DNA from: a virus
Length of the DNA: 64,000 nt
Direction: 5' to 3' (one strand)
Virus record (IMG/VR): IMGVR_UViG_3300048836_000098
Span: 1 to 64,000 of that record
Program-made: the position numbers and the translations under genes
Notes under the pieces: model-generated
Database searches by the model: none
Told to the model about the DNA's origin: nothing
What the model saw: only the letters and a program-made list of their open reading frames with translations
Shown: positions 1 through 64,000 of the stretch, one piece after another
Position numbering within the stretch: the first letter of the stretch is position 1
How the letters are laid out: each line of letters begins with the position of its first letter

Positions 1-117
1 GTCGGGCTATGTATTGACCGTGACGGTGCAAAAGTGTTCCGCATGACGCAAGCCGACATTGACAAACTTGTGAAGCGTTTACCCGCATACATGCAAGCAG
101 AAACGATAAAGGTATAA
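1..117 (+). CDS. 3' end of a small phage protein (cut by window edge)
   Basis: The first 38 codons of the window are open and end at TAA 115-117. The true start lies outside the window. The visible part has a conserved-looking hydrophilic C-terminus with no motif I recognise. It is followed after 12 bases by another small gene in the same direction, so it belongs to the plus-strand run of tiny early genes. Confidence 0.6.
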   Translation, partial: VGLCIDRDGAKVFRMTQADIDKLVKRLPAYMQAETIKV

Positions 118-129
118 GGGGGTTTAATT

Positions 130-339
130 ATGAATCACTATGTAGAATGCCGCAGCCGCAAACTTGAAAATGAAATATTTGTTACTAGGTTTTCAGGGTT
201 TAATGGACTTTCTCGCGATATTGCGCAAGAAGTTTTTGAGCGCGAATGCAAAAACGGTCACGATGCAGTATATCTTTGCAAACTTTCTCGCGGGTGTGAT
301 GTGACAATTAAAGCATGGTACAAGGAGGCAACCGCATGA
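130..339 (+). CDS. Hypothetical small protein, 69 aa
   Basis: ATG with an AGGGGG ribosome site 8 bases upstream. The product is 69 residues, mixed charge, with three cysteines and no recognisable domain. Its stop overlaps the next start (ATGA at 336), which indicates translational coupling within a run of very small early genes. Function unknown. Confidence 0.7.
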   Translation: MNHYVECRSRKLENEIFVTRFSGFNGLSRDIAQEVFERECKNGHDAVYLCKLSRGCDVTIKAWYKEATA

Positions 340-413
340 CCAATATTATCAACCGTCTCTCAATCGCGCTGTATCTAGCTATGAACCATAAGAAAGCGAG
401 GAAGTTTGCATGA
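336..413 (+). CDS. Basic micro-protein, 25 aa
   Basis: A 25-residue frame that starts in an ATGA overlap with the preceding gene and ends in an ATGA overlap with the following one. AAGGAGG lies just upstream of its start. The product is basic (several Lys/Arg) with a short hydrophobic centre. The double start/stop overlap is the main reason to believe it is translated. Function unknown. Confidence 0.5.
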   Translation: MTNIINRLSIALYLAMNHKKARKFA

Positions 414-664
414 AAGACCTTTATGAAATGACAAAGCAGGAACTCGTTGAGAAGGTTATGGCGTTTGACAGCCGTGAAACTCTAAAGCGCGCAAAAAGTC
501 AAAGCAAAGCGGTGCTTATTAATTGGATTGAGATGTACCGGAAATATAACGCGCTCTCTTGCAAGAACTGCATTAAGCGAGGGAAAACTTGCCCTTGGGA
601 CGGATCATATCAGCACAAGGACGCGAACGGAAACGAGATCGGAATCTGCAACGCTTATGAGTGA
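410..664 (+). CDS. Cysteine-rich hypothetical protein, 84 aa
   Basis: Starts in an ATGA overlap and has GAGG upstream. The N-terminal half looks helical and charged. The C-terminal third carries four to five cysteines (CKNC followed by a CPW pair and a terminal Cys), suggesting a small metal-binding fold. I do not recognise the family. It sits directly before a ribbon-helix-helix-like gene. Confidence 0.65.
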   Translation: MKDLYEMTKQELVEKVMAFDSRETLKRAKSQSKAVLINWIEMYRKYNALSCKNCIKRGKTCPWDGSYQHKDANGNEIGICNAYE

Positions 665-677
665 AAAGGAGATTAGC

Positions 678-1013
678 ATGACCGATAACCCCGCAACCGT
701 CATAACAGAAGAACCGACAACCGACAAGAAACCATTTGTACTGCGAGAAGGCACTAGCGGGAACGGCATAACTATAACGTTTCGCATATCTCCGGCACAG
801 CTTGAACGCCTTATGAGAATCTATGCTATGAGGGGCAGAAAGAGCCGGAGCGCGGTTATACGCCTATTGCTGAACCTCGGCATTGAAGCGTATGAAGCTA
901 ACCCGAAGTTTCAAAAGCAACTCGCGCAGTTATCCGACAAGGAACAGAAAGCAGAAGCAAAACGGAACAACGAACTCCGCTCGGAGATTTTAGGAAGATT
1001 GAAAGGGGTATGA
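678..1013 (+). CDS. Ribbon-helix-helix-like DNA-binding protein, 111 aa
   Basis: AAAGGAG lies 8 bases before ATG 678; an alternative ATG at 657 overlaps the previous stop. After a 30-residue polar N-terminus, residues ~35-75 show a beta strand (ITFRISPAQ) then two helices rich in Arg, with SRSAVIRLLL spacing like CopG/Arc ribbon-helix-helix repressors. The C-terminus is a charged helix. A transcriptional or plasmid-copy-type regulator is the likely role; the operator is not visible. It is followed by a hairpin at 1035-1058. Confidence 0.6.
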   Translation: MTDNPATVITEEPTTDKKPFVLREGTSGNGITITFRISPAQLERLMRIYAMRGRKSRSAVIRLLLNLGIEAYEANPKFQKQLAQLSDKEQKAEAKRNNELRSEILGRLKGV

Positions 1014-1034
1014 ACCTAAAGTCATTATCAGCTA

Positions 1035-1058
1035 AAGCCCGTTCGTTTGGGCGGGCTT
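1035..1058 (+). terminator. Stem-loop after the RHH-like gene (weak terminator or processing hairpin)
   Basis: AAGCCCG (1035-1041) pairs with CGGGCTT (1052-1058) around a 10-base loop. It lies 21 bases after the stop codon at 1013. The T-run that follows is poor, so termination would be leaky; it may instead separate or stabilise transcripts. Confidence 0.45.
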
Positions 1059-1099
1059 CATGGTGCTAATGGCATCAAATTAAGCAGGAGGAAATTATC

Positions 1100-1339
1100 A
1101 TGGAATCAAAGCAATACACAGTCGTTGAGGCGTGCAACAACGGAGATATATTCAAGACCAATTTCGAATACCTTTCGGACGCTAACAAATTCGCTTTTAA
1201 CTGCTGGGAAAACCTGACCAACGACGAGAAGAAGAACTGGCACATTTACGTCGGAATAGTTTATTCTTACGAAGATGGCGGCATGGATATCGATATTCCC
1301 AACGGTGCGTTCGACTTTCACGAAACGAGGGCAAAATAA
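1100..1339 (+). CDS. Acidic hypothetical protein, 79 aa
   Basis: CAGGAGGAAA lies 8 bases before the ATG. The product is aromatic-rich and acidic, without cysteine motif or membrane segment. The stop codon overlaps the start of the following DUF4314-like gene by one base, so the two are coupled. Family not recognised. Confidence 0.7.
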   Translation: MESKQYTVVEACNNGDIFKTNFEYLSDANKFAFNCWENLTNDEKKNWHIYVGIVYSYEDGGMDIDIPNGAFDFHETRAK

Positions 1340-1566
1340 TGCAGATGCGTGAAATTCACCCCGAAATATTGAAAGCTATGAAGGAGCGCTACAAGGCCGG
1401 AACTCGCGTTAAGCTGAATTACATGAACGATGTTATCTCTAGCGTTCCTGATGGAACTTTGGGGACGGTGGTATGCGTGGACGATGTTGGAACTATTCAC
1501 GTAAACTGGGATAACGGACGGACGCTCGGTGTCGTTTACAGGGAGGATTCATGTTCGATAATTTAA
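1339..1566 (+). CDS. DUF4314-like small protein, 75 aa
   Basis: Residues ~20-70 carry the pattern of the DUF4314 family of Firmicutes phages and plasmids: GTRVKLNYM, then PDGTLGTVVCVDD, then GTIHVNWDNG, ending in a beta strand. This is a small SH3-like beta-barrel of unknown molecular role. It is translated from an overlap with the upstream gene. Recognition is by sequence pattern only. Confidence 0.75.
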   Translation: MQMREIHPEILKAMKERYKAGTRVKLNYMNDVISSVPDGTLGTVVCVDDVGTIHVNWDNGRTLGVVYREDSCSII

Positions 1567-1655
1567 CCCGCCTGATGATGGTTCGATGGTGACGAGCCGA
1601 AACTCCCTTATGGGGTCGCGGGAAACCGTAAAATAAAAAACGGAGGAAAGATACC

Positions 1656-1823
1656 ATGTTGAACAGCAAAAGCAAGAACGACCGTATGAACCGCGCAGGA
1701 GCGCAGAAACCGACGAATTACCGCAAGGCATACAACGGCATTGTCAAGCAGTATGAAACGCCGACAGCCGCGCCGAAGATGGTCAGAACGCGCTTATACT
1801 CGGCGGCAAGCATTGACGTATGA
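1656..1823 (+). CDS. Basic hypothetical protein, 55 aa
   Basis: CGGAGGAAAG lies 7 bases before ATG 1656; the frame ends at TGA 1821-1823. The product is strongly basic and polar, with no cysteine or membrane segment. The 89 bases between it and the preceding gene hold only its leader. Function unknown. Confidence 0.55.
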   Translation: MLNSKSKNDRMNRAGAQKPTNYRKAYNGIVKQYETPTAAPKMVRTRLYSAASIDV

Positions 1824-1868
1824 ATTACTCGTTTTCGCCCATCTCGGTCAATCCTGAACACATTTCTG

Positions 1869-1897
1869 TTGATTGATTTGGTTGTTTGTGGTATAAT
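1869..1897 (+). promoter_or_regulatory. Sigma-A-type promoter, TGTGGTATAAT family
   Basis: TTGATT (1869-1874), 17-base spacer, TATAAT (1892-1897), preceded by TGG as an extended -10. It lies 30 bases upstream of ATG 1927. The 11-mer TGTGGTATAAT recurs at 11619-11629, at 20345-20355 and on the minus strand at 62465-62475, always at the -10 position. Confidence 0.85.
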
Positions 1898-1926
1898 GTG
1901 AACGATATGAAAGGATGGTGTGATTT

Positions 1927-2214
1927 ATGATCGAAATCGTTAAACAGCAGGAGCTAGACATGCGCGAAGGAACTGATTGCGCGTTCTGGGAAACAGTGGT
2001 CATGACGAGGTTTATGGACTTCATCGTGGTAGAAAAGTATAGGCGTTCGTCTGGTTGGTTCGGCACGGAAATCGATATCAGGCTTCGGGCGTGGTTCAAG
2101 GACGGCGAAGAAGCGAGAGCCGATAAGTGGTATGAGTTGCTTTGCGCAGGAGAAGAATATTGCCTCGAAGATAAGATGCGAGAGGCGTTTGATTCCGAAC
2201 AGGAGGTACAATGA
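1927..2214 (+). CDS. Acidic hypothetical protein, 95 aa
   Basis: First gene behind the promoter at 1869-1897, with AAGGATGG upstream of the ATG. The product is an acidic, aromatic-rich 95-residue protein with no recognisable motif. It overlaps the following micro-protein start by four bases (ATGA). Function unknown. Confidence 0.7.
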   Translation: MIEIVKQQELDMREGTDCAFWETVVMTRFMDFIVVEKYRRSSGWFGTEIDIRLRAWFKDGEEARADKWYELLCAGEEYCLEDKMREAFDSEQEVQ

Positions 2215-2264
2215 TCGCTATATTTGTCTTGCTCGCAGGATTTGCGATGGTGTGTTTTGCATGA
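2211..2264 (+). CDS. 17-residue hydrophobic micro-protein
   Basis: ATG in an ATGA overlap with the preceding stop and AGGAGG five bases upstream. The 17-residue product is almost entirely hydrophobic, enough for a single short membrane helix. It is very short, so the support is the ribosome site and overlap only. Confidence 0.4.
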   Translation: MIAIFVLLAGFAMVCFA

Positions 2265-2283
2265 CAGGAAAGGATAAACCAGT

Positions 2284-2454
2284 ATGACTATTGACAATAT
2301 CGTTATTTCGTTCGCATGCTTTGCTCTCGCAGTGCTCAATGTTTTTGTTTCGGAGTTATCTCACATCGACGGAAAGCGCGTGATCGAATCGATGTTAATG
2401 GGCGACGCTCTGATGTTTGCTTTTCTTGGAGCGTTTGCGCTGATTCCATGTTGA
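2284..2454 (+). CDS. Small membrane protein, 56 aa, two predicted TM helices
   Basis: AGGAAAGGA lies upstream of ATG 2284. Residues ~5-24 and ~40-55 are hydrophobic, separated by a short charged loop. This gives a hairpin-like two-helix membrane protein. It overlaps the next gene by seven bases. One of four tiny membrane proteins in the early arm. Confidence 0.6.
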   Translation: MTIDNIVISFACFALAVLNVFVSELSHIDGKRVIESMLMGDALMFAFLGAFALIPC

Positions 2455-2618
2455 GGACGGTTGAATTTTCAGATTCTAAGGACTTCGCAGAACGAATGAT
2501 GAAAGATTTAGCGGATCGCAAAAAGGCTTATGACCGTTTGGATCGCGACCTTGCTTTCGATCATCATCGGAGACAGCAAAAGAAATTGCGTCGTTATGGC
2601 GCGTACAGATGGAGGTAA
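2448..2618 (+). CDS. Highly charged helical hypothetical protein, 56 aa
   Basis: ATG 2448 lies inside the end of the preceding gene. The product is dominated by Arg, Lys and Asp and looks like a continuous amphipathic helix with a very basic C-terminus. No ribosome site is obvious, so coupling to the upstream gene is likely. Function unknown; nucleic-acid binding is possible but unproven. Confidence 0.5.
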   Translation: MLRTVEFSDSKDFAERMMKDLADRKKAYDRLDRDLAFDHHRRQQKKLRRYGAYRWR

Positions 2619-2620
2619 AC

Positions 2621-2722
2621 ATGAAACTCGAAGATAGGCGCATGGGCGCAATCGTTGCAATCGTCATCATGTGCGTTATGGCGGCGGTTTGTCTGGTGAT
2701 GTTTATCAAGGAACTATTTTAA
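2621..2722 (+). CDS. Single-pass membrane micro-protein, 33 aa
   Basis: GGAGGTAAAC directly precedes ATG 2621. The charged N-terminus of seven residues is followed by a hydrophobic segment of about 20 residues and a short Lys/Glu tail. This is a typical one-helix phage membrane peptide. Role unknown. Confidence 0.55.
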   Translation: MKLEDRRMGAIVAIVIMCVMAAVCLVMFIKELF

Positions 2723-2734
2723 GGAGGAAACAAA

Positions 2735-3088
2735 ATGAAATCAATCTATAATGCCAGAATCAAAAGCACGTCTCTCGGCACGGAGGATCACGGAATATTG
2801 ACGTTCTACTTGCACCTCGAATGGAACGGCGGTGGATGTGGTTTCGGCGGGTACGCGCTTGACGAATATGACAAGGCAATGGACAAGCGGATTGCTACAG
2901 CTCGTGGGTTGCAATGTATTCAAGAAGTCATGCGCGTGGTTGGCGTTAGCTCATGGGAGTCGCTTGCGGGTAAATATATCCGCGTTGAGCAAGACGATTC
3001 AGAATATACAATTCACAAAATCGGCAATCTGATGGAAGATAATTGGATCGACCTTAAAACATTCTGGAAATCGGATAAGGAGGGTTAA
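2735..3088 (+). CDS. Conserved-looking phage protein preceding the RAMP-like gene, 117 aa
   Basis: AAGGAGG lies 9 bases before the ATG. The sequence has a Gly-rich turn (GGGCGFGGY) near residue 35, a helix with an Arg-rich region, and a WESLAGKYIRVE segment near residue 80. I recognise no named domain. Both this gene and the next begin MKSI and are separated by only four bases, so they are translated together. It is a candidate partner of the RAMP-like protein. Confidence 0.6.
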   Translation: MKSIYNARIKSTSLGTEDHGILTFYLHLEWNGGGCGFGGYALDEYDKAMDKRIATARGLQCIQEVMRVVGVSSWESLAGKYIRVEQDDSEYTIHKIGNLMEDNWIDLKTFWKSDKEG

Positions 3089-3092
3089 TTTT

Positions 3093-3716
3093 ATGAAATC
3101 AATCAAAGCACGAATCACATTCACAGAAGAAGTTCTCGGAACATGCGCGGGTGATCCTAGAATCCATGAAGAGTTCATTGCATCAAAAGCCCCGAACGCT
3201 CTGAATATGGAAGAAGAAGTTGCCGCGCTCGGTGTAGATGAAGTTGTCAAGAACGGCATGACGGTATTCCCGCGAGACAATCAAGACCGACCGTTTCTCT
3301 ACGACTACCAGATCAAAGGTTTCTTTAAGGACGCATGTTCGATGTTGTCAAGATGCTCCAGCAAGGACGCGAACGGCAAAAAACAGGCGGTCAACGAATC
3401 GTCCAAGATCACGGCATTCAAAAAGGTGATCGACGGTATGATTTTCGTAACACCAAGACAGATTCCGTTCGTGTTCGATGGTGCTGTTGGGAACTGCCAG
3501 CGACCACTCAGAGCGCAGACGGCACAGGGTGAGCGAATCGCCCTTGCAAACAGCGAAACCATTCCTGCGGGCGCGTACATTGACGTTGAGATCGTTCTGT
3601 TGAATGAAGCGTATGAATCGGCTGTCATGGAATGGCTGGACTACGGCAAATGGCGCGGCATTGGTCAGTGGCGAAATTCCGGCAAGGGCGCGTTTACTTA
3701 CGAATTGCTGAAATAG
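3093..3716 (+). CDS. RAMP-superfamily-like (Cas7-like) phage protein, 207 aa
   Basis: GGAGGG lies upstream of ATG 3093. The product opens with a beta strand (KARITFTEEVLGT). Residues ~69-82 (LYDYQIKGFFKDAC) match the S-x-K-G-x-hh-R-x-A helix of Cas7/Csm3-type RAMP proteins. The C-terminus ends in a glycine-rich loop at 189-199 (GIGQWRNSGKG), as in RAMP RNA-binding proteins. A conserved-looking QRPLRAQTAQGE stretch lies at ~136-147. RAMP proteins bind or cut RNA; RNA binding here is inference from these motifs. The gene ends in TAG at the exact start of the GGCA-rich tract, so protein and tract share a transcript. No other Cas gene is present. Confidence 0.55.
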   Translation: MKSIKARITFTEEVLGTCAGDPRIHEEFIASKAPNALNMEEEVAALGVDEVVKNGMTVFPRDNQDRPFLYDYQIKGFFKDACSMLSRCSSKDANGKKQAVNESSKITAFKKVIDGMIFVTPRQIPFVFDGAVGNCQRPLRAQTAQGERIALANSETIPAGAYIDVEIVLLNEAYESAVMEWLDYGKWRGIGQWRNSGKGAFTYELLK

Positions 3717-4139
3717 TTGCGACGGCAAATCCTTGCATCGTGAGCAACAGCACAGCAAGGAACTGAATATCTCCGCAAAGGCATTTGAATAGCGATACAA
3801 GGCAACGGCACTGTACGGACGAGCAGGGACTGCACGGCAATGGAAGAGTTCGGAAGGGCAGAGTTAGCAAAGGCAACGCTTAGAATCGAGAGGCGATGGA
3901 GTAGCAAGCCGAAGAGAAGCGCAGCAAAGGCAAGGCGTTGAAACGGATAGCAAAGGCAAGGCACCGTCTAGCACAGCGAGAGCGAGGCATGGCGGAGCGT
4001 AGCAACAGCATGGCAATGATTGGAGAAGCGGAGTTCGCAACGGATTAGCCAAGCATTGAGTCGCAAAGCAACAGAGAGGCATAGACCAGAATTGAATCGC
4101 AACAGCATAGCTTGTCTAGGCATGCATAGCCATGGCACA
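3717..4139 (+). repeat. Purine-rich GGCA/GCA-dense irregular repeat tract, non-coding
   Basis: Begins at the stop codon of the RAMP-like gene and runs ~420 bases. GGCA occurs at 3724, 3780, 3801, 3807, 3836, 3857, 3872, 3929, 3955, 3960, 3986, 4012, 4078, 4119 and 4134, against fewer than two expected by chance. GCAAAGGCA occurs at 3775, 3867, 3924 and 3950. Clusters of GCRRR units five to six bases apart alternate with unique 8-20 base segments, without a fixed period, so this is not a canonical CRISPR array. No credible start codon with ribosome site is present. Open frames on the complementary strand follow from base composition. It is presumably transcribed as a 3' extension of the upstream gene. 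Confidence 0.7.
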
Positions 4140-4145
4140 GACCTC

Positions 4146-4174
4146 TTGACAACCTCGCGCACTTGCTATATTCT
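4146..4174 (+). promoter_or_regulatory. Promoter of the small RNA gene
   Basis: TTGACA (4146-4151) and TATTCT (4169-4174) are separated by 17 bases; an overlapping TATATT (4167-4172) gives 15. The predicted start of transcription, ~4181, coincides with the first base of the paired RNA element. It starts just after the GGCA tract ends. Confidence 0.65.
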
Positions 4175-4180
4175 TTTATT

Positions 4181-4285
4181 TGGGACGCAAACCATTCACG
4201 GTGGCGCGATCCAAGTGAATACGGCTCGTCCCCTCAAAGTCCGCAACGGTGTGCCGTGAACACACCCGAAGCGGATTTTCTTGTT
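4181..4285 (+). ncRNA. Small structured RNA: two nested stem-loops in tandem
   Basis: First element: GGGACG (4182-4187) pairs with CGTCCC (4227-4232) and encloses ATTCAC (4194-4199) paired with GTGAAT (4215-4220). Second element: TCCGC (4240-4244) pairs with GCGGA (4271-4275) and encloses GGTGTG (4248-4253) paired with CACACC (4261-4266) around a 7-base loop, followed by TTTTC. With the promoter at 4146-4174 this forms a complete ~100-base transcription unit. No ribosome site or frame fits. I recognise no Rfam family. Its position after the RAMP-like gene and tract suggests a functional link, which is inference. Confidence 0.65.
4240..4280 (+). terminator. Intrinsic terminator of the small RNA
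   Basis: The second nested stem-loop (five outer and six inner base pairs) is followed directly by ATTTTCTTG. It would end the small RNA and any read-through from the upstream tract, before the HTH gene with its own promoter. Confidence 0.6.
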
Positions 4286-4316
4286 GAGAAAAGTATATAT
4301 TATTTTGATTTTGCTA

Positions 4317-4345
4317 TTTACAAGCACTTCCAAGTATGTTATAGT
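4317..4345 (+). promoter_or_regulatory. Promoter of the HTH/antirepressor operon
   Basis: TTTACA (4317-4322), 17-base spacer, TATAGT (4340-4345), 18 bases before ATG 4363. A TATATATTATTTTG tract at ~4293-4306 just upstream resembles the AT-rich tract at the late minus-strand promoters and may be an operator. Confidence 0.6.
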
Positions 4346-4362
4346 AAGTATAGGAGAACGAA

Positions 4363-4536
4363 ATGAAGATTCCGAAAGCGGCAATCGCATTAAATCGTAG
4401 TACAAAGACAATCCGCACTTGGATTAAGAGCGGTATTCTTCATGCTACAAAGTTGGGAAGAGATTGGGAAATCTCCGAAGAAGAAGTTGACCGGATTAAG
4501 CGCGACGGTCTGGAACTCAAACGGCAAGATGAATAA
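4363..4536 (+). CDS. Excisionase/MerR-like helix-turn-helix protein, 57 aa
   Basis: AGGAG lies 6 bases before ATG 4363. The pattern of a short winged helix-turn-helix is clear: AIALNRSTKTIRTWIKSGIL recognition region, then LGRDWEISEEEVDRI wing and helix. This is the fold of excisionases and DNA-binding helix_turn_helix_17 proteins. With its own promoter and the antirepressor next, it may control the lysis-lysogeny switch or act as excisionase. A second such protein is at 23963. Confidence 0.75.
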   Translation: MKIPKAAIALNRSTKTIRTWIKSGILHATKLGRDWEISEEEVDRIKRDGLELKRQDE

Positions 4537-4545
4537 GGAGATTAT

Positions 4546-5358
4546 ATGAATACTGATATTCAAATTTTTAACAACGAACAATTTGGGAACGTTCGGGTTA
4601 TTGATCTAGGCGGTGAACCGTGGTTTGTTGCCAAAGACGTTTGCGAGGCGTTCAATGACACAAACCACATCAGAAGCGTTGGCCGGATCGATGATTCCGA
4701 TAAATGCGTGATTCAGGTTATTGACAACCTCGGAAGAACACAGAGCGCAACAGCGGTAAATGAGTCTGGATTATACTTGCTATTGTTCGGAATGCAACCG
4801 CAAAAGGCAAACAATAGTGGGGTGTCCGATGCGTACCCCATCGAGGTTCAGAAAAGAATCGATAGGTTGCGAGATTTTAAGCGGTGGATTACTCACGATG
4901 TTCTTCCATCTATTCGCAAGCACGGCATGTACGCAAAGGACGAACTACTCGACAATCCCGACCTGCTGATTGAGGTTGCAACCAAGCTAAAGCAGGAACG
5001 CGACGCTAGACTTTCCCTCGAAGCAGAGAACGCCGCTATGCTTCCAAAGGCAGATTTCTACGACGCGGTAATCGAAAGTTCCGACACCATCGAAATGGCA
5101 ACCGTCGCAAAGATTCTGAATGTTGGGATCGGTCGCAATAGACTGTTTGAAATTCTACGTGAACAAAAGATTCTTAGGGATGATAACACCCCATTGCAGA
5201 ATTACGTCGATCTTGGTTGGTTCAAGTGCGTCGAGAGCAAATACACTAAACCAGACGGCGGAACATTCATCAACGTCAAGACCGTCGTTTATCAAAAAGG
5301 TATCGATGGAATATTAAAGTTGCTTAAAGATAAATATAATTTGAAACCGATTGTTTGA
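4546..5358 (+). CDS. Phage antirepressor, Bro-N plus KilAC domains, 270 aa
   Basis: AAGGAG lies upstream of ATG 4546. Residues ~5-115 are a Bro-N domain (WFVAKDVCEAF, later NESGLYLLLFG and RDFKRWITHDVLPSIRKHG). Residues ~165-270 are a KilAC/ANT domain (AKILNVGIGRNRLFEILREQKIL, then Y-x-K-P-D-G). Such proteins bind DNA or repressor to induce lytic growth. Lies in an operon with the HTH gene before it. The next gene is four bases away. Confidence 0.9.
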   Translation: MNTDIQIFNNEQFGNVRVIDLGGEPWFVAKDVCEAFNDTNHIRSVGRIDDSDKCVIQVIDNLGRTQSATAVNESGLYLLLFGMQPQKANNSGVSDAYPIEVQKRIDRLRDFKRWITHDVLPSIRKHGMYAKDELLDNPDLLIEVATKLKQERDARLSLEAENAAMLPKADFYDAVIESSDTIEMATVAKILNVGIGRNRLFEILREQKILRDDNTPLQNYVDLGWFKCVESKYTKPDGGTFINVKTVVYQKGIDGILKLLKDKYNLKPIV

Positions 5359-5372
5359 GTAGGGGTATCTAT

Positions 5373-5942
5373 ATGTCTGAAAGAAAACCCATATCAAAGA
5401 AATTGCGCTTTGAGATATTCAAGCGCGATGGATTTACTTGCCAGTATTGCGGAAAGATGTCGCCTGACGTTGTGCTAGAGGTTGATCACATTAAGCCAGT
5501 TGCAAGCGGTGGCAAAAACGACATGCTCAACCTTGTTACGGCGTGTTTGTCATGCAATCGCGGTAAGGGTGCAACCGAATTAAAAGACGAATCAATGGTG
5601 ATTAAGCAACAGAAGCAGCTTACCGAAGCAAACGAAAGACGGTTGCAGTTGCAAATGATGCTTGAATGGAAAGCGGAACTTGCTCGTCTTGTTGAGGATC
5701 AAGTGGATTATATCTGTGGCGTTTTCTTTAGTACCTATAAGCACGTATTGCAGGATCACGAGAGGCAGAATATAAAGTCACTAATAAATCGGTTTGGATT
5801 TAACGATGTTTGCGAGGCTGTTGACATTTCAATATTGAAATACAATTATTATTATTACGCACTTGAAAAACTTGGCGGCGTTTGCTATAACCGTAAAAAC
5901 GGAATAAGGAGTGTTAAACATGGCAATCAAACGAATCGTTAG
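5373..5942 (+). CDS. HNH endonuclease family protein, 189 aa
   Basis: ATG 5373 follows GTAGGGG; an in-frame TTG at 5355 lacks a ribosome site. Residues ~15-65 form an HNH fold with zinc ligands: CQYCG, then LEVDHIKPVASGG with DH as catalytic core, then NLVTACLSCNRGKG. The remaining ~120 residues are helical. In Firmicutes phages this type often precedes the replisome organiser, as here, with the two genes overlapping by 23 bases. The base composition is more AT-rich than most neighbours. Confidence 0.85.
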   Translation: MSERKPISKKLRFEIFKRDGFTCQYCGKMSPDVVLEVDHIKPVASGGKNDMLNLVTACLSCNRGKGATELKDESMVIKQQKQLTEANERRLQLQMMLEWKAELARLVEDQVDYICGVFFSTYKHVLQDHERQNIKSLINRFGFNDVCEAVDISILKYNYYYYALEKLGGVCYNRKNGIRSVKHGNQTNR

Positions 5943-6738
5943 TACAGAATTTTGGACGGATAAGAAGGTTGTTGAGCAATTCACGCCAGAGGATAAGCTA
6001 TTTTTCCTTTATCTTTTGACAAATCCTCACACTACGCAGCTTGGAATTTATCCGTTTATACCTAAGATCGCGGCGTTTGAAATTGGATATAGCAAAGATA
6101 CCGTGTTGAACCTTATCGAAAGATTTGAGAAATATGGCTTAATTAGATATTCAAACGTCAGCAGTGAGATTGCCGTTAAAAATTATCTAAAGCATTCAAT
6201 CGTCAAGGGCGGCACTCCCGTTTACGATCTTTTAGTCAAGGAGTCGAATCTGGTTAAAGATAAGTCATTGCTTAGATTTGTATTGTCTGCCAATAACGAT
6301 AGTTTGAATGATACAGTTCGTAAGTTTATCTCTGATACGGAAAAAGACAATGATAACGAAAAAGATAATGACAATGACAATGAGGATTCGTACCACGAAT
6401 CGTATGACGAATCGTTAAGCGATAATAACAATAATGACGATTTCGACGTTTTCTGGAAAGCGTACCCTGTTAAAAAAAGCAAGCAAGATGCAAGAAAAGC
6501 GTTTGATGCTTTAGGTAAAAAAAAGGATTCTCCAACAATCGAACGGCTAGTAGCATCGGTTGAGACGCATAAAAAATCCATTAGCTGGCAAAAAGACGGA
6601 GGACAGTTTATCCCACACCCTGCGACCTATTTGCGAAAAGGAATGTACGATGACGAATTAAGCGCGTCGGCTGGATCGACAAATCAAATTACATCAGGAT
6701 TTTTTACAAACATAGCAAAGGAGCTTGGAGAGAAATGA
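5920..6738 (+). CDS. Replisome organiser / replication initiation protein, 272 aa
   Basis: AAGGAG lies 8-9 bases before ATG 5920. The N-terminal ~110 residues are a winged-helix domain typical of phage replication initiators (STEFWTDKKVVE, LFFLYLLTNPH, GIYPFIPK). A low-complexity Asp/Asn/Glu linker at ~140-170 follows. The C-terminal ~80 residues (FWKAYPVKKSKQDARKAF, later HPATYLRKG) are the domain shared with DnaD/O-like loaders. It probably binds the origin and recruits the helicase loader encoded next. The stop overlaps the next start. Confidence 0.8.
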   Translation: MAIKRIVSTEFWTDKKVVEQFTPEDKLFFLYLLTNPHTTQLGIYPFIPKIAAFEIGYSKDTVLNLIERFEKYGLIRYSNVSSEIAVKNYLKHSIVKGGTPVYDLLVKESNLVKDKSLLRFVLSANNDSLNDTVRKFISDTEKDNDNEKDNDNDNEDSYHESYDESLSDNNNNDDFDVFWKAYPVKKSKQDARKAFDALGKKKDSPTIERLVASVETHKKSISWQKDGGQFIPHPATYLRKGMYDDELSASAGSTNQITSGFFTNIAKELGEK

Positions 6739-7127
6739 ACACCGAAGAATTATGCCAGATTTTTGAGAAATTGGCGAGTCTTTATCCGAACGATAGAACT
6801 TTTACGAGATCAAAAGAAGACATAACTGCAACTATAGTCCTTTGGCAAGAAGCACTTGTTGACGTGACTTTCGACTGCGCCACTAGGTTTCTAACGGATC
6901 ACGTTCGCAGAAGTCAGTATATGCCAGCCGTTTGTGACTTCTATCAATTCCACAAACAAGAACTTATCGACAAGCGCATGCGGATCGAATCAACGCAGGA
7001 GAGCTACATCAACGACGGAAGAAACGTATTGCTTGAAACCGCGAGGATGATGTACGAGCAAGGGCTGATCACGAACCCGTTCAAGAAGAAAGCGGCAGAA
7101 CAGAAAGTGGAGGAGGAAAAGGAATGA
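6735..7127 (+). CDS. Helicase loader, G39P-like, 130 aa
   Basis: Starts in an ATGA overlap with the replisome organiser, with GGAG upstream. A ~100-residue helical N-terminus (EKLASLYPNDRTF, VDVTFDCATRFLTDH, MPAVCDFYQF) resembles the G39P-type loader/inhibitor of the phage SPP1 helicase. A Lys/Glu-rich tail follows. It would deliver DnaB (8774) to the origin with the preceding protein. Confidence 0.65.
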   Translation: MNTEELCQIFEKLASLYPNDRTFTRSKEDITATIVLWQEALVDVTFDCATRFLTDHVRRSQYMPAVCDFYQFHKQELIDKRMRIESTQESYINDGRNVLLETARMMYEQGLITNPFKKKAAEQKVEEEKE

Positions 7128-7639
7128 TTTGGTTTATTATTGGGATCGCAGTTGCAATTTGGTTGACCGTTCGTTCGTGGGTAGATAACTTCTGGTTTGA
7201 GACGGTCATCGGACACATCATCGGAAACATCGGTCAATTGGTAATGTGCTTACTATGCGCGTTGATTGTGTGCGTGATAAGCAGTTTTATCGCAACAGAT
7301 TCCGTTGAGGATTTCACCAAGAAAGAAACGTCGCAAGAGATTTACGCCTTGTCGGATAATATCGGAAGCGAAGGATCGTTCTTTCTTGGAACTGGTCAGG
7401 TCGGTAGCGATATCTCGTACTACTATGTTGTAGATTCTGAAAACGGCAAGCACATTGAATCTGTTAAGCGCGAAAACGCATACGTCAAATACGGAGACGA
7501 ACATACGGTAACCATCGTTTCTTACGAGTTTGAAAATAAAGCATTGCACTGGATCGCGTTCTCAACCAAAGAAAATGACTATATATTTCGCGTTCCAGAG
7601 GGGACAATTACAAGCTCATTCCAGATCGACTTGAATTAA
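7124..7639 (+). CDS. Membrane-anchored hypothetical protein, 171 aa
   Basis: Starts in an ATGA overlap, with GGAGGAAAAGG upstream. Two hydrophobic helices at residues ~1-16 and ~32-56 are followed by a ~110-residue soluble beta-rich domain. The topology suggests an exported or peripheral domain held at the host membrane. No family recognised. It interrupts the replication genes. Confidence 0.65.
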   Translation: MIWFIIGIAVAIWLTVRSWVDNFWFETVIGHIIGNIGQLVMCLLCALIVCVISSFIATDSVEDFTKKETSQEIYALSDNIGSEGSFFLGTGQVGSDISYYYVVDSENGKHIESVKRENAYVKYGDEHTVTIVSYEFENKALHWIAFSTKENDYIFRVPEGTITSSFQIDLN

Positions 7640-7652
7640 GGAGGAAAACAAA

Positions 7653-8039
7653 ATGCTTGACAACGATACCTTACTACGCCTATTCAAGTGCTTCCCAAAC
7701 TCGTTCTTGAATTCGCAGTTGGAGTTTATAGCGGATTTGAAATCGAACACATACTTTCAGCTATCGGATTGCGAAACGGAATTTCAGGTCAAGAAGAAAG
7801 TCATCCAGCGGTTGAGCAGAGCGGCTTTTAAGTCAGAGCCGTATCAGACGATGATTGCGAACGAACGTTTTCATAAGCGCATTGCAAGAGGCATAAACGA
7901 CTTTCTTGACACTGATTGGGATTGCGACGATTTTGAGATCATCTACACCAAACTCGGAAATGGTTGCAACGATAATTTGTGCGAGGCGTTTATCAACAGC
8001 GGGTACGAATTGGATGTTTTGAAAGGAGAAAAGGTATGA
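7653..8039 (+). CDS. Hypothetical protein, 128 aa
   Basis: AAGGAGG lies 9 bases before the ATG. The product is acidic and helix-rich with several Asn/Asp-rich stretches, and has no membrane segment or metal motif. It overlaps the next gene by four bases. Function unknown. Confidence 0.65.
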   Translation: MLDNDTLLRLFKCFPNSFLNSQLEFIADLKSNTYFQLSDCETEFQVKKKVIQRLSRAAFKSEPYQTMIANERFHKRIARGINDFLDTDWDCDDFEIIYTKLGNGCNDNLCEAFINSGYELDVLKGEKV

Positions 8040-8434
8040 ACGGAAATAATGTTTACGATTCGGACGATTGCGAGTTTCAGAAACAGGTGTCAGATTTGTT
8101 GGTTGGGAAAGCCATCGTCAAGGTTGAATCGTTTGGTGACGCAGATGCAGAGCTGACGTTAAGCGATGGAACGGTTCTATTCGCTGAAGGAAACACGGGT
8201 TGTGGTGGGTGTAACAACGGATGGTATGAACTCAAAGAACTGAACGGATGCGAAAATGCCATCACGCGTGTTGAAGCAAGTGACGATGGCGAAACGTACA
8301 ACCTATTCGTGTATGCCGAAAACAAGAAAATCACGTGCCTGTCCTACGAAGGGTACGACAACGGATACTACGGAACGGGATACACAATCGCGGTACGTCC
8401 GAAAAAGGAGGAACCCACATGTGCGCAGGACTGA
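8036..8434 (+). CDS. DUF7448-like beta-rich protein, 132 aa
   Basis: ATG 8036 overlaps the previous stop, with AAGGAG upstream. The order of elements (LVGKAIVKVES, AELTLSDGTVL, then a Cys/Gly turn, ITRVEASDDGETYNLFVY, and YYGTGYTIAVR) fits a small phage beta family I associate with DUF7448. Role unknown. The family call rests on pattern memory only. Confidence 0.55.
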   Translation: MNGNNVYDSDDCEFQKQVSDLLVGKAIVKVESFGDADAELTLSDGTVLFAEGNTGCGGCNNGWYELKELNGCENAITRVEASDDGETYNLFVYAENKKITCLSYEGYDNGYYGTGYTIAVRPKKEEPTCAQD

Positions 8435-8610
8435 CCACCGAACAACTAGCCATCATCGGTCTATACGCATTTGCAACGGTTGCCGCAGTAATCATGCTTG
8501 TTGTGACGCTTACTGTGATTAAGGCTATTTTGAGGATTGGAGGACATGACGGTGGGCGGATTTCTCGATTCGATTCGCATAAAAGCAGGACTCCCGCAAA
8601 AAACCATTGA
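8419..8610 (+). CDS. Small membrane protein, 63 aa, one TM helix
   Basis: AAGGAGGAACCC precedes ATG 8419. After ten polar residues comes a long hydrophobic helix (~residues 10-38), then a basic His/Arg/Lys-rich tail. The start lies within the end of the preceding gene. Function unknown. Confidence 0.6.
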   Translation: MCAGLTTEQLAIIGLYAFATVAAVIMLVVTLTVIKAILRIGGHDGGRISRFDSHKSRTPAKNH

Positions 8611-8773
8611 CGATACGGGAATCTGCCAGACATGCGGAAGTCTGTGCGCGGTCACCGAAACACTGATCGGATGTGAGGCGCACGACAAACTAATCATTCC
8701 AGAATTTCCGCCGTATTCAAATCCAAAGTTCAAGTGCGGAGATTGGAAACCGAATAAAAGAGCGGAGGTATAA
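8546..8773 (+). CDS. Zinc-ribbon-like hypothetical protein, 75 aa
   Basis: A GGAGG directly before ATG 8546 and a GAGG ten bases further up support the start. Cysteines are arranged as CQTCGSLC, then two more (GCEAH, KCGDW), as in small treble-clef or ribbon folds. It ends one base before the DnaB start. Function unknown. Confidence 0.6.
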   Translation: MTVGGFLDSIRIKAGLPQKTIDDTGICQTCGSLCAVTETLIGCEAHDKLIIPEFPPYSNPKFKCGDWKPNKRAEV

Positions 8774-10399
8774 ATGCCATACGACGATTTTGAGAGCATG
8801 CTCTACGAAGAAGTTCCTGAAAAGCCTATCCCGCCACAACCGCAGGAGAAGCCCGTAGAGCGATTTAAGAGTGAAGACGCACAAACTGACGCTCGCGACG
8901 AGATTCCGGTTCCAGACGAGCCTCCTGCCGCCAGACGGTACGAACCAATGCAGTTGGAATCTCCAAGACGCATTGAACCCGAAGAAATCCTGACGTTGCC
9001 CCATAGCGGAGACGCTGAACGTTCGGTTCTTGGTTCGATGCTGATTGACACAGACGCTTGCGAACTGGCTTGCATACTACTGTCGGAGGAAGATTTCTAC
9101 GTTCCCGCAAATGCGAAAGTATTCAAAGCGATTAAAGACCTCGTATCGAAAAACAAAGCGGTTGATCTTGTCACGGTAACAGAGGTTCTTGAACATCGCG
9201 GAGAAATTGATTTAGTCGGCGGAATACTCTATCTGACCGATCTTGTTACGTTTGTCCCTACGGCGGCGAACGTCAAGCACTACATCGACATTGTGAAAGG
9301 TCACAGCAATCGACGAAGCGCGATTAAGGCAAGCAATGAAGTTATACGCGATGCAATGGGCGGCGGGACTGAATACGTCAAGATTGCGCAAGCATCCGTT
9401 GAGGAAATCGAATCGAGCCGAATAAATGAAGTCGAGCGAGTTGGAATGAGAGCGATGCAAGCCGCAATCGAAATGGGTGACGCAAAAGCCGCTGACTTCT
9501 CGACTGGATTTCCAGAGGTAGATAAACTGCTCAAGGGTGGGTTCCGTCGCGGCGAGGTCGTAGTCGTTGGAGCAAGACCATCGCAGGGAAAGAGCAGTTT
9601 CGCAATGAACATCACGGATAGCTTTCTAGAAAAGAATCACGTCGTGTACATCCAGACAATGGACGATAGCGAGGTTGCGTTCCTGCAAAGGCTTGAAACC
9701 AAGATGTCACTTGTGAGCGGTTCGGAAATCGAGCGGTTTAAGTCAAGCACTATGGGTCAGTCGTTTTGCCTAGCGTTTATGGCGGCAGCAGAAAACTTAC
9801 AGAATAAGCCGCTCTACATTGACGACTCGCCATCGGTGACAGTCGAGTACATCAAGGCAAAGTGCAAGGCGATTAAGCGAATTGAAGGAACGATTGATCT
9901 GGTGGTCGTGGATTACATCGGTCAGATTGATACGAGTGGAACACAATCGGGCAAGCGCAGAGCGGGATCAAGAGCAGAAGAAGTCGCGCAAGTCAGTAGC
10001 AAGCTAAAGATTCTAGCGAAAGAACTGGATTGCGTCGTGATGGTAATCGTGCAGTTCAATCGGTCAATCGACAGCAGACAGGATAAGCGACCGAACATGT
10101 CCGATCTCAAAGAGTCTGGTGGAATCGAAGCGGACGCGAATATTATCATTTGTCCGAGTCTGCCGTACAAGGACGATCCGAGCCGCGATCCATCGGAAAC
10201 TGTGTTCTACGTCTTGAAGTCAAAGGGAAGTCAAACAGGGAGCATCGAAACAATCAAGTGGGACGGAGAACACTATCTGTTTTACGAGGGCGAGCATCCT
10301 AGAAACGCAAGGTTCAAGCGGAACAAGCCAAGCGAGAACGGTTTTATAGATGTGCCGACAGAAGAAATACCGGAAGAATTTACAGAAGAGAAGGAGTGA
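8774..10399 (+). CDS. dnaB: Replicative DNA helicase DnaB-like, 541 aa
   Basis: The N-terminal ~75 residues are an acidic Pro/Glu-rich extension not usual in DnaB. Residues ~80-190 form the DnaB N-terminal domain (PHSGDAERSVLGSML, DLVTVTEVLEHRGE). The RecA-like motor follows, with Walker A GARPSQGKSS near residue 265, DDSPSVTVEYI, Walker B LVVVDYIGQI near 380, and QFNRSID. The full hexameric helicase is expected. It follows its presumed loader and organiser. A recent tail of Glu/Pro closes the protein. Confidence 0.95.
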   Translation: MPYDDFESMLYEEVPEKPIPPQPQEKPVERFKSEDAQTDARDEIPVPDEPPAARRYEPMQLESPRRIEPEEILTLPHSGDAERSVLGSMLIDTDACELACILLSEEDFYVPANAKVFKAIKDLVSKNKAVDLVTVTEVLEHRGEIDLVGGILYLTDLVTFVPTAANVKHYIDIVKGHSNRRSAIKASNEVIRDAMGGGTEYVKIAQASVEEIESSRINEVERVGMRAMQAAIEMGDAKAADFSTGFPEVDKLLKGGFRRGEVVVVGARPSQGKSSFAMNITDSFLEKNHVVYIQTMDDSEVAFLQRLETKMSLVSGSEIERFKSSTMGQSFCLAFMAAAENLQNKPLYIDDSPSVTVEYIKAKCKAIKRIEGTIDLVVVDYIGQIDTSGTQSGKRRAGSRAEEVAQVSSKLKILAKELDCVVMVIVQFNRSIDSRQDKRPNMSDLKESGGIEADANIIICPSLPYKDDPSRDPSETVFYVLKSKGSQTGSIETIKWDGEHYLFYEGEHPRNARFKRNKPSENGFIDVPTEEIPEEFTEEKE

Positions 10400-10404
10400 T
10401 TTTT

Positions 10405-10566
10405 ATGCGAATCGTGGTTTACTACAGCAACGGAAACAACGAAGAATTTTACGGAGATTTGTCAATTTCGAAGGAATCGATCTTGTGCATTACGCCACAG
10501 TGCGGAAGGGGATCACCGACATTCGTTCCACTAACTAGCATACTGAAATATACTATTGACAGGTAG
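10405..10566 (+). CDS. Small hypothetical protein, 53 aa
   Basis: AAGGAG lies 9 bases before ATG 10405 and the frame ends at TAG 10564-10566. It is a predicted beta-hairpin-rich 53-residue protein with two cysteines. The next gene starts 10 bases on. Function unknown. Confidence 0.5.
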   Translation: MRIVVYYSNGNNEEFYGDLSISKESILCITPQCGRGSPTFVPLTSILKYTIDR

Positions 10567-10576
10567 GAGGAAAGAA

Positions 10577-11044
10577 ATGGAATTTCAGTTTAGGGGTTTT
10601 TGCGAGAGCAGGTTCGGAACGGAAACGATTTGCGTAGACGGAAAGAATATTGTCGGAGACTGGTTCTACGGTTACTATCAGGGCAACAACACAATAGTCG
10701 GATGCGTGGATGTTTTTACAAATAAGATGGCTAAAAGAAAAGTTGTTCCGCAGACCGTTGGAATGTCATTCGAGCAAACGGACAAGAACGGTGGATTAAT
10801 CCACGTCGGTGACATCATCGAACTGGTAACCGAGGACGGCGAGAAGATCACAATCGAGTGCAAATTCGGCACTGTTCAACGCCAAATCTACGAGAATCTT
10901 GTGGAGATCACGGGGTTCTACTTTGAGCGGTCAAACGACGGACGCAAGACGTTTCCAATCGTAAATAACTACCTCGGCAAGCACGACACAGAGATTTGGG
11001 AAGTCATCGGCACGATCTTCGACGTGAAGGAGGAAGAGAAGTGA
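10577..11044 (+). CDS. YopX family protein, 155 aa
   Basis: AGGAGG lies 8 bases before ATG 10577. The YopX layout is visible: an N-terminal beta region (FRGFCESRFG, GDWFYGYY), VVPQTVGMSFEQTDKNGGLIHVGDII in the middle, and EVIGTIFDV at the end. YopX-type proteins are widespread phage accessory proteins with a beta-barrel fold; function is not established. Confidence 0.8.
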   Translation: MEFQFRGFCESRFGTETICVDGKNIVGDWFYGYYQGNNTIVGCVDVFTNKMAKRKVVPQTVGMSFEQTDKNGGLIHVGDIIELVTEDGEKITIECKFGTVQRQIYENLVEITGFYFERSNDGRKTFPIVNNYLGKHDTEIWEVIGTIFDVKEEEK

Positions 11045-11211
11045 TTGAACAACGCGGAGAATGGAAGTACGCATTGATCTGCGACGAGTGCGGTCACGAG
11101 GTTAAGTACTTCAATACATTTGACGAAGCCGTTGAGTACAAAAAAGAAAACGGTTGGAAAAGCAAGAAGGTTGACGGCGAGTGGGTGAATGTTTGCCCCG
11201 ATTGTCAGTGA
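11041..11211 (+). CDS. Zinc ribbon protein, 56 aa (paralogue of 18699)
   Basis: GTG start at 11041 inside the previous stop, with AAGGAGGAAG upstream. CDEC and CPDC pairs flank a central helix, giving a small zinc ribbon. The region FDEAVEYKKENGWKSK is nearly repeated in the product of 18699-18881 (FMDAVDYKKENGWKCK), so the two are paralogues within this genome. Function unknown. Confidence 0.65.
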   Translation: MIEQRGEWKYALICDECGHEVKYFNTFDEAVEYKKENGWKSKKVDGEWVNVCPDCQ

Positions 11212-11219
11212 GGAAGCAA

Positions 11220-11393
11220 ATGACTAACCTAGAATCCCTACTAGAAGAATTTGCCAACACGCGAATCAAGTCTGCGTTCTACAAATATCCTAAAAGGATG
11301 ATTTTTATCGGTGATTTTGAAGGAGAAGTGCTGACGCGAAAAGAAGCAATAGAAAAGGAAATTAACTGGTTGAAGGAGCAAAGGAAAGCATGA
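11220..11393 (+). CDS. Hypothetical protein, 57 aa
   Basis: GAGGAAG lies upstream of ATG 11220. The product is a short charged helical protein with a GDFEGEVLTRKEAIEKEINWLKEQ region resembling a coiled coil. It overlaps the following start by four bases. No family recognised. Confidence 0.55.
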   Translation: MTNLESLLEEFANTRIKSAFYKYPKRMIFIGDFEGEVLTRKEAIEKEINWLKEQRKA

Positions 11394-11608
11394 GAGAGAA
11401 CCTATTCGAGCACATCGAAAGAACGAGCAACGCACCTTACATGGACTTCATACACTCAACGCCCGAACAGCTTGCTGAAAAACTCCTGAAAGCATCATGC
11501 TCATACTGCGTCTACGGTCAAAATGGTTGCCTAGACTGCGAAAACAAGAGCGGAGCGCTTTGCAAGGACGGCATTTTATCCTATTTGCTCGGAAAGACTC
11601 TTGACTAG
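11390..11608 (+). CDS. Cysteine-rich hypothetical protein, 72 aa
   Basis: ATG overlaps the preceding stop and has AAGGA upstream. Five cysteines lie in the second half (SCSYCVYG, CLDC, LCKDG), consistent with a zinc-binding module similar to other small proteins of this arm. The -35 of the integrase promoter lies inside its last codons. Confidence 0.6.
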   Translation: MRENLFEHIERTSNAPYMDFIHSTPEQLAEKLLKASCSYCVYGQNGCLDCENKSGALCKDGILSYLLGKTLD

Positions 11609-11629
11609 ACTGGTATTGTGTGGTATAAT
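11601..11629 (+). promoter_or_regulatory. Integrase promoter, TGTGGTATAAT family
   Basis: TTGACT (11601-11606), 17-base spacer, TATAAT (11624-11629), with a TGG extended -10. It leaves a 65-base leader before ATG 11694. The 11-mer around the -10 is identical to that at 1887-1897 and 20345-20355. Confidence 0.85.
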
Positions 11630-11693
11630 CTGCACATAACATTTAGAGAGAAAAAGAAGTCTTGGTATATTTTGAGCAGAAGGAGATTCGCGT

Positions 11694-12626
11694 ATGCTAA
11701 AAGATGAAATCCTGTCGCAGTTAGACCGATTCGCGTCATATCTTGCAGAGGTTGAGGGTAAGCCTTTGACCACTATTAACGCATATGTCGGTGACATTCG
11801 GCAGCTTGCGACTATGTTTTCTGAAATGCCGGAAATCGCGGAGAAGTCAGTGACAGCCATCCGAAAGCCAGACGCGAACGCATACGCGAAGAAAATGGCA
11901 GACAGCGGAATGAAAGCATCTACTCGCGCAAGGAAAGTCAAAGCGGCTCGGTGCTTCTTCCGTTGGCTCTGCGAAGATGCAGAAGTCGTTTCGGAGTCCG
12001 TATCAAATGCGTTCAAGTCACTGAAATCGCCAAAGATTCCGCAGACACAGCCGTCGATCATAACGAAAGACGAGCGAGACGATTTGCTATCCGTGGTCAG
12101 AACTGGTGTATCAATGAATGAAAAGGCGCATTTGCGCGACGTTGCGATCATGTATCTATTTCTCGGTTCTGGAATCCGCCGTGACGAGTTGTGCAATATC
12201 GAGATGAAAGACGTTGACTTAAAAGAGCGTTGCGTGCTGATTCACGGAAAAGGCAACAAAGAACGCTACTGCTACTTTTCGGAGGGTGTTGCGGGAATCC
12301 TATCCGAGTACATCGGTCATCATCGGAAATCGCTTAAATGCCACGCAGAAAGCACCATGCTATTCTTGTCGCAACAGTCCGAACGAATCAGCTTGAGAGC
12401 AATCAACAACATCGTGGACAAATACCTAGAAGCATCGAACCTAAAAGAACACGGAAGATCGGCTCACGGATTGAGAAAGTCTTTCGCAACAACGCTGTAC
12501 GAGAACACGCGGGATATTTACGTAGTAGCCGCACAACTTGGTCACAGCGGGTTGGGACAGATCAAACGATACGTAGGCGTAGGAAATGACGTAAGGCAGG
12601 CCGCCTGTGCGACGGTAGAATTGTGA
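11694..12626 (+). CDS. Tyrosine recombinase / integrase, 310 aa
   Basis: AAGGAG lies upstream of ATG 11694. Residues ~5-95 form a SAM-like core-binding domain (TTINAYVGDIRQL, RKVKAARCFFRWL). The catalytic domain carries Arg near residue 162 (GSGIRRDEL), Lys in HGKGNKERY, HGLRKS near 258, LGHSG near 281 and the nucleophile Tyr near 293 (IKRYVGVG). All six catalytic positions are present. Its length and domain order match XerC/D-like phage integrases. It is separately promoted. An attP core could not be identified. It may integrate the prophage or resolve genome multimers. Confidence 0.9.
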   Translation: MLKDEILSQLDRFASYLAEVEGKPLTTINAYVGDIRQLATMFSEMPEIAEKSVTAIRKPDANAYAKKMADSGMKASTRARKVKAARCFFRWLCEDAEVVSESVSNAFKSLKSPKIPQTQPSIITKDERDDLLSVVRTGVSMNEKAHLRDVAIMYLFLGSGIRRDELCNIEMKDVDLKERCVLIHGKGNKERYCYFSEGVAGILSEYIGHHRKSLKCHAESTMLFLSQQSERISLRAINNIVDKYLEASNLKEHGRSAHGLRKSFATTLYENTRDIYVVAAQLGHSGLGQIKRYVGVGNDVRQAACATVEL

Positions 12627-12639
12627 GAATGGAATATTT

Positions 12640-12825
12640 ATGACGAACTACGAACGGATTCAGATTGACAAGGCGTTTTGCGCATCGGTGCTTTTTAGAG
12701 CGGAAGAGGGAGCGTATGAGTTGTGGATTGCCGGAGAGTGGCGGGAAAGCCGAGGGTGCAACATGGAGTATGGGTTTGCTAAGGCGAAAGGGATTCCGGT
12801 TGAGTTTGTTGGCGGAGGTGATTGA
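12640..12825 (+). CDS. Short protein resembling the C-terminal half of DUF4406-like proteins, 61 aa
   Basis: ATG 12640 lacks a strong ribosome site. The stretch ELWIAGEWRESRGCNMEYGFAKAKG resembles the end of nucleoside deoxyribosyltransferase-like DUF4406 proteins, in which an Arg/Ser-rich loop is followed by a helix and IPV strand. The N-terminal nucleotide-binding half is missing, so this may be a truncated relic. A full-length relative is encoded at 33469-33768. Confidence 0.45.
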   Translation: MTNYERIQIDKAFCASVLFRAEEGAYELWIAGEWRESRGCNMEYGFAKAKGIPVEFVGGGD

Positions 12826-13482
12826 ATGGCAAAACAGATAGCGTACAACATGGACTGCATGGAAGCCATGCGGGAGATGCCGGATAAAGCATTCGAGCTG
12901 GCGATTGTTGACCCGCCGTATGGGATAGAGCGATTTAAGCGCGGTGGCAGCGTGGTTAACCGGTACGGTGACGAAAATCGACAATGGAACAACATAAAGC
13001 CCGCCTCTGAATACTTTGAAGAACTTTTTCGGGTAAGCAAAAGCCAAATAATTTGGGGAGCAAACAACTTTAGCTTGCCGCCTTCTGAATACTTCATAAT
13101 TTGGGACAAGGTTAATCCGTTTGAATTTAGCTTTGCGATGTGTGAACAGGCGTGGACGAACATCAAAAAGCCTGCAAAGATTTTTACATATAATTCGCGG
13201 AGCGAAAGCGCAAGCCGTATTCATCCAACACAAAAACCCGTCAAGCTCTATGAGTGGCTTTTAACCAACTACGCCAAACAAGGCGACAAGATACTCGACA
13301 CGCATTTAGGTTCAGGCTCGTCACGCATAGCCGCATATAACCTCGGTTTTGACTTTGTGGGGTACGAGATAGATACAGACTATTTCAATGCACAGGAAGA
13401 GCGATTCCAGAAGCACACGGCGCAGATACGGTTGTTTGACCTTGCGCCAAAGCAAGAGATAGAACAACTAAAAATAATCTAA
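12826..13482 (+). CDS. DNA methyltransferase (N6-adenine or N4-cytosine, DPPY type), 218 aa
   Basis: GGAGG precedes ATG 12826. Motif IV is DPPYG at residues ~29-33 and the SAM-binding motif (LDTHLGSGSSRIAA) is near 158, with RIHPTQKPVKLYEWLL between. This order is that of beta-class methyltransferases. No restriction partner is nearby, so the likely role is self-protection against host restriction. First member of the 12826-16701 anti-restriction island. Confidence 0.9.
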   Translation: MAKQIAYNMDCMEAMREMPDKAFELAIVDPPYGIERFKRGGSVVNRYGDENRQWNNIKPASEYFEELFRVSKSQIIWGANNFSLPPSEYFIIWDKVNPFEFSFAMCEQAWTNIKKPAKIFTYNSRSESASRIHPTQKPVKLYEWLLTNYAKQGDKILDTHLGSGSSRIAAYNLGFDFVGYEIDTDYFNAQEERFQKHTAQIRLFDLAPKQEIEQLKII

Positions 13483-13541
13483 AAGTCATAGGCAGCGCTT
13501 TAATTGCCGGCAGCCATTCTGACGAGAAAGGACTATGACGA

Positions 13542-14306
13542 ATGATTGAGCTAAACAGGATTTACAATGAGGATTGCTTAGAGGGGATGAAGCAAATACC
13601 GGATAAAAGTGTGGATATGATATTGTGTGATTTGCCATATGGAACAACGGCTTGTAAGTGGGATAGCGTGATACCGTTTGAGCCGTTGTGGGAACAGTAC
13701 AATAGGATTATCAAAGACAATGGGGCTATAGTTTTATTTGCAAGACAACCTTTTATGAGTGACTTAGTGTGTAGCAATAAAAAGCTTTTTAGATATGAAA
13801 TAATATGGGATAAAAAAACAAGTACAGATTTTGCTCAAGCTAATAATAAACCAATTACAGTACATGAGAATATTGCAGTTTTCTATAAAAAGAAACCAAA
13901 CTACCATAGAATAGACGATGAAGGATTTAAACCATACACAGACAAAAGAACTGTCAGACAAAGTAGTGAACTAGGAGCAAAAGGATGTGTAGTAAGAAAA
14001 CCTTTTGAGAACAAAACGACAAGAACACCTACGACAATCAGACAGCATTTTACTGATAATCGCAAAGGAAAGGGTAGTAGCTTGCATCCTACACAGAAGC
14101 CAGTAAGTTTGTGTGAATGGTTAATAAAAGCATATTCAGATGAAAACGATATAGTACTTGACAACTGCATGGGTTCCGGCACCACCGCAATCGCCTGTAT
14201 CAACACAGGGCGCAACTTCATAGGCTTTGAGTTGGACAAGCAGTACTGCGACATAGCCAACGAGCGCATACGGAAAGCCCTTGCCGAAAAGGAGGTGGGC
14301 GAGTGA
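13542..14306 (+). CDS. DNA methyltransferase (DLPY type), 254 aa, mosaic composition
   Basis: ATG 13542 has AAAGGA upstream. Motif IV is DLPYG near residue 30, followed by CKWDSVIPFEPLWEQY. HPTQKPVSLCEWLI and the SAM site (LDNCMGSGTTAIA) follow near 190-215. It is closely related in layout to the minus-strand methyltransferase at 52527-53261. The central part, ~13760-14160, is conspicuously AT-rich while the last 150 bases are GC-rich like neighbours, so the gene looks recombined. The central part should hold the target-recognition region. Confidence 0.9.
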   Translation: MIELNRIYNEDCLEGMKQIPDKSVDMILCDLPYGTTACKWDSVIPFEPLWEQYNRIIKDNGAIVLFARQPFMSDLVCSNKKLFRYEIIWDKKTSTDFAQANNKPITVHENIAVFYKKKPNYHRIDDEGFKPYTDKRTVRQSSELGAKGCVVRKPFENKTTRTPTTIRQHFTDNRKGKGSSLHPTQKPVSLCEWLIKAYSDENDIVLDNCMGSGTTAIACINTGRNFIGFELDKQYCDIANERIRKALAEKEVGE

Positions 14307-14404
14307 ACCACTTACTAAACATATGCAACATTAACGGCGCGGAGGTTGAGCCGGTCGGTGTGGTTACAAGGTATCATTTTAAGGAGGTACATAATGGCAA
14401 ATGA
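14303..14404 (+). CDS. Possible micro-protein, 33 aa
   Basis: GTG 14303 overlaps the methyltransferase stop and has AGGAGGTGGGC upstream. The 33-residue product contains a polar beta-type stretch and overlaps the start of the next gene by 11 bases. It could instead be a leader that couples translation to 14394. Weakly supported. Confidence 0.35.
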   Translation: MNHLLNICNINGAEVEPVGVVTRYHFKEVHNGK

Positions 14405-14708
14405 AATTCTCTACCAGTGCAGCAATTGCGGCAAGACCGAACGGACCCGCGCTATATTGGGCGTTCCAGACGGTATGTTCTACGCCGGTTATCGCGCTCA
14501 CGGAGATGTGCTATATTGCCCTGATTGCGTCAAAACGTGGAAAGAGCGAAACGGCGCGGAATATGACGAGCAATATAAAAACCCGCCTCACCTGTTCGCT
14601 ATGTGGTGGAATCAGCTTGTGGAGCGGCAAACGGAAGATAAGAGCAAGATAAAAAAGTATAAGACCGCTGCCAATGGTGATTACGTGGAGGCCGACCATG
14701 CAGAATGA
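14394..14708 (+). CDS. Zinc-ribbon hypothetical protein, 104 aa
   Basis: AAGGAGGTACATA precedes ATG 14394. An N-terminal CSNCGKTE pair and a later YCPDCVKTW pair form a zinc ribbon within the first 45 residues. The remainder is polar and helical. Position inside the anti-restriction island suggests a DNA-related role, but no family is recognised. Confidence 0.6.
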   Translation: MANEILYQCSNCGKTERTRAILGVPDGMFYAGYRAHGDVLYCPDCVKTWKERNGAEYDEQYKNPPHLFAMWWNQLVERQTEDKSKIKKYKTAANGDYVEADHAE

Positions 14709-14886
14709 ACTGAAACCGTGTCCGTTTTGCGGCGGTAAAGTAAAGCGCATAATCGGGTACAAAGGGTTGAATTTTTTCAAGTGCATCAAGTGTGGTGCCG
14801 TTATGAGTTTCGACAACGACTACTATAACACTCATAAAAACGAAGCGATTGAAGCTTATAACAGGAGGGTTTGTAATGCAGAATGA
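14698..14886 (+). CDS. Lar-like restriction alleviation protein, 62 aa
   Basis: GGAGG precedes ATG 14698, inside the end of the previous gene. It starts LKPCPFCGGKV and has a second pair CIKCG, then EAIEAYNRR, the layout of the Lar family of phage and prophage zinc proteins. Lar of Rac prophage modulates type I restriction. A second member lies at 15457. The role here is by family assignment. Confidence 0.75.
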   Translation: MQNELKPCPFCGGKVKRIIGYKGLNFFKCIKCGAVMSFDNDYYNTHKNEAIEAYNRRVCNAE

Positions 14887-15460
14887 ACTGACCGCCGAGC
14901 GGATTGAACTGGCTATAAAAGAAATAGCAGACGTAGGGATGTACGGGAGCCAAGTGCATCAAGAAACGATGGAAACCGCACTTGCCGCCCTCCGCACAGA
15001 GCAGGAACGGCAGTGGATAAGCGTTAAGGACAGGTTGCCGGATATGTGTGGATGCAAATGCCTTGTTGTTGGCGCGAACAGATTTGGGCAGGTAGATGTA
15101 TTTACGGCGTTTACTGGGTATATGGAGCGTGGAAAGTTGGAGTTTCATTCATGCGAGCCTACGCACGAAATTCCTGTTTGGACAGTTACACACTGGATGC
15201 CATTACCTGCACCGCCTGCTCCCGCCGCCGACGTTTCGGAGGTGGTGCATGGGGAGTGGTTGTATTTTGTTGGCGATTATGTGACCGCCGAGTGCAGTGT
15301 GTGCGGTGAATGCTACGACCCTTTAGACTACAACGATAAAGAGCATTTTGACATGTTCAAACAGCTATACAAATATTGCCCGAACTGCGGCGCGAAGATG
15401 GACGGCGATCATATCGGTGATGCCACCAAAATGATGGACGGCGAAAAGGAGGGCGTATGA
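14876..15460 (+). CDS. DUF551-containing protein with C-terminal zinc ribbon, 194 aa
   Basis: AGGAGGGTTTG precedes ATG 14876. The N-terminal ~45 residues are helical. Residues ~46-115 match DUF551 (QWISVKDRLPD, later VTHWMPLPAPP). The last ~60 residues add CSVCGECYD and CPNCGAKM pairs, a zinc ribbon fused to the DUF551 part. Such composites are common in gut phages, and the function is unknown. It overlaps the neighbouring Lar-like genes on both sides. Confidence 0.75.
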   Translation: MQNELTAERIELAIKEIADVGMYGSQVHQETMETALAALRTEQERQWISVKDRLPDMCGCKCLVVGANRFGQVDVFTAFTGYMERGKLEFHSCEPTHEIPVWTVTHWMPLPAPPAPAADVSEVVHGEWLYFVGDYVTAECSVCGECYDPLDYNDKEHFDMFKQLYKYCPNCGAKMDGDHIGDATKMMDGEKEGV

Positions 15461-15726
15461 AAAGCATTCTAAAGCCATGCCCGTTTTGCGGGAGTTTGGA
15501 AATAGCAATCGGAAGCGACGAGGGAACTGTAACCAGACATAACACGGCGTTTGGTGATTTGACAAGAACCGTCCCATCCGCGAGATGGGCATATTGCTGC
15601 ACGTGTGGATGTTCGGCACCGAGCGTGAAGGTTAAAAATTATAAAGGATGGTACGACGAGAAAGAGCAGACGGACGCATTTGAAAGAGCGATTGATGCGT
15701 GGAACGGGAGGGAACCACATGAGTGA
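15457..15726 (+). CDS. Second Lar-like restriction alleviation protein, 89 aa
   Basis: Starts in an ATGA overlap with GGAGGGCGT upstream. KPCPFCGSLE at the N-terminus and YCCTCGCSAPSV later, then AIDAWNGR at the end, give the Lar pattern, with a longer central insert than the first copy. Two diverged Lar-like genes next to methyltransferases form a defence-evasion cluster. Confidence 0.75.
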   Translation: MKSILKPCPFCGSLEIAIGSDEGTVTRHNTAFGDLTRTVPSARWAYCCTCGCSAPSVKVKNYKGWYDEKEQTDAFERAIDAWNGREPHE

Positions 15727-16087
15727 GCCGACCACGGGCGAGATCGTGCGGGCGTTGCGGGTTTGCGAAGTTGGGCGTTGTATCGATTGCAACCTTGACG
15801 AAAAGTACCCGTGCGAAAACCTCAAAACTTGTGCCGCCGACCACCTCGAAAGCCAAGAGCAGACCATCGCCGCTCTGACCGCCCGCGCAGAGCAAGCCGA
15901 GGCGAGAGAAAAGGCGATCATTGAGAGCTTGAGAGACAGATGCGAATTTTGCATTGGATACGAGCTGGAAGAAAGCGATGATCCGTGCAACACCTGTTAC
16001 AACGCGAGGACTTTTGAGCCTGATGATATCCCGCGAACAAAGAACTGGACGTATCGCGGACAGCCGCAGGACGGAGAGGGGAAATGA
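15719..16087 (+). CDS. Cysteine-rich coiled-coil hypothetical protein, 122 aa
   Basis: GGGAGG precedes ATG 15719. Four cysteines lie in the first third, a heptad-like helix (LESQEQTIAALTARAEQAEAR) in the middle, and a CEFCIGY/CNTC group in the last third. This layout of Cys modules around a coiled coil recurs in Firmicutes phages; the function is unknown. It overlaps the C5-methyltransferase-like gene by four bases. Confidence 0.6.
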   Translation: MSEPTTGEIVRALRVCEVGRCIDCNLDEKYPCENLKTCAADHLESQEQTIAALTARAEQAEAREKAIIESLRDRCEFCIGYELEESDDPCNTCYNARTFEPDDIPRTKNWTYRGQPQDGEGK

Positions 16088-16701
16088 AAATACTCGTAGC
16101 GTGTGAAGAATCACAAGCAGTCACAATCGAATTGCGACGTTTAGGTCACGAAGCGTATTCGTGCGACATTGAGCCGTGTTCTGGTGGTCATCCCGAATGG
16201 CATCTGCAACAGGACGTTCTGCCGCTCTTGCGTGAAAAATGGGATATGATTATTGCTTTTCCACCGTGTACGTATTTGAGCAACGCTGGAGCAAAGCATC
16301 TTTTTCGCGGTGGTGTACTTAACCACGATAGATACGAAAAAGGTATTGAAGCAAAAGAGTTTTTTCTCAAACTATTAAACGCGAACTGCGAACGGATAGC
16401 GATTGAAAATCCGATAGCAAGTAAGATTTTCGAAATGCCGAAAGAATCGCAGACCGTCCAGCCGTATTGGTTCGGTGATCCGTGGAGCAAGAAAACAAGG
16501 CTGTGGTTGCGTGGGTTGCCGTTATTGAAACCAACAAACATGGTTGAGCCGCAAAGCGAATGCCACTCTGCTGGAACGTGGTTTATGAGAGGTGGAAAAG
16601 AACGACAGAAGAACAGGGCAAAAACTCCGCACGGATTAGCGGTTGCAATGGCAGAACAGTGGGCGGGACGAAACACAGAGCAGGACGGAGGCGCAGAATA
16701 A
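16084..16701 (+). CDS. C5-cytosine methyltransferase-like protein, 205 aa
   Basis: ATGA overlap with GGAGAGG upstream. The start LVACEESQAVTIELRRLGHEAYSCDIEP is a SAM-binding start and FPPCTYLSNAGAKHL (~58) holds the catalytic PC motif of cytosine-5 methyltransferases. At 205 residues it lacks a standard target-recognition domain, as do many phage homologues of this type. It may methylate DNA or another substrate. Part of the anti-restriction island. Confidence 0.7.
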   Translation: MKILVACEESQAVTIELRRLGHEAYSCDIEPCSGGHPEWHLQQDVLPLLREKWDMIIAFPPCTYLSNAGAKHLFRGGVLNHDRYEKGIEAKEFFLKLLNANCERIAIENPIASKIFEMPKESQTVQPYWFGDPWSKKTRLWLRGLPLLKPTNMVEPQSECHSAGTWFMRGGKERQKNRAKTPHGLAVAMAEQWAGRNTEQDGGAE

Positions 16702-16874
16702 TGGGCAAGCAAACAACGATCACTTGCGATAAGTGCGGGAAGAATCTAGCAGGAGAAACGTATACGGTGATCTCAATATCAACCGTAAAGGACGGAAAGA
16801 TCGTGAAGCAGCCATCCGTCTGGTTATGCACCAGATGCTGGCTAAAAACAGGATTGATAGGAGGCGCGGAATGA
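16701..16874 (+). CDS. Zinc ribbon protein, 57 aa (paralogue of 18518)
   Basis: ATG 16701 directly follows the previous stop. MGKQTTITCDKCGKNL and a later CTRCW pair form a two-knuckle ribbon. The product of 18518-18712 begins MGKQTIITCDKCGKNL and aligns throughout, so the two arose by duplication. Confidence 0.7.
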   Translation: MGKQTTITCDKCGKNLAGETYTVISISTVKDGKIVKQPSVWLCTRCWLKTGLIGGAE

Positions 16875-17260
16875 GCGACAAAAAACGGCGCGATATAACG
16901 CTGGGCGAGATGCAGGATGAGTGCAGTTTTCGCGGACATAATTGCGAAACGATTGGCGGCGATAAGTGCAAGTTTTTTGAGTTGTGCGCAACCATGCAAA
17001 CGATAGACAAGGGCTGTCTAACACCGATCATGTGGAACCTCACCGATCCACCGCGATTCAACGATGCGCAGATGGCGTTCCTTAAAGGGTGCTACGAAAT
17101 AGGAATCGTTGGAATAATGAGAAGCGGAGACGGATCGAGAACGCATTTTTTTACAAAATTCGAAACTATCGGATGGCTAAAGAATTCGGAAATTCCGTTG
17201 AAAATCGGCGAAACGCTCGACCTCGCGGAGCTGCTTGGAAAGGAAGCCAATGCAAAATAA
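16871..17260 (+). CDS. Cysteine-containing hypothetical protein, 129 aa
   Basis: ATGA overlap with the previous gene; ribosome site GGAGGCG. The first 50 residues hold six cysteines in an ECSFRGHNC...CKFFELC arrangement, and the rest is a mixed alpha/beta domain. No family recognised. It precedes a glycosyltransferase with an 11-base overlap. Confidence 0.6.
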   Translation: MSDKKRRDITLGEMQDECSFRGHNCETIGGDKCKFFELCATMQTIDKGCLTPIMWNLTDPPRFNDAQMAFLKGCYEIGIVGIMRSGDGSRTHFFTKFETIGWLKNSEIPLKIGETLDLAELLGKEANAK

Positions 17261-18356
17261 CAAAACAAAACCTCGCGTAATTGCGCTTGGAATCTGCAAG
17301 AACGAAGAAAAGAATCTGATTCGTTGGTTTTTTAACGTAAAGGAAATTGCTGACGATGTTTATCTGCTCGACACAGGATCGACGGATAGCACGTTCTGGG
17401 CGGCAACAAAGCTAGGAGCGCACGTTTATAACTACAAGCCGGAATCAAAAGACGAAGTGTTCTCATTTGCAAGAGCAAGAAATCAAGCGTTGAAACTAAT
17501 CCCGCATAACGCCGACTGGGTGATTTTTACGGACATTGACGAAGTTTTCGCGGAGGAAAGCATTAAAGTAATCAAGGCGATCACGCGAAGCCAGAAGGTC
17601 ATTGACGAGCGACCCGATCTCGACGGTTTGATGTGTGAGCTTCGGAATATCAGCGACAGCGGAGAAACGATCCTTGTGTCTCGAAACTGCAATCCGAGAA
17701 TCCTTAGATGGCGCGGAGAAGGTACGTTTTCATTCGTTGGCGACTTGCATGAGCAGATTGTCATCGCGGGGAAAGATAAGCAGAATTTGATGATTACCGA
17801 TCCAGTGGTCATTTTGAATCACGACGGTTACTCGAAGTCTGCGCTTGCTGACGGAACAAAAGGAAAGCGGAATGCGGAAATCGCGCTGAAATTGCTTGAA
17901 AAGAACCCGAACGATTTGCGAATTGCAGAGCACTATGCCGAGGCGCTTTATATGTCGGGAGATATTCAGAACGCGATTGAAACAAGAGAGTCGCGTTTGA
18001 ACGAGATTCTTGCAAGCCCCGATAAGGAATTAAGCGTTCGGATGCTTCGTTCTTTAATTCAGGCACAACAGGTCAACGGCGAGAACAACGATAAGTATCT
18101 TGGCTACTATCTGCTTGCAAAGGCAAAATATCCAGAAGTGCCTGATTGGGATTATCTGCTTGGTCTTTGGGCGAACAATCGGAGTTTCTACATGACCGCG
18201 CAAGTGTGTATGCAATCGGCATTGAGCCTGTTACCCGCATACGAACACGCAGACGGATATGTCGGGGAAACGATGGTATCGAGAAAGACGGCAGAAGAAG
18301 TGCTTGCGTTCTGGGCGGACTATGCGGTTAAAGAAAGGGAGAAAAATAATGGATGA
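17250..18356 (+). CDS. Family 2 glycosyltransferase with TPR-like tail, 368 aa
   Basis: GGAAAGGAAG precedes ATG 17250. The GT-A fold is shown by ALGICKNEEKNLIRW, LLDTGSTDST and IFTDIDEVF (the D-x-D metal site) within the first ~100 residues. LHEQI near 170 and a histidine-rich end of the catalytic domain follow. The last ~150 residues are helical repeats resembling TPRs. It transfers a sugar from an activated nucleotide; the acceptor is unknown and could be phage DNA, virion protein or host wall. It is paralogous to 18881-19978. Confidence 0.85.
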   Translation: MQNNKTKPRVIALGICKNEEKNLIRWFFNVKEIADDVYLLDTGSTDSTFWAATKLGAHVYNYKPESKDEVFSFARARNQALKLIPHNADWVIFTDIDEVFAEESIKVIKAITRSQKVIDERPDLDGLMCELRNISDSGETILVSRNCNPRILRWRGEGTFSFVGDLHEQIVIAGKDKQNLMITDPVVILNHDGYSKSALADGTKGKRNAEIALKLLEKNPNDLRIAEHYAEALYMSGDIQNAIETRESRLNEILASPDKELSVRMLRSLIQAQQVNGENNDKYLGYYLLAKAKYPEVPDWDYLLGLWANNRSFYMTAQVCMQSALSLLPAYEHADGYVGETMVSRKTAEEVLAFWADYAVKEREKNNG

Positions 18357-18516
18357 ACTTAAATTGTCTTTTGAAGAAATGATCTCGCGGCTTGATACGG
18401 CTTGCGGGATGCTGATTGTCGCTTCGATTGGAAATCGAGAAGTGAGAGAAGCAAAAGAACTTGTTATGTCGGTGTCCTTATCGCTTGGCGAGTGGGGACA
18501 GGATTTGGAGCAGTAA
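18349..18516 (+). CDS. Helical hypothetical protein, 55 aa
   Basis: GGGAGAAAAATA precedes ATG 18349, inside the end of the glycosyltransferase gene. It is a single predicted amphipathic helical hairpin without cysteine motif. Its position between a glycosyltransferase and a zinc ribbon suggests it belongs to the duplicated block. Function unknown. Confidence 0.5.
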   Translation: MDELKLSFEEMISRLDTACGMLIVASIGNREVREAKELVMSVSLSLGEWGQDLEQ

Positions 18517-18517
18517 A

Positions 18518-18712
18518 ATGGGTAAGCAGACAATCATAACGTGCGACAAATGCGGGAAGAACCTGTTCGGCGGAAACTATACCGTAATATCGGTATCGTC
18601 CGTTGCTAATGGTAAGATTGTAAAGCAACCTTCGTTCTGGCTGTGCCAGATGTGCTGGATGAAAACTGGACTAATCGGAACGTGTTCGGAGGGAAATAAT
18701 GGCGATAATTGA
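18518..18712 (+). CDS. Zinc ribbon protein, 64 aa (paralogue of 16701)
   Basis: ATG 18518 starts one base after the previous stop, with TTGGAG upstream. Two Cys pairs (CDKCGKN, CQMCW) flank a beta region nearly identical in pattern to the 16701 product, with a longer Asn/Gly tail. Duplicate copy in the 16701-19978 block. Confidence 0.7.
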   Translation: MGKQTIITCDKCGKNLFGGNYTVISVSSVANGKIVKQPSFWLCQMCWMKTGLIGTCSEGNNGDN

Positions 18713-18881
18713 GAATAGCGGCGACGACTTCACGTTGATTTGCGACGAGTGCGAACGGAAAGTAAAGGGATTTGACGCATTCATGGATGCCGTAGATTAC
18801 AAGAAGGAGAACGGTTGGAAGTGCAAGAACGAGAGCGGAGAGTGGATTGACCGTTGTCCGAACTGCGCGGAGTGTCACTAA
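18699..18881 (+). CDS. Zinc ribbon protein, 60 aa (paralogue of 11041)
   Basis: Overlaps the preceding gene by 14 bases, with GGAGGG upstream. CDEC and CPNC pairs surround the same helix as in the 11041-11211 product. The TAA stop overlaps the next ATG by one base, coupling it to the second glycosyltransferase. Confidence 0.7.
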   Translation: MAIIENSGDDFTLICDECERKVKGFDAFMDAVDYKKENGWKCKNESGEWIDRCPNCAECH

Positions 18882-19978
18882 TGGAAAACAAGCAGAAAGA
18901 TAAACCTTTCATCACAGCTCTGGCAATTTGCAAAAACGAGGGCAAAAGCATTCGTCGGTGGGTAGAGAATGTTCGGAAGTTCGCGGACGATGTAACGATT
19001 GTTGATACTGGTTCAACCGATGATAGCGTTGAAATTGCGCACGATGCGGGAGCGACTGTGGTATTCAATCCCATTCCAGAATCGACGTTCTCTTTTGCAG
19101 ATGCGCGAAATATCGCTCTGAAATACGCACGGTTAGAAACCAACTGGCTCATGTTCACCGACATTGACGAGATCATAGACGAAGATTCTATTCCGAAAAT
19201 GCTTGAAGCGATTGAGTGGATTGACTATCAGACGAAGCCAGAAGAATGCAATGCGATTCAAGTCGTGCTCCGAAATAGAAACGACGATGGATCAATCAAG
19301 ACAGTATCGAAGAACATCAATCCGCGCATTATCCGAATTGACAACATCGATAACTATTGGTTTGAAGGAGCGTTGCACGAACAGCTTATCAGAAAGCCCA
19401 TCGTCGGCGTGAATCAGATCAAGATGTTTGTACCGCGAAAACCGATCTACATTGACCACTACGGCTATACGCGAGAAGCAATGCAACGAACGGGAAAGAT
19501 TAAGAACCGCATTAGACTTGCAGAGAGCCTTTGTGAAGCGAATCCGAATAGTCTTAGGCATAAGGAATGGCTTGCAAGCGCACTCGCGTTAGACGGTCAG
19601 TCAGAAGCCGCAGACAAGATCAGGACGGATGCAAAGCGGCAGTTGGTTCAAGAAGTAGACGTTGATCGCCAGTTATCTGCGCAGATGTTCCGAAACATGA
19701 TGGTTGGGCGATTCACTGGGAAGCAAGACTACGACGGTTTCGTTGCGCTCTACGTGATGGCTACGAATCTACTGCCAGAATATCCAGACTTCGATTATCT
19801 GTATGGATGCTTGTGCGACGAGGACGGTCTTGGTTCTGCGGCTCATGCTTTAATGGCGGCGGCAGATATCAAGTACAATGCAGAGAACTCAACAGTCGGA
19901 GAAACGGCGTATAACCAAGAAAACGCGAGAAGGATTATCCAGAAGTGGAGCAAAGGGGGAATGGATAAAAATGAGTAA
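18881..19978 (+). CDS. Family 2 glycosyltransferase with TPR-like tail, 365 aa
   Basis: ATG 18881 follows GCGGAG. It shows the same motifs as 17250: ALAICKNEGKSIRRW, IVDTGSTDDS, MFTDIDEII and LHEQL. The C-terminal ~150 residues are helical repeats. Conservation of the catalytic D-x-D with diverged flanks suggests that both copies are active on different substrates. Two further glycosyltransferase-like genes lie on the minus strand at 58756 and 59406. Confidence 0.85.
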   Translation: MENKQKDKPFITALAICKNEGKSIRRWVENVRKFADDVTIVDTGSTDDSVEIAHDAGATVVFNPIPESTFSFADARNIALKYARLETNWLMFTDIDEIIDEDSIPKMLEAIEWIDYQTKPEECNAIQVVLRNRNDDGSIKTVSKNINPRIIRIDNIDNYWFEGALHEQLIRKPIVGVNQIKMFVPRKPIYIDHYGYTREAMQRTGKIKNRIRLAESLCEANPNSLRHKEWLASALALDGQSEAADKIRTDAKRQLVQEVDVDRQLSAQMFRNMMVGRFTGKQDYDGFVALYVMATNLLPEYPDFDYLYGCLCDEDGLGSAAHALMAAADIKYNAENSTVGETAYNQENARRIIQKWSKGGMDKNE

Positions 19979-20330
19979 GCCATGCGCTACGTGCAAATTC
20001 ATGCTGTCGAAAGCCGAGTACAAGAAAAACAAGTTCTACTACTTCTGCGAGAACGAGCATTATATCGGTTGCAAGAAACTGGAAAAGTACAACGACAAAC
20101 TATATCGGAAACGAACATTTGAGCAAGGAACGAAAGTCATTGATACGCCAGAGAAGTTAAGCGAAGTTCAGTTCGTTTGGATTTGGGGTAAGCCAGTCCA
20201 CGTAGCAGTTATTATCTCCATGCAGTATCGGTTCGTAGCAGAGATATTGAGAAGCGGTCAGTTGCGAGAAGCGGTTAGAAAAGCGATTCCGTTCGCAAGT
20301 AATCAAGACAATCCCGCCGAAAAAGATTGA
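19971..20330 (+). CDS. Cysteine-rich hypothetical protein, 119 aa
   Basis: Start overlaps the preceding gene, with GGGGGAATGG upstream. The first 45 residues carry CATCKF, CENEHYIGCKK, a possible zinc site. A Tyr/Lys-rich middle and a helical C-terminus follow. The -35 of the downstream promoter overlaps its stop. Family not recognised. Confidence 0.6.
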   Translation: MSKPCATCKFMLSKAEYKKNKFYYFCENEHYIGCKKLEKYNDKLYRKRTFEQGTKVIDTPEKLSEVQFVWIWGKPVHVAVIISMQYRFVAEILRSGQLREAVRKAIPFASNQDNPAEKD

Positions 20331-20355
20331 CCGTTGCGGTACGTTGTGGTATAAT
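20327..20355 (+). promoter_or_regulatory. Promoter of the recombination operon, TGTGGTATAAT family
   Basis: TTGACC (20327-20332), 17-base spacer, TATAAT (20350-20355) with TGG extended -10. The 25-base leader to ATG 20380 carries GAGGTGAG. It drives 20380-27217, including the Rad50-like, RecT, MBL and SSB-like genes. Confidence 0.85.
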
Positions 20356-20379
20356 TGAAACAGGAATTGAGGTGAGAAT

Positions 20380-20652
20380 ATGGAAACAAACGAATCGACA
20401 ATCAACTATCAAGCAAGTAAACTCATATGCCCGATAAGGCAACCTATTGCGGGAGTAAGCCGTGCTTATTGCGACGGAACTTGTTGCGCGTTATTCTGCT
20501 TAGACGGAGATTCAGGTCAGTGTGCGTTCAAGAAGCTGGCGGAGTCGGTAGATGTTCTAGGTAAGATTGCGAACGTCGAGATTCCGTTCAGCGAAGAATC
20601 GATTGAGATGCCGGAAGAACCGTGGGACGAGGACGAAGACGGCGTATTTTGA
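20380..20652 (+). CDS. Cysteine-rich acidic hypothetical protein, 90 aa
   Basis: First gene after the promoter. Residues ~17-50 contain five cysteines (CPIRQ, YCDGTCCALFC, CAFKK), a probable metal site. The C-terminus is strongly acidic. Short proteins of this layout precede recombination genes in related phages by my impression; the function is unknown. Confidence 0.6.
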   Translation: METNESTINYQASKLICPIRQPIAGVSRAYCDGTCCALFCLDGDSGQCAFKKLAESVDVLGKIANVEIPFSEESIEMPEEPWDEDEDGVF

Positions 20653-20664
20653 AAGGAGCAACAA

Positions 20665-21081
20665 ATGAAATATTACAATCTGGTTTTTGTTAAGCATCAG
20701 CCGTTCGGCAAGACGTTCCTGTTTCAGTTGCCGATGAACATTTCCGTCCAGAGCAAAGACGTTGGAAAAGAAGTGCTGTGCGAAACGAAGCGCGGCGAAC
20801 AGGCGGGAATGCTTGCGTCGGAGAACTTCATCGTTCACGAACGAGCGGCGAAAGCGATTAGTGCGGGTTGCGGTGGTTACTGGCCTGTCGCGAATGTGCT
20901 TGGAATCACAAAGAAGGTTACTACGACTGTGACGGAACGGTTCAACAATGATGCAACAAAGATTGTCGAAGAAATGACATTGATAAACGAGGACGGAACC
21001 ACAAGCGTGAAGTCGTTTGATGTGAGCAAGTCTACAGACGTGAACGAACTTCCATTTAGTCAAGAAAGGGGTAGAGCGTGA
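20665..21081 (+). CDS. Hypothetical protein of the recombination operon, 138 aa
   Basis: AAAGGAG lies 8 bases before ATG 20665. The product is a predicted beta-barrel-like N-terminus followed by a Thr/Val-rich strand region and a polar tail, without cysteine motif. It overlaps the next start by four bases. No family recognised. Confidence 0.6.
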   Translation: MKYYNLVFVKHQPFGKTFLFQLPMNISVQSKDVGKEVLCETKRGEQAGMLASENFIVHERAAKAISAGCGGYWPVANVLGITKKVTTTVTERFNNDATKIVEEMTLINEDGTTSVKSFDVSKSTDVNELPFSQERGRA

Positions 21082-21572
21082 AGATTTACATGTGCTACGA
21101 TGACACAGACGAATACAACCCGGATTTTCTAGCGGCGTTTACGGAAAAAGAGAACGCAGATAAATACAAAAAGATGCGCGACGCAAACGCTTGGAAAACA
21201 GACATCGAAATTATCGAAACCAGTGACGGGTGCGACATCTTGCCGTCGATAAGCATTTTCGGGAGAGTGGTTGTGCGCGGAGATGATAGCAAACTGGTTG
21301 TGTATGCGTCTCCAACCAATACCATCGACTCGAAAGCCCAAATCGCAAAGACTGATCGTGTAAGAATAGACGAATGCGCGAACGGTGACTTCATATTTGA
21401 GTATAGGAAGATTATCGTTAACCCTAACCCGGAGAAAGACAACGAGTTTACGTACAAGGATGTTGTGAAGCGATACGCGACCCGCATCCACGATCTTTGG
21501 TTGGCAGGTGTTCCGTGGTCGGAAATCAAGAAACAGATTGCGGAAGAAGTGAGTGAGGAGGAAAACAAGTGA
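21078..21572 (+). CDS. Hypothetical protein, 164 aa
   Basis: GTG start at 21078 in a GTGA overlap, with AAGGGG upstream. It is a mixed alpha/beta acidic protein. The C-terminal helix (DVVKRYATRIHDLWLAGVPWSEIKKQI) may contact a partner. It is translated immediately before the Rad50-like ATPase and could be its Mre11-side accessory, but no nuclease motif is visible. Confidence 0.55.
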   Translation: MKIYMCYDDTDEYNPDFLAAFTEKENADKYKKMRDANAWKTDIEIIETSDGCDILPSISIFGRVVVRGDDSKLVVYASPTNTIDSKAQIAKTDRVRIDECANGDFIFEYRKIIVNPNPEKDNEFTYKDVVKRYATRIHDLWLAGVPWSEIKKQIAEEVSEEENK

Positions 21573-23524
21573 AACAATTCATCATCAAAAGCGCGATCAT
21601 CGACAACTTCAAGTGCTTTTCGGAGCAGAAGGAAATCGAGTTTGGCGCAAAGACAACTTACATCAGCGGGGACAACGAAACGGGGAAGAGCAGTCTGGCA
21701 GACGCGATTGCTTATTGTTTGACAGGCAAAACGAGCGAGGGAGAATCGAATTTCACTATCGTTCCTATCGGAAAAGAGAAGGATGGAATATCGCCATCTG
21801 TTACGCTTGAATGCCTTGTAAAAGAGGACGGTAAGCCAGATAAGCCCGTGACGCTGTTCAGAACGTATAAGGCGGGTTATAATCGCGAGCGCGTGTTTAC
21901 TGGCGAGTATGCTACCGAGTGCGCTATCAACGGAACGCCTTGCACCGTAAAAGCGTTTGACCAGTGGATCGAAGGAAACATTTGCAAGCAGGACGTTTAT
22001 AAGCTACTGACCACGGTTCGGTATTTCACAGAAGGAATCGCAAGCAAGCCGGGTAACGCCGATTGGCAACAGCGCAGGGCACTTCTTCTTGGATTACTCG
22101 ATTCTGAATCGCTTCCGTCCGATATTGTTCTCGCGGAATCGCAGGGAGAGCAGTTCACAGACTTGAAAGCCGCATTGCCGCGATACGAAACGGCTTCCGC
22201 ATACCTTGACTACCTAAAACGGCAGGACGCAGAACTTACGAAGCGAATCGCTGATTTTCCTGTCAAAGTGAACCAACAGCAGTCGAATATGCGGAATTTA
22301 CCGAACACTGTCGCGCCTGATTCTATCGAGAAAGCGATTGCAGATAGCACGGATGCTATCAAAAAGCTCGAGGAAGAAAACGCGGCATTCCGTCAGAAGA
22401 ATAAGGAATCCGTAGCGGCTAAGAAGTTGCAGAAATTGCAAGAACTGAATCAGCAGAAGGAACAAGTTGTCAAGGATTTCCGAACAAGTGAAAACGGATG
22501 GAGAGAGTCGGTTCGAATAGCGCAATTGAGCGTGGCGCAAGCCAAGTCGAAGGCGAGAGACGTTGAAGACTCGCTTGCGTTTATGCGGAATCAGAAACTC
22601 GCGCAGGAATCAAGCGATATTGAAACGACTTGCGAGTATTGTGGAAACGACTTGAAGCCAGAGAATGTCGAGGCGTTGCGCACAAGAAAGTCAGAGGCAT
22701 TGAAGGAAACCATCGACGGAATCGCACTGCGTGAAAAAGCAAAGATTCAGGTTGATGCAGAATTGCTTGCCGCGCAGGAAGCGTTGGAAAACGTCGATAA
22801 GGAGAAACCAGAACTCGACCAACCCGCAATCGACAAAATCGACGCATCAATCACGAAGCTACAGCAGGAAATCGCGGGATTCGATGTGAACGCGAACATG
22901 CCTGACTACGCAGGACGCAAAGCGGAACTCGAAGAAGAACTTGGGCGCAACCAGCAGATCGCTCGAATCTTGGTTCTGAACGAAGAATGCGAAGCGAAGA
23001 TTGTTGAACTTGAACAGCAGAACGCAAAAGATGCCGCGCTCAAATCGACGCTACAACAGAAGATCGATAGCGTTGGTGAGTTCATCAAAATGAAATGCGA
23101 AGTCGCGCAGGAAGCCGTTCAGAAGCACTTTGAAGGAACTGGATTGTCGTTCGACCTATTCCGTTTCATCAAGAGCACTGGCGAGGTCAAAGAGTGTTGC
23201 AACATTCTGCTCAACGGTACGCCGTATAACGATCTTTCCTACAGCACCAAGTATATCGCATCGCTGTATATCGTTGAAGCGTTCCAGAGGGCATACGGAG
23301 TTTCGCTACCGATCATTTCGGACAACACGGAGAGCATCGATTACGAAGGTTACGCGCAGAGCGCAAATGCGGAATCGCAGACGATCTTAATGTTCCGCGT
23401 CGAAGAAAACTGTCCGAAGTGCGGTGGTCATTCTGGTCGCAGATCGTTGAACGGTCGTTGGACTTGCCAGAAATGCGGAAACATGTGGAGAAAGAGCGTC
23501 CTGATTTCTGACTATGCAGAGTAA
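21569..23524 (+). CDS. Rad50/SbcC-like SMC ATPase with extra C-terminal zinc ribbon, 651 aa
   Basis: GTG 21569 follows GGAGGAAAAC. Walker A (GDNETGKSS) is at ~34. Long coiled-coil arms surround a zinc hook CEYC near residue 355. The C-terminal half has a signature-like LSYSTKYIASL segment and SDNTESIDYEGY. The last ~40 residues add CPKCGG and CQKCGNMW, an unusual zinc ribbon beyond the ATPase head. Such proteins act in DNA end processing with a nuclease. In this operon they work with RecT and the MBL-fold gene. Confidence 0.8.
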   Translation: MKQFIIKSAIIDNFKCFSEQKEIEFGAKTTYISGDNETGKSSLADAIAYCLTGKTSEGESNFTIVPIGKEKDGISPSVTLECLVKEDGKPDKPVTLFRTYKAGYNRERVFTGEYATECAINGTPCTVKAFDQWIEGNICKQDVYKLLTTVRYFTEGIASKPGNADWQQRRALLLGLLDSESLPSDIVLAESQGEQFTDLKAALPRYETASAYLDYLKRQDAELTKRIADFPVKVNQQQSNMRNLPNTVAPDSIEKAIADSTDAIKKLEEENAAFRQKNKESVAAKKLQKLQELNQQKEQVVKDFRTSENGWRESVRIAQLSVAQAKSKARDVEDSLAFMRNQKLAQESSDIETTCEYCGNDLKPENVEALRTRKSEALKETIDGIALREKAKIQVDAELLAAQEALENVDKEKPELDQPAIDKIDASITKLQQEIAGFDVNANMPDYAGRKAELEEELGRNQQIARILVLNEECEAKIVELEQQNAKDAALKSTLQQKIDSVGEFIKMKCEVAQEAVQKHFEGTGLSFDLFRFIKSTGEVKECCNILLNGTPYNDLSYSTKYIASLYIVEAFQRAYGVSLPIISDNTESIDYEGYAQSANAESQTILMFRVEENCPKCGGHSGRRSLNGRWTCQKCGNMWRKSVLISDYAE

Positions 23525-23714
23525 CGAAATCCAGAAAGCGATTGTCAACGAAGAACTGCGAATCCAAGACATAAAGCGGGAAGAACGATTACTGACCGAC
23601 ATGCGCTATCTTCCATACGGAATGATTGAGCAAATCAGAGCGAACCATCACAAGCTAATACGCGAAAGCGAACAAGCGATAAAAGACTTATTTAAGCTGA
23701 AAGGAAAGAACTAG
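23514..23714 (+). CDS. Charged helical hypothetical protein, 66 aa
   Basis: ATG 23514 lies within the end of the Rad50-like gene. The product is predicted as one or two long charged helices, Glu/Arg/Lys-rich and probably a coiled coil. It has no ribosome site of its own, which suggests coupling. Function unknown. Confidence 0.55.
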   Translation: MQSNEIQKAIVNEELRIQDIKREERLLTDMRYLPYGMIEQIRANHHKLIRESEQAIKDLFKLKGKN

Positions 23715-23715
23715 G

Positions 23716-23943
23716 ATGTATAAACCAGAGAAAGAGCAGATTTATCAGAACACGGCGAACATGCTGTCTGCGGCAAGCAGTTTCCGAGAGATCACGCTTC
23801 CGTTGAGCGAAGTCGCGATTCAGTTTGCGGAGTTGCTGAACGAAGTCAAGAAGAACAAGCCAAAGAACGGGGCAACCGAGGAAGCCGCGACGGAAGAAAA
23901 GTCAACCAATAAGGGCGGACGAAAGCCGAAAGCGACGGCGTAA
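23716..23943 (+). CDS. Hypothetical protein, 75 aa
   Basis: ATG 23716 follows GGAAAGAAC. Residues 1-45 are a helical domain; the rest is a Lys/Glu/Ala-rich tail ending GGRKPKA, like the disordered AT-hook-type tails of small DNA-associated phage proteins. Function unknown. Confidence 0.55.
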   Translation: MYKPEKEQIYQNTANMLSAASSFREITLPLSEVAIQFAELLNEVKKNKPKNGATEEAATEEKSTNKGGRKPKATA

Positions 23944-23962
23944 CAGCCGAAGGGAGAACCAA

Positions 23963-24157
23963 ATGAACATTGGAAGAAACTACGAAGATTCCGATTACGT
24001 ATCTACAGGAGTGGCGGGTCAGATGCTTGGAATATCCAGACGCACCGTTGTAAAGCGGATCGAGGACGGATCAATTAAGGCGCATCGTCCGGGAAGAGAA
24101 TGGCGCGTGTCAAAAACGGAAATTCAACGAATCAAAGAAGGTCGGCTATCCGACTAG
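23963..24157 (+). CDS. Excisionase-like helix-turn-helix protein, 64 aa
   Basis: GAAGGGAG precedes ATG 23963. VSTGVAGQMLGISRRTVVKRIEDGSI, then PGREWRVSKTEIQRI, is the winged HTH of excisionase-family proteins. It is the second such gene after 4363. Placement in the recombination operon next to recT rather than near the integrase leaves open whether it is Xis or an operon regulator. Confidence 0.75.
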   Translation: MNIGRNYEDSDYVSTGVAGQMLGISRRTVVKRIEDGSIKAHRPGREWRVSKTEIQRIKEGRLSD

Positions 24158-24173
24158 CTGAAAGGAAATAAGA

Positions 24174-25016
24174 ATGGAACAGAAGCAGAACACGGCACTA
24201 GCGATGCTGAAAAACACTACAGAGGGTCTTGCAATCAAGATCAATCAGCTTGTCGAAAAGAAGGAACTCATGCTCCCGCCGAACTATGCAGTCGGAAACG
24301 CAATTCAGGAAGCGCAACTGATTCTCGCGGACAAGCCCGACATTATCGAGAAGTGTACGCAAGCATCCATCTACAAGAGCATCAAGTCAATGGCTATCAT
24401 GGGTCTATCGCCGTCTACAGAGAAGCAGCAAGTGTACTTTGTCGGGTTCGGCAACCAGTGTACTTTGATGATTTCTTACTACGGCTACGTGGCTATCGCA
24501 AAGCGCATTGATACGACCATTGAGGATATTATCGCGCATCCGATTAAGAAGGACGAGGAATTCGACTTCGAGATTCGGACAGAGGATGGCTACTACAACA
24601 TTCTGAAACACAAACCGTCTCTGGCAAGCATGGCGCAGAAGGAGTGTATCGGAGCATACGCAACCATCGTCTATAACGACGGAAAACCGCCTAAGAGCTT
24701 GGTTGTGTCTTGGGAAGAAATCGAACAGGCGTGGAAAATGTCAAAGACGCGACCGTTTGGAGAAGATGGCAAGACGCTTCAAAAGGGTTCGACGCACTAC
24801 AAGTTCTTCAACGACATGGTGCGAAAGACTGTCACGGCGAAGATCGCTAAACCGATTATCCGAACGGCAGACGATAAGTATCTGTTCGGGCAGACGGTGA
24901 AAGCAGTTGATCTCGATAACGAAACAGCACAGGCTGACGCGGCAATCGCAGAAGCAGTTGTTTCGGAAGCAACGGGCGAGATCATCGACACGGACTACGA
25001 GATTGCGGAAGAATAA
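24174..25016 (+). CDS. recT: RecT single-strand annealing protein, 280 aa
   Basis: AAAGGAAATAAG precedes ATG 24174. RecT family landmarks are present: NAIQEAQLILAD, QVYFVGFGNQCTLMISYYGYV, ECIGAYATIVYNDG and MVRKTVTAKIAKPII, over ~250 residues of usual length. It anneals complementary ssDNA during phage recombination. It is paired with the MBL-fold gene rather than a RecE/YqaJ exonuclease, plus an SSB-like protein downstream. Confidence 0.9.
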   Translation: MEQKQNTALAMLKNTTEGLAIKINQLVEKKELMLPPNYAVGNAIQEAQLILADKPDIIEKCTQASIYKSIKSMAIMGLSPSTEKQQVYFVGFGNQCTLMISYYGYVAIAKRIDTTIEDIIAHPIKKDEEFDFEIRTEDGYYNILKHKPSLASMAQKECIGAYATIVYNDGKPPKSLVVSWEEIEQAWKMSKTRPFGEDGKTLQKGSTHYKFFNDMVRKTVTAKIAKPIIRTADDKYLFGQTVKAVDLDNETAQADAAIAEAVVSEATGEIIDTDYEIAEE

Positions 25017-25027
25017 GAACTAGAAAA

Positions 25028-25126
25028 TACTGCGGTGGAGGAATACGTAGACTCTATAGTGATCTGTAGTGCTTGCCTATGCAAATGGAAGTAGCACATG
25101 TTGGGTGGAAATCCCAACCCGCAGTA
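25028..25126 (+). promoter_or_regulatory. Structured RNA leader before the MBL-fold gene (riboswitch-like or ncRNA)
   Basis: TACTGCGG (25028-25035) pairs with CCGCAGTA (25119-25126), closing a ~99-base domain. Inside, GTTGGG (25100-25105) pairs with CCCAAC (25113-25118), stacked directly on the closing stem, and GTGCT (25069-25073) pairs with AGCAC (25093-25097). The ribosome site AAAGGAG of the next gene begins at the last closing base pair, so folding could control its translation. No known riboswitch class is recognised. Confidence 0.55.
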
Positions 25127-25137
25127 AAGGAGTAATA

Positions 25138-25989
25138 GTGAACATAATCTTTTCATCGACAGGTAGCGACGGAAACTGTACCGCAATAGAGAACGAGAAC
25201 AAAGAACTTATAATGGTCGATTGCGGACTTCCTATAAAGCAGATCGATAAAGCAATAGGATATAGAGTTTCGTCAGTTTGCGCTTGCCTATGCACACATA
25301 AGCATTTCGACCATTCGGCAAGCCATAAGGATGTAACATTGAAATCTATCCCGCTATACGCCCCCGACACAGAGCCGCTTACAGGCGATTCTAGCGCGTT
25401 TCAGAAGCGGTACTACAAAACGGTCGAGCACGGTAAAACATACGCCATCAGGGGCAGGATAAGCGGCAAGATCGAGTTCCTTGCAACGCCGTTTCGATTA
25501 GTCCATTGTAACGCGGCAGACGGTAGCGATTGTCCGTGCGTTGGTTACTTGATTTCAGATGCGAAGCGTGGTGGAGATAAGATTCTGCTTGCGACTGATA
25601 CGGCATACTTCGGAATGGTTGTTCAAGACATGGAAGGTGGGCGCATACAGGGGCATCGATTCCCGCCGTGTTCTCACTATCTAGTCGAGAGCAATTACAT
25701 TCACTTGGAAGACGGAATCGATACGCTCAAAGGGGCAGAACTATCAGTTGAAATGCGCAGGGTGAATTCTCATATGTCGGCGCAAACGGCAAGCGCGTTC
25801 ATCGGTCGGCAGGATTTATCGAAATGCAGAGAGATTTACCTGATTCACGTATCGCATTCGGCAACGGATTCTGATATAATCGAAATGGTACGGATGTTCA
25901 AAGACGAGATAGCGAAGAACGAAACTGCGAAAGATAGCAAGAAGGAGATCAAGATTTATGTCAAAGGACAAGTTTACCAAGCCGAGTAA
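25138..25989 (+). CDS. MBL-fold metallohydrolase, probable nuclease, 283 aa
   Basis: GTG 25138 follows AAAGGAG. The N-terminus FSSTGSDGNCTAIE and the zinc motif THKHFDHS (H-x-H-x-D-H) near residue 58 define the metallo-beta-lactamase fold. LLATDTAYF near 160 and later His residues complete the two-metal site. Relatives include YycJ/WalJ-type 5'-3' exonucleases. Next to recT it probably supplies the exonuclease activity of the annealing system, by context. Confidence 0.8.
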   Translation: MNIIFSSTGSDGNCTAIENENKELIMVDCGLPIKQIDKAIGYRVSSVCACLCTHKHFDHSASHKDVTLKSIPLYAPDTEPLTGDSSAFQKRYYKTVEHGKTYAIRGRISGKIEFLATPFRLVHCNAADGSDCPCVGYLISDAKRGGDKILLATDTAYFGMVVQDMEGGRIQGHRFPPCSHYLVESNYIHLEDGIDTLKGAELSVEMRRVNSHMSAQTASAFIGRQDLSKCREIYLIHVSHSATDSDIIEMVRMFKDEIAKNETAKDSKKEIKIYVKGQVYQAE

Positions 25990-26395
25990 TAGTGGGATGC
26001 AAGAGGGCGACAAGCCGAGGTTCGATTCAGTTCAGGATGTATTGAAAAACGCCAACCGTCAGCAACGCCGCGCATACGAACGCAAGACCAAAGGAATGAC
26101 TGACGCAGAAAAAGCGGAACTTGATAAGCGCATTGTAGAAGGAAACGTCACGAACGGAATCACAAAGGCGTGGAACAGAGCAATTTCGCTTGCGACCATT
26201 CGCGGAATCGACTTCTTCACAGAGAAAGTATTCACGGACTACGTGTCTAAGATTGACGAGCATGGAATCAGCAACAAAGAGCGTGACAAGCGAATTGAAG
26301 CGTTCCTGTCTGATATGCGACTTGGATATGCGAACTTAACGGCAAGGCGCGAACGAGAAGCACAAGCTGTTGAAAAAGAGGAAGTTACGGAATGA
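25958..26395 (+). CDS. Hypothetical helical protein, 145 aa
   Basis: ATG 25958 lies inside the end of the MBL gene, with AAGGAGATC upstream. The product is charged and helical throughout. A region NRQQRRAYERKTKGMTDAEK looks like a basic nucleic-acid-binding helix. It overlaps the SSB-like gene by four bases. Function unknown. Confidence 0.6.
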   Translation: MSKDKFTKPSNSGMQEGDKPRFDSVQDVLKNANRQQRRAYERKTKGMTDAEKAELDKRIVEGNVTNGITKAWNRAISLATIRGIDFFTEKVFTDYVSKIDEHGISNKERDKRIEAFLSDMRLGYANLTARREREAQAVEKEEVTE

Positions 26396-26844
26396 ACGGA
26401 CTTAACGTATCAGTATTCGACGGTTATATGCCACGCGACCCTGTTCCGTTTGAAATGAAAAACGGCAGAAAAGGCGTAGTGTTTAATCTGATTTGGTCGA
26501 GAGACTACGGAAATATCCACGAACTTTGCGATCTGTCCGTAGCGTGTTATCAAGAGGGCAGAGCAGAAGCGGTTATCAAATACTGCAAGAAGGGTTCTCG
26601 CGTTCAAGTGGAAGGGTATCTCGTTTCGATGCCGAAGAAGTCCAAGAGCGGGGATGAGTATAAAGAAACGCAGTTGAAAGCGGATAAGATTTATTTCATC
26701 TCTAGCAAGGAAGACAACTCTGGCAAGAGCGAAACAAAGAAGCCAGCCGCAAAAAAGACCGCGAAGAAAACGCCGACTGACGGAAGTGCAACGGCGGATG
26801 ATGTTCAATATTTTGATCCTGAAACGGGAGAGATTAGGGGGTAG
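26392..26844 (+). CDS. Diverged single-strand DNA-binding-like protein, 150 aa
   Basis: ATGA overlap with the previous gene. Residues ~5-105 follow an OB-fold SSB pattern (LNVSVFDGYMPRDPV, VFNLIW, AVIKYCKKGSRVQVEGYLVS, LKADKIYFIS). A Lys/Ala-rich linker and an acidic-aromatic end follow. It is diverged from the canonical SSB at 63447-63845. Probably the SSB of the recombination operon. Confidence 0.65.
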   Translation: MNGLNVSVFDGYMPRDPVPFEMKNGRKGVVFNLIWSRDYGNIHELCDLSVACYQEGRAEAVIKYCKKGSRVQVEGYLVSMPKKSKSGDEYKETQLKADKIYFISSKEDNSGKSETKKPAAKKTAKKTPTDGSATADDVQYFDPETGEIRG

Positions 26845-26848
26845 ACGA

Positions 26849-27217
26849 ATGAGATACTTGGACTTGCCAACGAGGGATGTTGTTACAAAGCTATCCTCTT
26901 ACGCATTCGCGAGATCGGGTGTAGACGCTTCTGTTTTTAAGTTCTACACAGGAACAGAGCAAGTATATCAATTCGTCACGAATCAGATTGCAAAGGCAAG
27001 GGAACAAAACGCAGATAACGAGAAATTCAGAAACGCGGCTTTAGAAATTCTACAAAAAGAAATCGAGTTCGACTTACCGAAGCTCGATATTTGCGAAGAT
27101 GATTTTGTTGACGAGAATTGCAGACGGTCTGACGATAAGGCGTTCTGGTTGAGCGCGATTGAGCGGCTCGCAATCTTGAACCTCGTAAAACTATCTGCCG
27201 AGATAATTGATGGTTGA
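26849..27217 (+). CDS. Hypothetical protein, last plus-strand gene, 122 aa
   Basis: TTAGGGGG precedes ATG 26849. It is a helical protein with no recognised motif. Its last 27 bases overlap, in antisense, the end of the tail-tip gene on the other strand; no terminator hairpin is visible between the two converging arms. Confidence 0.6.
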   Translation: MRYLDLPTRDVVTKLSSYAFARSGVDASVFKFYTGTEQVYQFVTNQIAKAREQNADNEKFRNAALEILQKEIEFDLPKLDICEDDFVDENCRRSDDKAFWLSAIERLAILNLVKLSAEIIDG

Positions 27218-30200
27218 GAAGTCTCCGCTACGTATATAAGTCCTTTGAATATTGCTGATCGCCTTCGTAGTGACTTGTTGGGTAGAGAAGTTGACCCCTG
27301 TTACCACGCTAAAACTTGTCGTTCCGCTGGAAAGCAAATAGGCTGTATTTTCATCCAAAGAGGTGCAGACTGAACGAGAACGCCACGAAGCCGAATACGG
27401 TTGCACGATAAATGAGTTTTGAACAATCAATTCCCTGACATACAGAACATTTGCTTGCGCAGTAGACGCATTAAGCCAACCGCTGATATAGGTTCCGATC
27501 GCATCGATCTTTACATAGTCAGCCTTAATCGAAGCGACAGATGCCGCCGCCGCGTTTGCCGTAACTGTAACAGAAGCGACTCTTCCGTCAACCTCGGCAA
27601 GCAACGTAGCGGAAGCAAAGTTGGCGTAAGCCTCTGCTCTTAATCCAGCCACACTAGACGAGACTAACGTACCAGTCTCGTCTTTTGTGTAATATCCCGC
27701 GAGAAGCGATAGCCTAGCGAAGTTTGCGTTTGTCCATGCTTCAAGACCCGCTCTAGCGGTAGATATTTTTCCATCGAGGTCTACGTAGTTGTGTTCAACG
27801 ATTGCGGTTAAGTTCGCTTCTTGCTCGTTCAGATCAACATAAACTTGTCCGATAGACTGGCGAGTTTCCCCTGCAAATGTTCTTAAATATTCCGCTTCAA
27901 ATCCAATAGTAGCGCGAACGTCATCAAATTCTTGAAAGAACCTTGCGTTAGAGATAATCTGTTCTTCCAAAGCGTCAGCAAGCGTACCACCGCCACCGCC
28001 GCCGCCACCTCCACGACGACCAGAGCTAGAGCCAGAACCAACGGAAATATCATCCGCACTGATTCTGCCTTTCGCATCGAACGCTGGCATTTCATCGGTT
28101 TTCTTGTAGATTAGCTTAAATATGTCGCGCACGTTGGCGTGAATATCACCGACCTCTAATGTTGTGTGGTTCAGCGGATTCCAAACGTCATACTCCCAAT
28201 TCACGATGCGTAGCAGTTCGCTTGTTTCTTCGCCTTTTTCGGAATCGACGTAGTATGCTTTTACAACAGAGTTCAGATCGAATACGTCAAACTCATAGCC
28301 GCCAATCTGTCTGCGATCAACAACTTTGTTCTCATATTTGACCGTCTTGCGCGGACGGCAGACCTTGCTTACTTCGCGTCTAGCCCAATTAAGAAGCTGT
28401 AGCATCCCGCCATCATCGAGAGTATCATATATGTTCGGTTGTTCTGCGTAGCCCTCATAAATCGTGTCAGTGTACGAGAAATCATCAACGTAGCGTTTGC
28501 CGCCGTTGACAAGAGAGATATTCAACTTATCTGCGCCTAAAGGATATAGCCTAGTAATCATATCTGCATTCCATATAACGCTAGGCATGCTCGTAATATT
28601 CTTGCCGCGCTTAATCGTAAATCCGTTCCACGTATTGAAGTCAGAACCTTCTTTGTCCTCGTCTCGATAGTGGATAACCTTGTGGAGACTGTCGAAAACT
28701 ATCACGCCGCCGTACAGTTCTTGGATTGATTCGATGTTCGAGAAAACATCCTTGGCATCCGTTTCAGCGTTAAATACACCCATCTCGTTTCCACTTACAA
28801 AGTGCGCAGTAGCACCCGCCGAGATCGACCCGCCGAGATTCAGAATCGTGATATCAAGGTTGCCATCACCATTTGTAGCGATACCGACAATACGTGCGCT
28901 CACGGGCGCGTCAGACCATCCAGAAGCGTCGTAGATAGAAATACTATAGCCTTGCTCCCAAGTGCTCGCGTAGGCGAAGCCAGCGTCCGTAGAAGGCACT
29001 GTGAACTTAGTTTCCAACGCCGCGCCGGAATTGCTGAACGCAACAACGCAATCATTCGAGATCGCTCCGCCGCTATTTGCGAACTTGACCGTGATCCTGC
29101 TGTCAGTCGCGTTGAAATACGAAACGGCGATAGAATCGGGAGCGTTCTCCCATTGCGGAACAGAATCGAGCGTAGAAATGTCAGCAATATAAAGCGTGTT
29201 ACCGACAGCCCAATTCAGAGCGCGTCTAAAAGAACTATCCGTATTCTGCGCGAGGTCAAACACCCAACTGTCGCTAGAAGCCTTATACGTGCCGTAGAGA
29301 GCAGTGAAGTCACGAACAGCCGTTGCACAGACAGCATCGACTTGCGACGTATTGAAATCGGCGTGAATCATGTCGCACGTTCCAAGCATCCAACCAGTAT
29401 CGCGAATCACAGACCACAAAGCGTAACCAGCAGAGCCACGCGGCATTAGAACGTCGCGCTCGTCCATCACAACGGAATCTTCGTACTGAACGCTGTTGAT
29501 TGATAGCTTATATTTATTGTTCGACTTCGGGAGAATCATCACAGTGTGATCATCGATAGATTCAAGACCCGCACCGAACAGAGCGGTTGCGCCAGAAGCG
29601 ATAGTCCCGCCGTAGTTATAGAATGTGATTATAATCGAATCTTCTGTCTTGGTGATCGAAACTGGATTGATATATTTCACCGCGCTTAACCACGTATCAG
29701 ACGGTTCAAGGATATAGATCGTATCGGTAACGTCCCACAACAGAGCCTTTGCAAAGTTCTCGTCAGAGGAAGCGATAACAACCGTAGCAAGCACTGCAAC
29801 CTTATTCGTTCTGTCATACTCCGCGCATTCAGTCGTAGCCGTTGCCTTGCTCTTGCTGTAGGTCATTACGTTATGCGCTTGGACGTATTTTTTTTTGAGC
29901 GTGTATTGTTCCTCTACAAGCGTTACAGTGGCGATACGAGCATCTTCGCCTTCAACGCCATAAACGATAGCATCGTCAGTCAGAGCCGTATAGACGCGAC
30001 CATTAACGTGATAGCGATTCTCTGGATTCTTAATCAGTTGGAACTTTTCGGAAGAAACGAGCATCTTAAACGTGAACGAGCTTTCGCCATTCTGCACCAG
30101 CTTCACGGTCGGCTCAACCATTATCTCACGACGTTCATCATCCGAAACAACCGCCGTAGGATGTTTAGGCGTGGGAATCGGATTGCCAAAGGAAGCGATT

Positions 30201-30253
30201 AAAACGCCCGTCTTAGAGTAGACTTCAATTTCAGTTCGCTTCGGATTAGCCAT
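27191..30253 (-). CDS. Tail-tip / tail-associated protein (Gp37-like, prophage tail protein), 1020 aa
   Basis: GGAGATAAATAAGA precedes ATG 30253. The N-terminal third (TEIEVYSKTGVLIASFG) and the central DKLNISLVNGGKRYVDDFSY to QLLNWARREVSKVCRPR region match siphovirus minor structural proteins at the tail tip. Residues ~130-500 hold about three similar beta modules (ILNLGGSISAGATAHF, FANSGGAISNDCVVAF, FYNYGGTIASGATALF). A nine-glycine linker lies near 735. A long C-terminal region of heptad-like Ala/Glu/Asn repeats follows, probably trimeric and host-contacting. Confidence 0.8.
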   Translation of the reverse strand: MANPKRTEIEVYSKTGVLIASFGNPIPTPKHPTAVVSDDERREIMVEPTVKLVQNGESSFTFKMLVSSEKFQLIKNPENRYHVNGRVYTALTDDAIVYGVEGEDARIATVTLVEEQYTLKKKYVQAHNVMTYSKSKATATTECAEYDRTNKVAVLATVVIASSDENFAKALLWDVTDTIYILEPSDTWLSAVKYINPVSITKTEDSIIITFYNYGGTIASGATALFGAGLESIDDHTVMILPKSNNKYKLSINSVQYEDSVVMDERDVLMPRGSAGYALWSVIRDTGWMLGTCDMIHADFNTSQVDAVCATAVRDFTALYGTYKASSDSWVFDLAQNTDSSFRRALNWAVGNTLYIADISTLDSVPQWENAPDSIAVSYFNATDSRITVKFANSGGAISNDCVVAFSNSGAALETKFTVPSTDAGFAYASTWEQGYSISIYDASGWSDAPVSARIVGIATNGDGNLDITILNLGGSISAGATAHFVSGNEMGVFNAETDAKDVFSNIESIQELYGGVIVFDSLHKVIHYRDEDKEGSDFNTWNGFTIKRGKNITSMPSVIWNADMITRLYPLGADKLNISLVNGGKRYVDDFSYTDTIYEGYAEQPNIYDTLDDGGMLQLLNWARREVSKVCRPRKTVKYENKVVDRRQIGGYEFDVFDLNSVVKAYYVDSEKGEETSELLRIVNWEYDVWNPLNHTTLEVGDIHANVRDIFKLIYKKTDEMPAFDAKGRISADDISVGSGSSSGRRGGGGGGGGGTLADALEEQIISNARFFQEFDDVRATIGFEAEYLRTFAGETRQSIGQVYVDLNEQEANLTAIVEHNYVDLDGKISTARAGLEAWTNANFARLSLLAGYYTKDETGTLVSSSVAGLRAEAYANFASATLLAEVDGRVASVTVTANAAAASVASIKADYVKIDAIGTYISGWLNASTAQANVLYVRELIVQNSFIVQPYSASWRSRSVCTSLDENTAYLLSSGTTSFSVVTGVNFSTQQVTTKAISNIQRTYIRSGDFSTINYLGR

Positions 30254-30274
30254 TCTTATTTATCTCCAATCGTC

Positions 30275-31585
30275 TTACCAGAGGAATCTGTCGAACCAAG
30301 TGGTCGCAATATGCGCTTCCGTGCAGTCATTCGCCGTGATAATGATAGTTCCGCCAACAGGAATCTTCACGAACTCGCCGCTTAGATATTGACGAACGTT
30401 TGTTTTGTTGCCGAAAGAATCTTCAAGGTAGCAGACTTCCTTTCCGTGGTCGATATACAGATAGTTTCCTGCGGGAACAGTTCCAGTCCACAGAATATCA
30501 ATATCGCCCATAGCGAACTCTGGATTCTCACATTCACCAGAAATTCGATTGATAACACCTACGGGAGCCATGCCAGCGTTCTGGATTAAGCCGCTACCAT
30601 TCACTTGCTTCTCAAATCGGTTATAGCCGTAGGCGGAAGCAGTCAGCGGGATAATCGCACGAACGAAACTTGGCCCTTCTTCAACCGCCAGTTCGCCGTC
30701 ATACTTAACGTCAAACGATACGCCCGTTCTCGCAAACGTGAGCGTCTTGGATTCATCTTTCGTAGCATCAAGTATCAACGTAATCTGCCGAACCAATGCG
30801 TCCTTCTCTGCTTGCGTCAAGTCATCATCCGACCACGCTACAACTTTGAATTGACGATTGCGATAGCGAGTGTGTTCCAGCGTTTCTCCGCTGACTCCTG
30901 CAATCTGAATTTCGTCTGACTCTGCTTCTGGTGCGCGAGGGATAACCGACTGCGACCAGTCCATCATCAATCCAAAAGGCATAATCCAATCGAACGCGGC
31001 ATCAAGATCGCCTTCTCCGACTTGCGCAGGATCGCCAATAATATAATCAGCGATAGCAGTCTTGGGGTCAGTATCGGAAGCATAAGCCGTATCGCGAATC
31101 GCAATAACCGCCTTGATAAATTCAGCAAGATCAGACAATCCAAACGAATCAATCGTGCGAATCAATGCGCGAACAGATGTGATCTCGTTAAGTTTTACCG
31201 ATTCCGTTGCTTGCAATAGCGTCGCCAACCTAGAAACGCTGTCAAGCATCTTGAATCGGTCTGTTACCATCAGGGAACAAATCATCGCAGAAACCGCATC
31301 AGTGATCCTTAGAGCGTCAGCAACGCGGAATAGAGCATAACTTCTAATCTGGTCTTGCGCGAATTCGAGTTCATCCGTCAACATATAGCGCGTCGAAAGC
31401 ATGATGGCATCCGACAAGCGCGGTGTTTCATAAATAACCGATATAGCCAAAAGGCGAGTGACAGCATCACCCGCATTAAAGAAGTCGTTCAATCTGAAAG
31501 TAATGACGTAGGTGGCACTGTTGTAAAGAGCGCCACCCGCGTTCGCTTTCTTATTGTAGAATACTCCGCTATTGTAGTTTGCCAT
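30275..31585 (-). CDS. Distal tail protein (Dit), 436 aa
   Basis: AAAGGGGAATGAC precedes ATG 31585. The C-terminal ~230 residues carry the siphovirus tail-component pattern (RQFKVVAW, ILDATKDESKTLTFA, VRAIIPLTASAYGY, then a galectin-like beta region with CENPEF and YLYIDHGKEVCYLED). The N-terminal ~170 residues are an unusual Ala/Leu/Asp-rich stretch of short repeats of the form SDAxxxSxRYxLTDxLxF. Between tape measure module and tail tip, as expected for Dit. Confidence 0.8.
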   Translation of the reverse strand: MANYNSGVFYNKKANAGGALYNSATYVITFRLNDFFNAGDAVTRLLAISVIYETPRLSDAIMLSTRYMLTDELEFAQDQIRSYALFRVADALRITDAVSAMICSLMVTDRFKMLDSVSRLATLLQATESVKLNEITSVRALIRTIDSFGLSDLAEFIKAVIAIRDTAYASDTDPKTAIADYIIGDPAQVGEGDLDAAFDWIMPFGLMMDWSQSVIPRAPEAESDEIQIAGVSGETLEHTRYRNRQFKVVAWSDDDLTQAEKDALVRQITLILDATKDESKTLTFARTGVSFDVKYDGELAVEEGPSFVRAIIPLTASAYGYNRFEKQVNGSGLIQNAGMAPVGVINRISGECENPEFAMGDIDILWTGTVPAGNYLYIDHGKEVCYLEDSFGNKTNVRQYLSGEFVKIPVGGTIIITANDCTEAHIATTWFDRFLW

Positions 31586-31614
31586 GTCATTCCCCTTTGT
31601 TGGGTCGGTAGGCG

Positions 31615-31983
31615 TTAGTTCTTCTTTTCTTTAACCGTTTCAACGATTCCTTCAACCAGTGTGGCGGCGGCAATCGTGTACTTGCCTTGCTCAATATCAA
31701 GTTTCTCGCAGATGCCCTCTAAGATTATGCGGACGATTGCGGGGTCAACATTGAAGTTTAGTTTGCCGAACAGCGTAAGAACATAGTTGCGCTTTTCCTC
31801 GCCAGACAGGTCGGATAGATACTTTTCAGCACCATACACGAACAGCGGAAGAATAAACTTGGTCAGGAACGTTGCAATCGTCGGATTCTTCTTCGCCACC
31901 CACGGAAGAACGAACAGGAAAATCACCACGAGAATGAGTTCAATTAGAACTCCAATTACGCCGGAAATATCAATCGTGAACAT
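31615..31983 (-). CDS. Holin-like membrane protein (LLH type), 122 aa
   Basis: AGGAGG lies 9 bases before ATG 31983, the first gene behind the promoter at 32014-32042. One N-terminal transmembrane helix (residues ~8-28) is followed by a helical cytoplasmic domain with a Lys/Glu tail. This is the layout of phage holins of the LLH family. With the next membrane protein and endolysin it forms the lysis cassette. Confidence 0.6.
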   Translation of the reverse strand: MFTIDISGVIGVLIELILVVIFLFVLPWVAKKNPTIATFLTKFILPLFVYGAEKYLSDLSGEEKRNYVLTLFGKLNFNVDPAIVRIILEGICEKLDIEQGKYTIAAATLVEGIVETVKEKKN

Positions 31984-32013
31984 CTTAAATTCCTCCTACT
32001 TCTTACTGTGTAT

Positions 32014-32042
32014 ATTATATATTATTGTTCGTAGATAGTCAA
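32014..32042 (-). promoter_or_regulatory. Late-type promoter before the holin-like gene
   Basis: On the minus strand TTGACT (32042-32037), 17-base spacer and TATAAT (32019-32014). The -10 is embedded in AATAATATATAATATAC, the AT tract shared with the promoters at 38280, 47011, 47848, 52484 and 55012. Confidence 0.8.
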
Positions 32043-32044
32043 TC

Positions 32045-32470
32045 CTAGCCTTTCGCTTCGTCATCGTTAGAATCCGTAGTGGTCGTAGTTGTCTTTCCCG
32101 TAACGCTTGTTACGACGGTCGCGACGGTGCTTGCGATCTTCTGGATTATTCCATCCTTATCCTTACCGAGTCCGTTCTTGTTTAGACTGTCCTTCTCCTT
32201 GTAGGAAGTGATGCAGTATGCAATAATCGTTCCAAACAGCCCCGTAATCAAAGCCACGGTTACGGCAGAAGGAAAAGCGGGAGTAACGCCTTTTTCATAA
32301 ATAATGTGCTCCCAAATAAGAAATCCAACTACGGTAGGGTACATCACAATCAGGATGATCTTCTTGAACTCGTCAACCATTCGGGAAAGAAACGCAGAAC
32401 GCTTCTCGCGTCTGGCGCACTTCAATGCTTCAATCTCTTCTTTGGTTAGTCCTGCTTTTCTTATAAACAT
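32045..32470 (-). CDS. Two-TM membrane protein, possible second holin, 141 aa
   Basis: AAGGAG lies 7 bases before ATG 32470. A charged N-terminal helix precedes two hydrophobic helices at ~35-55 and ~67-88. The C-terminus is Thr/Ser-rich with a run of threonines and an acidic end. Directly after the endolysin gene, it is a candidate holin or pinholin. The next gene has its own promoter. Confidence 0.55.
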   Translation of the reverse strand: MFIRKAGLTKEEIEALKCARREKRSAFLSRMVDEFKKIILIVMYPTVVGFLIWEHIIYEKGVTPAFPSAVTVALITGLFGTIIAYCITSYKEKDSLNKNGLGKDKDGIIQKIASTVATVVTSVTGKTTTTTTDSNDDEAKG

Positions 32471-32473
32471 AAG

Positions 32474-33463
32474 CTACTCCTTGACTAGTTTCGCATTGTT
32501 CGGCAGTTCGTTCGATACGAATCCGTTTCCGTTCGGACATATCACGCCGTACCAACCAGTATTTTTGTCCATGCCAGTAAACGGAAGTCGCTCATTCTTT
32601 GCCGTATAAATTATATCGCCCGAAAGTCCTGCGGGGAATCGCACGTTGACTTTTCCTGTTATCTGCACATAAGCAGACGTAGGAGCGTTTTCCGAACCAT
32701 CTTCGAGAACGAGCGAGGTCAAATCCTTTTTGCTCGATATAAATGCTGTCATACCCTCGAATTCGATCATATACCACTTTGCGCCTGCACTGTCCGTTCC
32801 GAGATATGGATAGCGTTCGCCTTTGTGCGCATCGCCAATGTCATCGTATTGCGTTCCGCTTCCATTACGGATATTGACCTTATTGCCAAGCACGAGAACG
32901 TAGGGCGGTTTTACGATGGAAACTGGAACGGCTGGTTCGCTTTCAGTATTAGCAAACTTGCCATCGCTTATCACGATTGCCACATGCTTTCCTGCGGTCA
33001 GATATAAGCAGCCTTTCTTGGCATAGTCAGCACTCTCGCGCCATTCTGGTTCTCTATGCGCGATAAACTTCCCAGTTGCAAGAAATACCTTCTCCATGTT
33101 GTGCGTAGAGACGTTGGCGACTTTCAGACCAGCGAGATAATACACCGCACGAGCAAGGCTTGAACAGTCGAACTCGGAATCTTCCGCTCTGGATACATCT
33201 CCACCCGCAGAAAGAATTGCTTGCAATCCAGTTGCCCTATCCGTCTTGTCGTAACCAAAAGAATCATCAGCGGCAATCTTAATAGCGAAGTCAACAGCGC
33301 GAGCGGCTAAAGCGGAATCGGTGCATTCAAGAACAACGCCCCATCCGCCATCGCGGTTATACCAATTCTGTACGCGAATCTCTCTGCCCGTTTGATCTCC
33401 CGCTTGTCCGCCATATCCACCGCCGTTTTCGTCTCCAACGGCATGCACAATCTTAACTGCCAT
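32474..33463 (-). CDS. Endolysin, NlpC/P60-type peptidase with two SH3b domains, 329 aa
   Basis: ATG 33463 has AAGGAG eight bases upstream; an in-frame GTG at 33472 overlaps the previous stop and is less likely. The catalytic domain (~1-165) has DCSSLARAVYYLAG with the active Cys and GKHVAIVIS with the His. Two SH3-type modules follow (VNIRNGSGTQYDDIG and VNVRFPAGLSGDIIY). It cleaves peptidoglycan peptides at lysis, with the SH3b domains binding the wall. Confidence 0.85.
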   Translation of the reverse strand: MAVKIVHAVGDENGGGYGGQAGDQTGREIRVQNWYNRDGGWGVVLECTDSALAARAVDFAIKIAADDSFGYDKTDRATGLQAILSAGGDVSRAEDSEFDCSSLARAVYYLAGLKVANVSTHNMEKVFLATGKFIAHREPEWRESADYAKKGCLYLTAGKHVAIVISDGKFANTESEPAVPVSIVKPPYVLVLGNKVNIRNGSGTQYDDIGDAHKGERYPYLGTDSAGAKWYMIEFEGMTAFISSKKDLTSLVLEDGSENAPTSAYVQITGKVNVRFPAGLSGDIIYTAKNERLPFTGMDKNTGWYGVICPNGNGFVSNELPNNAKLVKE

Positions 33464-33468
33464 TTCAA

Positions 33469-33768
33469 TCACTCCTTAGTCAAGTATCGAACAGGAATAC
33501 CCCAAACGTCACAATGACTTATCTCTTGACGAACGCCTTTGCTGACCTTCGATGCCACAATCATCTTATCGCACTCGGAAAGCAAATCAAGACAAATACG
33601 CATATCGTTTTCTTCGCCAAGTTCACCATATTTCAAGTGCGAGAACGCAAGAAGCGGACAGATGTACGTGTTATCGGGGTCTGCCATTTGCAGATCATGC
33701 GTGATCTTCGCCGCTTTTGCGATATTGGATTCATCATTCGAGTAAACATGCGCAACATAAACGAGCAT
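33469..33768 (-). CDS. DUF4406-like nucleoside deoxyribosyltransferase-fold protein, 99 aa
   Basis: ATG 33768 has AGGAG upstream. VYVAHVYSNDESNIAKAAKITHDLQ, then YICPLLAFSHL, then CDKMIVASKVSKGVRQEI and a final strand IPVRYL match DUF4406 proteins related to nucleoside 2-deoxyribosyltransferases. It may act on nucleotides. Its place in the lysis cassette is odd. A C-terminal fragment of the same type occurs at 12640. Confidence 0.7.
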   Translation of the reverse strand: MLVYVAHVYSNDESNIAKAAKITHDLQMADPDNTYICPLLAFSHLKYGELGEENDMRICLDLLSECDKMIVASKVSKGVRQEISHCDVWGIPVRYLTKE

Positions 33769-33779
33769 TTTGTTGTCTC

Positions 33780-35090
33780 CTAAATAATACTTCCGTACCA
33801 CATTTCGCGCAGGCCGTTTTCTTCGCTCCATACAAACGATACGACAGACTTTAACCCGCTCACGTAGCCTTGCTGATGCTCCCAATAAGAAGCGTTGCAG
33901 ATGGTCGGTAGGTAGCGGACAATGATTCCGCCAATATCTTCTGTCTGATTAACGTCGCGCTTCGCCTCAACGGTTTTTGTCGTGTGAAAGTGTCCTGCGT
34001 GTATCTCTGCGAATAGGCTCATGCCGTATTCTTTTCTCGCACGATGCTGTAGCCAACTAGCCATGTTCTTAGCTGGCATATCTCCGTGAGTGAATCCAAT
34101 CAGCGTAATACCGACGAGCCTGAATTTCTGCGGGTCTGACGCAGTATCAAACGTCACGTTGGCATCTTTTCTGAATGCCATTGCAACCGCCTTCATCAAC
34201 GCATACCCAATTAGTCTGTCGTGGTTTCCGCTGATATATATAACTTCTGTAGGCGCAATGTTCCCAAGCATTGTGATGGAATCAACGAGCATGTCTAGGA
34301 CTGTATCGTAGACCTTTTCCATTCTACCGTCCGCCTGCTGAAAAGTTCCATTGGTAGTCTCTTGTTTGTTGTTATCAAAGTGGAGAATGTCACCAAGCGT
34401 TACGAACATAATCTTTTTGAACTTGCGTCCCTTACAACGTTCGGCTATATCAAGCATGCATCTATTGAAATAGTCTCGCGCTATCGAAAGATCGTAGTCC
34501 TTTCCGGTTTCTACTCGCCAAGAAAGCAAGCCCGCGTGGAGGTCAGGCAAGTCAATCTCCAACACTTCTCCGTTCGGGTCGTACTGCAACGCGCTAGTGA
34601 CTGGCTTTTCGTTGGTAAACGTTTTAGTTTCAAAGTACGAATTAAGTTCGTCAATAAGAACCTTTTGTTCGCTAGGCTTCACCGTCAACTTCGACTGCCA
34701 CAAGGCAATCTTTTCTCCGCCCTTGACTTGCGACTGCCATACGTTTGAAGTAAAAACAACAACTTTCCACTCTGCTGGATTTAGGTTGTGCGCTTGCATA
34801 ACGATTTCAGGAGTAAGCTGTTCGCCAAGAAGCAACTCAATTATCTCGTCAAAGACGATCTCGCCTGTCTCTCGATATGTGGTCTTGCAGGGTTGTTGGT
34901 CTGCGGGAACTTCATGCGCCGTCTTATACCTATCGGTGTGCCTTACTCGTCCCCTGATAATCTCCTTGATAGAAGATTCGTGCATGTCTTTTGGGAAATG
35001 GCTTCTAAGCCGCTTAACTATCTCTGGATATCCGATTCTTTCATCAAAGACCATTCTTACTGCGTCATCTAGCCAAATGGGTTTATCCAT
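33780..35090 (-). CDS. Calcineurin-like metallophosphoesterase, 436 aa
   Basis: AGGAGG precedes ATG 35090. A ~130-residue N-terminus includes an HTH-like DDAVRMVFDERIGYPEIVKRLR segment. The phosphoesterase motifs follow: DLPDLHAG (~170), TLGDILHFDN (~225), SGNHDR (~290), THGD and HAGHFH (~365). All metal ligands appear present. The substrate is unknown. Relatives occur in phage tail regions and as DNA-repair exonucleases. It sits between fibre and lysis genes. Confidence 0.75.
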   Translation of the reverse strand: MDKPIWLDDAVRMVFDERIGYPEIVKRLRSHFPKDMHESSIKEIIRGRVRHTDRYKTAHEVPADQQPCKTTYRETGEIVFDEIIELLLGEQLTPEIVMQAHNLNPAEWKVVVFTSNVWQSQVKGGEKIALWQSKLTVKPSEQKVLIDELNSYFETKTFTNEKPVTSALQYDPNGEVLEIDLPDLHAGLLSWRVETGKDYDLSIARDYFNRCMLDIAERCKGRKFKKIMFVTLGDILHFDNNKQETTNGTFQQADGRMEKVYDTVLDMLVDSITMLGNIAPTEVIYISGNHDRLIGYALMKAVAMAFRKDANVTFDTASDPQKFRLVGITLIGFTHGDMPAKNMASWLQHRARKEYGMSLFAEIHAGHFHTTKTVEAKRDVNQTEDIGGIIVRYLPTICNASYWEHQQGYVSGLKSVVSFVWSEENGLREMWYGSII

Positions 35091-35120
35091 TGTTCCTCCT
35101 GAATGTTTCAAAGTTCAATT

Positions 35121-35918
35121 TTATCTGTGGTTTCGGATGACCACAATACCTGAACCACCGCCGCCGCCCCAGTGAGCGCTTGCATAGCCACCCTTAGCAC
35201 CTCCGCCGCCACCGCCTGTGTTTGCAGCAGCAGAATAGCCGTTGCCCTCGTCAACAGCGCCGTTCGCACCACCGCCAGCACCGCCATATCCATTTGGGCT
35301 TCCAGAGCCCAAGTCACCCTTTTTAGCGCCGCCACCTCCGCCTGCATATAGCGTAGCACCAGCTTCGCCAAACTCTCTTGTTGTAGTGCCTTGGCCAGTT
35401 CCTCCGGGTCTTGTATCGCTGCTTCCTCCAGCGCTGCCGTCTGAACCGCCATTTCCGGGAGCATTGGATGCATTGTACCCTGCCGCGCCACCGCCACAAC
35501 CGCCATTGCCACCCCATCTATTATCCGTAAGCCCTTGCGCACCAGAAGCACTATATCCAAATGCGCTTGATGCGCCTCCCGCCAAAGCGCTGCCTCCACC
35601 AGCGCCAACAATTATTGAATATGCTTGATTTGCGTTTAAAACGATATTGCGCCAAGTTCCGGTGTAACCGCCGCCGCCGCCAGCACCAGACACATAGGAG
35701 TTATCTGCTGTGTTGCCGCCACCACCGCCACCGCCAACAAGGAAAATATCCACCGCTATTCTTTTCTTAGGCGTGAATGTGCCGGACGTTAGGAACTTTA
35801 AGCGAAAGTTGTGATTACCGTCATCTACCCATGTGTATGTTCCGGTGTAGGTGAAATCATCTTCGGTGAATCCAGTTTGGAGCGATCCTGCAATACAAGC
35901 CATCATTAAGTGTCTCAT
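35121..35918 (-). CDS. Glycine-rich tail fibre/adhesin protein, 265 aa
   Basis: ATG 35918 overlaps the preceding gene (ATGA) with GGGAG upstream. The first ~60 residues are an ordinary beta domain. From ~63 on the protein is runs of Gly broken by Ser/Ala/Asn (polyglycine type II helices), ending in GGSGIVVIR. This is the Gly-rich fibre-tip type used as a receptor-binding adhesin (as in phage S16 gp38). Repetitive GGN codons make open shadows on the other strand. Confidence 0.75.
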   Translation of the reverse strand: MRHLMMACIAGSLQTGFTEDDFTYTGTYTWVDDGNHNFRLKFLTSGTFTPKKRIAVDIFLVGGGGGGGNTADNSYVSGAGGGGGYTGTWRNIVLNANQAYSIIVGAGGGSALAGGASSAFGYSASGAQGLTDNRWGGNGGCGGGAAGYNASNAPGNGGSDGSAGGSSDTRPGGTGQGTTTREFGEAGATLYAGGGGGAKKGDLGSGSPNGYGGAGGGANGAVDEGNGYSAAANTGGGGGGAKGGYASAHWGGGGGSGIVVIRNHR

Positions 35919-37585
35919 GCTCCCGTGTTCCCCACGATTTCAATAAGATTGCTAGAAATCTTTCGCCAATAAACAACACCGTACTGCTCTGCTACTTTCA
36001 TTCTGCTTCCAGCGGATTGGAAGGACACGCCATCGCTTCCCGCTATAGTAAGCGTTCCAGTGCCAGCTCGTTTAATGAATCCGAGCGAACCATCAGCATA
36101 GCCGCCAACGGCTTGCGTAGCGAATGTTATAGTTTTGTCGGATGCACTTGTCATAACGACCATCTTGCGATTGTCCGAGGAAAGCATTGTGTAGTTATCT
36201 GTTTGGTCGTTAATCACGAGTGTAGAACTTTCAGCGCCAATGTCAGCAGGGGTCAGCGCGTCGCTCCCGCCAGTTGCGTGAGTTGATTTATGCGTGATTG
36301 CGGCGAAAACCAATCCAAGCGCCGTCTTAATCGCAGACCACAGAACAAACTTGGTTCTCGCGCCCGCCGTTGCGGAAGCGTCATTCAAAACAAGACAATC
36401 GCCATCAGCGATAGCATCGATTTCGGAAACGGCTTCCACGACCGTGCGCGTAACATCAGCACCATCAGCCACGTTTATAATCGTTCTTACGTTCGCCGCA
36501 GAAAGATCAGACGGCGCGGCGGCATCGCCACTTGCATTGCCCTTGATCGTTCCGTTCGCCATGTTAGCCAGTTTCGCGTTCGTGACTGCGCTTGCGACCA
36601 AATCATCCGTACTTCCTTGCTGAACCCAAGTATAATCGCTTCCAGCAATAGCCGTGCATCTAAACACGTTGCCAGAGGAAGTATTGACGTAGCGTTGACC
36701 AACAGTTCCGACAGTAGCCGAAGAAGGGTCGCCAGAGCCGCTTAGAAACGGCTTGCCAGTTATTTGAGCCTGTAGCTTACCAAGAGCGCCAAGAACCGTG
36801 TCCGTCGCTGTAATGACCGCTGACGTAGCCACATCGATTCCGGTTAGAACAACAGCGCGAACCTTAGCAGTTAATTCCTGCCAGTCTTTTCTTCCACCGT
36901 AGTAATACAAATCAGACGCAGACGTTGCTCCATGCGCAACGATAGTCGCTTGCTTCGCGCTTAATAGGTTGTCCGCTTCCGTCTTGGTGTAGTAGGTTGA
37001 AAGATCAACCGTCTTATAGATATCTTTCCATGCGGAACCAGTCGAGTCCCACATATAGATACTATCAACAGTTCCGCCGATAACAGCAAAGTCTCCGTCA
37101 GAACCAGTCGGATGCGCCGATTCAAGAGCACCAACCGTAGAGTAGTAACCTTTGATTTTTCCAGTGATTCCTTGAATTGTGGTGATGTTGTCTTTGACGG
37201 TTTCGATCTCGGTGCTTGCGTTTGCGATTCTCGTTGCGGAAACAGTAACAGTATCGCTACTCGTCAGAACAGAAGAAACGTCAAAGATAATCGCTCCGCC
37301 AACATAGTCAATCGTGAAGCCCGCACCAGCAGGAGTAATTACACTTCCGTTCTTTTTGATAACAGGCGCAGGACTAGAGAGCCACAAACGTTTTCCGTTC
37401 GCAACTTGGTAGATTCTGTATCGGTCGCTCTCGCTGATACTTACTTCTGGCATTGCGGTGTCCGTGATGGTTTCCGTAGTCAGATTAAGAATCGTTGAGA
37501 TTACATTAAGACCCTCTGATAAACCCGCCAGAAACGGGCTTACGACCTCTGTGGAGCCTGGGTCAAATTGCGGAATGCTTGCCAT
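35915..37585 (-). CDS. Tail fibre / upper baseplate protein, 556 aa
   Basis: AGGAACTAGC precedes ATG 37585. The N-terminus (~1-140) is a structural attachment domain, with a VKDNITTIQG helix. A central region has GDFAVIGGTVDSIYMWDSTGSAW, a carbohydrate-binding or collar repeat, and STYYTKTEADNLLSAK, the fibre YTKxE motif. The C-terminal ~110 residues (QTDNYTMLSSDNRKMVV) are a fibre head domain. It is followed by the Gly-rich adhesin in a four-base overlap. Confidence 0.75.
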   Translation of the reverse strand: MASIPQFDPGSTEVVSPFLAGLSEGLNVISTILNLTTETITDTAMPEVSISESDRYRIYQVANGKRLWLSSPAPVIKKNGSVITPAGAGFTIDYVGGAIIFDVSSVLTSSDTVTVSATRIANASTEIETVKDNITTIQGITGKIKGYYSTVGALESAHPTGSDGDFAVIGGTVDSIYMWDSTGSAWKDIYKTVDLSTYYTKTEADNLLSAKQATIVAHGATSASDLYYYGGRKDWQELTAKVRAVVLTGIDVATSAVITATDTVLGALGKLQAQITGKPFLSGSGDPSSATVGTVGQRYVNTSSGNVFRCTAIAGSDYTWVQQGSTDDLVASAVTNAKLANMANGTIKGNASGDAAAPSDLSAANVRTIINVADGADVTRTVVEAVSEIDAIADGDCLVLNDASATAGARTKFVLWSAIKTALGLVFAAITHKSTHATGGSDALTPADIGAESSTLVINDQTDNYTMLSSDNRKMVVMTSASDKTITFATQAVGGYADGSLGFIKRAGTGTLTIAGSDGVSFQSAGSRMKVAEQYGVVYWRKISSNLIEIVGNTGA

Positions 37586-37617
37586 GCTAGTTCCTCCGTT
37601 CCTGCGCCTGTTTCATG

Positions 37618-38247
37618 TTAGACCGAAGTCAGTGAGATTGTAAGCTGTAACGTCCAAGTGCCTGTCGTTTTCGTGCCAAGCGAAGCAACCTTGCGATTCA
37701 TCGCGATTGCACCTGCGCCAGAACCGTTCGTGATAGCTGCTTCGTTCCATGCGAAGTTCGCAGTAGAATCATCAAACGACGCTCTGAAAACGATTGTGCG
37801 TCCGCTTACCGTCGGATAGCCGCTATCCATCGCCGAGAAAGCCTTGTTCACGGTAGCGATAACGCCAGTCTGACTTGCCGCTTCTGCCGTGGAATCCGAC
37901 CCGACATAAATCTTTGCGTTTGCCGCAGAGAATGCCGTAGCACCAGATACGCCGCCGATCAGCTTCAGCATTTCGTTCGCGCCAGTATCAAGGATGATAT
38001 TCTGAACATCAGAACACACCTCGTAGGGTTGCTCGCCAATCGCAAGAACGCTCTCCATCGTCTTAGACTTGAACTTCTCAACGCGCCAGTGAACTTCCCA
38101 TGCAACATGCTCGGAGAACGCAAGCGCACGGTTCAGCATAGAGCGCATCTTCTTCAATTGCTCTTTCTTCTCGTCGGTTAAATTCTCCGGATTCTGTGCG
38201 GCTTTTTCGAGCATCATCGAAATTGCCTTGTATGCCATGCTTTCCAT
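37618..38247 (-). CDS. Tail structural protein, 209 aa
   Basis: First gene behind the promoter at 38280-38308, with GGGAG upstream. A helical N-terminus (~1-65) precedes a beta-rich domain with YVGSDSTAEAASQTGV, SGYPTVSGRTIVFRASF, NFAWNEA and LGTKTTGTWTLQLTISL. This pattern is common in virion proteins encoded next to tail fibres of Firmicutes siphophages. The precise location in the tail is unknown. Confidence 0.65.
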   Translation of the reverse strand: MESMAYKAISMMLEKAAQNPENLTDEKKEQLKKMRSMLNRALAFSEHVAWEVHWRVEKFKSKTMESVLAIGEQPYEVCSDVQNIILDTGANEMLKLIGGVSGATAFSAANAKIYVGSDSTAEAASQTGVIATVNKAFSAMDSGYPTVSGRTIVFRASFDDSTANFAWNEAAITNGSGAGAIAMNRKVASLGTKTTGTWTLQLTISLTSV

Positions 38248-38279
38248 TTTTTATACCGTCTCCCTTTCGTTCTGTTCTG

Positions 38280-38308
38280 ATTATATATCATATATTATTG
38301 AAACGCAA
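38280..38308 (-). promoter_or_regulatory. Late-type promoter before the fibre module
   Basis: TTGCGT (38308-38303), 17 bases, TATAAT (38285-38280) on the minus strand. The spacer and -10 form AATAATATATGATATATAATC, the shared late AT tract. The -35 is weak, as expected of an activator-dependent promoter. Confidence 0.7.
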
Positions 38309-38321
38309 GTGGTTGTTGTGG

Positions 38322-41300
38322 TTATAAAAACCATCTGGCAAGCGGGTCTGTTTGATTTCTCCCTGCGCCTCTCAATGTGATAAAGTTGTTCTGCGAGTTA
38401 CTCGTAGTGCTTGACGCGCCTGTTGCACCATTGATTCCAGACAGACCGCCGAACGACGCAACGTTTCCAAGCTTAGCCAGAACGCCATCAAGTGTCGTTG
38501 ACAAGTCTCCCAAGTCCTCTATCATTGGGTTAATAAGATTGTTCCTCCAAGCTTCAGTTGTCAGCGGCGCGTAGGTGTTTACGGCATTAAGCATCGAGAT
38601 TCCTGCCGTGTCTGCCGCTCCCGCCATCTGTTGTTCGATTACAACGCCAGTGTCGGTAGCGTTCTGAACAACTGCTTCAAACGCCGTGCTGAACGCATCC
38701 TCAACCGCTTTCTTCGCGGATTCCATGTCAAGATTATTGAACTCCCACTTTGCGAGGATTTCATCGAGCGCAGTTCCCAGCGCGTTCACGGTGTCGCTCC
38801 ACTGCTTCTCAACCTCTTGGCTTGCATCATCTTCGGCGTTGAACTCAGGGTTCACGCGCAACAGGATTCCAAGCCCCCGTCTATCCAGTTCAAGCAACTC
38901 GCTCTCGCTCGTAGCCTGCCCGAGTAAGCCGTTGATATACTCGTTAATCTCGTCGGCCGAAAGCGTCCTGCCATCGTCCAGAACCATGCTGTAGTGAATC
39001 GCCCAATCGTCGCCATTCTGGTCTTTGAACGCATCCCACTGCGTCTTTATTCCAGCAAGCTTGTCAGAGAAATCAACGTCGCTCGTATACTGCGAAGCGT
39101 CGAACATCTCGTAGAACTTCTTGATCTTTTCGGGAAGATTCTCATTGTCCATTTCGAGCAGAGCGTTGATTAAAACGTCTTTGTTCTGTTCGAGAACGGA
39201 TGCTTCATCAGCCATCACTTGACCGATTCCGCCCCCTCCGCCGCCTCCGCCTCCCGCGCTACGCAATGCTTCAATCTGCGCGTCGATAGCTTCAACCATC
39301 GCGTCTTTCCATTCTTCAATAGCCGCGATTTGGTCATCCATGTTCCAGTCTTGAAGCTGTTCCTGCCAATCGCTATCCAGTTCGGCAAGTTTCTTTTCGG
39401 ACTCGTATTCATCCGCCCTAGCATCTGCACCAGAACGAGATTGAGCACGGCGAACATCAGCCAATGCCTCCGAACGGTTCGCAAGATAATCATCACGCTT
39501 GCGCTTTCGGTCTTCCGCATCGGACATTTTTTTCAGCGCGTCGATTCTTGCTTTGGCTTCGTCCTCGATTGCTTTCTTACGCGCTTCGAGAATCTTGATC
39601 TGCGGGTCTTCACCGCCGCCACCGCCACCACCAGAAGTCTTTTGTGTTCCAGTAGCCGTACCACTGAACGAAGCAAGCGTGGCAATGGTAGACCCAGCCG
39701 CCGCACGAAGATTGTACATCGCCGCAGAAGCCGTGAGAATTTGGTTTGCCATTGCGATAGCCTTAGAACCTGTAGTGTTCTGCACGTAGCCCAGTTCGTA
39801 GAGTTTTTGAGCAAGCGTTTCGACGCTATATCCGCTAGAATACGCAGAGGCGATCAGCCCTTGCAGTCCCGCCGCCGCGCTCCCACTGGAACCCGCAACC
39901 TTTCCTGCCGCATCATACGCTTCATCGTTCGCATACGCGCTAAACTCCGCCGCAATCGCGGACGCATATTCAGCTTCTTTAAGTGCAAGGTTCGTTTCAA
40001 TCAGTTTCAACTTCGACTCAATGAGCGCATCCGTCGCACTCTGGTTCATCGAAATTCCATTAGAAGAAACGTCTAGCAACGCAATATATTCGGGTTCAAG
40101 TTCCATAAGCTGTTGAAGCATGTCAACGCTCATAATGCCAGTCTCATTATATTCATCGATAATCGACTGCAATGTAGAAACTGATCCTTGTGCGCTGTCC
40201 ATGTCTTCCGTAATGCCTTTAATAGCCGCGCTGATCTCTTCCAGAGACTTCGTGTAAACGCCCTGTACTTGCGCACCTTCGGAAAGAGCGTCGTTATAGG
40301 TGTACGCAGCTTTAGCTACCGTATCGAACTCTGGATAAAGCAGGAGCATTTCAGCGCGCATTGCGGCGGCGTATTCAGCCGTTACTCGACCTTGAGTAGC
40401 CGCTTGGTCTAAGATATTAATATAGTTATCAAACTCTGCTTGCGTATCAATCAAGCCTTTTGCTTTTTCTGCATTCGCGTCGAGAAAGGCTTGACCCGCC
40501 GCTAGGTCTTCCTCTGCCTTTTTAGCCGCATCGACTTTGGCTTGATATTCAGCTATCTTCGCGTTCACTGCCGCTAGAGCATCTACGCCATCTTCGCCCA
40601 TCGCCCCGAACTCAGCCGCCCATTCTTCAAGTTTGTCAATCGCCGCTTGAGCGCCTTGTTCTTTGGCTAACTTATCGATAGCAGATGTGGTATCTTCTCC
40701 GCCTGCTATGCCCTTCGGAAGATTCCATACTTCGGATAATGTAAACGGTTTTGGCGTGTTCAAATCCTTATTCGCCGCATCCGCCGCTGCCTGCAAATCT
40801 TGCAAGTTCTTCTTCGCATTCTCTACTTGCGCTTCTCTTAACTTGGCAATGTTCTCGTCAACCTTTCCATTGACCAAATCCCATCCTTCTGCCTGATCTC
40901 CAAGAATAGCAACGATATCCTCGTGTATTTTTTTAGCAGAAGCAAGCGCGGTTTCGTCGCCCGACTTGAATCCAGCAGAGTTCGCCAGTTCTTCGTACTT
41001 ATTGATTAGCGAATTGAGCGATTCGGTTTCTTTTCTTGCCGCATCACCCGCGTCCAATAGCTTTTGGCGGTTCGCTTCTGCCGCCGCGTTTACTCCGTTG
41101 ATTGCACCGATAAGCAACGATAGCGCGGTCACAACGAGTCCAATCCATCCAAACGCCGCCTGTAAGCCTGTAACGGCAACCTTCGCCGCATTAGCACCAG
41201 TAACAGCCGTTTTGAACGCTTGTCCCCACCCCGTTATCATTTCGGAAATCTGTTGAGCCTTAATCATCGTAAGGATTCCGAGAAGTGCAAACAGAGAAAC

Positions 41301-42719
41301 TTTTAATCCGCCAGTGTTTCCGATCAGCTTTGCCATCCCGATTGCCGCGTCCGATATGAATTTAAGAAACTCTAAGAATCCCGCATCGCCAAACTCAACT
41401 GCGAGTTGCTTCCAAGACGCGCTAAGCTGATTCGATATAGCGGTCAGCGTTGCCATGTACTTTTCGTTTTCAGTGACCGAATAACCCTCTGCATCGGTCA
41501 TGTTGCGAACGGCTTCTGCGGCGGTATCGAGATTGTCGAGTACGACAATGAACGCATTCTTTCTATACGCGCCTGCCGTCGAATATATTGATTGAATTTC
41601 TTTTCCGTTTGCTCTTTCTGTTTCAACTAACTTCTGGTATTCTTCGCTGTCCGCAAGAAACCGATCGGTGGCTTCTTCGTCTGTCGCCATAAACTCAGCA
41701 AAAGCAACGTTGCCGCCCTTAATCTTTTGCGCCAATTCAGACCACAGCTCAAGAACAGGACGCATATTTCCTTCTGCATCCTCTGGGTCAATGCCCATTT
41801 CTCTCATAACGTTTAGCGACTTTGTTTTTGTGGTATAGGTAATAAGCGAACTAATCGCCGTGCCTAAGTAGTCACCAGAACGTCCAGTTGCTTCACCAAG
41901 AGCCGTGATAGTACCAATCAATTCCTCTAGCGACATTCCGTACGTCTTAGCCGTGCTGCCCGCTCTCTGCATTGCCGCAACGATTGCTTCCGATGTAATT
42001 GCGTAATCGTCAGCGGTTTTATTGATCTTGTCGATCAGACCAACGTAGTCATCGGCTTCAAGATTCCATTGCGCCATAACAGCGATCAGACCTTGTGTAG
42101 CTTGCGTTACATCGAGTTCAGCCGTGTTCAAAGCAAGCATCGTTCCGCGAGTCAGCGTCAGAACATCATCCCAAGATTTACCTGTTTGCGCGAAAAGAGT
42201 AGCCGACTCCTGAACCTCTTCAAAAGTGCGACCGTATTCGTAAGCGATATCGTAGAGTGCGCCTGAAACATTAGACGAAGAAACGTCCTCGTTCAAGACA
42301 CGCTGTAAGCCTACGACTGCTGTTTCGGTTTCTTTGACCGTGCTAATTAGATTCTTGAATCCGTTGATAACTCCCTGAATCAGATAGAACGCGGCGAGCC
42401 AACGAGCCTTGTCGGATAACTTTTGGAGGAAGCCTTGCGCGTTCTTTCCACTTTCCTTGAACTTCTCGTCAAGTTCTCCGAGTTTTCCTTTCGCCGTATT
42501 AACGTCAGCTTCCACCGTCGAAACGATCGCGCTCTTTTTAGATGACTTCTTCGCTCCGTCCTTAGAACCAGAACCACCGGCAGAAAAGTTATTATTCCAT
42601 GCATCCTGCGCCGCTTTAGCCGATTCCTCAACAGTTGCTGGAATAGACTGCAACTGCGCTTGCATCTGCGTCAGATCGAATGCTAGTGAAGTTAGGTGCT
42701 TTGTTTCGGTGGTAGCCAT
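38322..42719 (-). CDS. Tape measure protein, 1465 aa
   Basis: GGAGCGTGACAGC precedes ATG 42719. The N-terminal ~400 residues match the TP901-type tape measure core (AFYLIQGVINGFKNLI, RTFEEVQESATLFAQTGKSWDD, TAKTYGMSLEELIGTITALGEATGRSGDYLG). Hydrophobic segments lie near 470-560. A long coiled coil follows, with two Gly-rich hinges near 1040 and 1170. The length implies a tail of roughly 200 nm by the usual 0.15 nm per residue rule. Located after the chaperones, as is standard. Confidence 0.95.
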   Translation of the reverse strand: MATTETKHLTSLAFDLTQMQAQLQSIPATVEESAKAAQDAWNNNFSAGGSGSKDGAKKSSKKSAIVSTVEADVNTAKGKLGELDEKFKESGKNAQGFLQKLSDKARWLAAFYLIQGVINGFKNLISTVKETETAVVGLQRVLNEDVSSSNVSGALYDIAYEYGRTFEEVQESATLFAQTGKSWDDVLTLTRGTMLALNTAELDVTQATQGLIAVMAQWNLEADDYVGLIDKINKTADDYAITSEAIVAAMQRAGSTAKTYGMSLEELIGTITALGEATGRSGDYLGTAISSLITYTTKTKSLNVMREMGIDPEDAEGNMRPVLELWSELAQKIKGGNVAFAEFMATDEEATDRFLADSEEYQKLVETERANGKEIQSIYSTAGAYRKNAFIVVLDNLDTAAEAVRNMTDAEGYSVTENEKYMATLTAISNQLSASWKQLAVEFGDAGFLEFLKFISDAAIGMAKLIGNTGGLKVSLFALLGILTMIKAQQISEMITGWGQAFKTAVTGANAAKVAVTGLQAAFGWIGLVVTALSLLIGAINGVNAAAEANRQKLLDAGDAARKETESLNSLINKYEELANSAGFKSGDETALASAKKIHEDIVAILGDQAEGWDLVNGKVDENIAKLREAQVENAKKNLQDLQAAADAANKDLNTPKPFTLSEVWNLPKGIAGGEDTTSAIDKLAKEQGAQAAIDKLEEWAAEFGAMGEDGVDALAAVNAKIAEYQAKVDAAKKAEEDLAAGQAFLDANAEKAKGLIDTQAEFDNYINILDQAATQGRVTAEYAAAMRAEMLLLYPEFDTVAKAAYTYNDALSEGAQVQGVYTKSLEEISAAIKGITEDMDSAQGSVSTLQSIIDEYNETGIMSVDMLQQLMELEPEYIALLDVSSNGISMNQSATDALIESKLKLIETNLALKEAEYASAIAAEFSAYANDEAYDAAGKVAGSSGSAAAGLQGLIASAYSSGYSVETLAQKLYELGYVQNTTGSKAIAMANQILTASAAMYNLRAAAGSTIATLASFSGTATGTQKTSGGGGGGGEDPQIKILEARKKAIEDEAKARIDALKKMSDAEDRKRKRDDYLANRSEALADVRRAQSRSGADARADEYESEKKLAELDSDWQEQLQDWNMDDQIAAIEEWKDAMVEAIDAQIEALRSAGGGGGGGGGIGQVMADEASVLEQNKDVLINALLEMDNENLPEKIKKFYEMFDASQYTSDVDFSDKLAGIKTQWDAFKDQNGDDWAIHYSMVLDDGRTLSADEINEYINGLLGQATSESELLELDRRGLGILLRVNPEFNAEDDASQEVEKQWSDTVNALGTALDEILAKWEFNNLDMESAKKAVEDAFSTAFEAVVQNATDTGVVIEQQMAGAADTAGISMLNAVNTYAPLTTEAWRNNLINPMIEDLGDLSTTLDGVLAKLGNVASFGGLSGINGATGASSTTSNSQNNFITLRGAGRNQTDPLARWFL

Positions 42720-42735
42720 GCTGTCACGCTCCGTT

Positions 42736-43137
42736 CTATTCGGTGCTAGTCGGTATCTTGTACTTGTTCGGGTTAAACTGCGAGAAGTTGCTTAGGAAGT
42801 CTTTGTCGAGCGGTGTAGGCGGTGTCTCTGCGGCTTTTTTAGCCAATTCGCGTTCAGCCTTTAAGTCTCGCGGATATGCGCCCATGCTCAACTGCCCTTT
42901 AGCGTTCTTCTTGCGGCTGTCTTTATCTCCATCTTCTGGTACTCCAAGATTCTCGCATGCGCGTTTCACATATCGTCCATAGAGTTCTGTCAGATACGCT
43001 CTTGAACTTGTAAGGATTTCTTGCTTGTTCATCCCCGCATAATACCTCAACGCGGAAAAGAACTCTGCGTAATCAAGCGGCGTTGCATCAGCATCAGATT
43101 GTTGGGTCATGCCGCCGCCCTGCACAACCCGCTTCAA
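42736..43137 (-). CDS. Tail assembly chaperone, -1 frame extension (GT-like)
   Basis: Open from the slippery site onward in the -1 frame of the upstream chaperone. The frame is entered by shift at GGGTTTT (43143-43137) and ends at 42736. Alternatively an internal ATG at 43110 could start a free ~124-residue protein. The extension is helical, with a Lys/Arg/Glu-rich second half. By analogy with lambda G/GT, the fusion (~352 residues) recruits the major tail protein to the tape measure. Confidence 0.75.
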   Translation of the reverse strand: MKRVVQGGGMTQQSDADATPLDYAEFFSALRYYAGMNKQEILTSSRAYLTELYGRYVKRACENLGVPEDGDKDSRKKNAKGQLSMGAYPRDLKAERELAKKAAETPPTPLDKDFLSNFSQFNPNKYKIPTSTE

Positions 43138-43793
43138 AAACCCGATAGTTCGTGCAAATAGCAGATCATTCCTTCGATCTCACCCTTGTTCAGTCCGAAC
43201 TTGCGCTCAAGGTCATAGAAGCGAATCTTGCGTCCCTTATAAGTCACCTTGCGCTCAATCCACATTGCAAGAATCATCGCGTTCGGATTGTCGCAGTAGT
43301 AAAGATAATTGCGTTTGGTTCTCTTTATTCTCCAAACAGACGCATCCGTAATCGGCTTTCCCGTTGGAAATAAACGTTCGATGCTTCTTTTGTTCTGCCG
43401 CTCCATCTCTGCCAAACGTCTGTTTGAGAAGAAGAACTGTAGGAACTGCCCCGATTCTTTCTCGTTCAGCATCCGCTCTTTGCCATCTTCGCCCTTAATC
43501 GGCTTCGGAACAGGTGACATAGTGAGCGATTCTAGGTATTCATCTTCTTCACCAAGATAGATCGGCTTGACTTCAAACTTAAAACCATTCGCGAAGAACT
43601 TCCCGCGTTCAAGCATAATATCTTTCTTGAGTTCTTTTTCTTGCGCGTACAACTGCGCCACCGTCATTTCCGATTCTGCAACAGCCTTCTTTGAAGAAGG
43701 GGCGGTATACGTCTTACCGCTTACCGCCCCATTCGCGTTTTGGCTTGTTACAGCAGACGGCTTCTTGGTCAATGTCTGCTGGCTGTCGTTCAT
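43134..43793 (-). CDS. Tail assembly chaperone (G-like), 219 aa
   Basis: Starts at ATG 43793. The N-terminal 50 residues are low-complexity. A helical domain follows (VAQLYAQEKELKKDIM, FEVKPIYLGEEDEYLE, then FFSNRRLAEMERQNKRSIERLF). Its final codons GGT TTT TGA form the slippery site with the preceding G. Position between major tail protein and tape measure is diagnostic. Confidence 0.85.
   Translation of the reverse strand: MNDSQQTLTKKPSAVTSQNANGAVSGKTYTAPSSKKAVAESEMTVAQLYAQEKELKKDIMLERGKFFANGFKFEVKPIYLGEEDEYLESLTMSPVPKPIKGEDGKERMLNEKESGQFLQFFFSNRRLAEMERQNKRSIERLFPTGKPITDASVWRIKRTKRNYLYYCDNPNAMILAMWIERKVTYKGRKIRFYDLERKFGLNKGEIEGMICYLHELSGF
43137..43143 (-). promoter_or_regulatory. Programmed -1 frameshift site GGGTTTT
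   Basis: Heptamer G-GGT-TTT in phase with the chaperone frame, immediately followed by its stop TGA (43136-43134). After re-pairing on GGG and TTT, reading continues TTG AAG CGG into the 133-codon downstream frame. This fits X-XXY-YYZ exactly and lies where siphophages place their G/GT frameshift. Confidence 0.85.
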
Positions 43794-43812
43794 TCGTTTA
43801 TTCCTCTGTCAC

Positions 43813-44703
43813 TTAGACCGTTGCCGTGGAAAGAGCTTCGATGTATTCCTTATACACCTTGACACCCTTCGGAACAGGCGCGGAAGTGAAGTTGTAGGTC
43901 AGCGGGTTGTTGATCGACTTCTGCGTGGTCGTGTCCGTGATATCGCCGTCGTAGGTTGCCCGCTCGATAATGGTCGTGCGCGGGTAGACTTCCTCGGACT
44001 CTGCGCTCTTTGCGAAGCCAAAGACTTCAACGCGGAACATTGGGGTTGCAAGCTGCTCGTTGTTCTCGATCAGCATGCCGCCATACGGCATCACTTTGTG
44101 GAACACGCAACGAAGCGCGATATCCTCGTAGTCAGACGAGAACGACATAATCTTAGTGTCGGGGTCATACTCGAAGATACCAACTTCCAGAGTCGTTACG
44201 GACGCGCCGCCGTTCTCCAAGAAGTTACCGAAGCCATCCTGAACCATCAGGTCGTAATCGCCATCAGAGTCGGCTGCAGGAGTATCAACTACGCCGCCAG
44301 TCGTTCCGAACGCAACCTCATAGGTATAAGGCGCGGTGGTTCCGACTTTAACTGGGGTAATCGTGGTTTCCTGACGCGAAACGTTGGCGGTTGCACCAGC
44401 CGCGAGTTCGGTGACGGTACGGTTTGCCGCAAGAGCGTGGAAGCGCGGATCGTACACGTTCGACACAATCGCGACTTTGAACTGCGCACCAGTTGCGAAC
44501 GGCTTATCATTACCGTTGCCATTAGCAAGCGTCTCCATCGTTCTAGTTTCGGACGTTTGAGTGCTCTGCAAGAAATCTCGCTGAGTAGCAATAGCCTTCG
44601 ACTTGTCCGGCGTTCCATTTTTATCGAGCGGCGTGAGGATGACTACGCCCGCTTCATACGGTACGAAATCGCCCATAACGCTCGTTTGAGCCTGTCTAGC
44701 CAT
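43813..44703 (-). CDS. Major tail protein, 296 aa
   Basis: GGAAGGATAAC precedes ATG 44703. It starts MARQAQTSVMGDFVPYEAGVVIL and is beta-rich with Ala/Thr/Val content. A central segment (VKVGTTAPYTYEVAFGTTGG) resembles an immunoglobulin-like insertion, and the second half is the tail-tube fold. Located directly before the tail chaperones and after the tail terminator. Expected to be made in high copy. Confidence 0.8.
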   Translation of the reverse strand: MARQAQTSVMGDFVPYEAGVVILTPLDKNGTPDKSKAIATQRDFLQSTQTSETRTMETLANGNGNDKPFATGAQFKVAIVSNVYDPRFHALAANRTVTELAAGATANVSRQETTITPVKVGTTAPYTYEVAFGTTGGVVDTPAADSDGDYDLMVQDGFGNFLENGGASVTTLEVGIFEYDPDTKIMSFSSDYEDIALRCVFHKVMPYGGMLIENNEQLATPMFRVEVFGFAKSAESEEVYPRTTIIERATYDGDITDTTTQKSINNPLTYNFTSAPVPKGVKVYKEYIEALSTATV

Positions 44704-44720
44704 GTTATCCTTCCTTTCTT

Positions 44721-44735
44721 ACTCCATTTAGGAGT
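44721..44735 (-). other. Small hairpin in the leader of the major tail gene
   Basis: ACTCC and GGAGT (44721-44725 and 44731-44735) pair around ATTTA. It lies 17 bases before the major tail start and contains a GGAG that could mask or mimic a ribosome site. It may set the high expression or stability of this transcript. Weak evidence. Confidence 0.35.
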
Positions 44736-44773
44736 TATCATGTTTATTGTGGTTTTATCTATATACCATCATC

Positions 44774-45205
44774 CTACTGGCTAATTGCTGTTCGGACTTT
44801 GTTATATACCGTTTCATATGCCATAAACCGCGTCGCTACTTGATACAGCGAGTTTACGGACGATAGAGCCATTGGCGGGTCTAAGAGTTCAAGTCTGTGC
44901 TTTCCTCCGACCACCTTGTTATGCAGGAGCGCGATTATCTGGTCAGCACCATTATCAACGCTTCCGCTCTTTGCGTTCGATGCCGACAAAAGAACTTCAT
45001 ACACGATACCGTGCGCGAGTTGATTCCCTGTCTTTTCGGGCTGAACGTTGTAGATAAAAATCTGTACCTTTGTCGGGTCAATCGTCGCATCACTGTTTTT
45101 GAAGTTAAACGTCTGTGCGGGATCGAATCCAAGCGTAAGCATAAGCGGGTCTGTCGTAAGAACCGTCTTAATAGTTGCTTTATCCTTGAACGGCGTAATT
45201 GCCAT
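44774..45205 (-). CDS. Tail terminator / tail completion protein, 143 aa
   Basis: AGCGAGAGGTATTAAGC precedes ATG 45205. A compact alpha/beta protein of typical tail-terminator length (DPTKVQIFIYNVQPEKTG, GIVYEVLLSA, VVGGKHRLELL) placed just before the major tail protein. The assignment rests on position and size more than on motifs. Confidence 0.6.
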   Translation of the reverse strand: MAITPFKDKATIKTVLTTDPLMLTLGFDPAQTFNFKNSDATIDPTKVQIFIYNVQPEKTGNQLAHGIVYEVLLSASNAKSGSVDNGADQIIALLHNKVVGGKHRLELLDPPMALSSVNSLYQVATRFMAYETVYNKVRTAISQ

Positions 45206-45220
45206 GCTTAATACCTCTCG

Positions 45221-45811
45221 CTAAACTTCTACAAAGAACCGATCTATTCCGTCTATCCATTCTTGCATCTTCATCGCGATAACACGCTTCGCTCGACCTT
45301 CTGCTTGACACAGCCACGCTTCCGCGTTCTGAATCGCCATAGTAGGAGCTATCGGCGTTATCTTAGTTCGCGTTCCATCTTCGTTCGTGATGTACTTTCC
45401 TTCGATGTTTCTACCGCGATTTCGTCCACTCGATTCATGCGTCACGCCCCACGGGTCAATGTAACTTCCTTTGGGTCTGCCGACGATTGGCGTTCCGGGT
45501 CTTGCAGGGTTAAATTCTGCCGAAGCTTTATATTCGCTCCAATATGATCCAGCGCTCGTGTCCGCTAAACTGCCCGTTCCGTAACTGCTCAATATCGCAT
45601 CCGCATAGAATGCGACTTGCTGTTTGATAATCGAAGTTCCGACCAGTTCTGCCGCATTCAGTTCTGTTGCGGCTTGCCCTTCTGCTGATAATCCAGAACC
45701 GCTTCCTTGACCTCGCGTCTCATTGACGAACCATTGCATTATTTCTCCTGACGCGGCGGTAACGTGCTCAACGAGACTAATCATCGCCAAGTCGCTTCTA
45801 AACGTCAGCAT
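45221..45811 (-). CDS. Head-tail connector / HK97 gp10-like protein, 196 aa
   Basis: ATG 45811 two bases after the preceding stop. It has a helical N-terminus, a Gly/Ser-rich loop (GQGSGSGLSAEGQ), and a C-terminal helix (NAEAWLCQAEGRAKRVIAMKMQEWIDG). The order between head genes and tail terminator fits a neck protein. Family uncertain. Confidence 0.5.
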   Translation of the reverse strand: MLTFRSDLAMISLVEHVTAASGEIMQWFVNETRGQGSGSGLSAEGQAATELNAAELVGTSIIKQQVAFYADAILSSYGTGSLADTSAGSYWSEYKASAEFNPARPGTPIVGRPKGSYIDPWGVTHESSGRNRGRNIEGKYITNEDGTRTKITPIAPTMAIQNAEAWLCQAEGRAKRVIAMKMQEWIDGIDRFFVEV

Positions 45812-45812
45812 G

Positions 45813-46520
45813 TCAGCTTACCGCCTGTCCCCTAGTGTCAACGGACAACTGGCAAGCAATCGTTCCAGTGACAACGTTTCCCGCGCCAATATTCATCATC
45901 GAAGTATCAATGCTGTCTACGCGATACCGAATCTTTTTCAAGGCATTTACGCCTGTAGTCGGATTCATCTCGAAACCGTAGCGCAGAATGATGTTTGAGT
46001 TCGACAGCGTGTATCTAGCGGGGAACTTGGCAACGCAAATCGTCTTATCGGCGTTACCGTCCGTTGTCTGCTGTTGACGCTGTAGCGTTTCCGTCACGTA
46101 GGCATATACGCCCGATTGAACCACCGTTGCGCCCAATTCCGTATTGCCAGTGGTCGCATTCGTCGTTTCAACTAGCCTTGCAATGTCAATCACCTCTGTC
46201 GTTTCCATCGCAAAGATATTCGCAATCTTCGGCGTAGTCGGTTCTGGAATCACGGAAACAAGCATATACTTTCTAGTTGGAAACCTTGACCGAACAAAAT
46301 AGCTTCCTCTAAGCGCAATCGCTGTAGCCGCATCGGGAAACGTCATAACGCCATAGAATAGATACTCGCGCTCTGCTTGCATATACGAGGACTTCGTGTT
46401 CGGGACTGCTGACATCTTCTGCGCATACTGCGTTCCAGACGGAGACGTGATTACAACATCTTCCGCCATAGTCGGGTCTTGCAAAAGGTTGTAGAAGTCA
46501 GCACCCGCTTGCTCGTACAT
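45813..46520 (-). CDS. Head-tail joining protein, 235 aa
   Basis: ATG 46520 follows the previous stop almost directly. Beta-rich virion protein (REYLFYGVMTFPDAATAIALRG, RKYMLVSVIPEPTTP, KIRYRVDSIDT) without a recognised domain. Its position between head completion and neck proteins indicates a structural connector or head-closure role. Confidence 0.5.
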   Translation of the reverse strand: MYEQAGADFYNLLQDPTMAEDVVITSPSGTQYAQKMSAVPNTKSSYMQAEREYLFYGVMTFPDAATAIALRGSYFVRSRFPTRKYMLVSVIPEPTTPKIANIFAMETTEVIDIARLVETTNATTGNTELGATVVQSGVYAYVTETLQRQQQTTDGNADKTICVAKFPARYTLSNSNIILRYGFEMNPTTGVNALKKIRYRVDSIDTSMMNIGAGNVVTGTIACQLSVDTRGQAVS

Positions 46521-46521
46521 G

Positions 46522-46974
46522 TTAAATCCATCCAGTCTTGCGCGGCGTATGCGTCACTCGGAATCCCGCGAACGAACTTCCTGCAACGCCTGTAATCTCG
46601 GAAACCAATGTATCAATCACCGACTCAAACGATTCTCCCGCGACTTGCGCTTTCTCGTTGAACTCCATCTGCATAGTCGGAGTCTTTTGGCTCTTTCGCA
46701 CAAACTTCGACGCGATCTCACGGAAGTAAACGGCGGTCTGCAATACGATGCAACTCTCAAACAGAACAAAGTTCGCTTCGGACAGCGTTTCCCACCCAGT
46801 GATTCTCGCCTTAATCTTTCTCTCCGCAAGCGGGGCTTTTTCGGGGAAGTCCATAGACGCATTGGCAATATCCGTAGCACTCGAAAGCCCAAGCGCACCA
46901 CGCACTCGGTCGTAGAAATTCGCTATATCTGCGTAGCTTTCCCATTCGGGCGGATAAGACTGCTCCGTTGCCAT
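46522..46974 (-). CDS. Head-tail connector protein, 150 aa
   Basis: ATG 46974 has ATGGAGGAAG upstream, and lies 37 bases downstream of the -10 at 47011-47016. It has a helical core (PEWESYADIANFYDRVRGALG, FVLFESCIVLQTAVYFREIASKF) and a basic C-terminus. Likely the first connector below the portal by position, analogous to gp6-type adaptors. Confidence 0.5.
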   Translation of the reverse strand: MATEQSYPPEWESYADIANFYDRVRGALGLSSATDIANASMDFPEKAPLAERKIKARITGWETLSEANFVLFESCIVLQTAVYFREIASKFVRKSQKTPTMQMEFNEKAQVAGESFESVIDTLVSEITGVAGSSFAGFRVTHTPRKTGWI

Positions 46975-47010
46975 CGAGACTTCCTCCATCATTCGAGAAT
47001 TACTATATAT

Positions 47011-47040
47011 AATATATAATCTTTTCAGTCTACTTGTCAA
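47011..47040 (-). promoter_or_regulatory. Late-type promoter before the connector genes
   Basis: TTGACA (47040-47035), 18-base spacer, TATATT (47016-47011) on the minus strand. The spacer end and -10 read AAAGATTATATATTATATATAG, nearly the same as at the portal promoter (52484-52513). It starts transcription 30 bases before the connector gene. Confidence 0.75.
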
Positions 47041-47192
47041 GCATTACGTGGTTTTATGCGCAAAATAGGCACTGTCCAACCCGCTTTCAACAAACAAGTG
47101 GTAGTGCCTACTTTGAAAGATGCATAGCTCATGCCACGCATTTGCCAGACTTGCCCATAGTCCAGCATACAGGGGTGGTTAATCCCCCAAAT

Positions 47193-47393
47193 CTAAACTC
47201 CAAGACCGCCATCGCGAATCATCAGTTCCATCGCACGATCTCGCGAACCATTCTTCTTGGTCAATCCTCTGTGATACTTCTGCGGCGTACCGTTCACAGC
47301 AACCGTCTTAGGCGCGCCTCGGCTCATTGACAGCCCTCTGGACGCGCTTTGTATACGAACGCCACTATTCCTATTTCCGATGCTGATAATCAC
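47193..47393 (-). CDS. Small basic protein, 66 aa
   Basis: GTG 47393 follows the preceding stop (TAG 47397-47395), with GGGAG ten bases upstream. The product is rich in Arg, Gly and Ser, with a basic C-terminal half, and has no domain I recognise. The next 150 bases (47043-47192) to the connector promoter hold no supported gene. The GTG and coupled position leave moderate doubt. Confidence 0.4.
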   Translation of the reverse strand: MIISIGNRNSGVRIQSASRGLSMSRGAPKTVAVNGTPQKYHRGLTKKNGSRDRAMELMIRDGGLGV

Positions 47394-47394
47394 A

Positions 47395-47793
47395 CTAGAA
47401 GGCTCCCTGTGCTTGTAAAAACAATATAAGTCCGGCGATAAACATCACGATAACCCACCAATTTGTCTTGACAGTCTGCATCCAATCGATCTTGCCTTTT
47501 TCGTCAAGCTGACTGATAACCTTGCTCTGAACAGACGTTTTTTCTTTCAGACTTTTTATGCCATCCTCAACGTTACAAAGCCGACCGTCCAAGCGAACGA
47601 GCGTGACATTTAAGCTACTTAGAATTGTTGGCAAGTCCGTAAGGCTATCGAGCGTGGTTTCAACTTTAGTAATGCACTTTGAATGCTCTTTGACTTCGTT
47701 TTCGATTCCGTCCACGCGCTTTGTCATTCTATCCTCCACGCGGGTTATTACGCTTTCTAGCTCCACCCGCGTAACGAAATCCTGTTCGCTCAT
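47395..47793 (-). CDS. XhlA-like coiled-coil protein with C-terminal TM helix, 132 aa
   Basis: ATG 47793 with AAAGGAAA upstream; an in-frame ATG at 47817 has no ribosome site. A long heptad-repeat coiled coil (~10-95) ends in a hydrophobic helix near the C-terminus (WWVIVMFIAGLILFLQ). This is the layout of hemolysin XhlA / holin-associated proteins. It has its own promoter but sits among head genes, far from the lysis cassette, so a virion role cannot be excluded. Confidence 0.6.
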   Translation of the reverse strand: MSEQDFVTRVELESVITRVEDRMTKRVDGIENEVKEHSKCITKVETTLDSLTDLPTILSSLNVTLVRLDGRLCNVEDGIKSLKEKTSVQSKVISQLDEKGKIDWMQTVKTNWWVIVMFIAGLILFLQAQGAF

Positions 47794-47847
47794 GCTGTCA
47801 GTTTCCTTTCGTTTCATCGAAAAAGACAAATTATATATTATATATAA

Positions 47848-47876
47848 ATCATACACAACATATAGAGCAATGTCAA
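47848..47876 (-). promoter_or_regulatory. Late-type promoter before the XhlA-like gene
   Basis: TTGACA (47876-47871), 17-base spacer, TATGAT (47853-47848) on the minus strand. A TTATATATAATATATAATT tract follows immediately at ~47828-47849. It lies just after the capsid terminator (47886-47912). Confidence 0.8.
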
Positions 47877-47885
47877 CAATAAAGC

Positions 47886-47912
47886 ACAAAAAAAGAAGGG
47901 GACGAATCCCCT
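47886..47912 (-). terminator. Intrinsic terminator after the major capsid gene
   Basis: AGGGGA and TCCCCT (47912-47907 / 47902-47897 on the minus strand) pair around a TTCG tetraloop, followed by TCTTTTTTT. It is a textbook Rho-independent terminator 19 bases after the capsid stop. It isolates the capsid transcript from the XhlA-like gene. Confidence 0.9.
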
Positions 47913-47930
47913 CCTTTATTGTTGGGTTGG

Positions 47931-49025
47931 TTACGCGCTCTTGATGTAGCGCACCGCGTTCGCATTGAACTTCGCGAAGCCAGAAACATCGGAAATCGTT
48001 CCGAGCTTGGTCTGGTTGCGAATGTTCGCGTTGTACTCGCGGATCATCGAGCCGTTCTCGACGTACTTGTTCAGCGCCATGTCTTTGTTGAAGATAATGG
48101 CGGGGTTCTTGCTTCCGATCTGCGGAACGTCTGCCGTAATGAGCGTGACGCTTGCGGGGCTGATCTGCGGGGCGTTGAACCCGAAGCCCTTGAATGCGCC
48201 CTCAACGAGAGACGGATCATAGCGTAGGGTCAGAAGCGAGCGGAACATGTCTTTGCCGCAAATGACCGTAGTCGGCGCAAGGTTGGTCGCAAGGTAGAAC
48301 TCCACGCACATGCGCACAAATTCTGCGGCAGTAATCGTGTTCGCGGTTGCGCTCGCCCATCCAAGATCGACGGCTGGGTTGCTATTGCCGTCTCCGTTAA
48401 TCAGGACATAGGTCGCTTCGCTGAGTTCCTGCCCAGAAATGTCGCCCGCGATAGCGTCAAGAATCTTGCCCATTTCGTCCATACGCATTCTGCGCATAGC
48501 TTCATAGGAGATTTCAACGGCGCGACCGTGTTTGAACAGTTCTACGCTCTTTTCGCCAGTTTTGATCTTGGCGAGCGGGAGGTCTGCGCCTTCGCTTACG
48601 CGCTTGCGCTTCGTGGCATCCTTGTTCTCCGTGCTGAGAAGGTCGAGGGTAGCTGCTTTGAGAACGGTGCTGTCCACGCCAATCGGAGCGCCAGTGATAT
48701 ACTGGAGCACGTCCTGTGCGTAGATCGACTCATGCAGACGTTCGTCCATCCAAGCGGGGATAAGCCACTCGTTCGTATCGGTGTTAGTCGTGATCGTAGA
48801 ATCAAGAACCGTGCCGATCTTCGTAGACTTGCCAACACCAGCGTCGAGCAGAGCGATCTGAATAGCAGATTTCTTTGCCAGAGCGGGGTCAGCGTTTCTA
48901 CGGTCTACCAGAAGCTCCGCGTAATAGGACTCCAGAGCTTCGGAAGCAGTCATCTCGCCAGTGAACGACAAGTCCATTGCTTTGCCGCTAACGAGAATCT
49001 TGTCGAGAGTCTGTGTAGATTTCAT
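47931..49025 (-). CDS. Major capsid protein, HK97-like, 364 aa
   Basis: GGAAGGAAAAG precedes ATG 49025. The A-domain and spine pattern of HK97-type capsids is seen (FKHGRAVEISYEAMRRMRMDEMG, LINGDGNSNPAVDLG, TVICGKDMFRSLLTLRYDPSL, IIFNKDMALNKYVENGSMI). No obvious delta-domain cleavage site is visible, but a ~40-residue helical N-terminus is present. Follows protease and decoration genes. A strong terminator follows. Confidence 0.9.
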   Translation of the reverse strand: MKSTQTLDKILVSGKAMDLSFTGEMTASEALESYYAELLVDRRNADPALAKKSAIQIALLDAGVGKSTKIGTVLDSTITTNTDTNEWLIPAWMDERLHESIYAQDVLQYITGAPIGVDSTVLKAATLDLLSTENKDATKRKRVSEGADLPLAKIKTGEKSVELFKHGRAVEISYEAMRRMRMDEMGKILDAIAGDISGQELSEATYVLINGDGNSNPAVDLGWASATANTITAAEFVRMCVEFYLATNLAPTTVICGKDMFRSLLTLRYDPSLVEGAFKGFGFNAPQISPASVTLITADVPQIGSKNPAIIFNKDMALNKYVENGSMIREYNANIRNQTKLGTISDVSGFAKFNANAVRYIKSA

Positions 49026-49055
49026 AGTCTTTTCCTTCCTTTCTTCCAGATTCCG

Positions 49056-49505
49056 TTAGTCGAGCCAGAGCGAAACTAGCGCGTTCGTGGTATCAACGGC
49101 AAGCGCGAAAGCGTTCGCACGTTTCACGGCGATTCCATTCGTGGTGTCAACCGCGACGTTCTGCAACTTCTGAATCTTGCCCGCGCCATCAACGGCAAGC
49201 AGATCGCCATAGCTGGTCGGTCTGTAAGTCGTGGTTGCAGACATGGCGACATCCTCAAACGAGCAACGCCGCTTTACGGTCGCGATCTTCCCGTCCGCCG
49301 TGAGATTGTCATACTTTTCTACGACTTCTACACGTCCGAGAATCGCATCCCCTGCGGAACCGAATCCGCAAGAGTAATCGCCATTCAGCGCAACAAAATC
49401 GCCAGCCTTAATGGTCGCGGCAGAAGTAGAGTCCACAAGGAACGTACCGCTGTCAACAAGCCCTTCGAAGCCGAGATCATACGCTTCTTTAATGCTAGAA
49501 TACAT
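49056..49505 (-). CDS. Head decoration-like protein, 149 aa
   Basis: AAAGAGAGGATAAAAC precedes ATG 49505. Small beta protein (KAGDFVALNGDYSCGFG, ILGRVEVVEKYDN, KRANAFALAVDTTNALVSLWLD) between the head protease and capsid genes, where phages commonly encode decoration or head-fibre proteins. Function by position and fold-like pattern. Confidence 0.6.
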   Translation of the reverse strand: MYSSIKEAYDLGFEGLVDSGTFLVDSTSAATIKAGDFVALNGDYSCGFGSAGDAILGRVEVVEKYDNLTADGKIATVKRRCSFEDVAMSATTTYRPTSYGDLLAVDGAGKIQKLQNVAVDTTNGIAVKRANAFALAVDTTNALVSLWLD

Positions 49506-49552
49506 TGTTTTATCCTCTCTTTCCTAGAACTTAATTGTTCTGTGTTTGTTCA

Positions 49553-50890
49553 TTACAGCATGTCCTTCGGAGCAACGGCAGGACGTTTCACTTTTCCGTC
49601 TGCGTCGGTCGCTGGTACCGAAACTCGCTTTCCTGCTTTCAGGTCTGCTTTCGCCATCTCATTCCATTCGTCGGACTGCTCCTGAATGTCGGTCAGGTCG
49701 AACTGCCCCGCACTGAAAGTCTTGCGCCAACGGTCTTCGTTGAACTTTTCACCGTAAGCGCGAATGCCCTGTTTGATTGCATCCTCAATCGCATCGTCGC
49801 AGAGAGCCTTATACTTCTTGCCTGCAACTGCGAGTTCGAGAAGCTGGTCGTTCGTCACGGAAACGCCAAGGGCCGCTTTTACACGATCTTCTGCAACCGC
49901 AACTTCCTCTTTGACTTCGGCGGGTTTAGCTTCACCTGCGGGTTCTACTTCTTCGCCTTCCGGCTTTTCGGTTTCTTCCGCTTCGTCAGCTTCTTCCGCT
50001 TCTTCCGCTTCGTCGCTCTCTGCTTTCGCAGGAGTCTGTAACTTCGCGGATGCCGCTTCGACAATCGCTACGACCGATTCGGAGGAAACGCCAAACGCGG
50101 CAAAAGCCGCTTCGTCAATCCCAAACCGATCCATCAGTGCGCTATCGTACTTGAATCTGCTCATATCTCGTTTGTCCTCCTTCCTCGTATCGTCACTATC
50201 GGTTTCCTTTATAAAATCGACAGGTAACTTCTCTTTCAAGAAATCCACCGCGCCGTATTTTATCGTCTTTGCTGATGCCGCCACGCTTACTGATGCAATC
50301 ACTTCGTCGCAAAGTCCATAAGACAATGCTTCGTCTGCCGTGAGCCAAGTTTCGTCAGATAGCATCTGCTTCAACTCGTCCTCTGTCCCTGTAAAGTGGC
50401 GCATATAGTTGTTAATAAGCGTGATCTCCGCCTTATCAAGCATTTCCTTCGCTTTTTCAAGATCGTTCGCGTTGCCATATGCAAATGCCAATGGCTTGTG
50501 AAGCATGTAGAGCGAGTTGTCTGCCGCGTAGATTTTGTCCGCGACCATCGGAATATTACTTCCCATGCTTGCCGCGATGCCATCAATATATGCGTGAACC
50601 TTGCAATTAGTCTTTCTGCGGTAAGAATCGATTATGTTTTGTATCGCGTTACCCGCAAATACGTTTCCGCCGAGTGAGTTTACCCTTATGTTTAGTATTT
50701 TGATATCACCCATATCTTTGAGCGCGTCACGGATTCCGGCAGGGGTAACATCGCTGTCGTACCACTTATCGTCGGTAATATCTCCGTATATCCAAAGTTC
50801 ACCCTCGCTGGTGCCATTTGCCTTAGCGTGGATAAACTGGCAGATTTCTCTGTCGAACACTGGGTTCTTGCTCATAGCTTGCTTCGCCAT
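49553..50890 (-). CDS. Head maturation protease, ClpP-like, fused to acidic scaffold, 445 aa
   Basis: ATG 50890 follows AGGTGCTTAAA; a GTG at 50899 is in frame. Residues ~30-195 are a ClpP/S49 fold (LNIRVNSLGGNVFAG, IDGIAASMGSNI with catalytic Ser near 108, YMLHKPLAFAYG with His near 131). Residues ~275-330 are an Asp/Glu-rich linker, and the C-terminal ~100 residues end the scaffold part. The protease trims capsid and scaffold after assembly. Confidence 0.9.
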   Translation of the reverse strand: MAKQAMSKNPVFDREICQFIHAKANGTSEGELWIYGDITDDKWYDSDVTPAGIRDALKDMGDIKILNIRVNSLGGNVFAGNAIQNIIDSYRRKTNCKVHAYIDGIAASMGSNIPMVADKIYAADNSLYMLHKPLAFAYGNANDLEKAKEMLDKAEITLINNYMRHFTGTEDELKQMLSDETWLTADEALSYGLCDEVIASVSVAASAKTIKYGAVDFLKEKLPVDFIKETDSDDTRKEDKRDMSRFKYDSALMDRFGIDEAAFAAFGVSSESVVAIVEAASAKLQTPAKAESDEAEEAEEADEAEETEKPEGEEVEPAGEAKPAEVKEEVAVAEDRVKAALGVSVTNDQLLELAVAGKKYKALCDDAIEDAIKQGIRAYGEKFNEDRWRKTFSAGQFDLTDIQEQSDEWNEMAKADLKAGKRVSVPATDADGKVKRPAVAPKDML

Positions 50891-50899
50891 TTTAAGCAC

Positions 50900-52441
50900 C
50901 TACCTTTTTCTGAATCTGCTTACGATACTATTCTTCTTCGCTGATGCAACTGGTCTGAACGGAGAAACGTTGTTCGTCGTATCGTCATCTTCGTCATCGT
51001 CAGAGCTTGCATTGCTTGTGCTCGTATCAGTCGTTGGAGCGACGGCCGACTTCTTCAAATACTCAAAGAATCCTGCGTCTGGCTTATCAGCCTTCTCAAC
51101 GCCCATCGTTTCCTGCGCGGCTCTATCATGGCTAATCCAACGATATTCTTCTGCGCGTCTGAACTTCTCCATCTTCTTGACTTCGGCGTTCAGCTTTTCA
51201 AGTTCGGTTGTCCAATCAATCGGCTTGTGAGAAACACGGCAGTAGACGTTGTAGCCATTCACACGCGCCCACATATTCAAAATCTGTTCAAGAATACGCT
51301 TAGAAGCGCGGCGCATACTGTCTACGGTTTCAGTGACAATCTTAAACTCAACAGTTCCTAGCGAGTAACTTCCAGAATCAAGCCTGTTCAGCAAGACGCT
51401 AGTTAAGTGAAACGAGTTTGCAATCAGCGGTTCAAGTGCTTCAAACCAACTGCGAAGGTCAATGCCGCTTCCGTTCTGTCCGCCAAGAATCTCGGTCTTA
51501 ACGCAGTCATAAGAAATAATATCGCTATCCTTTCCAATACTTCGCATCTGGCTTTCAATCGCATCAAACGTGCGGGATAAGAACTCTTCCGCCTTTGCAG
51601 ACGTTGCAGTATCTTCGGGCAACGCGCTTTCGAGCAAAGACTTTCGGTCAATCATGTGGTTGTATCGCGGATAGCCGATTCGGTTCAGAACCGTCAAGCT
51701 ATCATCAATCAGCTTATAATACTGCTCAACCGTTACAATCGCGCTCTCAAATGCAAGCGTACCATTCGGCATTCCGACTTTCGGCTGATAAGGCACAAAG
51801 AAGAAGTTTCCGTCATACAAGTCAACGCGCTTCGACGCTTGCGTATCAGTCTGGTAAATCGCGTATCTTCGCTCTGCTTCTAAGTATTCAAACTGGAAAT
51901 ACGCAGGGTCAACGATAACCACATCTTCAATGCTCTGTGCATCTTCTGCTACAACGACTTCGCAAGCCATTCCAGAACGCGTAAGAGCGGAAGTGTGCAA
52001 CTGGTCTAAGAAGGCATCAAGCCCTGCGGCGTTCGTCTTTCCGATAGCGGCACAATACTCACGTACTTCCGTATCGTACTTCTTGACAGGCGCACCAGTT
52101 CTCGCGTTAAACAGTTCAATATCAACACCCTGATTGGCAAGTCGCAGAAACACATTCAACGCTTGCGCACCATCAGGCGTTTTCTCAACAATCATTTCAA
52201 CGCATTTGTATTTGTCCTGCGTGTCGTGAAGCTGTTGTAGAAGGTCAATCGTCTTATGCCTATCGTTCGTTATATTCCGCGCTCCATAGGTCATTCCCGA
52301 CTTACGTCCGCGCTTAACAGGAGCGCCATCAGTGATCTTCGCAAAAACACCTTGAATGCTCTGAACAGCATTTTTAATCACGGCTCCAACTTTGAAACCG
52401 CGATTAACGCTTTTTTCTTCTGTATTTTTAGGTTTTGCCAC
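50900..52441 (-). CDS. Portal protein, 513 aa
   Basis: GGAGGCGATAAGGTGGC gives the ribosome site before the start at 52441. DRHKTIDLLQQLHDTQDKYK and MIVEKTPDGAQALNVFLRLANQG in the first 120 residues, the stem/crown helices, and ESALPEDTATSAKAEEFLSRTFD identify a siphovirus-type portal. The long C-terminal tail is Asp/Thr-rich. Located between terminase and protease, as usual, behind its own late-type promoter. Confidence 0.8.
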   Translation of the reverse strand: MAKPKNTEEKSVNRGFKVGAVIKNAVQSIQGVFAKITDGAPVKRGRKSGMTYGARNITNDRHKTIDLLQQLHDTQDKYKCVEMIVEKTPDGAQALNVFLRLANQGVDIELFNARTGAPVKKYDTEVREYCAAIGKTNAAGLDAFLDQLHTSALTRSGMACEVVVAEDAQSIEDVVIVDPAYFQFEYLEAERRYAIYQTDTQASKRVDLYDGNFFFVPYQPKVGMPNGTLAFESAIVTVEQYYKLIDDSLTVLNRIGYPRYNHMIDRKSLLESALPEDTATSAKAEEFLSRTFDAIESQMRSIGKDSDIISYDCVKTEILGGQNGSGIDLRSWFEALEPLIANSFHLTSVLLNRLDSGSYSLGTVEFKIVTETVDSMRRASKRILEQILNMWARVNGYNVYCRVSHKPIDWTTELEKLNAEVKKMEKFRRAEEYRWISHDRAAQETMGVEKADKPDAGFFEYLKKSAVAPTTDTSTSNASSDDDEDDDTTNNVSPFRPVASAKKNSIVSRFRKR

Positions 52442-52483
52442 CTTATCGCCTCCAAAAGCACGGAAACTGCGTTTCCTGTATAT

Positions 52484-52513
52484 AATATATAATCTTTCGC
52501 GTCACAATGTCAA
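52484..52513 (-). promoter_or_regulatory. Late-type promoter before the portal gene
   Basis: TTGACA (52513-52508), 18-base spacer, TATATT (52489-52484) on the minus strand within AAAGATTATATATTATATACAG. A second, inverted AT tract (52519-52538) lies just upstream between the methyltransferase stop and this promoter, giving a paired site. Confidence 0.8.
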
Positions 52514-52526
52514 GGATAAAAATATA

Positions 52527-53261
52527 TTATATATAATCTTGAACATTATCCGCTAATCGCTTATTGATAATATCTACGTACTTCGCTTCCTTCTCGATCA
52601 GAATGTAGCTCCGCTTAGTGTTCTGGCAAGCAACTCCCGTTGTTCCCGAACCCGCACAGTTATCTAAAACCGTATCTCCTTCGTTCGTGTAAGTCTTGAT
52701 AAGATACTCACATAAGGATACTGGCTTTTGGGTTGGGTGCAAAGAGCCGCGACGCACCTTGTCGAACGATAGTAACGTTGTTGGATATTTCTCTGTGTAC
52801 GTCTTTTGATTTAGCTTAGAAAGTCCAACTGTCCCTCCGCTCATTGACTGCGCCATTCCACCGCTTTTTATCGGAACGTCACGCGGTTGCATAATTGGGT
52901 GGTAAAAAGAATTACCGCTAATAAATACCGATATGCTTTCCGTTTGACGCATTGGTTGAATCCTTGCGTTGCACATTCCGCTCGGTATTTTCTTATCCCA
53001 TATCCAATCGTATTTGTAATCCTGCAAATTACTCAATCTCAACTTGCTTGAAAACGGTTCTTGTCCAAATAAAACTATCGCGCAGTTGTCCTTGATAATC
53101 CGCTTGTACTGTTCCCACAACGGATCAAACGGAATTATAACATCCCACTTGCAAGATAGAGAACCATACGGCAAGTCACACAAGATCATATCTACGCTCT
53201 TGTCGGGAATATCGCGCATTACTTCTAGGCAATCTCCGAGAATTACTACGTTTTTATCCAT
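52527..53261 (-). CDS. DNA methyltransferase (DLPY type), 244 aa
   Basis: ATG 53261. Motif IV is DLPYG near residue 30 with CKWDVIIPFDPLWEQY. RRGSLHPTQKPVSLCEYLI and the SAM site LDNCAGSGTTGVACQ follow. It is highly similar in layout to 13542-14306 but differs through the central target-recognition part. It sits between terminase and portal, a common place for a morphogenesis-linked methyltransferase in gut siphophages. Confidence 0.9.
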   Translation of the reverse strand: MDKNVVILGDCLEVMRDIPDKSVDMILCDLPYGSLSCKWDVIIPFDPLWEQYKRIIKDNCAIVLFGQEPFSSKLRLSNLQDYKYDWIWDKKIPSGMCNARIQPMRQTESISVFISGNSFYHPIMQPRDVPIKSGGMAQSMSGGTVGLSKLNQKTYTEKYPTTLLSFDKVRRGSLHPTQKPVSLCEYLIKTYTNEGDTVLDNCAGSGTTGVACQNTKRSYILIEKEAKYVDIINKRLADNVQDYI

Positions 53262-53274
53262 ATCGATATGCCTT

Positions 53275-55005
53275 TCAACGCCTTGCGGACTTCACTGAAC
53301 TGATTCGATTCACAAACGGTATCTTCTGTTCTATCGCGGCATAATCGAAATAAGCGGCATACATCGCAGAAACGAAGTCATCATGCTCCATCTCTTGATT
53401 GCTGTACTGACCGTTCTTTTCCGTATAATCGCTCATTTGATACATAAGCGTCTGCGCATCTTCCGAACCATCAATCAAAACGTGAACGTCACTATTCTGA
53501 ACTGCTAACTCCAAAGACTGAACGTACTTCTGTTTGTTCTGTCCTTGTTCGTCTAGCGGAATCTCGCGAACGCCTAGTTTTAGCAGTTGCCCTTCAATCG
53601 CCGTGTGACCAGTTCTAAGCCATGCACAAGGAGCGTGATTGTAGAAGCTAGACCAATACGCAATAAACGCATACTGATCGTCGTAGTTCTTTCCGTACAT
53701 GTTGAACTGACGCACAATGTGGTTATCGTGCATATCTCGAATTACGATTGTCGGGTTATCTTCCGAAGAACCAGTTGCAGGGTCATAGCCGATTCGATAG
53801 TGATGCAGATTGCTAGGCTGTTGCCACTTTGCCGTATATTCGTTTCTGTCTGCTTCGGTTTTCAGTTCAAGCGTTTCATCAAAGATGTTTACGCAACACT
53901 TATCCTCGAAGTCTTTGAACACAGAACCATCACCCGCTAAGAAGTCAGCAAGGTAGTTCTGCCGATAGATTCGATCTCCTAGTTTCCTGCGCAGATCATT
54001 CTCATACGACATTTCGCCATACTTGGTCTTGATAATAGTCTTTGCGAGTTGTTCGTTTACAGGGTTCGCCGTCCACGGAAGTTGAATGCTATGCCAGTTG
54101 GAAGAATAGTTCGCGTGTTCCTTGCATCCCCAACAGAATACCGTATAGAACTGATTCTTGCCGATAGGAGTGCTATTGATAATCATCTTGCCGCAACCAT
54201 ACGGAGCACCGCCGCGATCTTTCGACAGACCACGTTGCGGAGAGTTCAAACGCGCCTCGATATTCGCTACAGCAACCAGAAGGTCTTTGATTCGAGCCGC
54301 TTCTGTAATCGTACAAAGGTCAACACCAGAACCAACCAACTGTTCAGGGTCATAAGCCGAACGAACTTCGATAACCCCGCCAAACACAGTTTCAATCACC
54401 ATGTTCGTATTATCGCAAGCCACAATCCAATCACGCGGGAACTGCTTCTTCAAGTCACGCCAGTTCTGTTTTGCAAGGCGTTCGCTAGGAGCAACAATCC
54501 ACCAAAGAACAGACGGAGCCATTTCAGGACGTTCAATATGCCGATTCTCATTCAAGCAATCCGTGAAGTATTCAATGCCAAGCACGTTTGCCGTGAAGTC
54601 TTTACCAGTACGGTTTCCCAACGCCCACACGCTAAAACGATGCGCTCTGAACTGTCTACGCGCTTCAACCTGCCACTCATAAAGATTCACAGGGAGAGTA
54701 GCAACAGTAACCTCGTTTTCAGACGAAGCACTCTTTAGCTTTGCTTCTTTGCGATTCGCTAATTTAGAACGGCAACTGTGGCATGTCTTGAAAGCTGAAT
54801 AGGAATTTCTATCCGCGTAATAATCTTGGTCAAAAACAGTACCGCACTTCTCGCACTTCTTCGTCGGTTCGCCATGCGCAATTTCTTCCTCGCCCGAATA
54901 GTCCCGCAGGATGCTATACATCTTCGGGGCTTCTCCGTTCGCCATATCGCGCTTTCGTGCTTCTTGTACGGCTCTTGCTTTAATTGTGTTACGTTTTTCT
55001 TCCAT
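53275..55005 (-). CDS. terL: Terminase large subunit, 576 aa
   Basis: Residues ~50-80 contain two Cys pairs (CEKCG, CHSC), an unusual N-terminal zinc finger. ATPase motifs follow: ALGNRTGKD (~128-136), then CTITEAARI (Walker B region, Glu) and NSTPIGKNQFY. The nuclease domain has RIGYDPATGSSEDNP and MEHDDFVSA. ATG 55005 has no ribosome site, and the -10 at 55012-55017 places the likely transcription start at the ATG, so translation may be leaderless. Confidence 0.9.
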   Translation of the reverse strand: MEEKRNTIKARAVQEARKRDMANGEAPKMYSILRDYSGEEEIAHGEPTKKCEKCGTVFDQDYYADRNSYSAFKTCHSCRSKLANRKEAKLKSASSENEVTVATLPVNLYEWQVEARRQFRAHRFSVWALGNRTGKDFTANVLGIEYFTDCLNENRHIERPEMAPSVLWWIVAPSERLAKQNWRDLKKQFPRDWIVACDNTNMVIETVFGGVIEVRSAYDPEQLVGSGVDLCTITEAARIKDLLVAVANIEARLNSPQRGLSKDRGGAPYGCGKMIINSTPIGKNQFYTVFCWGCKEHANYSSNWHSIQLPWTANPVNEQLAKTIIKTKYGEMSYENDLRRKLGDRIYRQNYLADFLAGDGSVFKDFEDKCCVNIFDETLELKTEADRNEYTAKWQQPSNLHHYRIGYDPATGSSEDNPTIVIRDMHDNHIVRQFNMYGKNYDDQYAFIAYWSSFYNHAPCAWLRTGHTAIEGQLLKLGVREIPLDEQGQNKQKYVQSLELAVQNSDVHVLIDGSEDAQTLMYQMSDYTEKNGQYSNQEMEHDDFVSAMYAAYFDYAAIEQKIPFVNRISSVKSARR

Positions 55006-55011
55006 AAGCGA

Positions 55012-55040
55012 ATAATATATTATATATTGTTTGTTGTCAA
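55012..55040 (-). promoter_or_regulatory. Late-type promoter before the terminase gene
   Basis: TTGACA (55040-55035), 17 bases, TATTAT (55017-55012) on the minus strand, in ACAATATATAATATATTATTC. The AT tract is shared with five other minus-strand promoters. The -10 ends seven bases before the terminase ATG. Confidence 0.8.
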
Positions 55041-55093
55041 GATTTCAGAAGTATGCTACACAAGGTCTGTTTTCGCACCCTATCGAAAGTGAA

Positions 55094-55117
55094 ATTAAAA
55101 GAGGGCTTGCGCCCCCT
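55094..55117 (-). terminator. Intrinsic terminator between early-right and packaging genes
   Basis: On the minus strand AGGGGGC and GCCCTCT pair around GCAA (one G-T pair), followed by TTTTAATTT. It lies five bases after the stop of 55122-55613 and before the terminase promoter, so it divides the right-arm operon from the late genes. Confidence 0.8.
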
Positions 55118-55121
55118 TGTT

Positions 55122-55613
55122 TCATTCGCTATCCACTTGTAGTCCCACTTGAACCGTTGTAGTGCTTCCTGAATTGTTCCCGAACCTTATTGCCAACGCC
55201 GCTCTTGCGCTCGTTCCAGAGCCGTCTACAGTGTCTAGTCGTGTAAGGCTCTGCAACTGCTTCCCTATCTTCTCATATGCTTCCGCAATAAACTTCAAGT
55301 CCATTGGCGTTTTAGCACTTTCAAGAATTACAAGCATTTTTTCTCTATTTCCGAGAAATTCCATTATAGTGTCCATGCTCTCGATTGCGTGGGTTGCTTG
55401 CTTGACCTTCTTGTTATCGATCATATTACGAACATAATCGCGCTTCTTTTCGAGAACTAGCTTCTGTTCCTGCTTCATAACTTTGGTTATTTCAGGAATA
55501 TCATCGATGTTTACAACAAGACCAAACTCGCCGTCATCCTCTTGGTCAACAACTTCAAGCTCTGTTTCTTCTGGTTCATCATCAAACATCGATTCAATCA
55601 TCTTCTGTGCCAT
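55122..55613 (-). CDS. Acidic helical protein, possible small terminase, 163 aa
   Basis: ATG 55613 lies inside the end of the preceding gene. The N-terminus is very acidic, the middle (KVMKQEQKLVLEKKRDYVRNMID) a charged helical bundle. Position directly before the large terminase suggests a small terminase subunit or packaging accessory, but no HTH is evident. Confidence 0.45.
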   Translation of the reverse strand: MAQKMIESMFDDEPEETELEVVDQEDDGEFGLVVNIDDIPEITKVMKQEQKLVLEKKRDYVRNMIDNKKVKQATHAIESMDTIMEFLGNREKMLVILESAKTPMDLKFIAEAYEKIGKQLQSLTRLDTVDGSGTSARAALAIRFGNNSGSTTTVQVGLQVDSE

Positions 55614-56607
55614 CTAGCCTAGCCACCTTTCGGTTATACTCGTCTGCCGCTTTCAATCGCAATGCCTCTTCGTATGCTTCGGGATCGCGATATTTGAGCG
55701 GTGCTTTATTGTTCTGTGTCATAAGCGCGTTGTTGCAATATGCCGAAAACGTTATTCTGCCTTTGGTGATGTTGCGCGGGTCTGCATTGTATCTTCGGAT
55801 AATGTCTTGCGTCTTTGCGTACAGTTCTCCGTTGACAGTGATGTTTTTCTGTTGATCGGGCATATCCATTGAAACCTTAATCGCTTTGTCGAACTCGGTA
55901 ACGACCTTGTACTTTTCGACCTCTGCGACCTTCGGATGCGGGTTCTGCTGAATCAACGCTTCAAAAGCCATCATAACACCTTCGTTATGCTTTATGCCTT
56001 GAACGTCGCACCATGCCACAAATTGATTATACAACGCATTGCGCTCCACTTTCAACACATGCTTTTCATCGTCGTTCAAGTGAATCTCTGCATTACCGAA
56101 GATGACGAAGTCCTTGCGCGGCTCGCTTCCATTATACGGCAATCTATCAGGAAGAACAAGTTTCGTTCCGTTCTGCTTCGCTTCTCTAACAGCATCGCCA
56201 TACTCTTTCAGGACGCTTAACCGAATACCGAACGAAATTGCTCTGCGATACTTCTTTGTTCTTTCGCTTTTCCACTTCGTCTGAAAGCACTCAATCAAAT
56301 GCGCAATCGGAGCGAGTTTATCGTGCATCACGAATCGGTTCATACCCAAAGCGCAAATCTCGTCAGCGTGAATATTGTAGAACAGGTCAAACTCTCTTGA
56401 GCCATACTTGTTATAGAGGTTCAGAACGTTCGCATACGTTTCCTTGCGCATCTGCTCAATTCGTTCATCGCGCATTCGCCATTCAGGAAGTTCCTTATTC
56501 CGAAGCAGTTCTCCTATACCAATATGCGTTTCGCTTGGAACATATTCGTCATTTCTAGTCAAAAACGGAGCTTGGAAATTCGCCCCGCGCTTCCTTGCTC
56601 CGCTCAT
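55594..56607 (-). CDS. Hypothetical protein, 337 aa
   Basis: AAGGAGAATCGACT precedes ATG 56607. Largely helical, with a WRMRDERIEQMRKETYANVLNLYNKYG N-terminal region and a central HLNDDEKHVLKVERNALYNQFVAWCD segment. No catalytic motif seen. Being the last large gene before the terminator and terminase, it may be a DNA-binding packaging or regulatory protein; unproven. Confidence 0.6.
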   Translation of the reverse strand: MSGARKRGANFQAPFLTRNDEYVPSETHIGIGELLRNKELPEWRMRDERIEQMRKETYANVLNLYNKYGSREFDLFYNIHADEICALGMNRFVMHDKLAPIAHLIECFQTKWKSERTKKYRRAISFGIRLSVLKEYGDAVREAKQNGTKLVLPDRLPYNGSEPRKDFVIFGNAEIHLNDDEKHVLKVERNALYNQFVAWCDVQGIKHNEGVMMAFEALIQQNPHPKVAEVEKYKVVTEFDKAIKVSMDMPDQQKNITVNGELYAKTQDIIRRYNADPRNITKGRITFSAYCNNALMTQNNKAPLKYRDPEAYEEALRLKAADEYNRKVARLDGTEDD

Positions 56608-56631
56608 AGTCGATTCTCCTTGCTGTTGTGC

Positions 56632-56919
56632 TTATTCCGCAACGATCTCGTCACGATACGCAGTCAGGCACTCCCAACAAATCTTGCGGTCAGCAGAAGC
56701 CGTTCCAACCCCGCAGAGCAAGCACTTTCCGCCGTTCTTGAAGTTCCCCTTCTTGACAGGCGATCCAACGTAGGTAAACAGCGTCGAGATCATATCTTCC
56801 GCAGGAACCTTGTACTTGGCATCGGAACTTTCCGTCAACTGCTTCTTGCTCTTTTCCTTCTTCATCACTACAACAGCGGCATCATTTGCTACTACGGATT
56901 CTTCATTCGTCTGTTCCAT
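56632..56919 (-). CDS. Zinc-ribbon hypothetical protein, 95 aa
   Basis: GAGGAAATAGAA precedes ATG 56919. A Lys/Glu-rich N-terminus is followed by CLLCG and CWECL pairs around a basic loop, giving a C-terminal zinc ribbon. Only two bases separate it from the upstream gene. Role unknown. Confidence 0.6.
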   Translation of the reverse strand: MEQTNEESVVANDAAVVVMKKEKSKKQLTESSDAKYKVPAEDMISTLFTYVGSPVKKGNFKNGGKCLLCGVGTASADRKICWECLTAYRDEIVAE

Positions 56920-56921
56920 TT

Positions 56922-57155
56922 CTATTTCCTCTTTTCTTTATTTTGTTTGGATTGCTTGTTTGATTCGCGCTGGCACGTCCGATTCCAACGCTTAGTCGTG
57001 GCTCTTACGGTTTTTGCCATCGCGCTCTTTTTGCACTTTGGGCACTCGTAAATCCACCCAATTATTATATCTGTCCCCTTGATAATTACATGCCATAATA
57101 GCGGATCAACTGTGCAATTCGGGCAACTAGATGGCTTAATTGTTTTCTTCATCAT
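56922..57155 (-). CDS. Zinc-ribbon protein with basic tail, 77 aa
   Basis: The ATG at 57155 (a second at 57152) overlaps the phosphatase gene. CPNC near residue 10 and CPKC near residue 40 form a two-strand ribbon. The last 35 residues are strongly Lys/Arg-rich, suggesting nucleic-acid binding. Confidence 0.6.
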   Translation of the reverse strand: MMKKTIKPSSCPNCTVDPLLWHVIIKGTDIIIGWIYECPKCKKSAMAKTVRATTKRWNRTCQRESNKQSKQNKEKRK

Positions 57156-57648
57156 GTGCGCCACCGTTATACTTATCCCAATTCGCCTCGCAGAAACCTC
57201 GAACGCCCTGCGCCGGACTGTAATCTGGATAAATCTTGGCAAATTCTTCTTCCGCTTGCAAGAACGTCATCCCGCCGAACTGATGCCTTCCCGCCAGATA
57301 CAGCAAACCGATTCCCGCCGCTCTCGAATGCCCTTGATTACAGTGTACTAGAATCTGTTGCCCCAACGCAAGCTGCTCGTCGATAAATGCAAGAGCCGCA
57401 TCGATAATAACGGGGCTGATCCAATCGGGATTATCAACGTCTACAAGGTTCAGCATCAATCGGTTATCGCGTCTGGCAATCAGGTATTCAGGATTATCCT
57501 TCGAGCAGGCTCGACCAGTATAGCCAACCGCCGCTCTGTGATAAGGCTCTTTGCATGCGTGAATCGTAGACCATCCTTTGCGGAATTGAACGTCGTATTC
57601 GTAGTCGGTTTCGTTTCCGATGGATACGCTTGGTGTGATTTCGATCAT
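57136..57648 (-). CDS. Dual-specificity / tyrosine phosphatase-like protein, 170 aa
   Basis: AAGGAG lies 9 bases before ATG 57648. The signature HCNQGHSR (C103, R109) is a C-x5-R phosphatase loop, preceded by the strand QQILV and with Asp-rich LVDVDNPDW (~68-76) as general-acid loop. The fold is that of cysteine phosphatases. Targets could be host phosphoproteins or nucleotides. Unusual in a siphophage nucleotide-metabolism region. Confidence 0.8.
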   Translation of the reverse strand: MIEITPSVSIGNETDYEYDVQFRKGWSTIHACKEPYHRAAVGYTGRACSKDNPEYLIARRDNRLMLNLVDVDNPDWISPVIIDAALAFIDEQLALGQQILVHCNQGHSRAAGIGLLYLAGRHQFGGMTFLQAEEEFAKIYPDYSPAQGVRGFCEANWDKYNGGAHDEENN

Positions 57649-57652
57649 CCTG

Positions 57653-58111
57653 TTACTCCTTCGCTATTTCATTCGGGTTCTGCGACAACACGTTTCCGAT
57701 CCATTCGTCGGATTTCAGGTAAATCTTTTGAGTGTCATCCCATTGCCCACCCGCATCTTCCGTTTTGAATCTAAAGTAGTCTTTCTTCCTGCTTGTAATC
57801 TGTTCAGCCGTTGCGTTCGATTTCCACCAACGGCGAATCCATTCGCTCATATCGTCCATATCCGGCATAGCGACTACGTAGGAAACCTTGCGTTCATCCA
57901 ACAGTGCTTTGATTTCTAAATCCATCGGAAGCAGGATGTAGCGGAAGCGTCTTAGGTTCTTCGTTTCGATAATTCCATCGATGAATTTAGCCTTGTCTTT
58001 GCTTTCAACATCAGCGTCCATCGCAAACGACGAATTGCTTCCGGTCTTGTAATAAAACGAACGACCAATTCCCGAAAAACACAGGATAATGTCAGTGTTT
58101 GAATAGATCAT
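57653..58111 (-). CDS. Degenerate P-loop kinase-like protein, 152 aa
   Basis: AAGGAG upstream, ATG 58111 in an ATGA overlap. The start ILCFSGIGRSFYYK aligns in position with the P-loop of phage nucleoside-monophosphate kinase-like proteins but lacks GK[ST]. Then FRYILLPMDLEIKALLDERKVSYVVAMPD fits the family core. ATP binding may be lost. Homology is by pattern and uncertain. Confidence 0.45.
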   Translation of the reverse strand: MIYSNTDIILCFSGIGRSFYYKTGSNSSFAMDADVESKDKAKFIDGIIETKNLRRFRYILLPMDLEIKALLDERKVSYVVAMPDMDDMSEWIRRWWKSNATAEQITSRKKDYFRFKTEDAGGQWDDTQKIYLKSDEWIGNVLSQNPNEIAKE

Positions 58112-58329
58112 ATAATCCGTACTCCTTCGCTGTTTATAGTTCCTTCCGCGCGAACCATTTGTCCGTAGTATTCACTGTCATTTAAGAAGTTCGGAACGTA
58201 GATTATTGTCTCGTTAATTCCGACGTTCATTCCGCCACTATATTTAGGATTAATGCAAGCGGTCGTCTTGCAATATCCGAACTCTGTTTTATTATTGCAA
58301 TCCTTACCGCATCTTCCGCAATCCATCAT
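58108..58329 (-). CDS. Cysteine-containing hypothetical protein, 73 aa
   Basis: Start in an ATGA overlap with rusA (58329; a second ATG at 58326 is better spaced from GGTGGAG). The N-terminus has five cysteines (DCGRCGKDC, YCKTTAC), likely a zinc site, then a beta domain. Function unknown. Confidence 0.55.
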   Translation of the reverse strand: MMDCGRCGKDCNNKTEFGYCKTTACINPKYSGGMNVGINETIIYVPNFLNDSEYYGQMVRAEGTINSEGVRII

Positions 58330-58763
58330 TCTCCACCCGCTTTCCATTGTTCGTAGTCATCAACAGTTGTAATAACTATCTCCACTCTAGGCGAAGTCTT
58401 ATCGTAATACACTCGGCTACCGTCATGCCCCGCTACAAATTCCCTTGAATCATCCTCTAAAATCCCATGCTTCACCAGAATATCATCGATAGCCGCAAGC
58501 AGGTTCAATCCGTCTACTCTCCGCTTCGTTTTCATGTAGAACGTGCAACAGATGTTCACTGGAAAGTCAATCGGCTTAGTCGGCTTCGGCTTTAAGAACC
58601 ACGCGCAATCCTTCTCGAACTGTAAATATTGCTTAGACTGTATCGGCAACATTCTCTCGCGTTTCTTGCATGTCGGACAAATCTTTCCGATACCGACCAT
58701 TTGAAGATGGTTTTTTTTTGAAACTCCGCAAATACCTATCGTGTATTTTATAACATCACGCAT
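58326..58763 (-). CDS. rusA: RusA-like Holliday junction resolvase, 145 aa
   Basis: GAGGG lies 8 bases before ATG 58763. The RusA core is at ~85-140: RVDGLNLLAAIDDILVKHG, ILEDDSRE, then SPRVEIVIT, with the metal-binding acidic residues in place. A CPTCKK pair near 30 is an extra. It resolves recombination and replication junctions before packaging. Confidence 0.8.
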   Translation of the reverse strand: MRDVIKYTIGICGVSKKNHLQMVGIGKICPTCKKRERMLPIQSKQYLQFEKDCAWFLKPKPTKPIDFPVNICCTFYMKTKRRVDGLNLLAAIDDILVKHGILEDDSREFVAGHDGSRVYYDKTSPRVEIVITTVDDYEQWKAGGE

Positions 58764-59409
58764 CTGGTCTGCCCTCTTTTTCCCATTCGGATGCAAGACT
58801 TCCTTCTCGCGGGTAGTTGTACCAAATCATCGTCTTTCCAATATCGATACACTTGGGTCGCTTTCCGAAAATCTCGTTTGCGAATACTAAGTCCTCTCCC
58901 GCTTTTTGGTCGTTGAACCTTGTGTCGCCAATTACTTCTCGTTTGTACGACCTCGCCCAACACGAAGGGAATAATTTTCCGTCATTTGACCTAATTCCCA
59001 TCACTGCATCATTCATCACGAAATTAAACAGCACGACTTCCGCTTCTGCATATTCCTCAAACGCCTTGTGAATCAGCGAGAAGAAGTCAGGTCGAATCAA
59101 GTTGTCATCGCTATCGAGAAACACAATGTACTTTCCTAGCGCAATGTCAAGACCTTCGTTTCTAGCCAATCCTGCGCGTCCGTGGTTGCAAGTGATAATC
59201 TCTGTTCTATCCGAGTGAATCATATCGACATAATCATCAAGTACCGACTTCGTGTTGTCAGAGCAGTTATCACAGACGAAAACGTATTGCATCTTCAATC
59301 CCGAAACGTCCTGCATCGCCAACGTGTGCAATAAAGGCATAAGAAACCCTGCCGAATTATGGCAAGGCACTATCACTGTGAAGTCGTATACTCGATTTTT
59401 GTCGATCAT
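58756..59409 (-). CDS. Family 2 glycosyltransferase, 217 aa
   Basis: GAGGAATTAC precedes ATG 59409. GT-A motifs: DFTVIVPCHNSAGFLMPLL, CDNCSDNT, NEGLDIALGKYIVFLDSDDNL with D-x-D near 90. Shorter than the two plus-strand enzymes and of a different subgroup. The acceptor is unknown. It overlaps the next glycosyltransferase-like gene by four bases, so the two probably work in one pathway. Confidence 0.85.
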   Translation of the reverse strand: MIDKNRVYDFTVIVPCHNSAGFLMPLLHTLAMQDVSGLKMQYVFVCDNCSDNTKSVLDDYVDMIHSDRTEIITCNHGRAGLARNEGLDIALGKYIVFLDSDDNLIRPDFFSLIHKAFEEYAEAEVVLFNFVMNDAVMGIRSNDGKLFPSCWARSYKREVIGDTRFNDQKAGEDLVFANEIFGKRPKCIDIGKTMIWYNYPREGSLASEWEKEGRPDA

Positions 59410-60092
59410 GTAATTCCTCGTTTCGAGAAGTCGATATTCAGTCCTTCTTTTTCGTTTAGCGGGAACATATCGCTTGCGACCCACTTGCCACGCTTGATTC
59501 CCATCCAACGTCCGTCCTCATAACCAACGTCAATCATCTTACCGCCAGTGTTCAGGAAGAAGTCATACGCGGTCTGCTCTTTCGTCATTTCCCATTCCCA
59601 CGCATCTCCATCGAGAACGGATAGGCACTCGATTAAAGCAGTCCTGCGCCAGATAGACGGCATGCAAGAGAAGTTATAAATCTGACGCTTGTGCTGTAAT
59701 CCGAATCCGCTGATAACTCTGCCCTGATACGGCTCTGTGTAAACATGCCGATATTGAAGTTCTGAATTAAAACACGCGATATTTGGATAACTATTCAGAA
59801 GTTCAGTGCAATACTCGATTCTGCGCTCTGCAACCGTATTCCTGATAAAGTGGTCGTCGCAAAGGAACAGAACGAAGTCCTCTTTGACAGCTTGCAACGC
59901 TTGTCGCACTCGCTTCGTCCAGATAGGTTCATTCGACGTTGCCGCCGCGAATCCCGCAGGAGTCTTTGTTTCAGCAATCCAGTACGCCTTAGGATGATTC
60001 TGCCAGTATCGGTCTAACAACGTCAGAAACGGCTTCGCGCAGTCATCCGTATATGCGTCACAGGAAGTAACGACGATTGCGAGGTTTTCCAT
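59406..60092 (-). CDS. Glycosyltransferase-like protein, 228 aa
   Basis: GGAGGCGGAAAC precedes ATG 60092. LAIVVTSCDAYTDDCAKPFLTLLDRYW at the start and DFVLFLCDDHFIRN near 85 (D-D metal-site region), with a later WRRTALIECL, resemble GT-A type enzymes acting on surface polysaccharides. Less canonical than its neighbour. Confidence 0.6.
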   Translation of the reverse strand: MENLAIVVTSCDAYTDDCAKPFLTLLDRYWQNHPKAYWIAETKTPAGFAAATSNEPIWTKRVRQALQAVKEDFVLFLCDDHFIRNTVAERRIEYCTELLNSYPNIACFNSELQYRHVYTEPYQGRVISGFGLQHKRQIYNFSCMPSIWRRTALIECLSVLDGDAWEWEMTKEQTAYDFFLNTGGKMIDVGYEDGRWMGIKRGKWVASDMFPLNEKEGLNIDFSKRGIT

Positions 60093-60093
60093 A

Positions 60094-60264
60094 TCAGTTT
60101 CCGCCTCCGCCAGACATGTGATCGCAGTTGTGCCAGTTCTGTTCGTTCTCTCCGCTCTTTGACAACGAAGGAACAACCGCTTGCAGAACATGCTTCTTCT
60201 TGAACGGTGCTTTCTCCGACATCGGAATCGCGTTCTTCATTTTCGGGATTCGTTTCTTTCTCAT
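60094..60264 (-). CDS. Basic small protein with Gly tail, 56 aa
   Basis: GGAG lies five bases before ATG 60264. The N-terminal half is Lys/Arg-rich, the C-terminal part holds NWHNCDHMSGGGG, a possible His/Cys metal site. It ends just before the glycosyltransferase start. Function unknown. Confidence 0.5.
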   Translation of the reverse strand: MRKKRIPKMKNAIPMSEKAPFKKKHVLQAVVPSLSKSGENEQNWHNCDHMSGGGGN

Positions 60265-60266
60265 TG

Positions 60267-60476
60267 TTACTCCACTTCGAGAATTTCAGCGAGCTTTACA
60301 AGCACTTCCGGCATCGGATTCTTCGTTGTGTTGTTCTCGTAGCGCTGTTCGGCCGTGATGCTGATCCCGCAGTAACGAGCAATATCGGCTTGCGAAAGTG
60401 TCTTTCCGCTACCGTCCTTACGCTGAATCTCTTTGCGCCGCTGTGCGACATTGATTTCTTGTCCGTTGATAAGCAT
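60267..60476 (-). CDS. XRE-type helix-turn-helix protein, 69 aa
   Basis: The region RRKEIQRKDGSGKTLSQADIARYCGIS, then EQRYENN and VLVKLAEILEV, fits a Cro/CI-type HTH of 69 residues. The recognition helix lies near residue 35. No strong ribosome site is visible before ATG 60476. A candidate regulator of the right arm. Confidence 0.75.
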   Translation of the reverse strand: MLINGQEINVAQRRKEIQRKDGSGKTLSQADIARYCGISITAEQRYENNTTKNPMPEVLVKLAEILEVE

Positions 60477-60492
60477 TTAGTGTTATTCCTCT

Positions 60493-60663
60493 CTACGACG
60501 CACGATTGATCTTTCGGCTTTCACGCGCCATCTTTCTCTTGGTCTTTTTCTGATTGAACGCCTTTGCTCCGAAGCTACGATCCTGATTGATTCCCTCAAC
60601 CGTGATTGTCGCATCTACTCTTGCCGCTTCAATAAGCAACCGCTTGTGCCTTAAACTTTTCAT
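60493..60663 (-). CDS. Very basic small protein, 56 aa
   Basis: AAGGAGG lies 8 bases before ATG 60663, the strongest type of ribosome site in this phage. The product is Lys/Arg-rich over most of its length with few acidic residues, consistent with nucleic-acid binding. No family recognised. Confidence 0.55.
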   Translation of the reverse strand: MKSLRHKRLLIEAARVDATITVEGINQDRSFGAKAFNQKKTKRKMARESRKINRAS

Positions 60664-60706
60664 TTCTTTCTACCTCCTTGATTTATGTCAGCCGTTGACC
60701 GACTCT

Positions 60707-60904
60707 TTACTTCTTGTCCGTGAATTTCTTTTCAAGATAATCGCAAGTCTTTCGGTTGTCGCAATCCAGAAATACAAACTTTTTATCTTTTCCCGCGTAA
60801 CCCGAAAGCGTTTCGGTTCTTACGACCGCTTCCATCTCGGAACATCCGACGCACTTTCCGCATAATTTGTTGTCAACCGAAACATACACCTGTTTTTCGT
60901 CCAT
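60707..60904 (-). CDS. Cysteine-rich hypothetical protein, 65 aa
   Basis: AAGGGGGTAATACC precedes ATG 60904. LCGKCVGCSEME and CDNRKTCDYL provide a four- to five-Cys metal site. A longer in-frame extension to 60997 overlaps the upstream gene and has no ribosome site. Function unknown. Confidence 0.6.
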   Translation of the reverse strand: MDEKQVYVSVDNKLCGKCVGCSEMEAVVRTETLSGYAGKDKKFVFLDCDNRKTCDYLEKKFTDKK

Positions 60905-60917
60905 TGGTATTACCCCC

Positions 60918-61316
60918 TTATTTCTTGTCCGTTGCAGATTTCGCTTCCGTGCTGAAATATGTGAATCTGCGCTTGCCGTTTCTGCATTCAAGATCAATCA
61001 GTTCGGGGTGATCTTGTTCCATCAGCATTGCTCCAAGAACGTTGAACGCCGCCGCAGACAGGTGATCTTCATCGTCCGCGCCGGACTGATACTTCGCCAG
61101 ATGCCTTACCGCACTGTCAACAAACGCCGAAACCGGAATGCCTTTCTGGTAATTCATGCGTCCATACTTCTTCGCACCATGTTCGTAATGCACAGACAGT
61201 CTAAGAATTGCTTTCCACGGCAAAGATATCATATCTCCTTTACCTTCGCACATATCTCGGACAGCACCAGTTCCGAACTCTCTGCGTTCACCGCTATCGT
61301 GTAAATCGCTACCCAT
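60918..61316 (-). CDS. dATP/dGTP diphosphohydrolase N-terminal-type protein, 132 aa
   Basis: GGAGGAAAGT precedes ATG 61316. RREFGTGAVRDMCEGKG, LPWKAILRLSVHYEHGAKKYG, then GIPVSAFVDSAVRHLAKYQSG and DEDHLSAAAFNVLG give the recognised phage dATP/dGTP diphosphohydrolase N-terminal domain. In some phages this family accompanies 2-aminoadenine synthesis, but no purZ is present here. Probably a nucleotide-pool enzyme. Confidence 0.75.
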   Translation of the reverse strand: MGSDLHDSGERREFGTGAVRDMCEGKGDMISLPWKAILRLSVHYEHGAKKYGRMNYQKGIPVSAFVDSAVRHLAKYQSGADDEDHLSAAAFNVLGAMLMEQDHPELIDLECRNGKRRFTYFSTEAKSATDKK

Positions 61317-61341
61317 ACTTTCCTCCGTTAAGATTCTTTAA

Positions 61342-61579
61342 GTCTGTGGGCGAGGATTTGCACCTCGCATGGCAACACTCTGGACGTTGTCAGGAATTTG
61401 TCGTGTCCCGACTTTGGTGCGTCGACTCGAATGGTTACGATGCGCTAGTTGCCTACGCTCTGCGTCTACTATTGCTTAGTTGTTTGCTTGGATTTGTCTT
61501 TCGGGCGCACCTGCAAACGTTCAGCTTTACCGTATAGCGGCACGACACCGCCTAAACCGTCTATTCCGCCACCACAGAC
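61342..61579 (-). other. 238-base element with tRNA-like ends (tmRNA-like or interrupted tRNA)
   Basis: Minus strand, 5' to 3': GTCTGTGG (61579-61572) pairs with CCACAGAC (61349-61342). The 3' strand abuts a T-arm-like hairpin GCGAGG-TGCAAAT-CCTCGC (61368-61350). Just after the 5' strand lies GGAATAGACGG, 9 of 11 with the tmRNA signature GGATTCGACGG. TGTCGTG (61547-61541) pairs with CACGACA (61405-61399) as a second long-range helix. No CCA is encoded and no clear proteolysis tag was found. Parts of the element also read as open frames without starts. Identity unresolved. Confidence 0.4.
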
Positions 61580-61769
61580 TCAACCTTCGGTTCTACTTTG
61601 GTAAGCACCGAAAACCAACCGTTGTCGTAGATGCAATGATTTTTTACGGAGCCTATCGCGCTGCACCCATCCACGGGTTCTTTTGTTTAACGTCGCTTGT
61701 AGTCCTCCCGACGTTGCTTGCTAACTCTTTTCTGGTGTCAGTTTGAAGCAATAAGTCAACCAATCACCG
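61580..61769 (-). other. Unassigned sequence downstream of tRNA-Asn
   Basis: Several frames have protein-like stretches of 25-40 codons on the minus strand, but none has a start codon with a ribosome site and each is closed by TAG or TGA. Possible readings are a decayed gene or structured RNA. I see no further tRNA cloverleaf. The similar spacer 61846-61980 between tRNA-Asn and tRNA-Gln also holds no supported gene. Confidence 0.35.
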
Positions 61770-61845
61770 TGGCGAATGATCTTGGACTTGAACCAAGACG
61801 CTTCCGATTAACAGCCGGACGCTCTTCCGATTGAGCTAATCATTC
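61770..61845 (-). tRNA. tRNA-Asn (GUU)
   Basis: Acceptor GAATGAT / ATCATTC with encoded G-CCA. D-arm TAGCTCAATCGGAAGAGC. The anticodon stem TCCGG / TCGGA encloses loop CTGTTAA (anticodon GTT). Canonical T-arm CTTGG-TTCAAGT-CCAAG. A complete, ordinary 76-base cloverleaf. Confidence 0.95.
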
Positions 61846-61980
61846 ACGTAGCTGAATGTTATCGAGTGCTAGTCATCACAGCCATTATTGACTCTATTAC
61901 ACCGTTCGATTGGCGGGGCTTCGTTCAGGACTTCCTAAAACCCATTCGAATATTCGGATTTCTCCGTGTCCACGCAGAAT

Positions 61981-62055
61981 TGGCAGCGGAAGTAGGTGTT
62001 GCTCCCACTCATAGACGGTTCAAAGCCGTCCTCGTTCCTGTTTCGACATTCCGCT
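61981..62055 (-). tRNA. tRNA-Gln (UUG), non-canonical T-loop
   Basis: Acceptor AGCGGAA / TTCCGCT then G-CCA. D-arm TCG-AAACAGGAA-CGA. The anticodon stem GACGG / CCGTC encloses loop CTTTGAA (anticodon TTG). The T-stem GTGGG / CCTAC pairs, but its loop is AGCAACA, which keeps C56 and lacks the usual T54-T55. Length 75 bases. Confidence 0.85.
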
Positions 62056-62086
62056 TTGCTTTCGCGGGAACATCGGACTTACACTA

Positions 62087-62329
62087 CTACTTTGCGTCCA
62101 CAACGCATTTCATAACGCCGATGCTTAATCCCGCTAAGTTCATTTCCGAGATCGGGGTCTTACCGCTCGGAACGCCTCCTTGCCATTCGGCTAAATCGTC
62201 CACGGCGGGTACGGAGCACCGTGTTAGTCTGAATTTAATGTCTACAGATCGACCTCCCAAGAAACCAGTGCTATTCGAGGCGGCTAACTCCAGATCCGTC
62301 ATCGTCGCGCTTTCGTAGCCATCTTCCAC
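62087..62329 (-). CDS. Hypothetical protein within the tRNA island, 80 aa
   Basis: GTG 62329 has GGAGGG six bases upstream; a later ATG at 62302 is possible. Acidic and Gly-rich with two cysteines, no family recognised. It lies between tRNA-Gly and tRNA-Gln in the same transcript. Real translation is supported mainly by the ribosome site. Confidence 0.45.
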   Translation of the reverse strand: MEDGYESATMTDLELAASNSTGFLGGRSVDIKFRLTRCSVPAVDDLAEWQGGVPSGKTPISEMNLAGLSIGVMKCVVDAK

Positions 62330-62372
62330 GCGCTACCCTCCGGCTATTACACTGTTGATCTGTTTCTCGGTG

Positions 62373-62446
62373 TGGAGCGGATATTCGGTAACGATCCGAA
62401 CCTAACAGTTTGGAAAACTGCTGTGCTTCCAATACACCATATCCAC
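62373..62446 (-). tRNA. tRNA-Gly (UCC), unusual T-loop
   Basis: Acceptor GTGGATA / TATCCGC (one G-T pair) then T-CCA. D-arm GTGT-ATTGGAA-GCAC. The anticodon stem GCAGT / ACTGT encloses loop TTTCCAA (anticodon TCC). The T-stem TTCGG / CCGAA holds loop ATCGTTA, which lacks T54 and A58. Its 5' end lies 19 bases downstream of the -10 at 62465-62470. Confidence 0.9.
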
Positions 62447-62464
62447 AAGCCTTTCACTGACGCT

Positions 62465-62494
62465 ATTATACCACAGTATTGTTGTTTGCGTCAA
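62465..62494 (-). promoter_or_regulatory. tRNA-island promoter, TGTGGTATAAT family
   Basis: On the minus strand TTGACG (62494-62489), 18-base spacer, TATAAT (62470-62465) with TGTGG before it. It is embedded in the last codons of the upstream gene. It starts transcription ~12 bases before tRNA-Gly. The only minus-strand member of this family found. Confidence 0.85.
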
Positions 62495-62825
62495 GAAGAT
62501 TCTTTCGCTTTCGTTCGAGAACATCATGCGCACCTTGCTCTGTGAACATAACGGCTTCATTGCGGCTTATGCTTGTCCGAACACCGTTTAGTCTCCGAAC
62601 AAATATTCGATCCGCGCTGACACCAATCACCTGCAATTCAGAAACATGCAAGTCCTCAACGATATAGATTGATTGACCGTATTTGAACTGTGGTTGCGTC
62701 TTTTCTTCTAGCTTGCCGACAATCTTCAAAACATCGCGCGTCGGCACAGGCTTCTTCTCACACGAATAGAATGCGTCGAGATAGTTGTCGTATGCGGTAT
62801 TGACCATTGTCTGAATTACGCTCAT
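62466..62825 (-). CDS. Hypothetical protein, 119 aa
   Basis: GGAGGCAACCACT precedes ATG 62825. A helical N-terminus is followed by a small beta domain (FKYGQSIYIVEDLHVSELQVIGVSADRIFVRR) and a helical end. No family recognised. Its 3' end contains the tRNA-island promoter. Confidence 0.6.
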   Translation of the reverse strand: MSVIQTMVNTAYDNYLDAFYSCEKKPVPTRDVLKIVGKLEEKTQPQFKYGQSIYIVEDLHVSELQVIGVSADRIFVRRLNGVRTSISRNEAVMFTEQGAHDVLERKRKNLLDANNNTVV

Positions 62826-62837
62826 AGTGGTTGCCTC

Positions 62838-63437
62838 CTAGCTATCGCTGTCGAAGAATTCGCTGTATTTTTTTATAATATCGATTCTTCCGGTGTATCT
62901 GTCGTACTTGCTATTAACCTCTCCGATGCTAATTTGGCAGTTATGCGGTACGCGCGCGGACGGAATAACATAGAACCTATCGATGCTTTTGTCGCTATTA
63001 ACGCAGCATAGAAAGTATATATCGCAAGCGGGGAACTTCCTTTCGAGATTGAACGTATAGAAGTTCCCAGCATCCCCGATGTATTTTCTGCTTGCCTTTA
63101 CATTAATTTTTACTGATTTATTCACAAGCAGATCATACGGAAACTTACAAGGGGTATTCTCAACATAAAATCCTTGCTTTTCAAGCATATCTTTTACAAC
63201 GCCCTCGAACATCCATCCAAATAGCGTATCTGTCTCTTTCATCAAAACGCCTATCTTCTCTGCCCAGTATCTAAATCCGCCGTATTTTGATATGGCGTTT
63301 GACAACCTAAAGTCACCAGTAAAGTTCACGATTTCAGAATTAGATGGCATCCTATCTATACCGATTCCGCTGAGCACAGATTTAAGTTCATCCTCTATCT
63401 TGCTATCGTGCCATATTTTCGTCTTCTTCGCTTCCAC
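62838..63437 (-). CDS. Homing-endonuclease-like protein (PD-(D/E)xK-type), 199 aa
   Basis: ATG 63437. The N-terminal part has MPSNSEIVNFTGDFRLSNAISKYGGFRYWAEKIG, resembling the repeat DNA-binding modules of EDxHD/PD-(D/E)xK homing enzymes. The C-terminal half has CKFPYDLLVNKSVKINVKASR, a D...(V)KINVKA nuclease core. No intron is visible in the neighbouring genes. The gene is clearly more AT-rich than its flanks, suggesting recent transfer. Confidence 0.6.
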   Translation of the reverse strand: MEAKKTKIWHDSKIEDELKSVLSGIGIDRMPSNSEIVNFTGDFRLSNAISKYGGFRYWAEKIGVLMKETDTLFGWMFEGVVKDMLEKQGFYVENTPCKFPYDLLVNKSVKINVKASRKYIGDAGNFYTFNLERKFPACDIYFLCCVNSDKSIDRFYVIPSARVPHNCQISIGEVNSKYDRYTGRIDIIKKYSEFFDSDS

Positions 63438-63446
63438 ATTAAATCC

Positions 63447-63845
63447 TCAAAACGGAATCGAATCCGCAGACACGTTCTCAAATCCGCTTGCGTCAATTCC
63501 GCTTTCGTCCGCATCGCTACGTTCTTCGCTCTTGGGTGATAAAAATTCAACTTCATCCGCCTGAACGTCGAGTGAAACCTTTGTCGTTCCATCCTTCGCG
63601 ACGTAGGTTCGCACCTGTAGCTCTCCGCGAACGTAACATTTTTTTCCCTTAGAAAGATATTTGGAGCAGATGTCAGCCAACCCCCGCCAAACATTTACAT
63701 TCATAAAGTCTGTAATCTTCTCTCCGTCTTTGTTCTTCTGTTTTCGATCTACAGCAACCGTGAACGACGCTACTTGAACTCCGTTCGGAGTGGTTTTTAG
63801 GTCTACATCCCTCGATAGGCGACCTGTAAAATGAATCGACTGCAT
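63447..63845 (-). CDS. ssb: Single-stranded DNA-binding protein, 132 aa
   Basis: GGGGAAATAGC precedes ATG 63845. Canonical SSB OB fold: MQSIHFTGRLSRDVDLKTTPNG, VASFTVAVDR, DFMNVNVWRGLADICSKYLSKGKKCYVRGEL, then an acidic tail ending DSIPF, the usual C-terminal interaction tip. It coats ssDNA in replication. The genome also has a diverged SSB-like protein at 26392. Confidence 0.9.
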   Translation of the reverse strand: MQSIHFTGRLSRDVDLKTTPNGVQVASFTVAVDRKQKNKDGEKITDFMNVNVWRGLADICSKYLSKGKKCYVRGELQVRTYVAKDGTTKVSLDVQADEVEFLSPKSEERSDADESGIDASGFENVSADSIPF

Positions 63846-63846
63846 G

Positions 63847-64000
63847 CTATTTCCCCTCTACTTTCTTCGCATTGCGCTCCAACTGCTTGTCAGCCAAGCC
63901 AATAGTGTTCGTTGCGGCTTTGAGCTGTTTGTTCAGTGACTTGTTCAGTTCTACCAGCGCGGGATCAACGGACAGTGCTTTATCTGCCGCCAAGTGCATT
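63847..64000 (-). CDS. Helical protein at the right edge, probably partial
   Basis: Open from the window edge to TAG 63849-63847. An ATG at 63999 could be the start, but no upstream sequence is available, so it may be internal. The visible 50 residues are a polar helix (LVELNKSLNKQLKAATNTIGLADKQLE). It is separated from ssb by one base, so the two are co-translated. Confidence 0.6.
   Translation of the reverse strand, partial: MHLAADKALSVDPALVELNKSLNKQLKAATNTIGLADKQLERNAKKVEGK

Follow-up and report, generated by a model that had tools for sequence, protein, structure and literature searches.

A recent preprint (PMC13142463, bioRxiv 2026.04.26.720920) describes VIPR, in which a phage RAMP protein (Vipr) is accompanied by vrRNAs made of tandem YNNGG pentamers, and supports it with biochemical evidence. 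According to the main text of that preprint, VIPR binds double-stranded DNA by non-contiguous pairing, in which NN is read and one base is skipped, and it represses its targets, seemingly those of competing phages and satellites. Seven types are reported, with 'GGY/NN motifs, or a related consensus' and, in some, staggered overlapping vrRNA arrays, and VIPR is presented there as a form of RNA-guided DNA recognition older than CRISPR. The system of Escherichia phage SUSP1, a type II VIPR reported to read DNA, has discrete vrRNAs of about 100 nt built from YNNGG units. The same source describes a structured 3' tail for the SUSP1 clade and a vap gene that is typical, not universal.

We identified a locus that very probably is a VIPR system in the IMG/VR virus record IMGVR_UViG_3300048836_000098, the first 64 kb of which form the stretch of DNA analysed here (the window). 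Its RAMP protein would be the Vipr protein, and the adjoining tract of pentamers would be a long array of vrRNA guides transcribed from the same strand. We place the locus there because its architecture and protein fold match; sequence homology is supportive, not conclusive. From what the preprint reports for other VIPRs we infer RNA binding, DNA recognition and repression by the locus as well. An initial annotation of this DNA had proposed a new type of RNA-guided system; this claim of novelty is overtaken by the preprint, where a phage RAMP with a tandem-pentamer guide RNA is already described.

The RAMP protein

The vipr-like gene lies at positions 3093..3716 of the + strand, preceded by a Shine-Dalgarno-like sequence (AAGGAGGG, 3077..3084, +) recognised by inspection. 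The open reading frame, a structural model with Foldseek and VIA-align comparisons, and a conserved family point to a single-domain RAMP protein of 207 amino acids with a Cas7/Csm3 fold. No family was assigned to it with confidence in searches of Pfam, PHROGs, NCBIfam or PADLOC. The AlphaFold2 model, built with 49 aligned sequences (pLDDT 87.1, pTM 0.80), begins with a strand at residues 2-10, has a helix at residues 71-86, and places a glycine loop immediately ahead of the last strand; residues about 20-55, a possible thumb site, are its low-confidence part. The initial annotation had read a beta-strand start, a helix at QIKGFFKDAC (residues 73-82) and a C-terminal glycine loop, GIGQWRNSGKG (residues 189-199), from the letters, and the model reproduces each of these. 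Its further expectation, that a structure search would return a RAMP fold, was borne out by Foldseek against the PDB, where type VII Cas7 (8z4j_J) came first (E 1.2e-8, probability 1.00), with Csm3-type chains next. VIA-align superposed the model on Csm3 (9g9j_D) with Z 14.1 and an rmsd of 3.4 Å over 154 residues, and the family profile alone found type VII Cas7 (E 0.0022) and Csm4 (E 0.013) by way of the C-terminal glycine loop. Because of these matches, the predicted assignment as a Cas7/Csm3-like RAMP, with an RRM core and glycine loop and with no further Cas domains, is supported. Across 49 aligned relatives the most conserved positions are YDYQIKGF-K, RPLRA..G.R, S154 and GxGQWRN..G; the first and last of these, which contain the motifs singled out earlier, are invariant or nearly so.

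The resemblance to type VII Cas7 and to the Csm3 of type III-A covers the RAMP fold across nearly the whole chain and the C-terminal glycine loop, although identity is about 10-18%. With these as the nearest solved folds, the gene might be taken for an orphan component of CRISPR of type III or VII, its product being a Cas7 that relies on crRNAs of the host or phage. However, neither the Cas1 profile (PF01867) nor the Pfam RAMP profile (PF03787) matched anywhere in the 73.7-kb record, and none of the tandem repeats of the record is a CRISPR-like array; by these searches the RAMP stands alone in the phage, as had been claimed, and the locus does not look like class 1 CRISPR-Cas of type III or VII. 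By its position, the protein would have another RNA partner, and a conserved tract of non-CRISPR type adjoins the gene in nearly all relatives. We therefore hold an orphan CRISPR component to be extremely improbable.

The pentamer tract

A guide-RNA-like tract at 3719..4140 (+), delimited with an HMM, Viterbi segmentation and a shuffle test, begins at the stop codon of the RAMP gene and is the sole such tract in the 64-kb window. It consists of GHNNN pentamers (H being C, A or T) with one extra G, in a GCAANGGC-type anchor, about every six units. The HMM, trained on the sequence behind the stop codon at 61 loci, has a 5-nt unit of three variable bases, a G (92%) and a C, A or T (62/21/14%), and roughly 15% of its units carry an extra G. 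In the window tract, the autocorrelation of G at lag 5 is 1.82, compared with 1.00 +/- 0.12 in 500 dinucleotide shuffles (Z 7.0), and no shuffle reaches the observed value. The longest chain of Gs at 5- or 6-nt steps on both strands of the 64 kb, with 25 Gs, lies within it at 3908-4033. The window tract folds no better than its shuffles (z +0.64) and has no stable fold; Rfam gave no match in it, and neither a hammerhead nor another ribozyme was found in nine related loci.

The steps between units, counted over 94 tracts of the family, are 5 nt in 7606 cases, 6 nt in 1575, 4 nt in 128 and 7 nt in 3, with a mean of 5.16. The 6-nt steps are not randomly placed. They are spaced by 5-7 units with a mode of six (486 observed and 99 expected in the 94 tracts), and the extra Gs thus produce a super-period of about 31 nt. 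The surroundings of the extra G read GC-A-A-N-GG-C, and the units in between are approximately random at their three variable positions. Family tracts are continuous, with a median length of 432 nt and a maximum of 1646, and hypervariable; within the first set, 20-mers common to both tracts were found for just seven pairs, most of which have a single one in common. Besides the abutting tract, additional long tracts occur a short way upstream in two loci (L194:1163-2683 and L195:1420-2800) and about 4.7 kb downstream in another (L081:13383-14067).

The sequence behind 93 tracts has nothing in common but a Shine-Dalgarno-like motif, apparently the ribosome-binding site of the gene that follows. 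Among the 80-nt stretches that follow the tracts, 28% are more stably folded than their shuffles by 2 s.d., compared with 4% of controls, which leaves room for a 3' structure that varies from locus to locus.

Association of gene and tract

A tract on the same strand abuts the gene (within 150 nt) for 140 of 148 distinct family proteins, lying downstream in 82 loci, upstream in 43 and on both sides in 15. Of the remaining eight genes, four are no more than about 1 kb away from a tract, two are situated at the edge of their contig, one of them with the tract present, and two are on short contigs from which the tract is absent. The remaining sequence of the phages that carry the family, about 1.06 Mb, contained no further tract. 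A reverse search with the tract pattern only recovered 20 viral contigs, 19 of which have an adjoining RAMP gene. Gene and tract are thus tied to one another in both directions, and the RNA-like tract that had been proposed to start at the stop codon of the gene is real.

The same data bear on the idea that the tract acts as DNA, for instance as a phased protein-binding or curvature element, an origin or a packaging site. The mean step of 5.16 nt is near half a helical turn, as such an element might have; however, two steps make 10.3, below 10.5, the extra Gs recur non-randomly at a spacing of about six units, and in the relatives the tract, where there is one, always has the strand of the coding sequence and is never antisense alone. 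We regard a role as a DNA element as very unlikely.

Family distribution and genomic neighbours

A search with the one sequence recovered relatives at 53 loci, and a profile search recovered 320 in viral contigs. Bacterial MAG contigs contain 45 family loci, mainly in Clostridia, and also in Coriobacteriales and others. The family is therefore found mainly in phages and prophages, and the window itself comes from a virus record. Two of the MAG genomes have several family matches, three in one and two in the other, all on separate contigs. One relative, A0A8S5R426 of Siphoviridae sp. ctcMb1, is 60% identical to the window protein and is known by its database annotation alone ('Cas system-associated RAMP superfamily protein'), in which no function is stated.

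Directly upstream of the RAMP gene, in an operon with it, is a gene for a 117-aa protein (2735..3088, +; phrog_30930 in PHROGs, from the list of open reading frames), which is not a constant neighbour across the family. Directly behind the tract, at 4146..4174 (+), a promoter-like site, TTGACA-17-TATTCT, was found as a consensus match only, and it probably serves the downstream genes. Since the site is a good sigma-70-like match, the HTH and anti-repressor genes downstream may have a transcript of their own. The anti-repressor (4546..5358, +; Bro-N and KilAC/ANT by Pfam and PHROGs) is a marker of the early region. The RAMP gene often lies in the early replication and recombination region of family loci, where neighbour clusters include replisome-organiser-like (20 loci), SSB-like (15), anti-repressor (11) and YqaJ-like exonuclease (6) genes, named by eye except for the anti-repressors. 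Within 3 kb, each family of same-strand neighbours occurs in at most 20 of 147 loci, and no constant accessory gene was found; one loose, mixed-strand cluster occurs about 2.2 kb upstream of the RAMP gene in 54 loci.

Comparison with SUSP1 and related phages

The putative Vipr gene of SUSP1 is located at 28477-29061 (minus strand), and its vrRNAs were placed by their YNNGG repeats, in both cases by reading the sequence. The alignment of SUSP1 Vipr with the window family by hhalign (E 4e-5, probability 67-70%) is clearest in the C-terminal half (G-x-G-x-W-R...GRF), where the C-terminus GVGDWRPRFGRF of the SUSP1 protein matches GIGQWRNSGKGAF of the window protein. With the SUSP1 system as described in the preprint's main text, the window locus shares a single-domain phage RAMP with a G-loop, same-strand, non-coding tandem pentamers adjoining the gene, the alternation of constant and hypervariable positions, and the C-terminal motif G[VI]G[DQ]WR...GRF. 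In contrast to the discrete vrRNAs of SUSP1, the tract of the window family is long and continuous, with its extra G at every sixth unit or so. The GHNNN unit is looser, the first G not being kept, and departs from a strict YNNGG/GGY consensus, and neither a conserved 3' tail sequence behind the tracts nor a constant counterpart of vap was found in the family.

Relatives of SUSP1 Vipr in Pseudomonas, Mycobacterium, Gordonia and Listonella phages have GGY/NN or GCNNN pentamers beside the gene. The Vipr of Listonella phage phiHSIC (AY772740), found through that of SUSP1 (31% identity), adjoins pentamers of the GCNNN form that the window also shows, and on this sequence evidence phiHSIC links the two repeat forms. 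The Vipr of a record labelled Staphylococcus phage SA1 (GU169904.1) is 98.5% identical to those of E. coli felixounavirus-like phages, so this record may be mislabelled or mixed. Relative to the SUSP1 system of the preprint's main text, the window family would be one with a distinct repeat register within VIPR, and the seven types of the preprint may already include it.

How the tract might be read

The variable positions were examined for the dinucleotide signature of genomic DNA; several pairs and gaps were tested, and the Z values given here are uncorrected for this. The pair formed by n3 and the next n1, across the G-H, carries the neighbour signature (Z 3.8), and the triplets fit contiguous reading best (Z 2.95, with other gaps at most 1.7). 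Both results fit about three target nucleotides per unit, the same number as in PMC13142463, with n3 at the place that is skipped in the rule reported there. The test of NN only with one base skipped gave Z -1.5, so the published reading rule is not confirmed by the dinucleotide signal. Depletion of stop codons in the decoded triplets is weak and occurs in several frames.

Two unrelated tracts (L069:684-1146 and L089:513-1005) have n1n2 in common over ten consecutive pentamers, with n3 differing at half of them; the differences are confined to the third base, H and one G. The stretch decodes to KMATGTGKTK, motif I of SF2 helicases and restriction enzymes, and its score was reached by about 10 of 3197 permuted sets (p about 0.003). 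We consider convergence of guides on motif I suggestive only, because the peptide was read after the match had been noticed. The core pattern of this stretch matched nine motif-I genes, as the pattern demands, its longer form matched one and its fullest form none, with none in 291 Clostridia-class genomes; in two host MAGs matches were no more numerous than for the control.

Searches for targets of the tracts gave no clear excess over permuted units, either with 36 decoding rules and exact matching in 1 Mb of related phage DNA or with 12 rules and extended matching in 2 Mb, and these decoding-rule and pattern scans revealed no natural DNA target of the family's tracts. Comparison of decoded peptides with phage open reading frames returned noise only. 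A single match of one guide stretch of the window tract in a 144-kb contig was taken as chance.

The TRAP protein binds RNA repeats spaced by 5 nt, and the RAMP protein could in a comparable manner bind its own tract, as an RNA scaffold or for autoregulation, in a filament or sponge that guides nothing to DNA. The fixed strand and position of the tract, the phasing of G every 5 nt and the outcome of the target searches would agree with this. A scaffold, however, needs no variation of the kind seen between the Gs, where the bases are hypervariable and little is common to the tracts of different phages, nor would it explain why these variable neighbours keep a genomic dinucleotide signature, even from n3 to the next n1; moreover, the homologous SUSP1 system reads DNA according to the preprint. 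We judge a pure scaffold to be improbable.

If the locus is a VIPR system, Vipr subunits would be arrayed along the RNA at about one for each pentamer, with the conserved G-H positions gripped by the G-loop and thumb. The intervening bases n1n2, perhaps with n3, would be presented to DNA, giving about three target nucleotides per 5 nt of RNA, and the complex would bind double-stranded DNA with a matching sequence, be it from competing mobile elements or from the host, and block transcription. More tentatively, and with a likelihood well below even in our view, the family could be a VIPR type with a register of its own: continuous modules of about 31 nt (5-7 GHNNN units and one extra G), in which the three variable bases come from contiguous target sequence, one codon per unit with the third base tolerated. 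The GCAANGG anchors may then mark overlapping guides, and some guides may aim at conserved motifs such as motif I of helicases and restriction enzymes.

The family of RAMP proteins with pentamer tracts has hundreds of members among phages that infect Clostridia and other bacteria, and provides a large, independently recovered set for the study of the pentamer code. Its super-period of about 31 nt and looser consensus bear on how RAMP filaments read DNA and on how the code varies between types. The window phage is of gut type, and VIPR systems are apparently used by phages against rival genetic elements.

Follow-up and report, generated by a model that had tools for sequence, protein, structure and literature searches.

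Why would a phage carry, directly behind a solitary Cas7-like gene, a purine-rich tract that seems to encode nothing? The question arises from a viral DNA stretch of 64,000 nucleotides, hereafter the window. An ORF on its plus strand (3093-3716) encodes a stand-alone RAMP protein of 207 residues with a Cas7/Csm3-like fold, and the tract (3717-4139, plus strand) starts directly after the TAG stop codon of that ORF (3714-3716). A previous, sequence-only reading of the window had pointed out this exact junction and proposed that the tract might consist of arrayed short RNA units, offer the neighbouring protein an RNA-binding platform or act as a decoy.

A tract recognisable by its phase

The first impression of a purine-rich tract with repeated short words is borne out, with purines making up 64.5% of the bases. 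GGCA occurs 15 times, against a mean of 6.4 in 1000 dinucleotide shuffles, two of which reach 15, and GCAAAGGCA is present in four copies (shuffle mean 0.04; none of 1000 reaches four). The clusters of GCRRR described at the same time are not in excess, at 16 versus 15.7 expected by chance. We also found seven GCAANGG motifs between 3775 and 4043, starting at 3775, 3802, 3837, 3867, 3924, 3950 and 4037 (plus strand; shuffle mean 0.6, with none of 1000 reaching seven).

The spacing, which had been called irregular, is in fact the main feature of the tract. A G is found every 5 or 6 nt, and the G periodogram peaks at 40.9 near a period of 5.14, whereas the maximum in 1000 shuffles is 12.2. The best other stretch in the 64-kb window (3180 stretches, both strands) scores 10.5, and 3717-4139 is the only G-lattice tract in the window. 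It can be parsed into approximately 82 words that are 5 or 6 nt long and open with a lattice G, or about 13 units of about 31 nt, with G present at 71 of the 82 lattice points. The GCAANGG words are those that can carry the extra nucleotide.

The tract does not correspond to known types of elements. That it is neither a CRISPR nor a simple tandem repeat, as initially judged, is supported both by direct inspection and by Tandem Repeats Finder, which returned only a 39-nt scrap. This program is nearly blind to the tract because only the Gs repeat, and the lack of DNA similarity to phage records that we observed is likewise expected when nothing but the Gs is kept. The view that the tract contains no gene holds as well: neither strand of the tracts has a coding signal, with a period-3 power of 0.90 versus 7.1 for RAMP genes and 1 by chance. 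RNA structure does not exceed that of shuffled sequences (mean fold z of -0.38 over the tracts, 0.44 for that of the window), and Rfam 15 at the gathering score identified two tRNAs in the window and no match in the tract. Repeat finders and RNA-family searches thus overlook an element that is recognisable by phase alone. At another locus (L015), a pentapeptide-repeat gene made of GCAGACCTC units forms a second GCA-rich region some 570 bases past the RAMP gene; that region is coding and unrelated to the lattice.

Just past the end of the tract, before an excisionase-like gene, lies a promoter-like site (TTGACA-17-TATTCT, 4146-4174, plus strand) that matches the consensus at 10 of 12 positions. 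As the number of such sites does not exceed shuffle expectation, this candidate promoter is suggestive only. The genes at 4363-5942, coding for an excisionase-like HTH protein, a KilAC/BRO antirepressor and an HNH endonuclease, together with an integrase gene (11694-12626), point to a temperate phage. The GC skew changes sign near 27 kb, which delineates two arms of opposite strand bias, and two tRNA genes are found on the minus strand (61773-61845 and 62376-62446).

A lattice with a period of 31/6 nucleotides

We scanned 53 homologous viral loci and 55 loci from genome contigs for the lattice. The pooled autocorrelation of G in 20 tracts has peaks at 5, 10, 15/16, 21, 26 and 31 nt that continue to 62, 93 and 124 nt, and the period is therefore 31/6. 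In 38 strong tracts the weighted mean, 5.1671, agrees with this value (31/6 = 5.167), and the lattice is coherent over hundreds of nucleotides. Parsing of 46 tracts yielded 4274 five-steps, 867 six-steps and 6 four-steps, with G at 90.7% of the lattice points. The six-steps carry the motif GYAANGG (n = 819) followed by MANNG, and they mostly return after five, six or seven words, i.e. about once per 31 nt. The unit can therefore be written approximately as GYAANG-GMANN-(GYNNN)x4, or roughly 31 nt. Tracts range from ~240 to 1700 nt, with up to ~330 words.

Neither of two simpler descriptions accounts for this order. A random mix of 5- and 6-nt words is contradicted by the within-locus displacement, 0.87 nt at 24 words versus 1.61 for independent steps, and by the distribution of gaps between six-steps, which peaks at 5-7 words. 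Conversely, the displacement along the lattice exceeds that of a perfect ruler, so that a strictly rigid 31-nt repeat does not fit exactly either. The bases between the lattice Gs are almost unconstrained. In AT-rich phages G is kept at 87% of lattice points, whereas T or A often takes the place of the C after it, indicating that G is the constrained letter.

Such long-range coherence raises the possibility that the tract acts as duplex DNA, which is the main rival to the RNA-based reading developed below. The RAMP protein, or a partner that it recruits, would coat or wrap the DNA with a helical repeat of ~10.33 bp and touch a G every half turn, for instance at a segregation, packaging or replication site. 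A stiff double helix lying on a protein lattice would force such coherence over hundreds of nucleotides, doubling 5.167 gives 10.33, close to the repeat of B-DNA, and the module is often near genes for SSB, RecT, DnaD-like or other replication or recombination proteins. However, there is no 10.33 component beyond that at 5.17, as the G peaks show no alternation at 5, 10 and 21, and the tract therefore has no intrinsic bend. G is constrained on one strand and can be followed by C or T. The tract is always on the same strand as the RAMP gene, which is needless for a DNA site, and RNA binding is a known property of RAMP proteins. All in all, we consider a DNA site rather unlikely.

Linkage of the tract with the RAMP gene

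The expectation that such a tract always follows homologues of the RAMP gene turned out to be nearly correct. For 89 distinct loci found by protein similarity, with at least 800 nt on both sides of the gene, we looked for a tract within 1.5 kb. One was present at 85, downstream of the gene in 51 cases, upstream in 21 and on both sides in 13, so that the tract need not follow the gene. At many loci it comes directly after the RAMP stop codon, and at others just before the start codon. The same 89 loci gave no tract when scanned at periods of 4-4.9 and 6-7, including none at 6.0, and only two lattice-positive stretches were found in 400 kb located more than 2.5 kb from the gene. Among the four negatives, L010, L101 and L102 have short or drifting tracts by eye, and L057 has tracts at 1.9 and 2.8 kb from its RAMP gene. 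A second, more distant protein search identified 295 relatives in the collection, 80 of which were fetched; a tract is present at 57 of the 59 complete loci. At least one homologue, that in L252, is truly devoid of a tract.

The linkage also holds in the reverse direction. A protein-blind DNA pattern of 21 fixed bases matched 111 stretches in the viral collection, of which 80 were fetched. A RAMP gene lies on the same strand at 68 of them, and 7 of the 12 remaining loci have one in the same contig. Among 394 whole genomes of one bacterial order, the RAMP gene is present in four and a 53-nt lattice pattern in two, both of which belong to these four and have the pattern beside the gene. Gene and tract were found in hundreds of bacterial viruses, and RAMP is the only gene family conserved across the loci. 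The carriers are mostly metagenomic phages or prophages and MAGs of gut Clostridia and Coriobacteria (Coriobacteriia). The carriers also include individual MAGs assigned to Saccharibacteria, Lokiarchaeota, Verrucomicrobiota or Parcubacteria, and these odd labels may be binning errors. The near-constant co-occurrence of the gene and the tract indicates that together they probably form a protein-RNA assembly of a previously undescribed kind.

Position next to the gene might also suggest an untranslated-region element through which the RAMP protein controls the stability, translation or termination of its own mRNA. The tracts that abut the stop or the start codon fit this idea, and TRAP provides an example of a multimer that binds short triplets at regular spacing (PMC4027176). 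Nevertheless, a length of ~240 to 1700 nt is far more than a regulatory site needs, and the tract is found upstream, downstream or on both sides, and sometimes remote from the gene. In G001, G003 and G004 it is distant from the RAMP gene, or the fragment that contains it has none. Simple binding of the protein to its own mRNA cannot therefore be the whole story, which also weighs on the assembly proposed below. We regard TRAP-like autoregulation as unlikely. In G001 and G004 (L141 and L183), further tracts away from the gene suggest an action in trans. These two, together with L174 and L172 (records G002 and G003), are large phages (50-255 kb) with long tracts beside SbcC/SbcD-like or other genes.

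Selection on the lattice and evolution of the tracts

Substitutions were counted in aligned pairs of tracts that are 70-97.5% identical. Lattice Gs are substituted at 87 of 3299 sites (2.6%), compared with 517 of 2920 (17.7%) for off-lattice Gs, whereas the same parser applied outside the tracts gives no difference (20.4% vs 21.0%). Lattice Gs are substituted less in each of the 34 ordered pairs that have enough sites. Purifying selection thus acts on the lattice Gs, and the intervening bases drift. This bears directly on the idea that the lattice is an inherited low-complexity sequence or a mutational bias devoid of function. The purine-rich pattern and the apparent growth of some tracts by in-register duplication (L023) would be in keeping with it. 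The substitution test contradicts it, as the off-lattice Gs of a tract change 7 times as often as those on the lattice; G also stays at lattice points in AT-rich phages that lose the following C, and the lattice is associated with one gene across proteins down to ~35% identity. We find a lattice without function hardly credible.

Close pairs of tracts consist of identical blocks that alternate with diverged blocks and large indels. In L006 (3660-4680) versus L050 (3340-4350), and in L088 versus L093, identical blocks are found between strongly differing ones, with the lattice kept throughout, as if segments had been swapped between the tracts of close relatives. In L023 (5616-6220), a stretch of ~50 nt is found a second time within the tract, at a distance of some 4-5 lattice units, which suggests that tracts may grow by in-register duplication.

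Whole blocks that differ between close relatives might also be expected of a guide-like RNA array, in which each ~31-nt unit would load a RAMP oligomer and the 4-nt stretches between the Gs would pair with a target. The Cas7 fold of the protein and the nearly free choice of bases between the Gs are compatible with this hypothesis. In contrast, when the non-lattice positions of 848 tract units were compared with 1.06 Mb of related phage DNA, a small target set, no unit had an antisense match of at least 92%, and the best antisense fractions equal those of controls. There is no spacer-like sharing, no processing gene and no conserved nuclease partner. A guide array appears very unlikely. Of the array of short RNA units envisaged in the sequence-only reading, what stands is a degenerate unit of ~31 nt; its contents vary freely, and the search of its segments against phage DNA yielded no antisense match.

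A Cas7-like protein outside CRISPR

No family in Pfam, PHROG or NCBIfam covers the window RAMP protein. Its AlphaFold2 model (pLDDT 87) has its best Foldseek matches with the type VII Cas7 (8z4j, E 4.4e-8) and type III Csm3; 160 PDB entries match with E<=0.001, and the top 50 all come from class 1 effector complexes. Profile searches lend weak support (Cas7, E 0.009; Csm4, E 0.02). An invariant glycine-rich C-terminal motif, YG..G..Q..N...G, is profile-aligned with Cas7 of 8yhd and Csm4 of 6xn3 (E 0.009-0.02). PADLOC calls Cas7_IIId in 10 of 33 family members, and a viral relative in BFVD with 60% identity is named 'Cas system-associated RAMP superfamily protein'. The modelled fold, the profile matches and this named relative lead us to assign the protein to the RAMP superfamily.

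By any feature that we examined, the RAMP protein is not part of a CRISPR system, as RAMP loci in general are not accompanied by a CRISPR array or other cas genes. One exception is L101 (3463-6185), from a contig labelled Lokiarchaeota. Its RAMP homologue (4953-5690) is located between a gene for a Cas12f/Cas12u-like protein of 463 residues (PADLOC E 3.6e-19) and four 29-nt copies of GTGACGCCCACGTGCGCATGGGAGGATGG spaced by 62, 62 and 55 nt. The repeats and the Cas12f-like gene might represent a phage-borne mini-CRISPR array.

A proposed RNA track

A Cas7-like protein whose partner is unstructured, non-coding, on the same strand and selected for its Gs is most simply explained by assembly on an RNA track. 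With somewhat more confidence than doubt, we propose a two-part phage module composed of the stand-alone Cas7-like RAMP protein and an RNA scaffold to which it would bind. Among the three early readings, the RNA-binding platform is the one best supported, by way of the Cas7/Csm3 fold. Cas7 and Csm3 form filaments on RNA, and the canonical Cas7 thumb kinks the RNA every 6 nt. The tract would be transcribed, usually on the RAMP mRNA, and remain single-stranded. RAMP subunits would assemble along it, one per word, each with a lattice G in a base pocket, and about six subunits and 31 nt would make one turn. The extra nucleotide at GYAANGG would reset the register once in each such turn. An RNA that ran on continuously, with no kink at each subunit, could explain the non-integer spacing of 5.17 nt.

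The filaments that Csf2, a Cas7-like protein of type IV-B systems, forms on non-CRISPR RNA provide a precedent (PMC7937560). As known Cas7-type filaments have a 6-nt repeat (PMC7937560) and a period of 6 is absent here, the geometry would be unlike that of any solved complex. There is, in our view, an even chance that the module is a CRISPR-independent phage ribonucleoprotein made by a solitary Cas7-like protein that polymerises along a dedicated RNA track coded by sequence, the G lattice with its 31-nt turn being both assembly origin and ruler. It would be the first Cas7-type filament whose register is written in RNA. The RAMP-tract pair may represent an ancestral or a derived Cas7-RNA filament outside CRISPR. 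As for its role, we can only speculate that the complex might be a sequestering or decoy particle against host immunity, e.g. type III CRISPR, since the module travels alone in phage early regions and has no fixed sequence beyond the lattice.

If the proposal is correct, common gut phages harbour a new protein-RNA machine, in which a readable code, a G every 31/6 nt, links a Cas7-type protein freed from CRISPR with an RNA track of its own. This would bear on the origin of Cas7 filaments and on their roles outside CRISPR, and the protein, the RNA, the lattice and the register motif would give structural and functional studies an immediate handle. Whatever its role, the tract is a non-coding element tied to one gene family, and it exemplifies a whole kind of element that escapes current searches.

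Comparison with known systems

Our search of the open-access literature found no described counterpart of the RAMP-tract pair. The closest relatives of the protein are the Cas7/Csm3 backbone subunits of class 1 types III and VII, with which it shares its fold (Foldseek E of 4e-8 and below) and an alignable glycine-rich C-terminal motif; RNA binding and self-assembly are thus to be expected. Unlike class 1 CRISPR-Cas systems, RAMP loci generally have no array or other cas genes, and the 6-nt spacing along class 1 crRNA is replaced by a G lattice of 5.17 nt, with none of 89 loci at period 6. The type IV-B Csf2-Cas11 ribonucleoprotein resembles the putative RAMP filament in that a Cas7-like filament forms on RNA other than crRNA and the locus has no array (PMC7937560). 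Nevertheless, the type IV-B complex depends on Cas11 and assembles on heterogeneous RNA, with a repeat of 6 nt, whereas the RAMP protein is associated with one dedicated, conserved tract and has no partner gene.

Racr RNA anti-CRISPRs are phage non-coding RNAs that mimic CRISPR repeats as solitary units and can be linked to Cas-like proteins (PMC10651486). The tract, a predicted non-coding RNA of phages, shares this potential link with Cas-like proteins, but it lacks a hairpin like that of a repeat, and its sequence is not fixed beyond the lattice. The way in which the RNA would be read is reminiscent of TRAP, a closed 11-mer ring that reads 11 (G/U)AG repeats in a leader (PMC4027176). Like TRAP, the RAMP multimer would read a G-containing word about every 5 nt on single-stranded RNA. 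The TRAP fold, however, is unrelated to the Cas7 fold of the RAMP protein, and the RAMP tract extends to as many as ~330 words, phase-locked at 31/6.

Follow-up and report, generated by a model that had tools for sequence, protein, structure and literature searches.

The region described here lies near the start of a 64,000-nucleotide stretch of viral DNA (positions 1 to 64,000 of IMG/VR record IMGVR_UViG_3300048836_000098), the whole of which is called the window below. On one strand it carries a VIPR-like locus, a candidate small RNA unit and an operon encoding an excisionase-type HTH protein and an antirepressor (HTH-ant), with the following features:

3093 to 3716, + strand: gene for a Vipr-like RAMP protein of 207 aa (AlphaFold model matches; profile comparison)
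3717 to 4145, + strand: vrRNA-like tract of about 430 bases with RGC-NN pentamer periodicity (lag-5 identity)
4146 to 4174, + strand: predicted promoter P1, TTGACA-17 nt-TATTCT (sequence; consensus scan, 10/12 matches)
4182 to 4285, + strand: candidate orphan small RNA of about 100 nt (unit from P1 to terminator)
4182 to 4232, + strand: hairpin 1, GGGACG/CGUCCC around AUUCAC/GUGAAU, beginning at the predicted +1 (fold, z -1.7 alone)
4236 to 4285, + strand: hairpin 2 and U-tract, a predicted intrinsic terminator, AAAGUCCGC...GCGGAUUUUCUUGUU (fold; terminator scan)
4317 to 4345, + strand: predicted promoter P2 of the HTH-ant operon, TTTACA-17-TATAGT, with TG before the -10 box (consensus scan)
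4363 to 4536, + strand: excisionase-type HTH_17 protein (Pfam HTH_17, NCBIfam TIGR01764)
4546 to 5358, + strand: antirepressor, Bro-N + KilAC (Pfam, PHROG 130)

Elsewhere in the window, two DNA methylase-like genes stand in a row at 12826-14306, and a diverged copy of the second (13542-14306) lies at 52527-53261, with 79.9% identity over 134 nt. Near 27-28 kb (window 27000-29000) the sign of the GC skew changes; the genes looked at are on the + strand before this change and, at 50-64 kb, on the - strand, and genes for tRNA-Asn and tRNA-Gly occur at 61770-62446 on the - strand.

In VIPR systems, phage RAMP proteins are accompanied by guide RNAs composed of GGY/NN or related pentamers (PMC13142463). 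The 207-aa protein of the window has no match in Pfam, PHROG or NCBIfam; its AlphaFold model (pLDDT 84.7) matches Cas7 of a type VII CRISPR system (8z4j_J, E 1.2e-8) as well as Csm chains, and these are its best PDB matches. The motif GxGQWRNSGKG is conserved near the C-terminus and, judged from the model and this motif, the protein has the RRM core and G-rich loop of a RAMP protein. We counted 53 viral and 16 genomic loci that encode it, the latter mostly labelled Oscillospiraceae or other Clostridia. Comparison by hhalign of the window protein family with the protein inferred to be the Vipr of phage SUSP1, whose gene was picked by its flanking YNNGG arrays and not via an accession in PMC13142463, gave E 6.5e-5 with a probability of 64%, which is suggestive of Vipr homology but is not proof. 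In SUSP1 (KT454805, L153, 27500-29510) YNNGG arrays flank ALH47069.1 (195 aa) and ALH47068.1 (147 aa), both annotated as hypothetical; their genes are probably vipr and vap as described in PMC13142463. Beside the RAMP gene of the window, as in VIPR, is a pentamer tract, with a lag-5 identity of 0.40 versus 0.27 in shuffles (z 6.0), and the 5-base period is present in all 12 relatives examined. Loci of this kind, gene followed by tract, recur in dozens of phages and prophages. The tract has an additional 21/26/31/36-nt periodicity and is less regular than in most relatives, with more GC-to-GC spacings of 10-20, as if its guide code were partly worn or belonged to another subtype. Given the Cas7-like nature of its RAMP protein and the 5-base period of its tract, 3093-4145 is a real RAMP locus, as the preliminary description had called it, and resembles the VIPR systems of 2026. 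This CRISPR-like locus is more remarkable than the RNA beside it, and such systems have already been described in a 2026 preprint.

Immediately past the tract, P1 has a TTGACA box at 4146-4151 and a TATTCT box at 4169-4174, and its 10 of 12 consensus matches and 17-nt spacer uphold the promoter that had been proposed here. On this consensus match, transcription is predicted to begin at about 4182, 7 nt past the -10 box; the earlier choice of the first base of GGGACG stands, while its numbering as 4181 was one base early. The four perfect helices of 5-6 pairs that had been reported are likewise present, namely GGGACG/CGTCCC (6 pairs) and ATTCAC/GTGAAT (6) in hairpin 1, and TCCGC/GCGGA (5, extended by AAAG/UUUU) and GGTGTG/CACACC (6) in hairpin 2. 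Since the nested stem-loop of hairpin 2 (4236-4279) continues into UUUUCUUGUU, we read it as an intrinsic terminator; an AT-rich stretch at 4288-4313 lies downstream of the U-tract. The whole RNA (4181-4285) folds at -38.2 kcal/mol (z -2.5), with 4 of 200 shuffles equally good. Hairpin 2 (4234-4285) is strong, its z of -4.0 being equalled by none of 200 shuffles, and hairpin 1 by itself is weak, with a z of -1.7 that chance could reach, although its fold is retained at all transcript lengths tested. The reverse strand of the hairpin region folds equally well. No strong antiterminator to hairpin 2 was found, the fold with its 3' arm blocked reaching -28.0 kcal/mol versus -39.9. Reading frames that start within the RNA are 2-39 aa long, have GTG or TTG as first codon and lack a good ribosome-binding site; with such short frames only, the unit appears to be non-coding, as expected of an intergenic sRNA gene, which would also have its own promoter (here P1, on consensus match only) and an intrinsic terminator (here hairpin 2 with its T-rich tail). 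With a good bacterial promoter ahead of two hairpins and a signal to stop transcription, the region probably makes an RNA of about 100 bases, and a discrete small RNA gene, independently initiated and terminated, is retained as the best reading of this sequence.

We asked how often such an arrangement would arise by chance, defining a unit as a promoter with at least 10/12 matches and, 40-200 nt downstream, a terminator made of a hairpin plus T-tract. The + strand of the 64-kb window holds a single unit, 4146-4285, the - strand also has one, which looks like coding sequence, and among 20 shuffled windows a unit turned up in 1; paired nested stem-loops at most 15 nt apart occur on the + strand only at 4182-4279, with 0.13 expected per 64 kb (200 shuffles), and all these figures somewhat overstate the case, as the rarity tests were devised after the site was seen. 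Folding energy alone leaves 4182-4285 unexceptional across the window, with the 105-nt sampled segment nearest the RNA (it starts 4 nt inside hairpin 1) ranking about 450th of 4260. Because folding energy alone is not distinctive, the case for the RNA depends on promoter, terminator and a hairpin at +1 occurring together. Of these the terminator has the best support, P1 comes next and hairpin 1 last.

Relatives of the RNA were sought in several ways. Rfam gave no relevant match at the gathering score or with E up to 10, and no hammerhead. Scanning 2.9 million viral contigs for exact patterns, once with the hairpin 1 loop and once with the promoter plus 5' end, returned only IMGVR_UViG_3300048590_000078, which is identical to the window across 13,903 bases and holds the sole other copy of the RNA. 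A covariance model (R1), weak in that it was built from the single RNA sequence so that distant relatives could escape it, found no credible match in related RAMP loci, in 47 whole records or in 391 genomes of one class, the genome searches being without a positive control. Its matches in L085 (E 1.7) and at SUSP1 25645 (E 0.064, inside coding sequence) were judged to be chance. Searches by blastn against phages and plasmids gave chance matches only, and inspection of the regions upstream of related antirepressors revealed no counterpart. Two sequences from sample 3300013137, L112 with an 84% antirepressor relative and L150 with an 83% terminase relative, are possibly one related phage; L112 is cut off inside ant, just short of where the RNA would lie. 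With no diverged homologue found in these searches, the RNA is left without covariation and without a sign of selection.

Pairing of the RNA with the adjacent operon was compared with shuffled RNAs. The duplex with the ant start region has an energy of -20.2 kcal/mol, a value that 8.5% of shuffled RNAs equal or better, and 90% do so for the start region of HTH. Pairing at the start regions of these two genes and 17 others is at shuffle level; the best, at g1927, is matched by 3% of shuffles, nothing unusual among 19 tests. Across the window, RNA-RNA pairing gave no target above shuffle level. If G-U pairs are allowed, 12 nt of the U-rich tail are able to pair with the ribosome-binding site of ant, and equally long tail pairings occur at other start sites, for example int and g130. 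Two known small phage RNAs offer a comparison (PMC12197685). The c4 antisense RNA of phages P1/P7 (77 nt) is structured and acts on an antirepressor gene, and as in its setting an ant gene is close by here; unlike c4, our RNA lacks significant pairing at the ant or HTH start sites, has no Rfam match, and has its own terminator followed by a second promoter. The sar RNA of phage P22 (68/69 nt) also has ant close by and pairs with ant mRNA, whereas the RNA here is on the same strand as ant, upstream of it, with pairing at shuffle level. No Rfam family of c4/sar-type antisense RNA matches 4182-4285.

Could the RNA nevertheless work with one of its neighbours? It might be part of the VIPR-like system, as a vrRNA tail, a processing element or a partner RNA, for it starts just 36 nt beyond the end of the pentamer tract, the vrRNAs of SUSP1 terminate in a structured tail (PMC13142463), and it is like a VIPR vrRNA (about 100 nt; PMC13142463) in its size and in adjoining a Vipr-like gene and a pentamer tract. 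Unlike a vrRNA, it has no RGC-NN/GGY-NN repeats, has its own promoter, which stands between it and the tract, and is missing from the relatives' loci. It lacks tandem pentamers of the GGY/NN or related kind, its lag-5 identity of 0.32 is not significant (62 of 1000 shuffles are as high), and neither a hammerhead nor another Rfam family matches it. No match to it occurs in the RAMP loci of relatives, so it does not recur with the vipr gene as a vrRNA would, and in relatives such as L003, L009, L010 and L017 the next gene begins within a few tens of bases after the tract, so that a 100-nt RNA would not fit. A scan of 64 loci for a promoter-terminator unit after the RAMP gene returned only the identical copy and L053, where the candidate is coding sequence; similarity between the RNA and the tract was also considered and dropped, shared 8-mers being at chance level. 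Because no examined relative of the locus has a comparable RNA, it is not a conserved VIPR part and probably does not belong to the VIPR-like system; membership is extremely improbable, and a VIPR accessory specific to this phage lineage, for instance one acting in trans as a structural partner or as an antagonist of the guide RNA, is the least credible possibility that we considered. Alternatively, the RNA may be the leader of the HTH-ant operon, with P1 transcripts attenuated at hairpin 2 or with the released RNA silencing ant in the manner of c4. It lies directly upstream of HTH-ant on the same strand and its tail can reach the ant ribosome-binding site as described above, but P2, the operon's own promoter, lies past the terminator, 8.5% of shuffles equal the ant duplex, the tail pairs just as far at int and g130, and there is no Rfam match. 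With no competing fold found, attenuation is unlikely, and we regard a leader as improbable. The two roles suggested in the preliminary description are not supported: a partner of the RAMP locus, since other RAMP loci contain neither relatives nor comparable units and the RNA lacks a 5-nt periodicity, and a regulator of the antirepressor operon, since its pairing is matched by shuffles. The "lysogeny switch" named there is also a loose term: an excisionase-like HTH protein and an Ant protein are encoded, but no CI-type repressor was found among the genes scanned.

The reading that we favor, with restrained confidence, is a self-contained orphan phage unit of the sRNA type whose terminator would also insulate the VIPR-like transcript from the HTH-ant operon. 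RNA polymerase would start from P1 at about 4182 and make an RNA of about 100 nt whose 5' end is closed immediately by hairpin 1, and transcription would stop at about 4285 at hairpin 2 and UUUUCUUGUU. The same terminator would halt transcripts from the upstream vipr-like operon and so insulate them from HTH-ant, which P2 would serve. We infer an RNA that is both made and stable and that may act in phage-specific regulation, pairing in trans with other RNAs by way of its loops, its linker or its U-rich tail. This is consistent with a 10/12 promoter of 17-nt spacing that ends 7 nt before hairpin 1, with a separate P2 downstream, with hairpin 2 and its T-tract, and with the rarity in shuffles of both the unit and its tandem nested hairpins; the lack of a diverged homologue, the z of hairpin 1 and the lack of a pairing target above shuffles speak against it. 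A rival reading is a terminator that is the only functional element, ending the transcript of the upstream vipr-like operon beside an incidental P1 and hairpin 1. Most of the structural signal is in hairpin 2 (z -4.0 versus -1.7), the recognised upstream genes are on the same strand, and no other terminator was found there before 4275. What makes this unlikely is that a 10/12 promoter 7 nt before a hairpin is not readily expected by chance, shuffles holding 2-9 such promoters per 64 kb. The equal folding of the reverse strand, the AT-rich stretch downstream and the lack of known conservation could instead point to a DNA element (an operator cluster or origin, together with 4288-4313) or to a chance arrangement. 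This is very improbable given that the T-tract is where an RNA terminator needs it, on the + strand side, that the skew turning point lies elsewhere, near 27-28 kb, and that the combination is rare in shuffles.

As a candidate orphan phage small RNA, the unit is well formed but ordinary, and its proposed partnerships are unsupported. It is of the same general kind as svsR, a prophage-encoded sRNA of E. coli NC101 (PMC12803456); the host group is different, and we claim no link in sequence. The nearest protein relatives of the present phage are in gut Clostridia. If the transcript exists, it would be one more orphan phage small RNA, and it should not be mistaken for a VIPR guide. In practice the RNA is mainly useful for marking where the VIPR-like operon ends, with the pentamer tract finishing near 4145 and any transcripts that continue past it probably terminating at about 4285.
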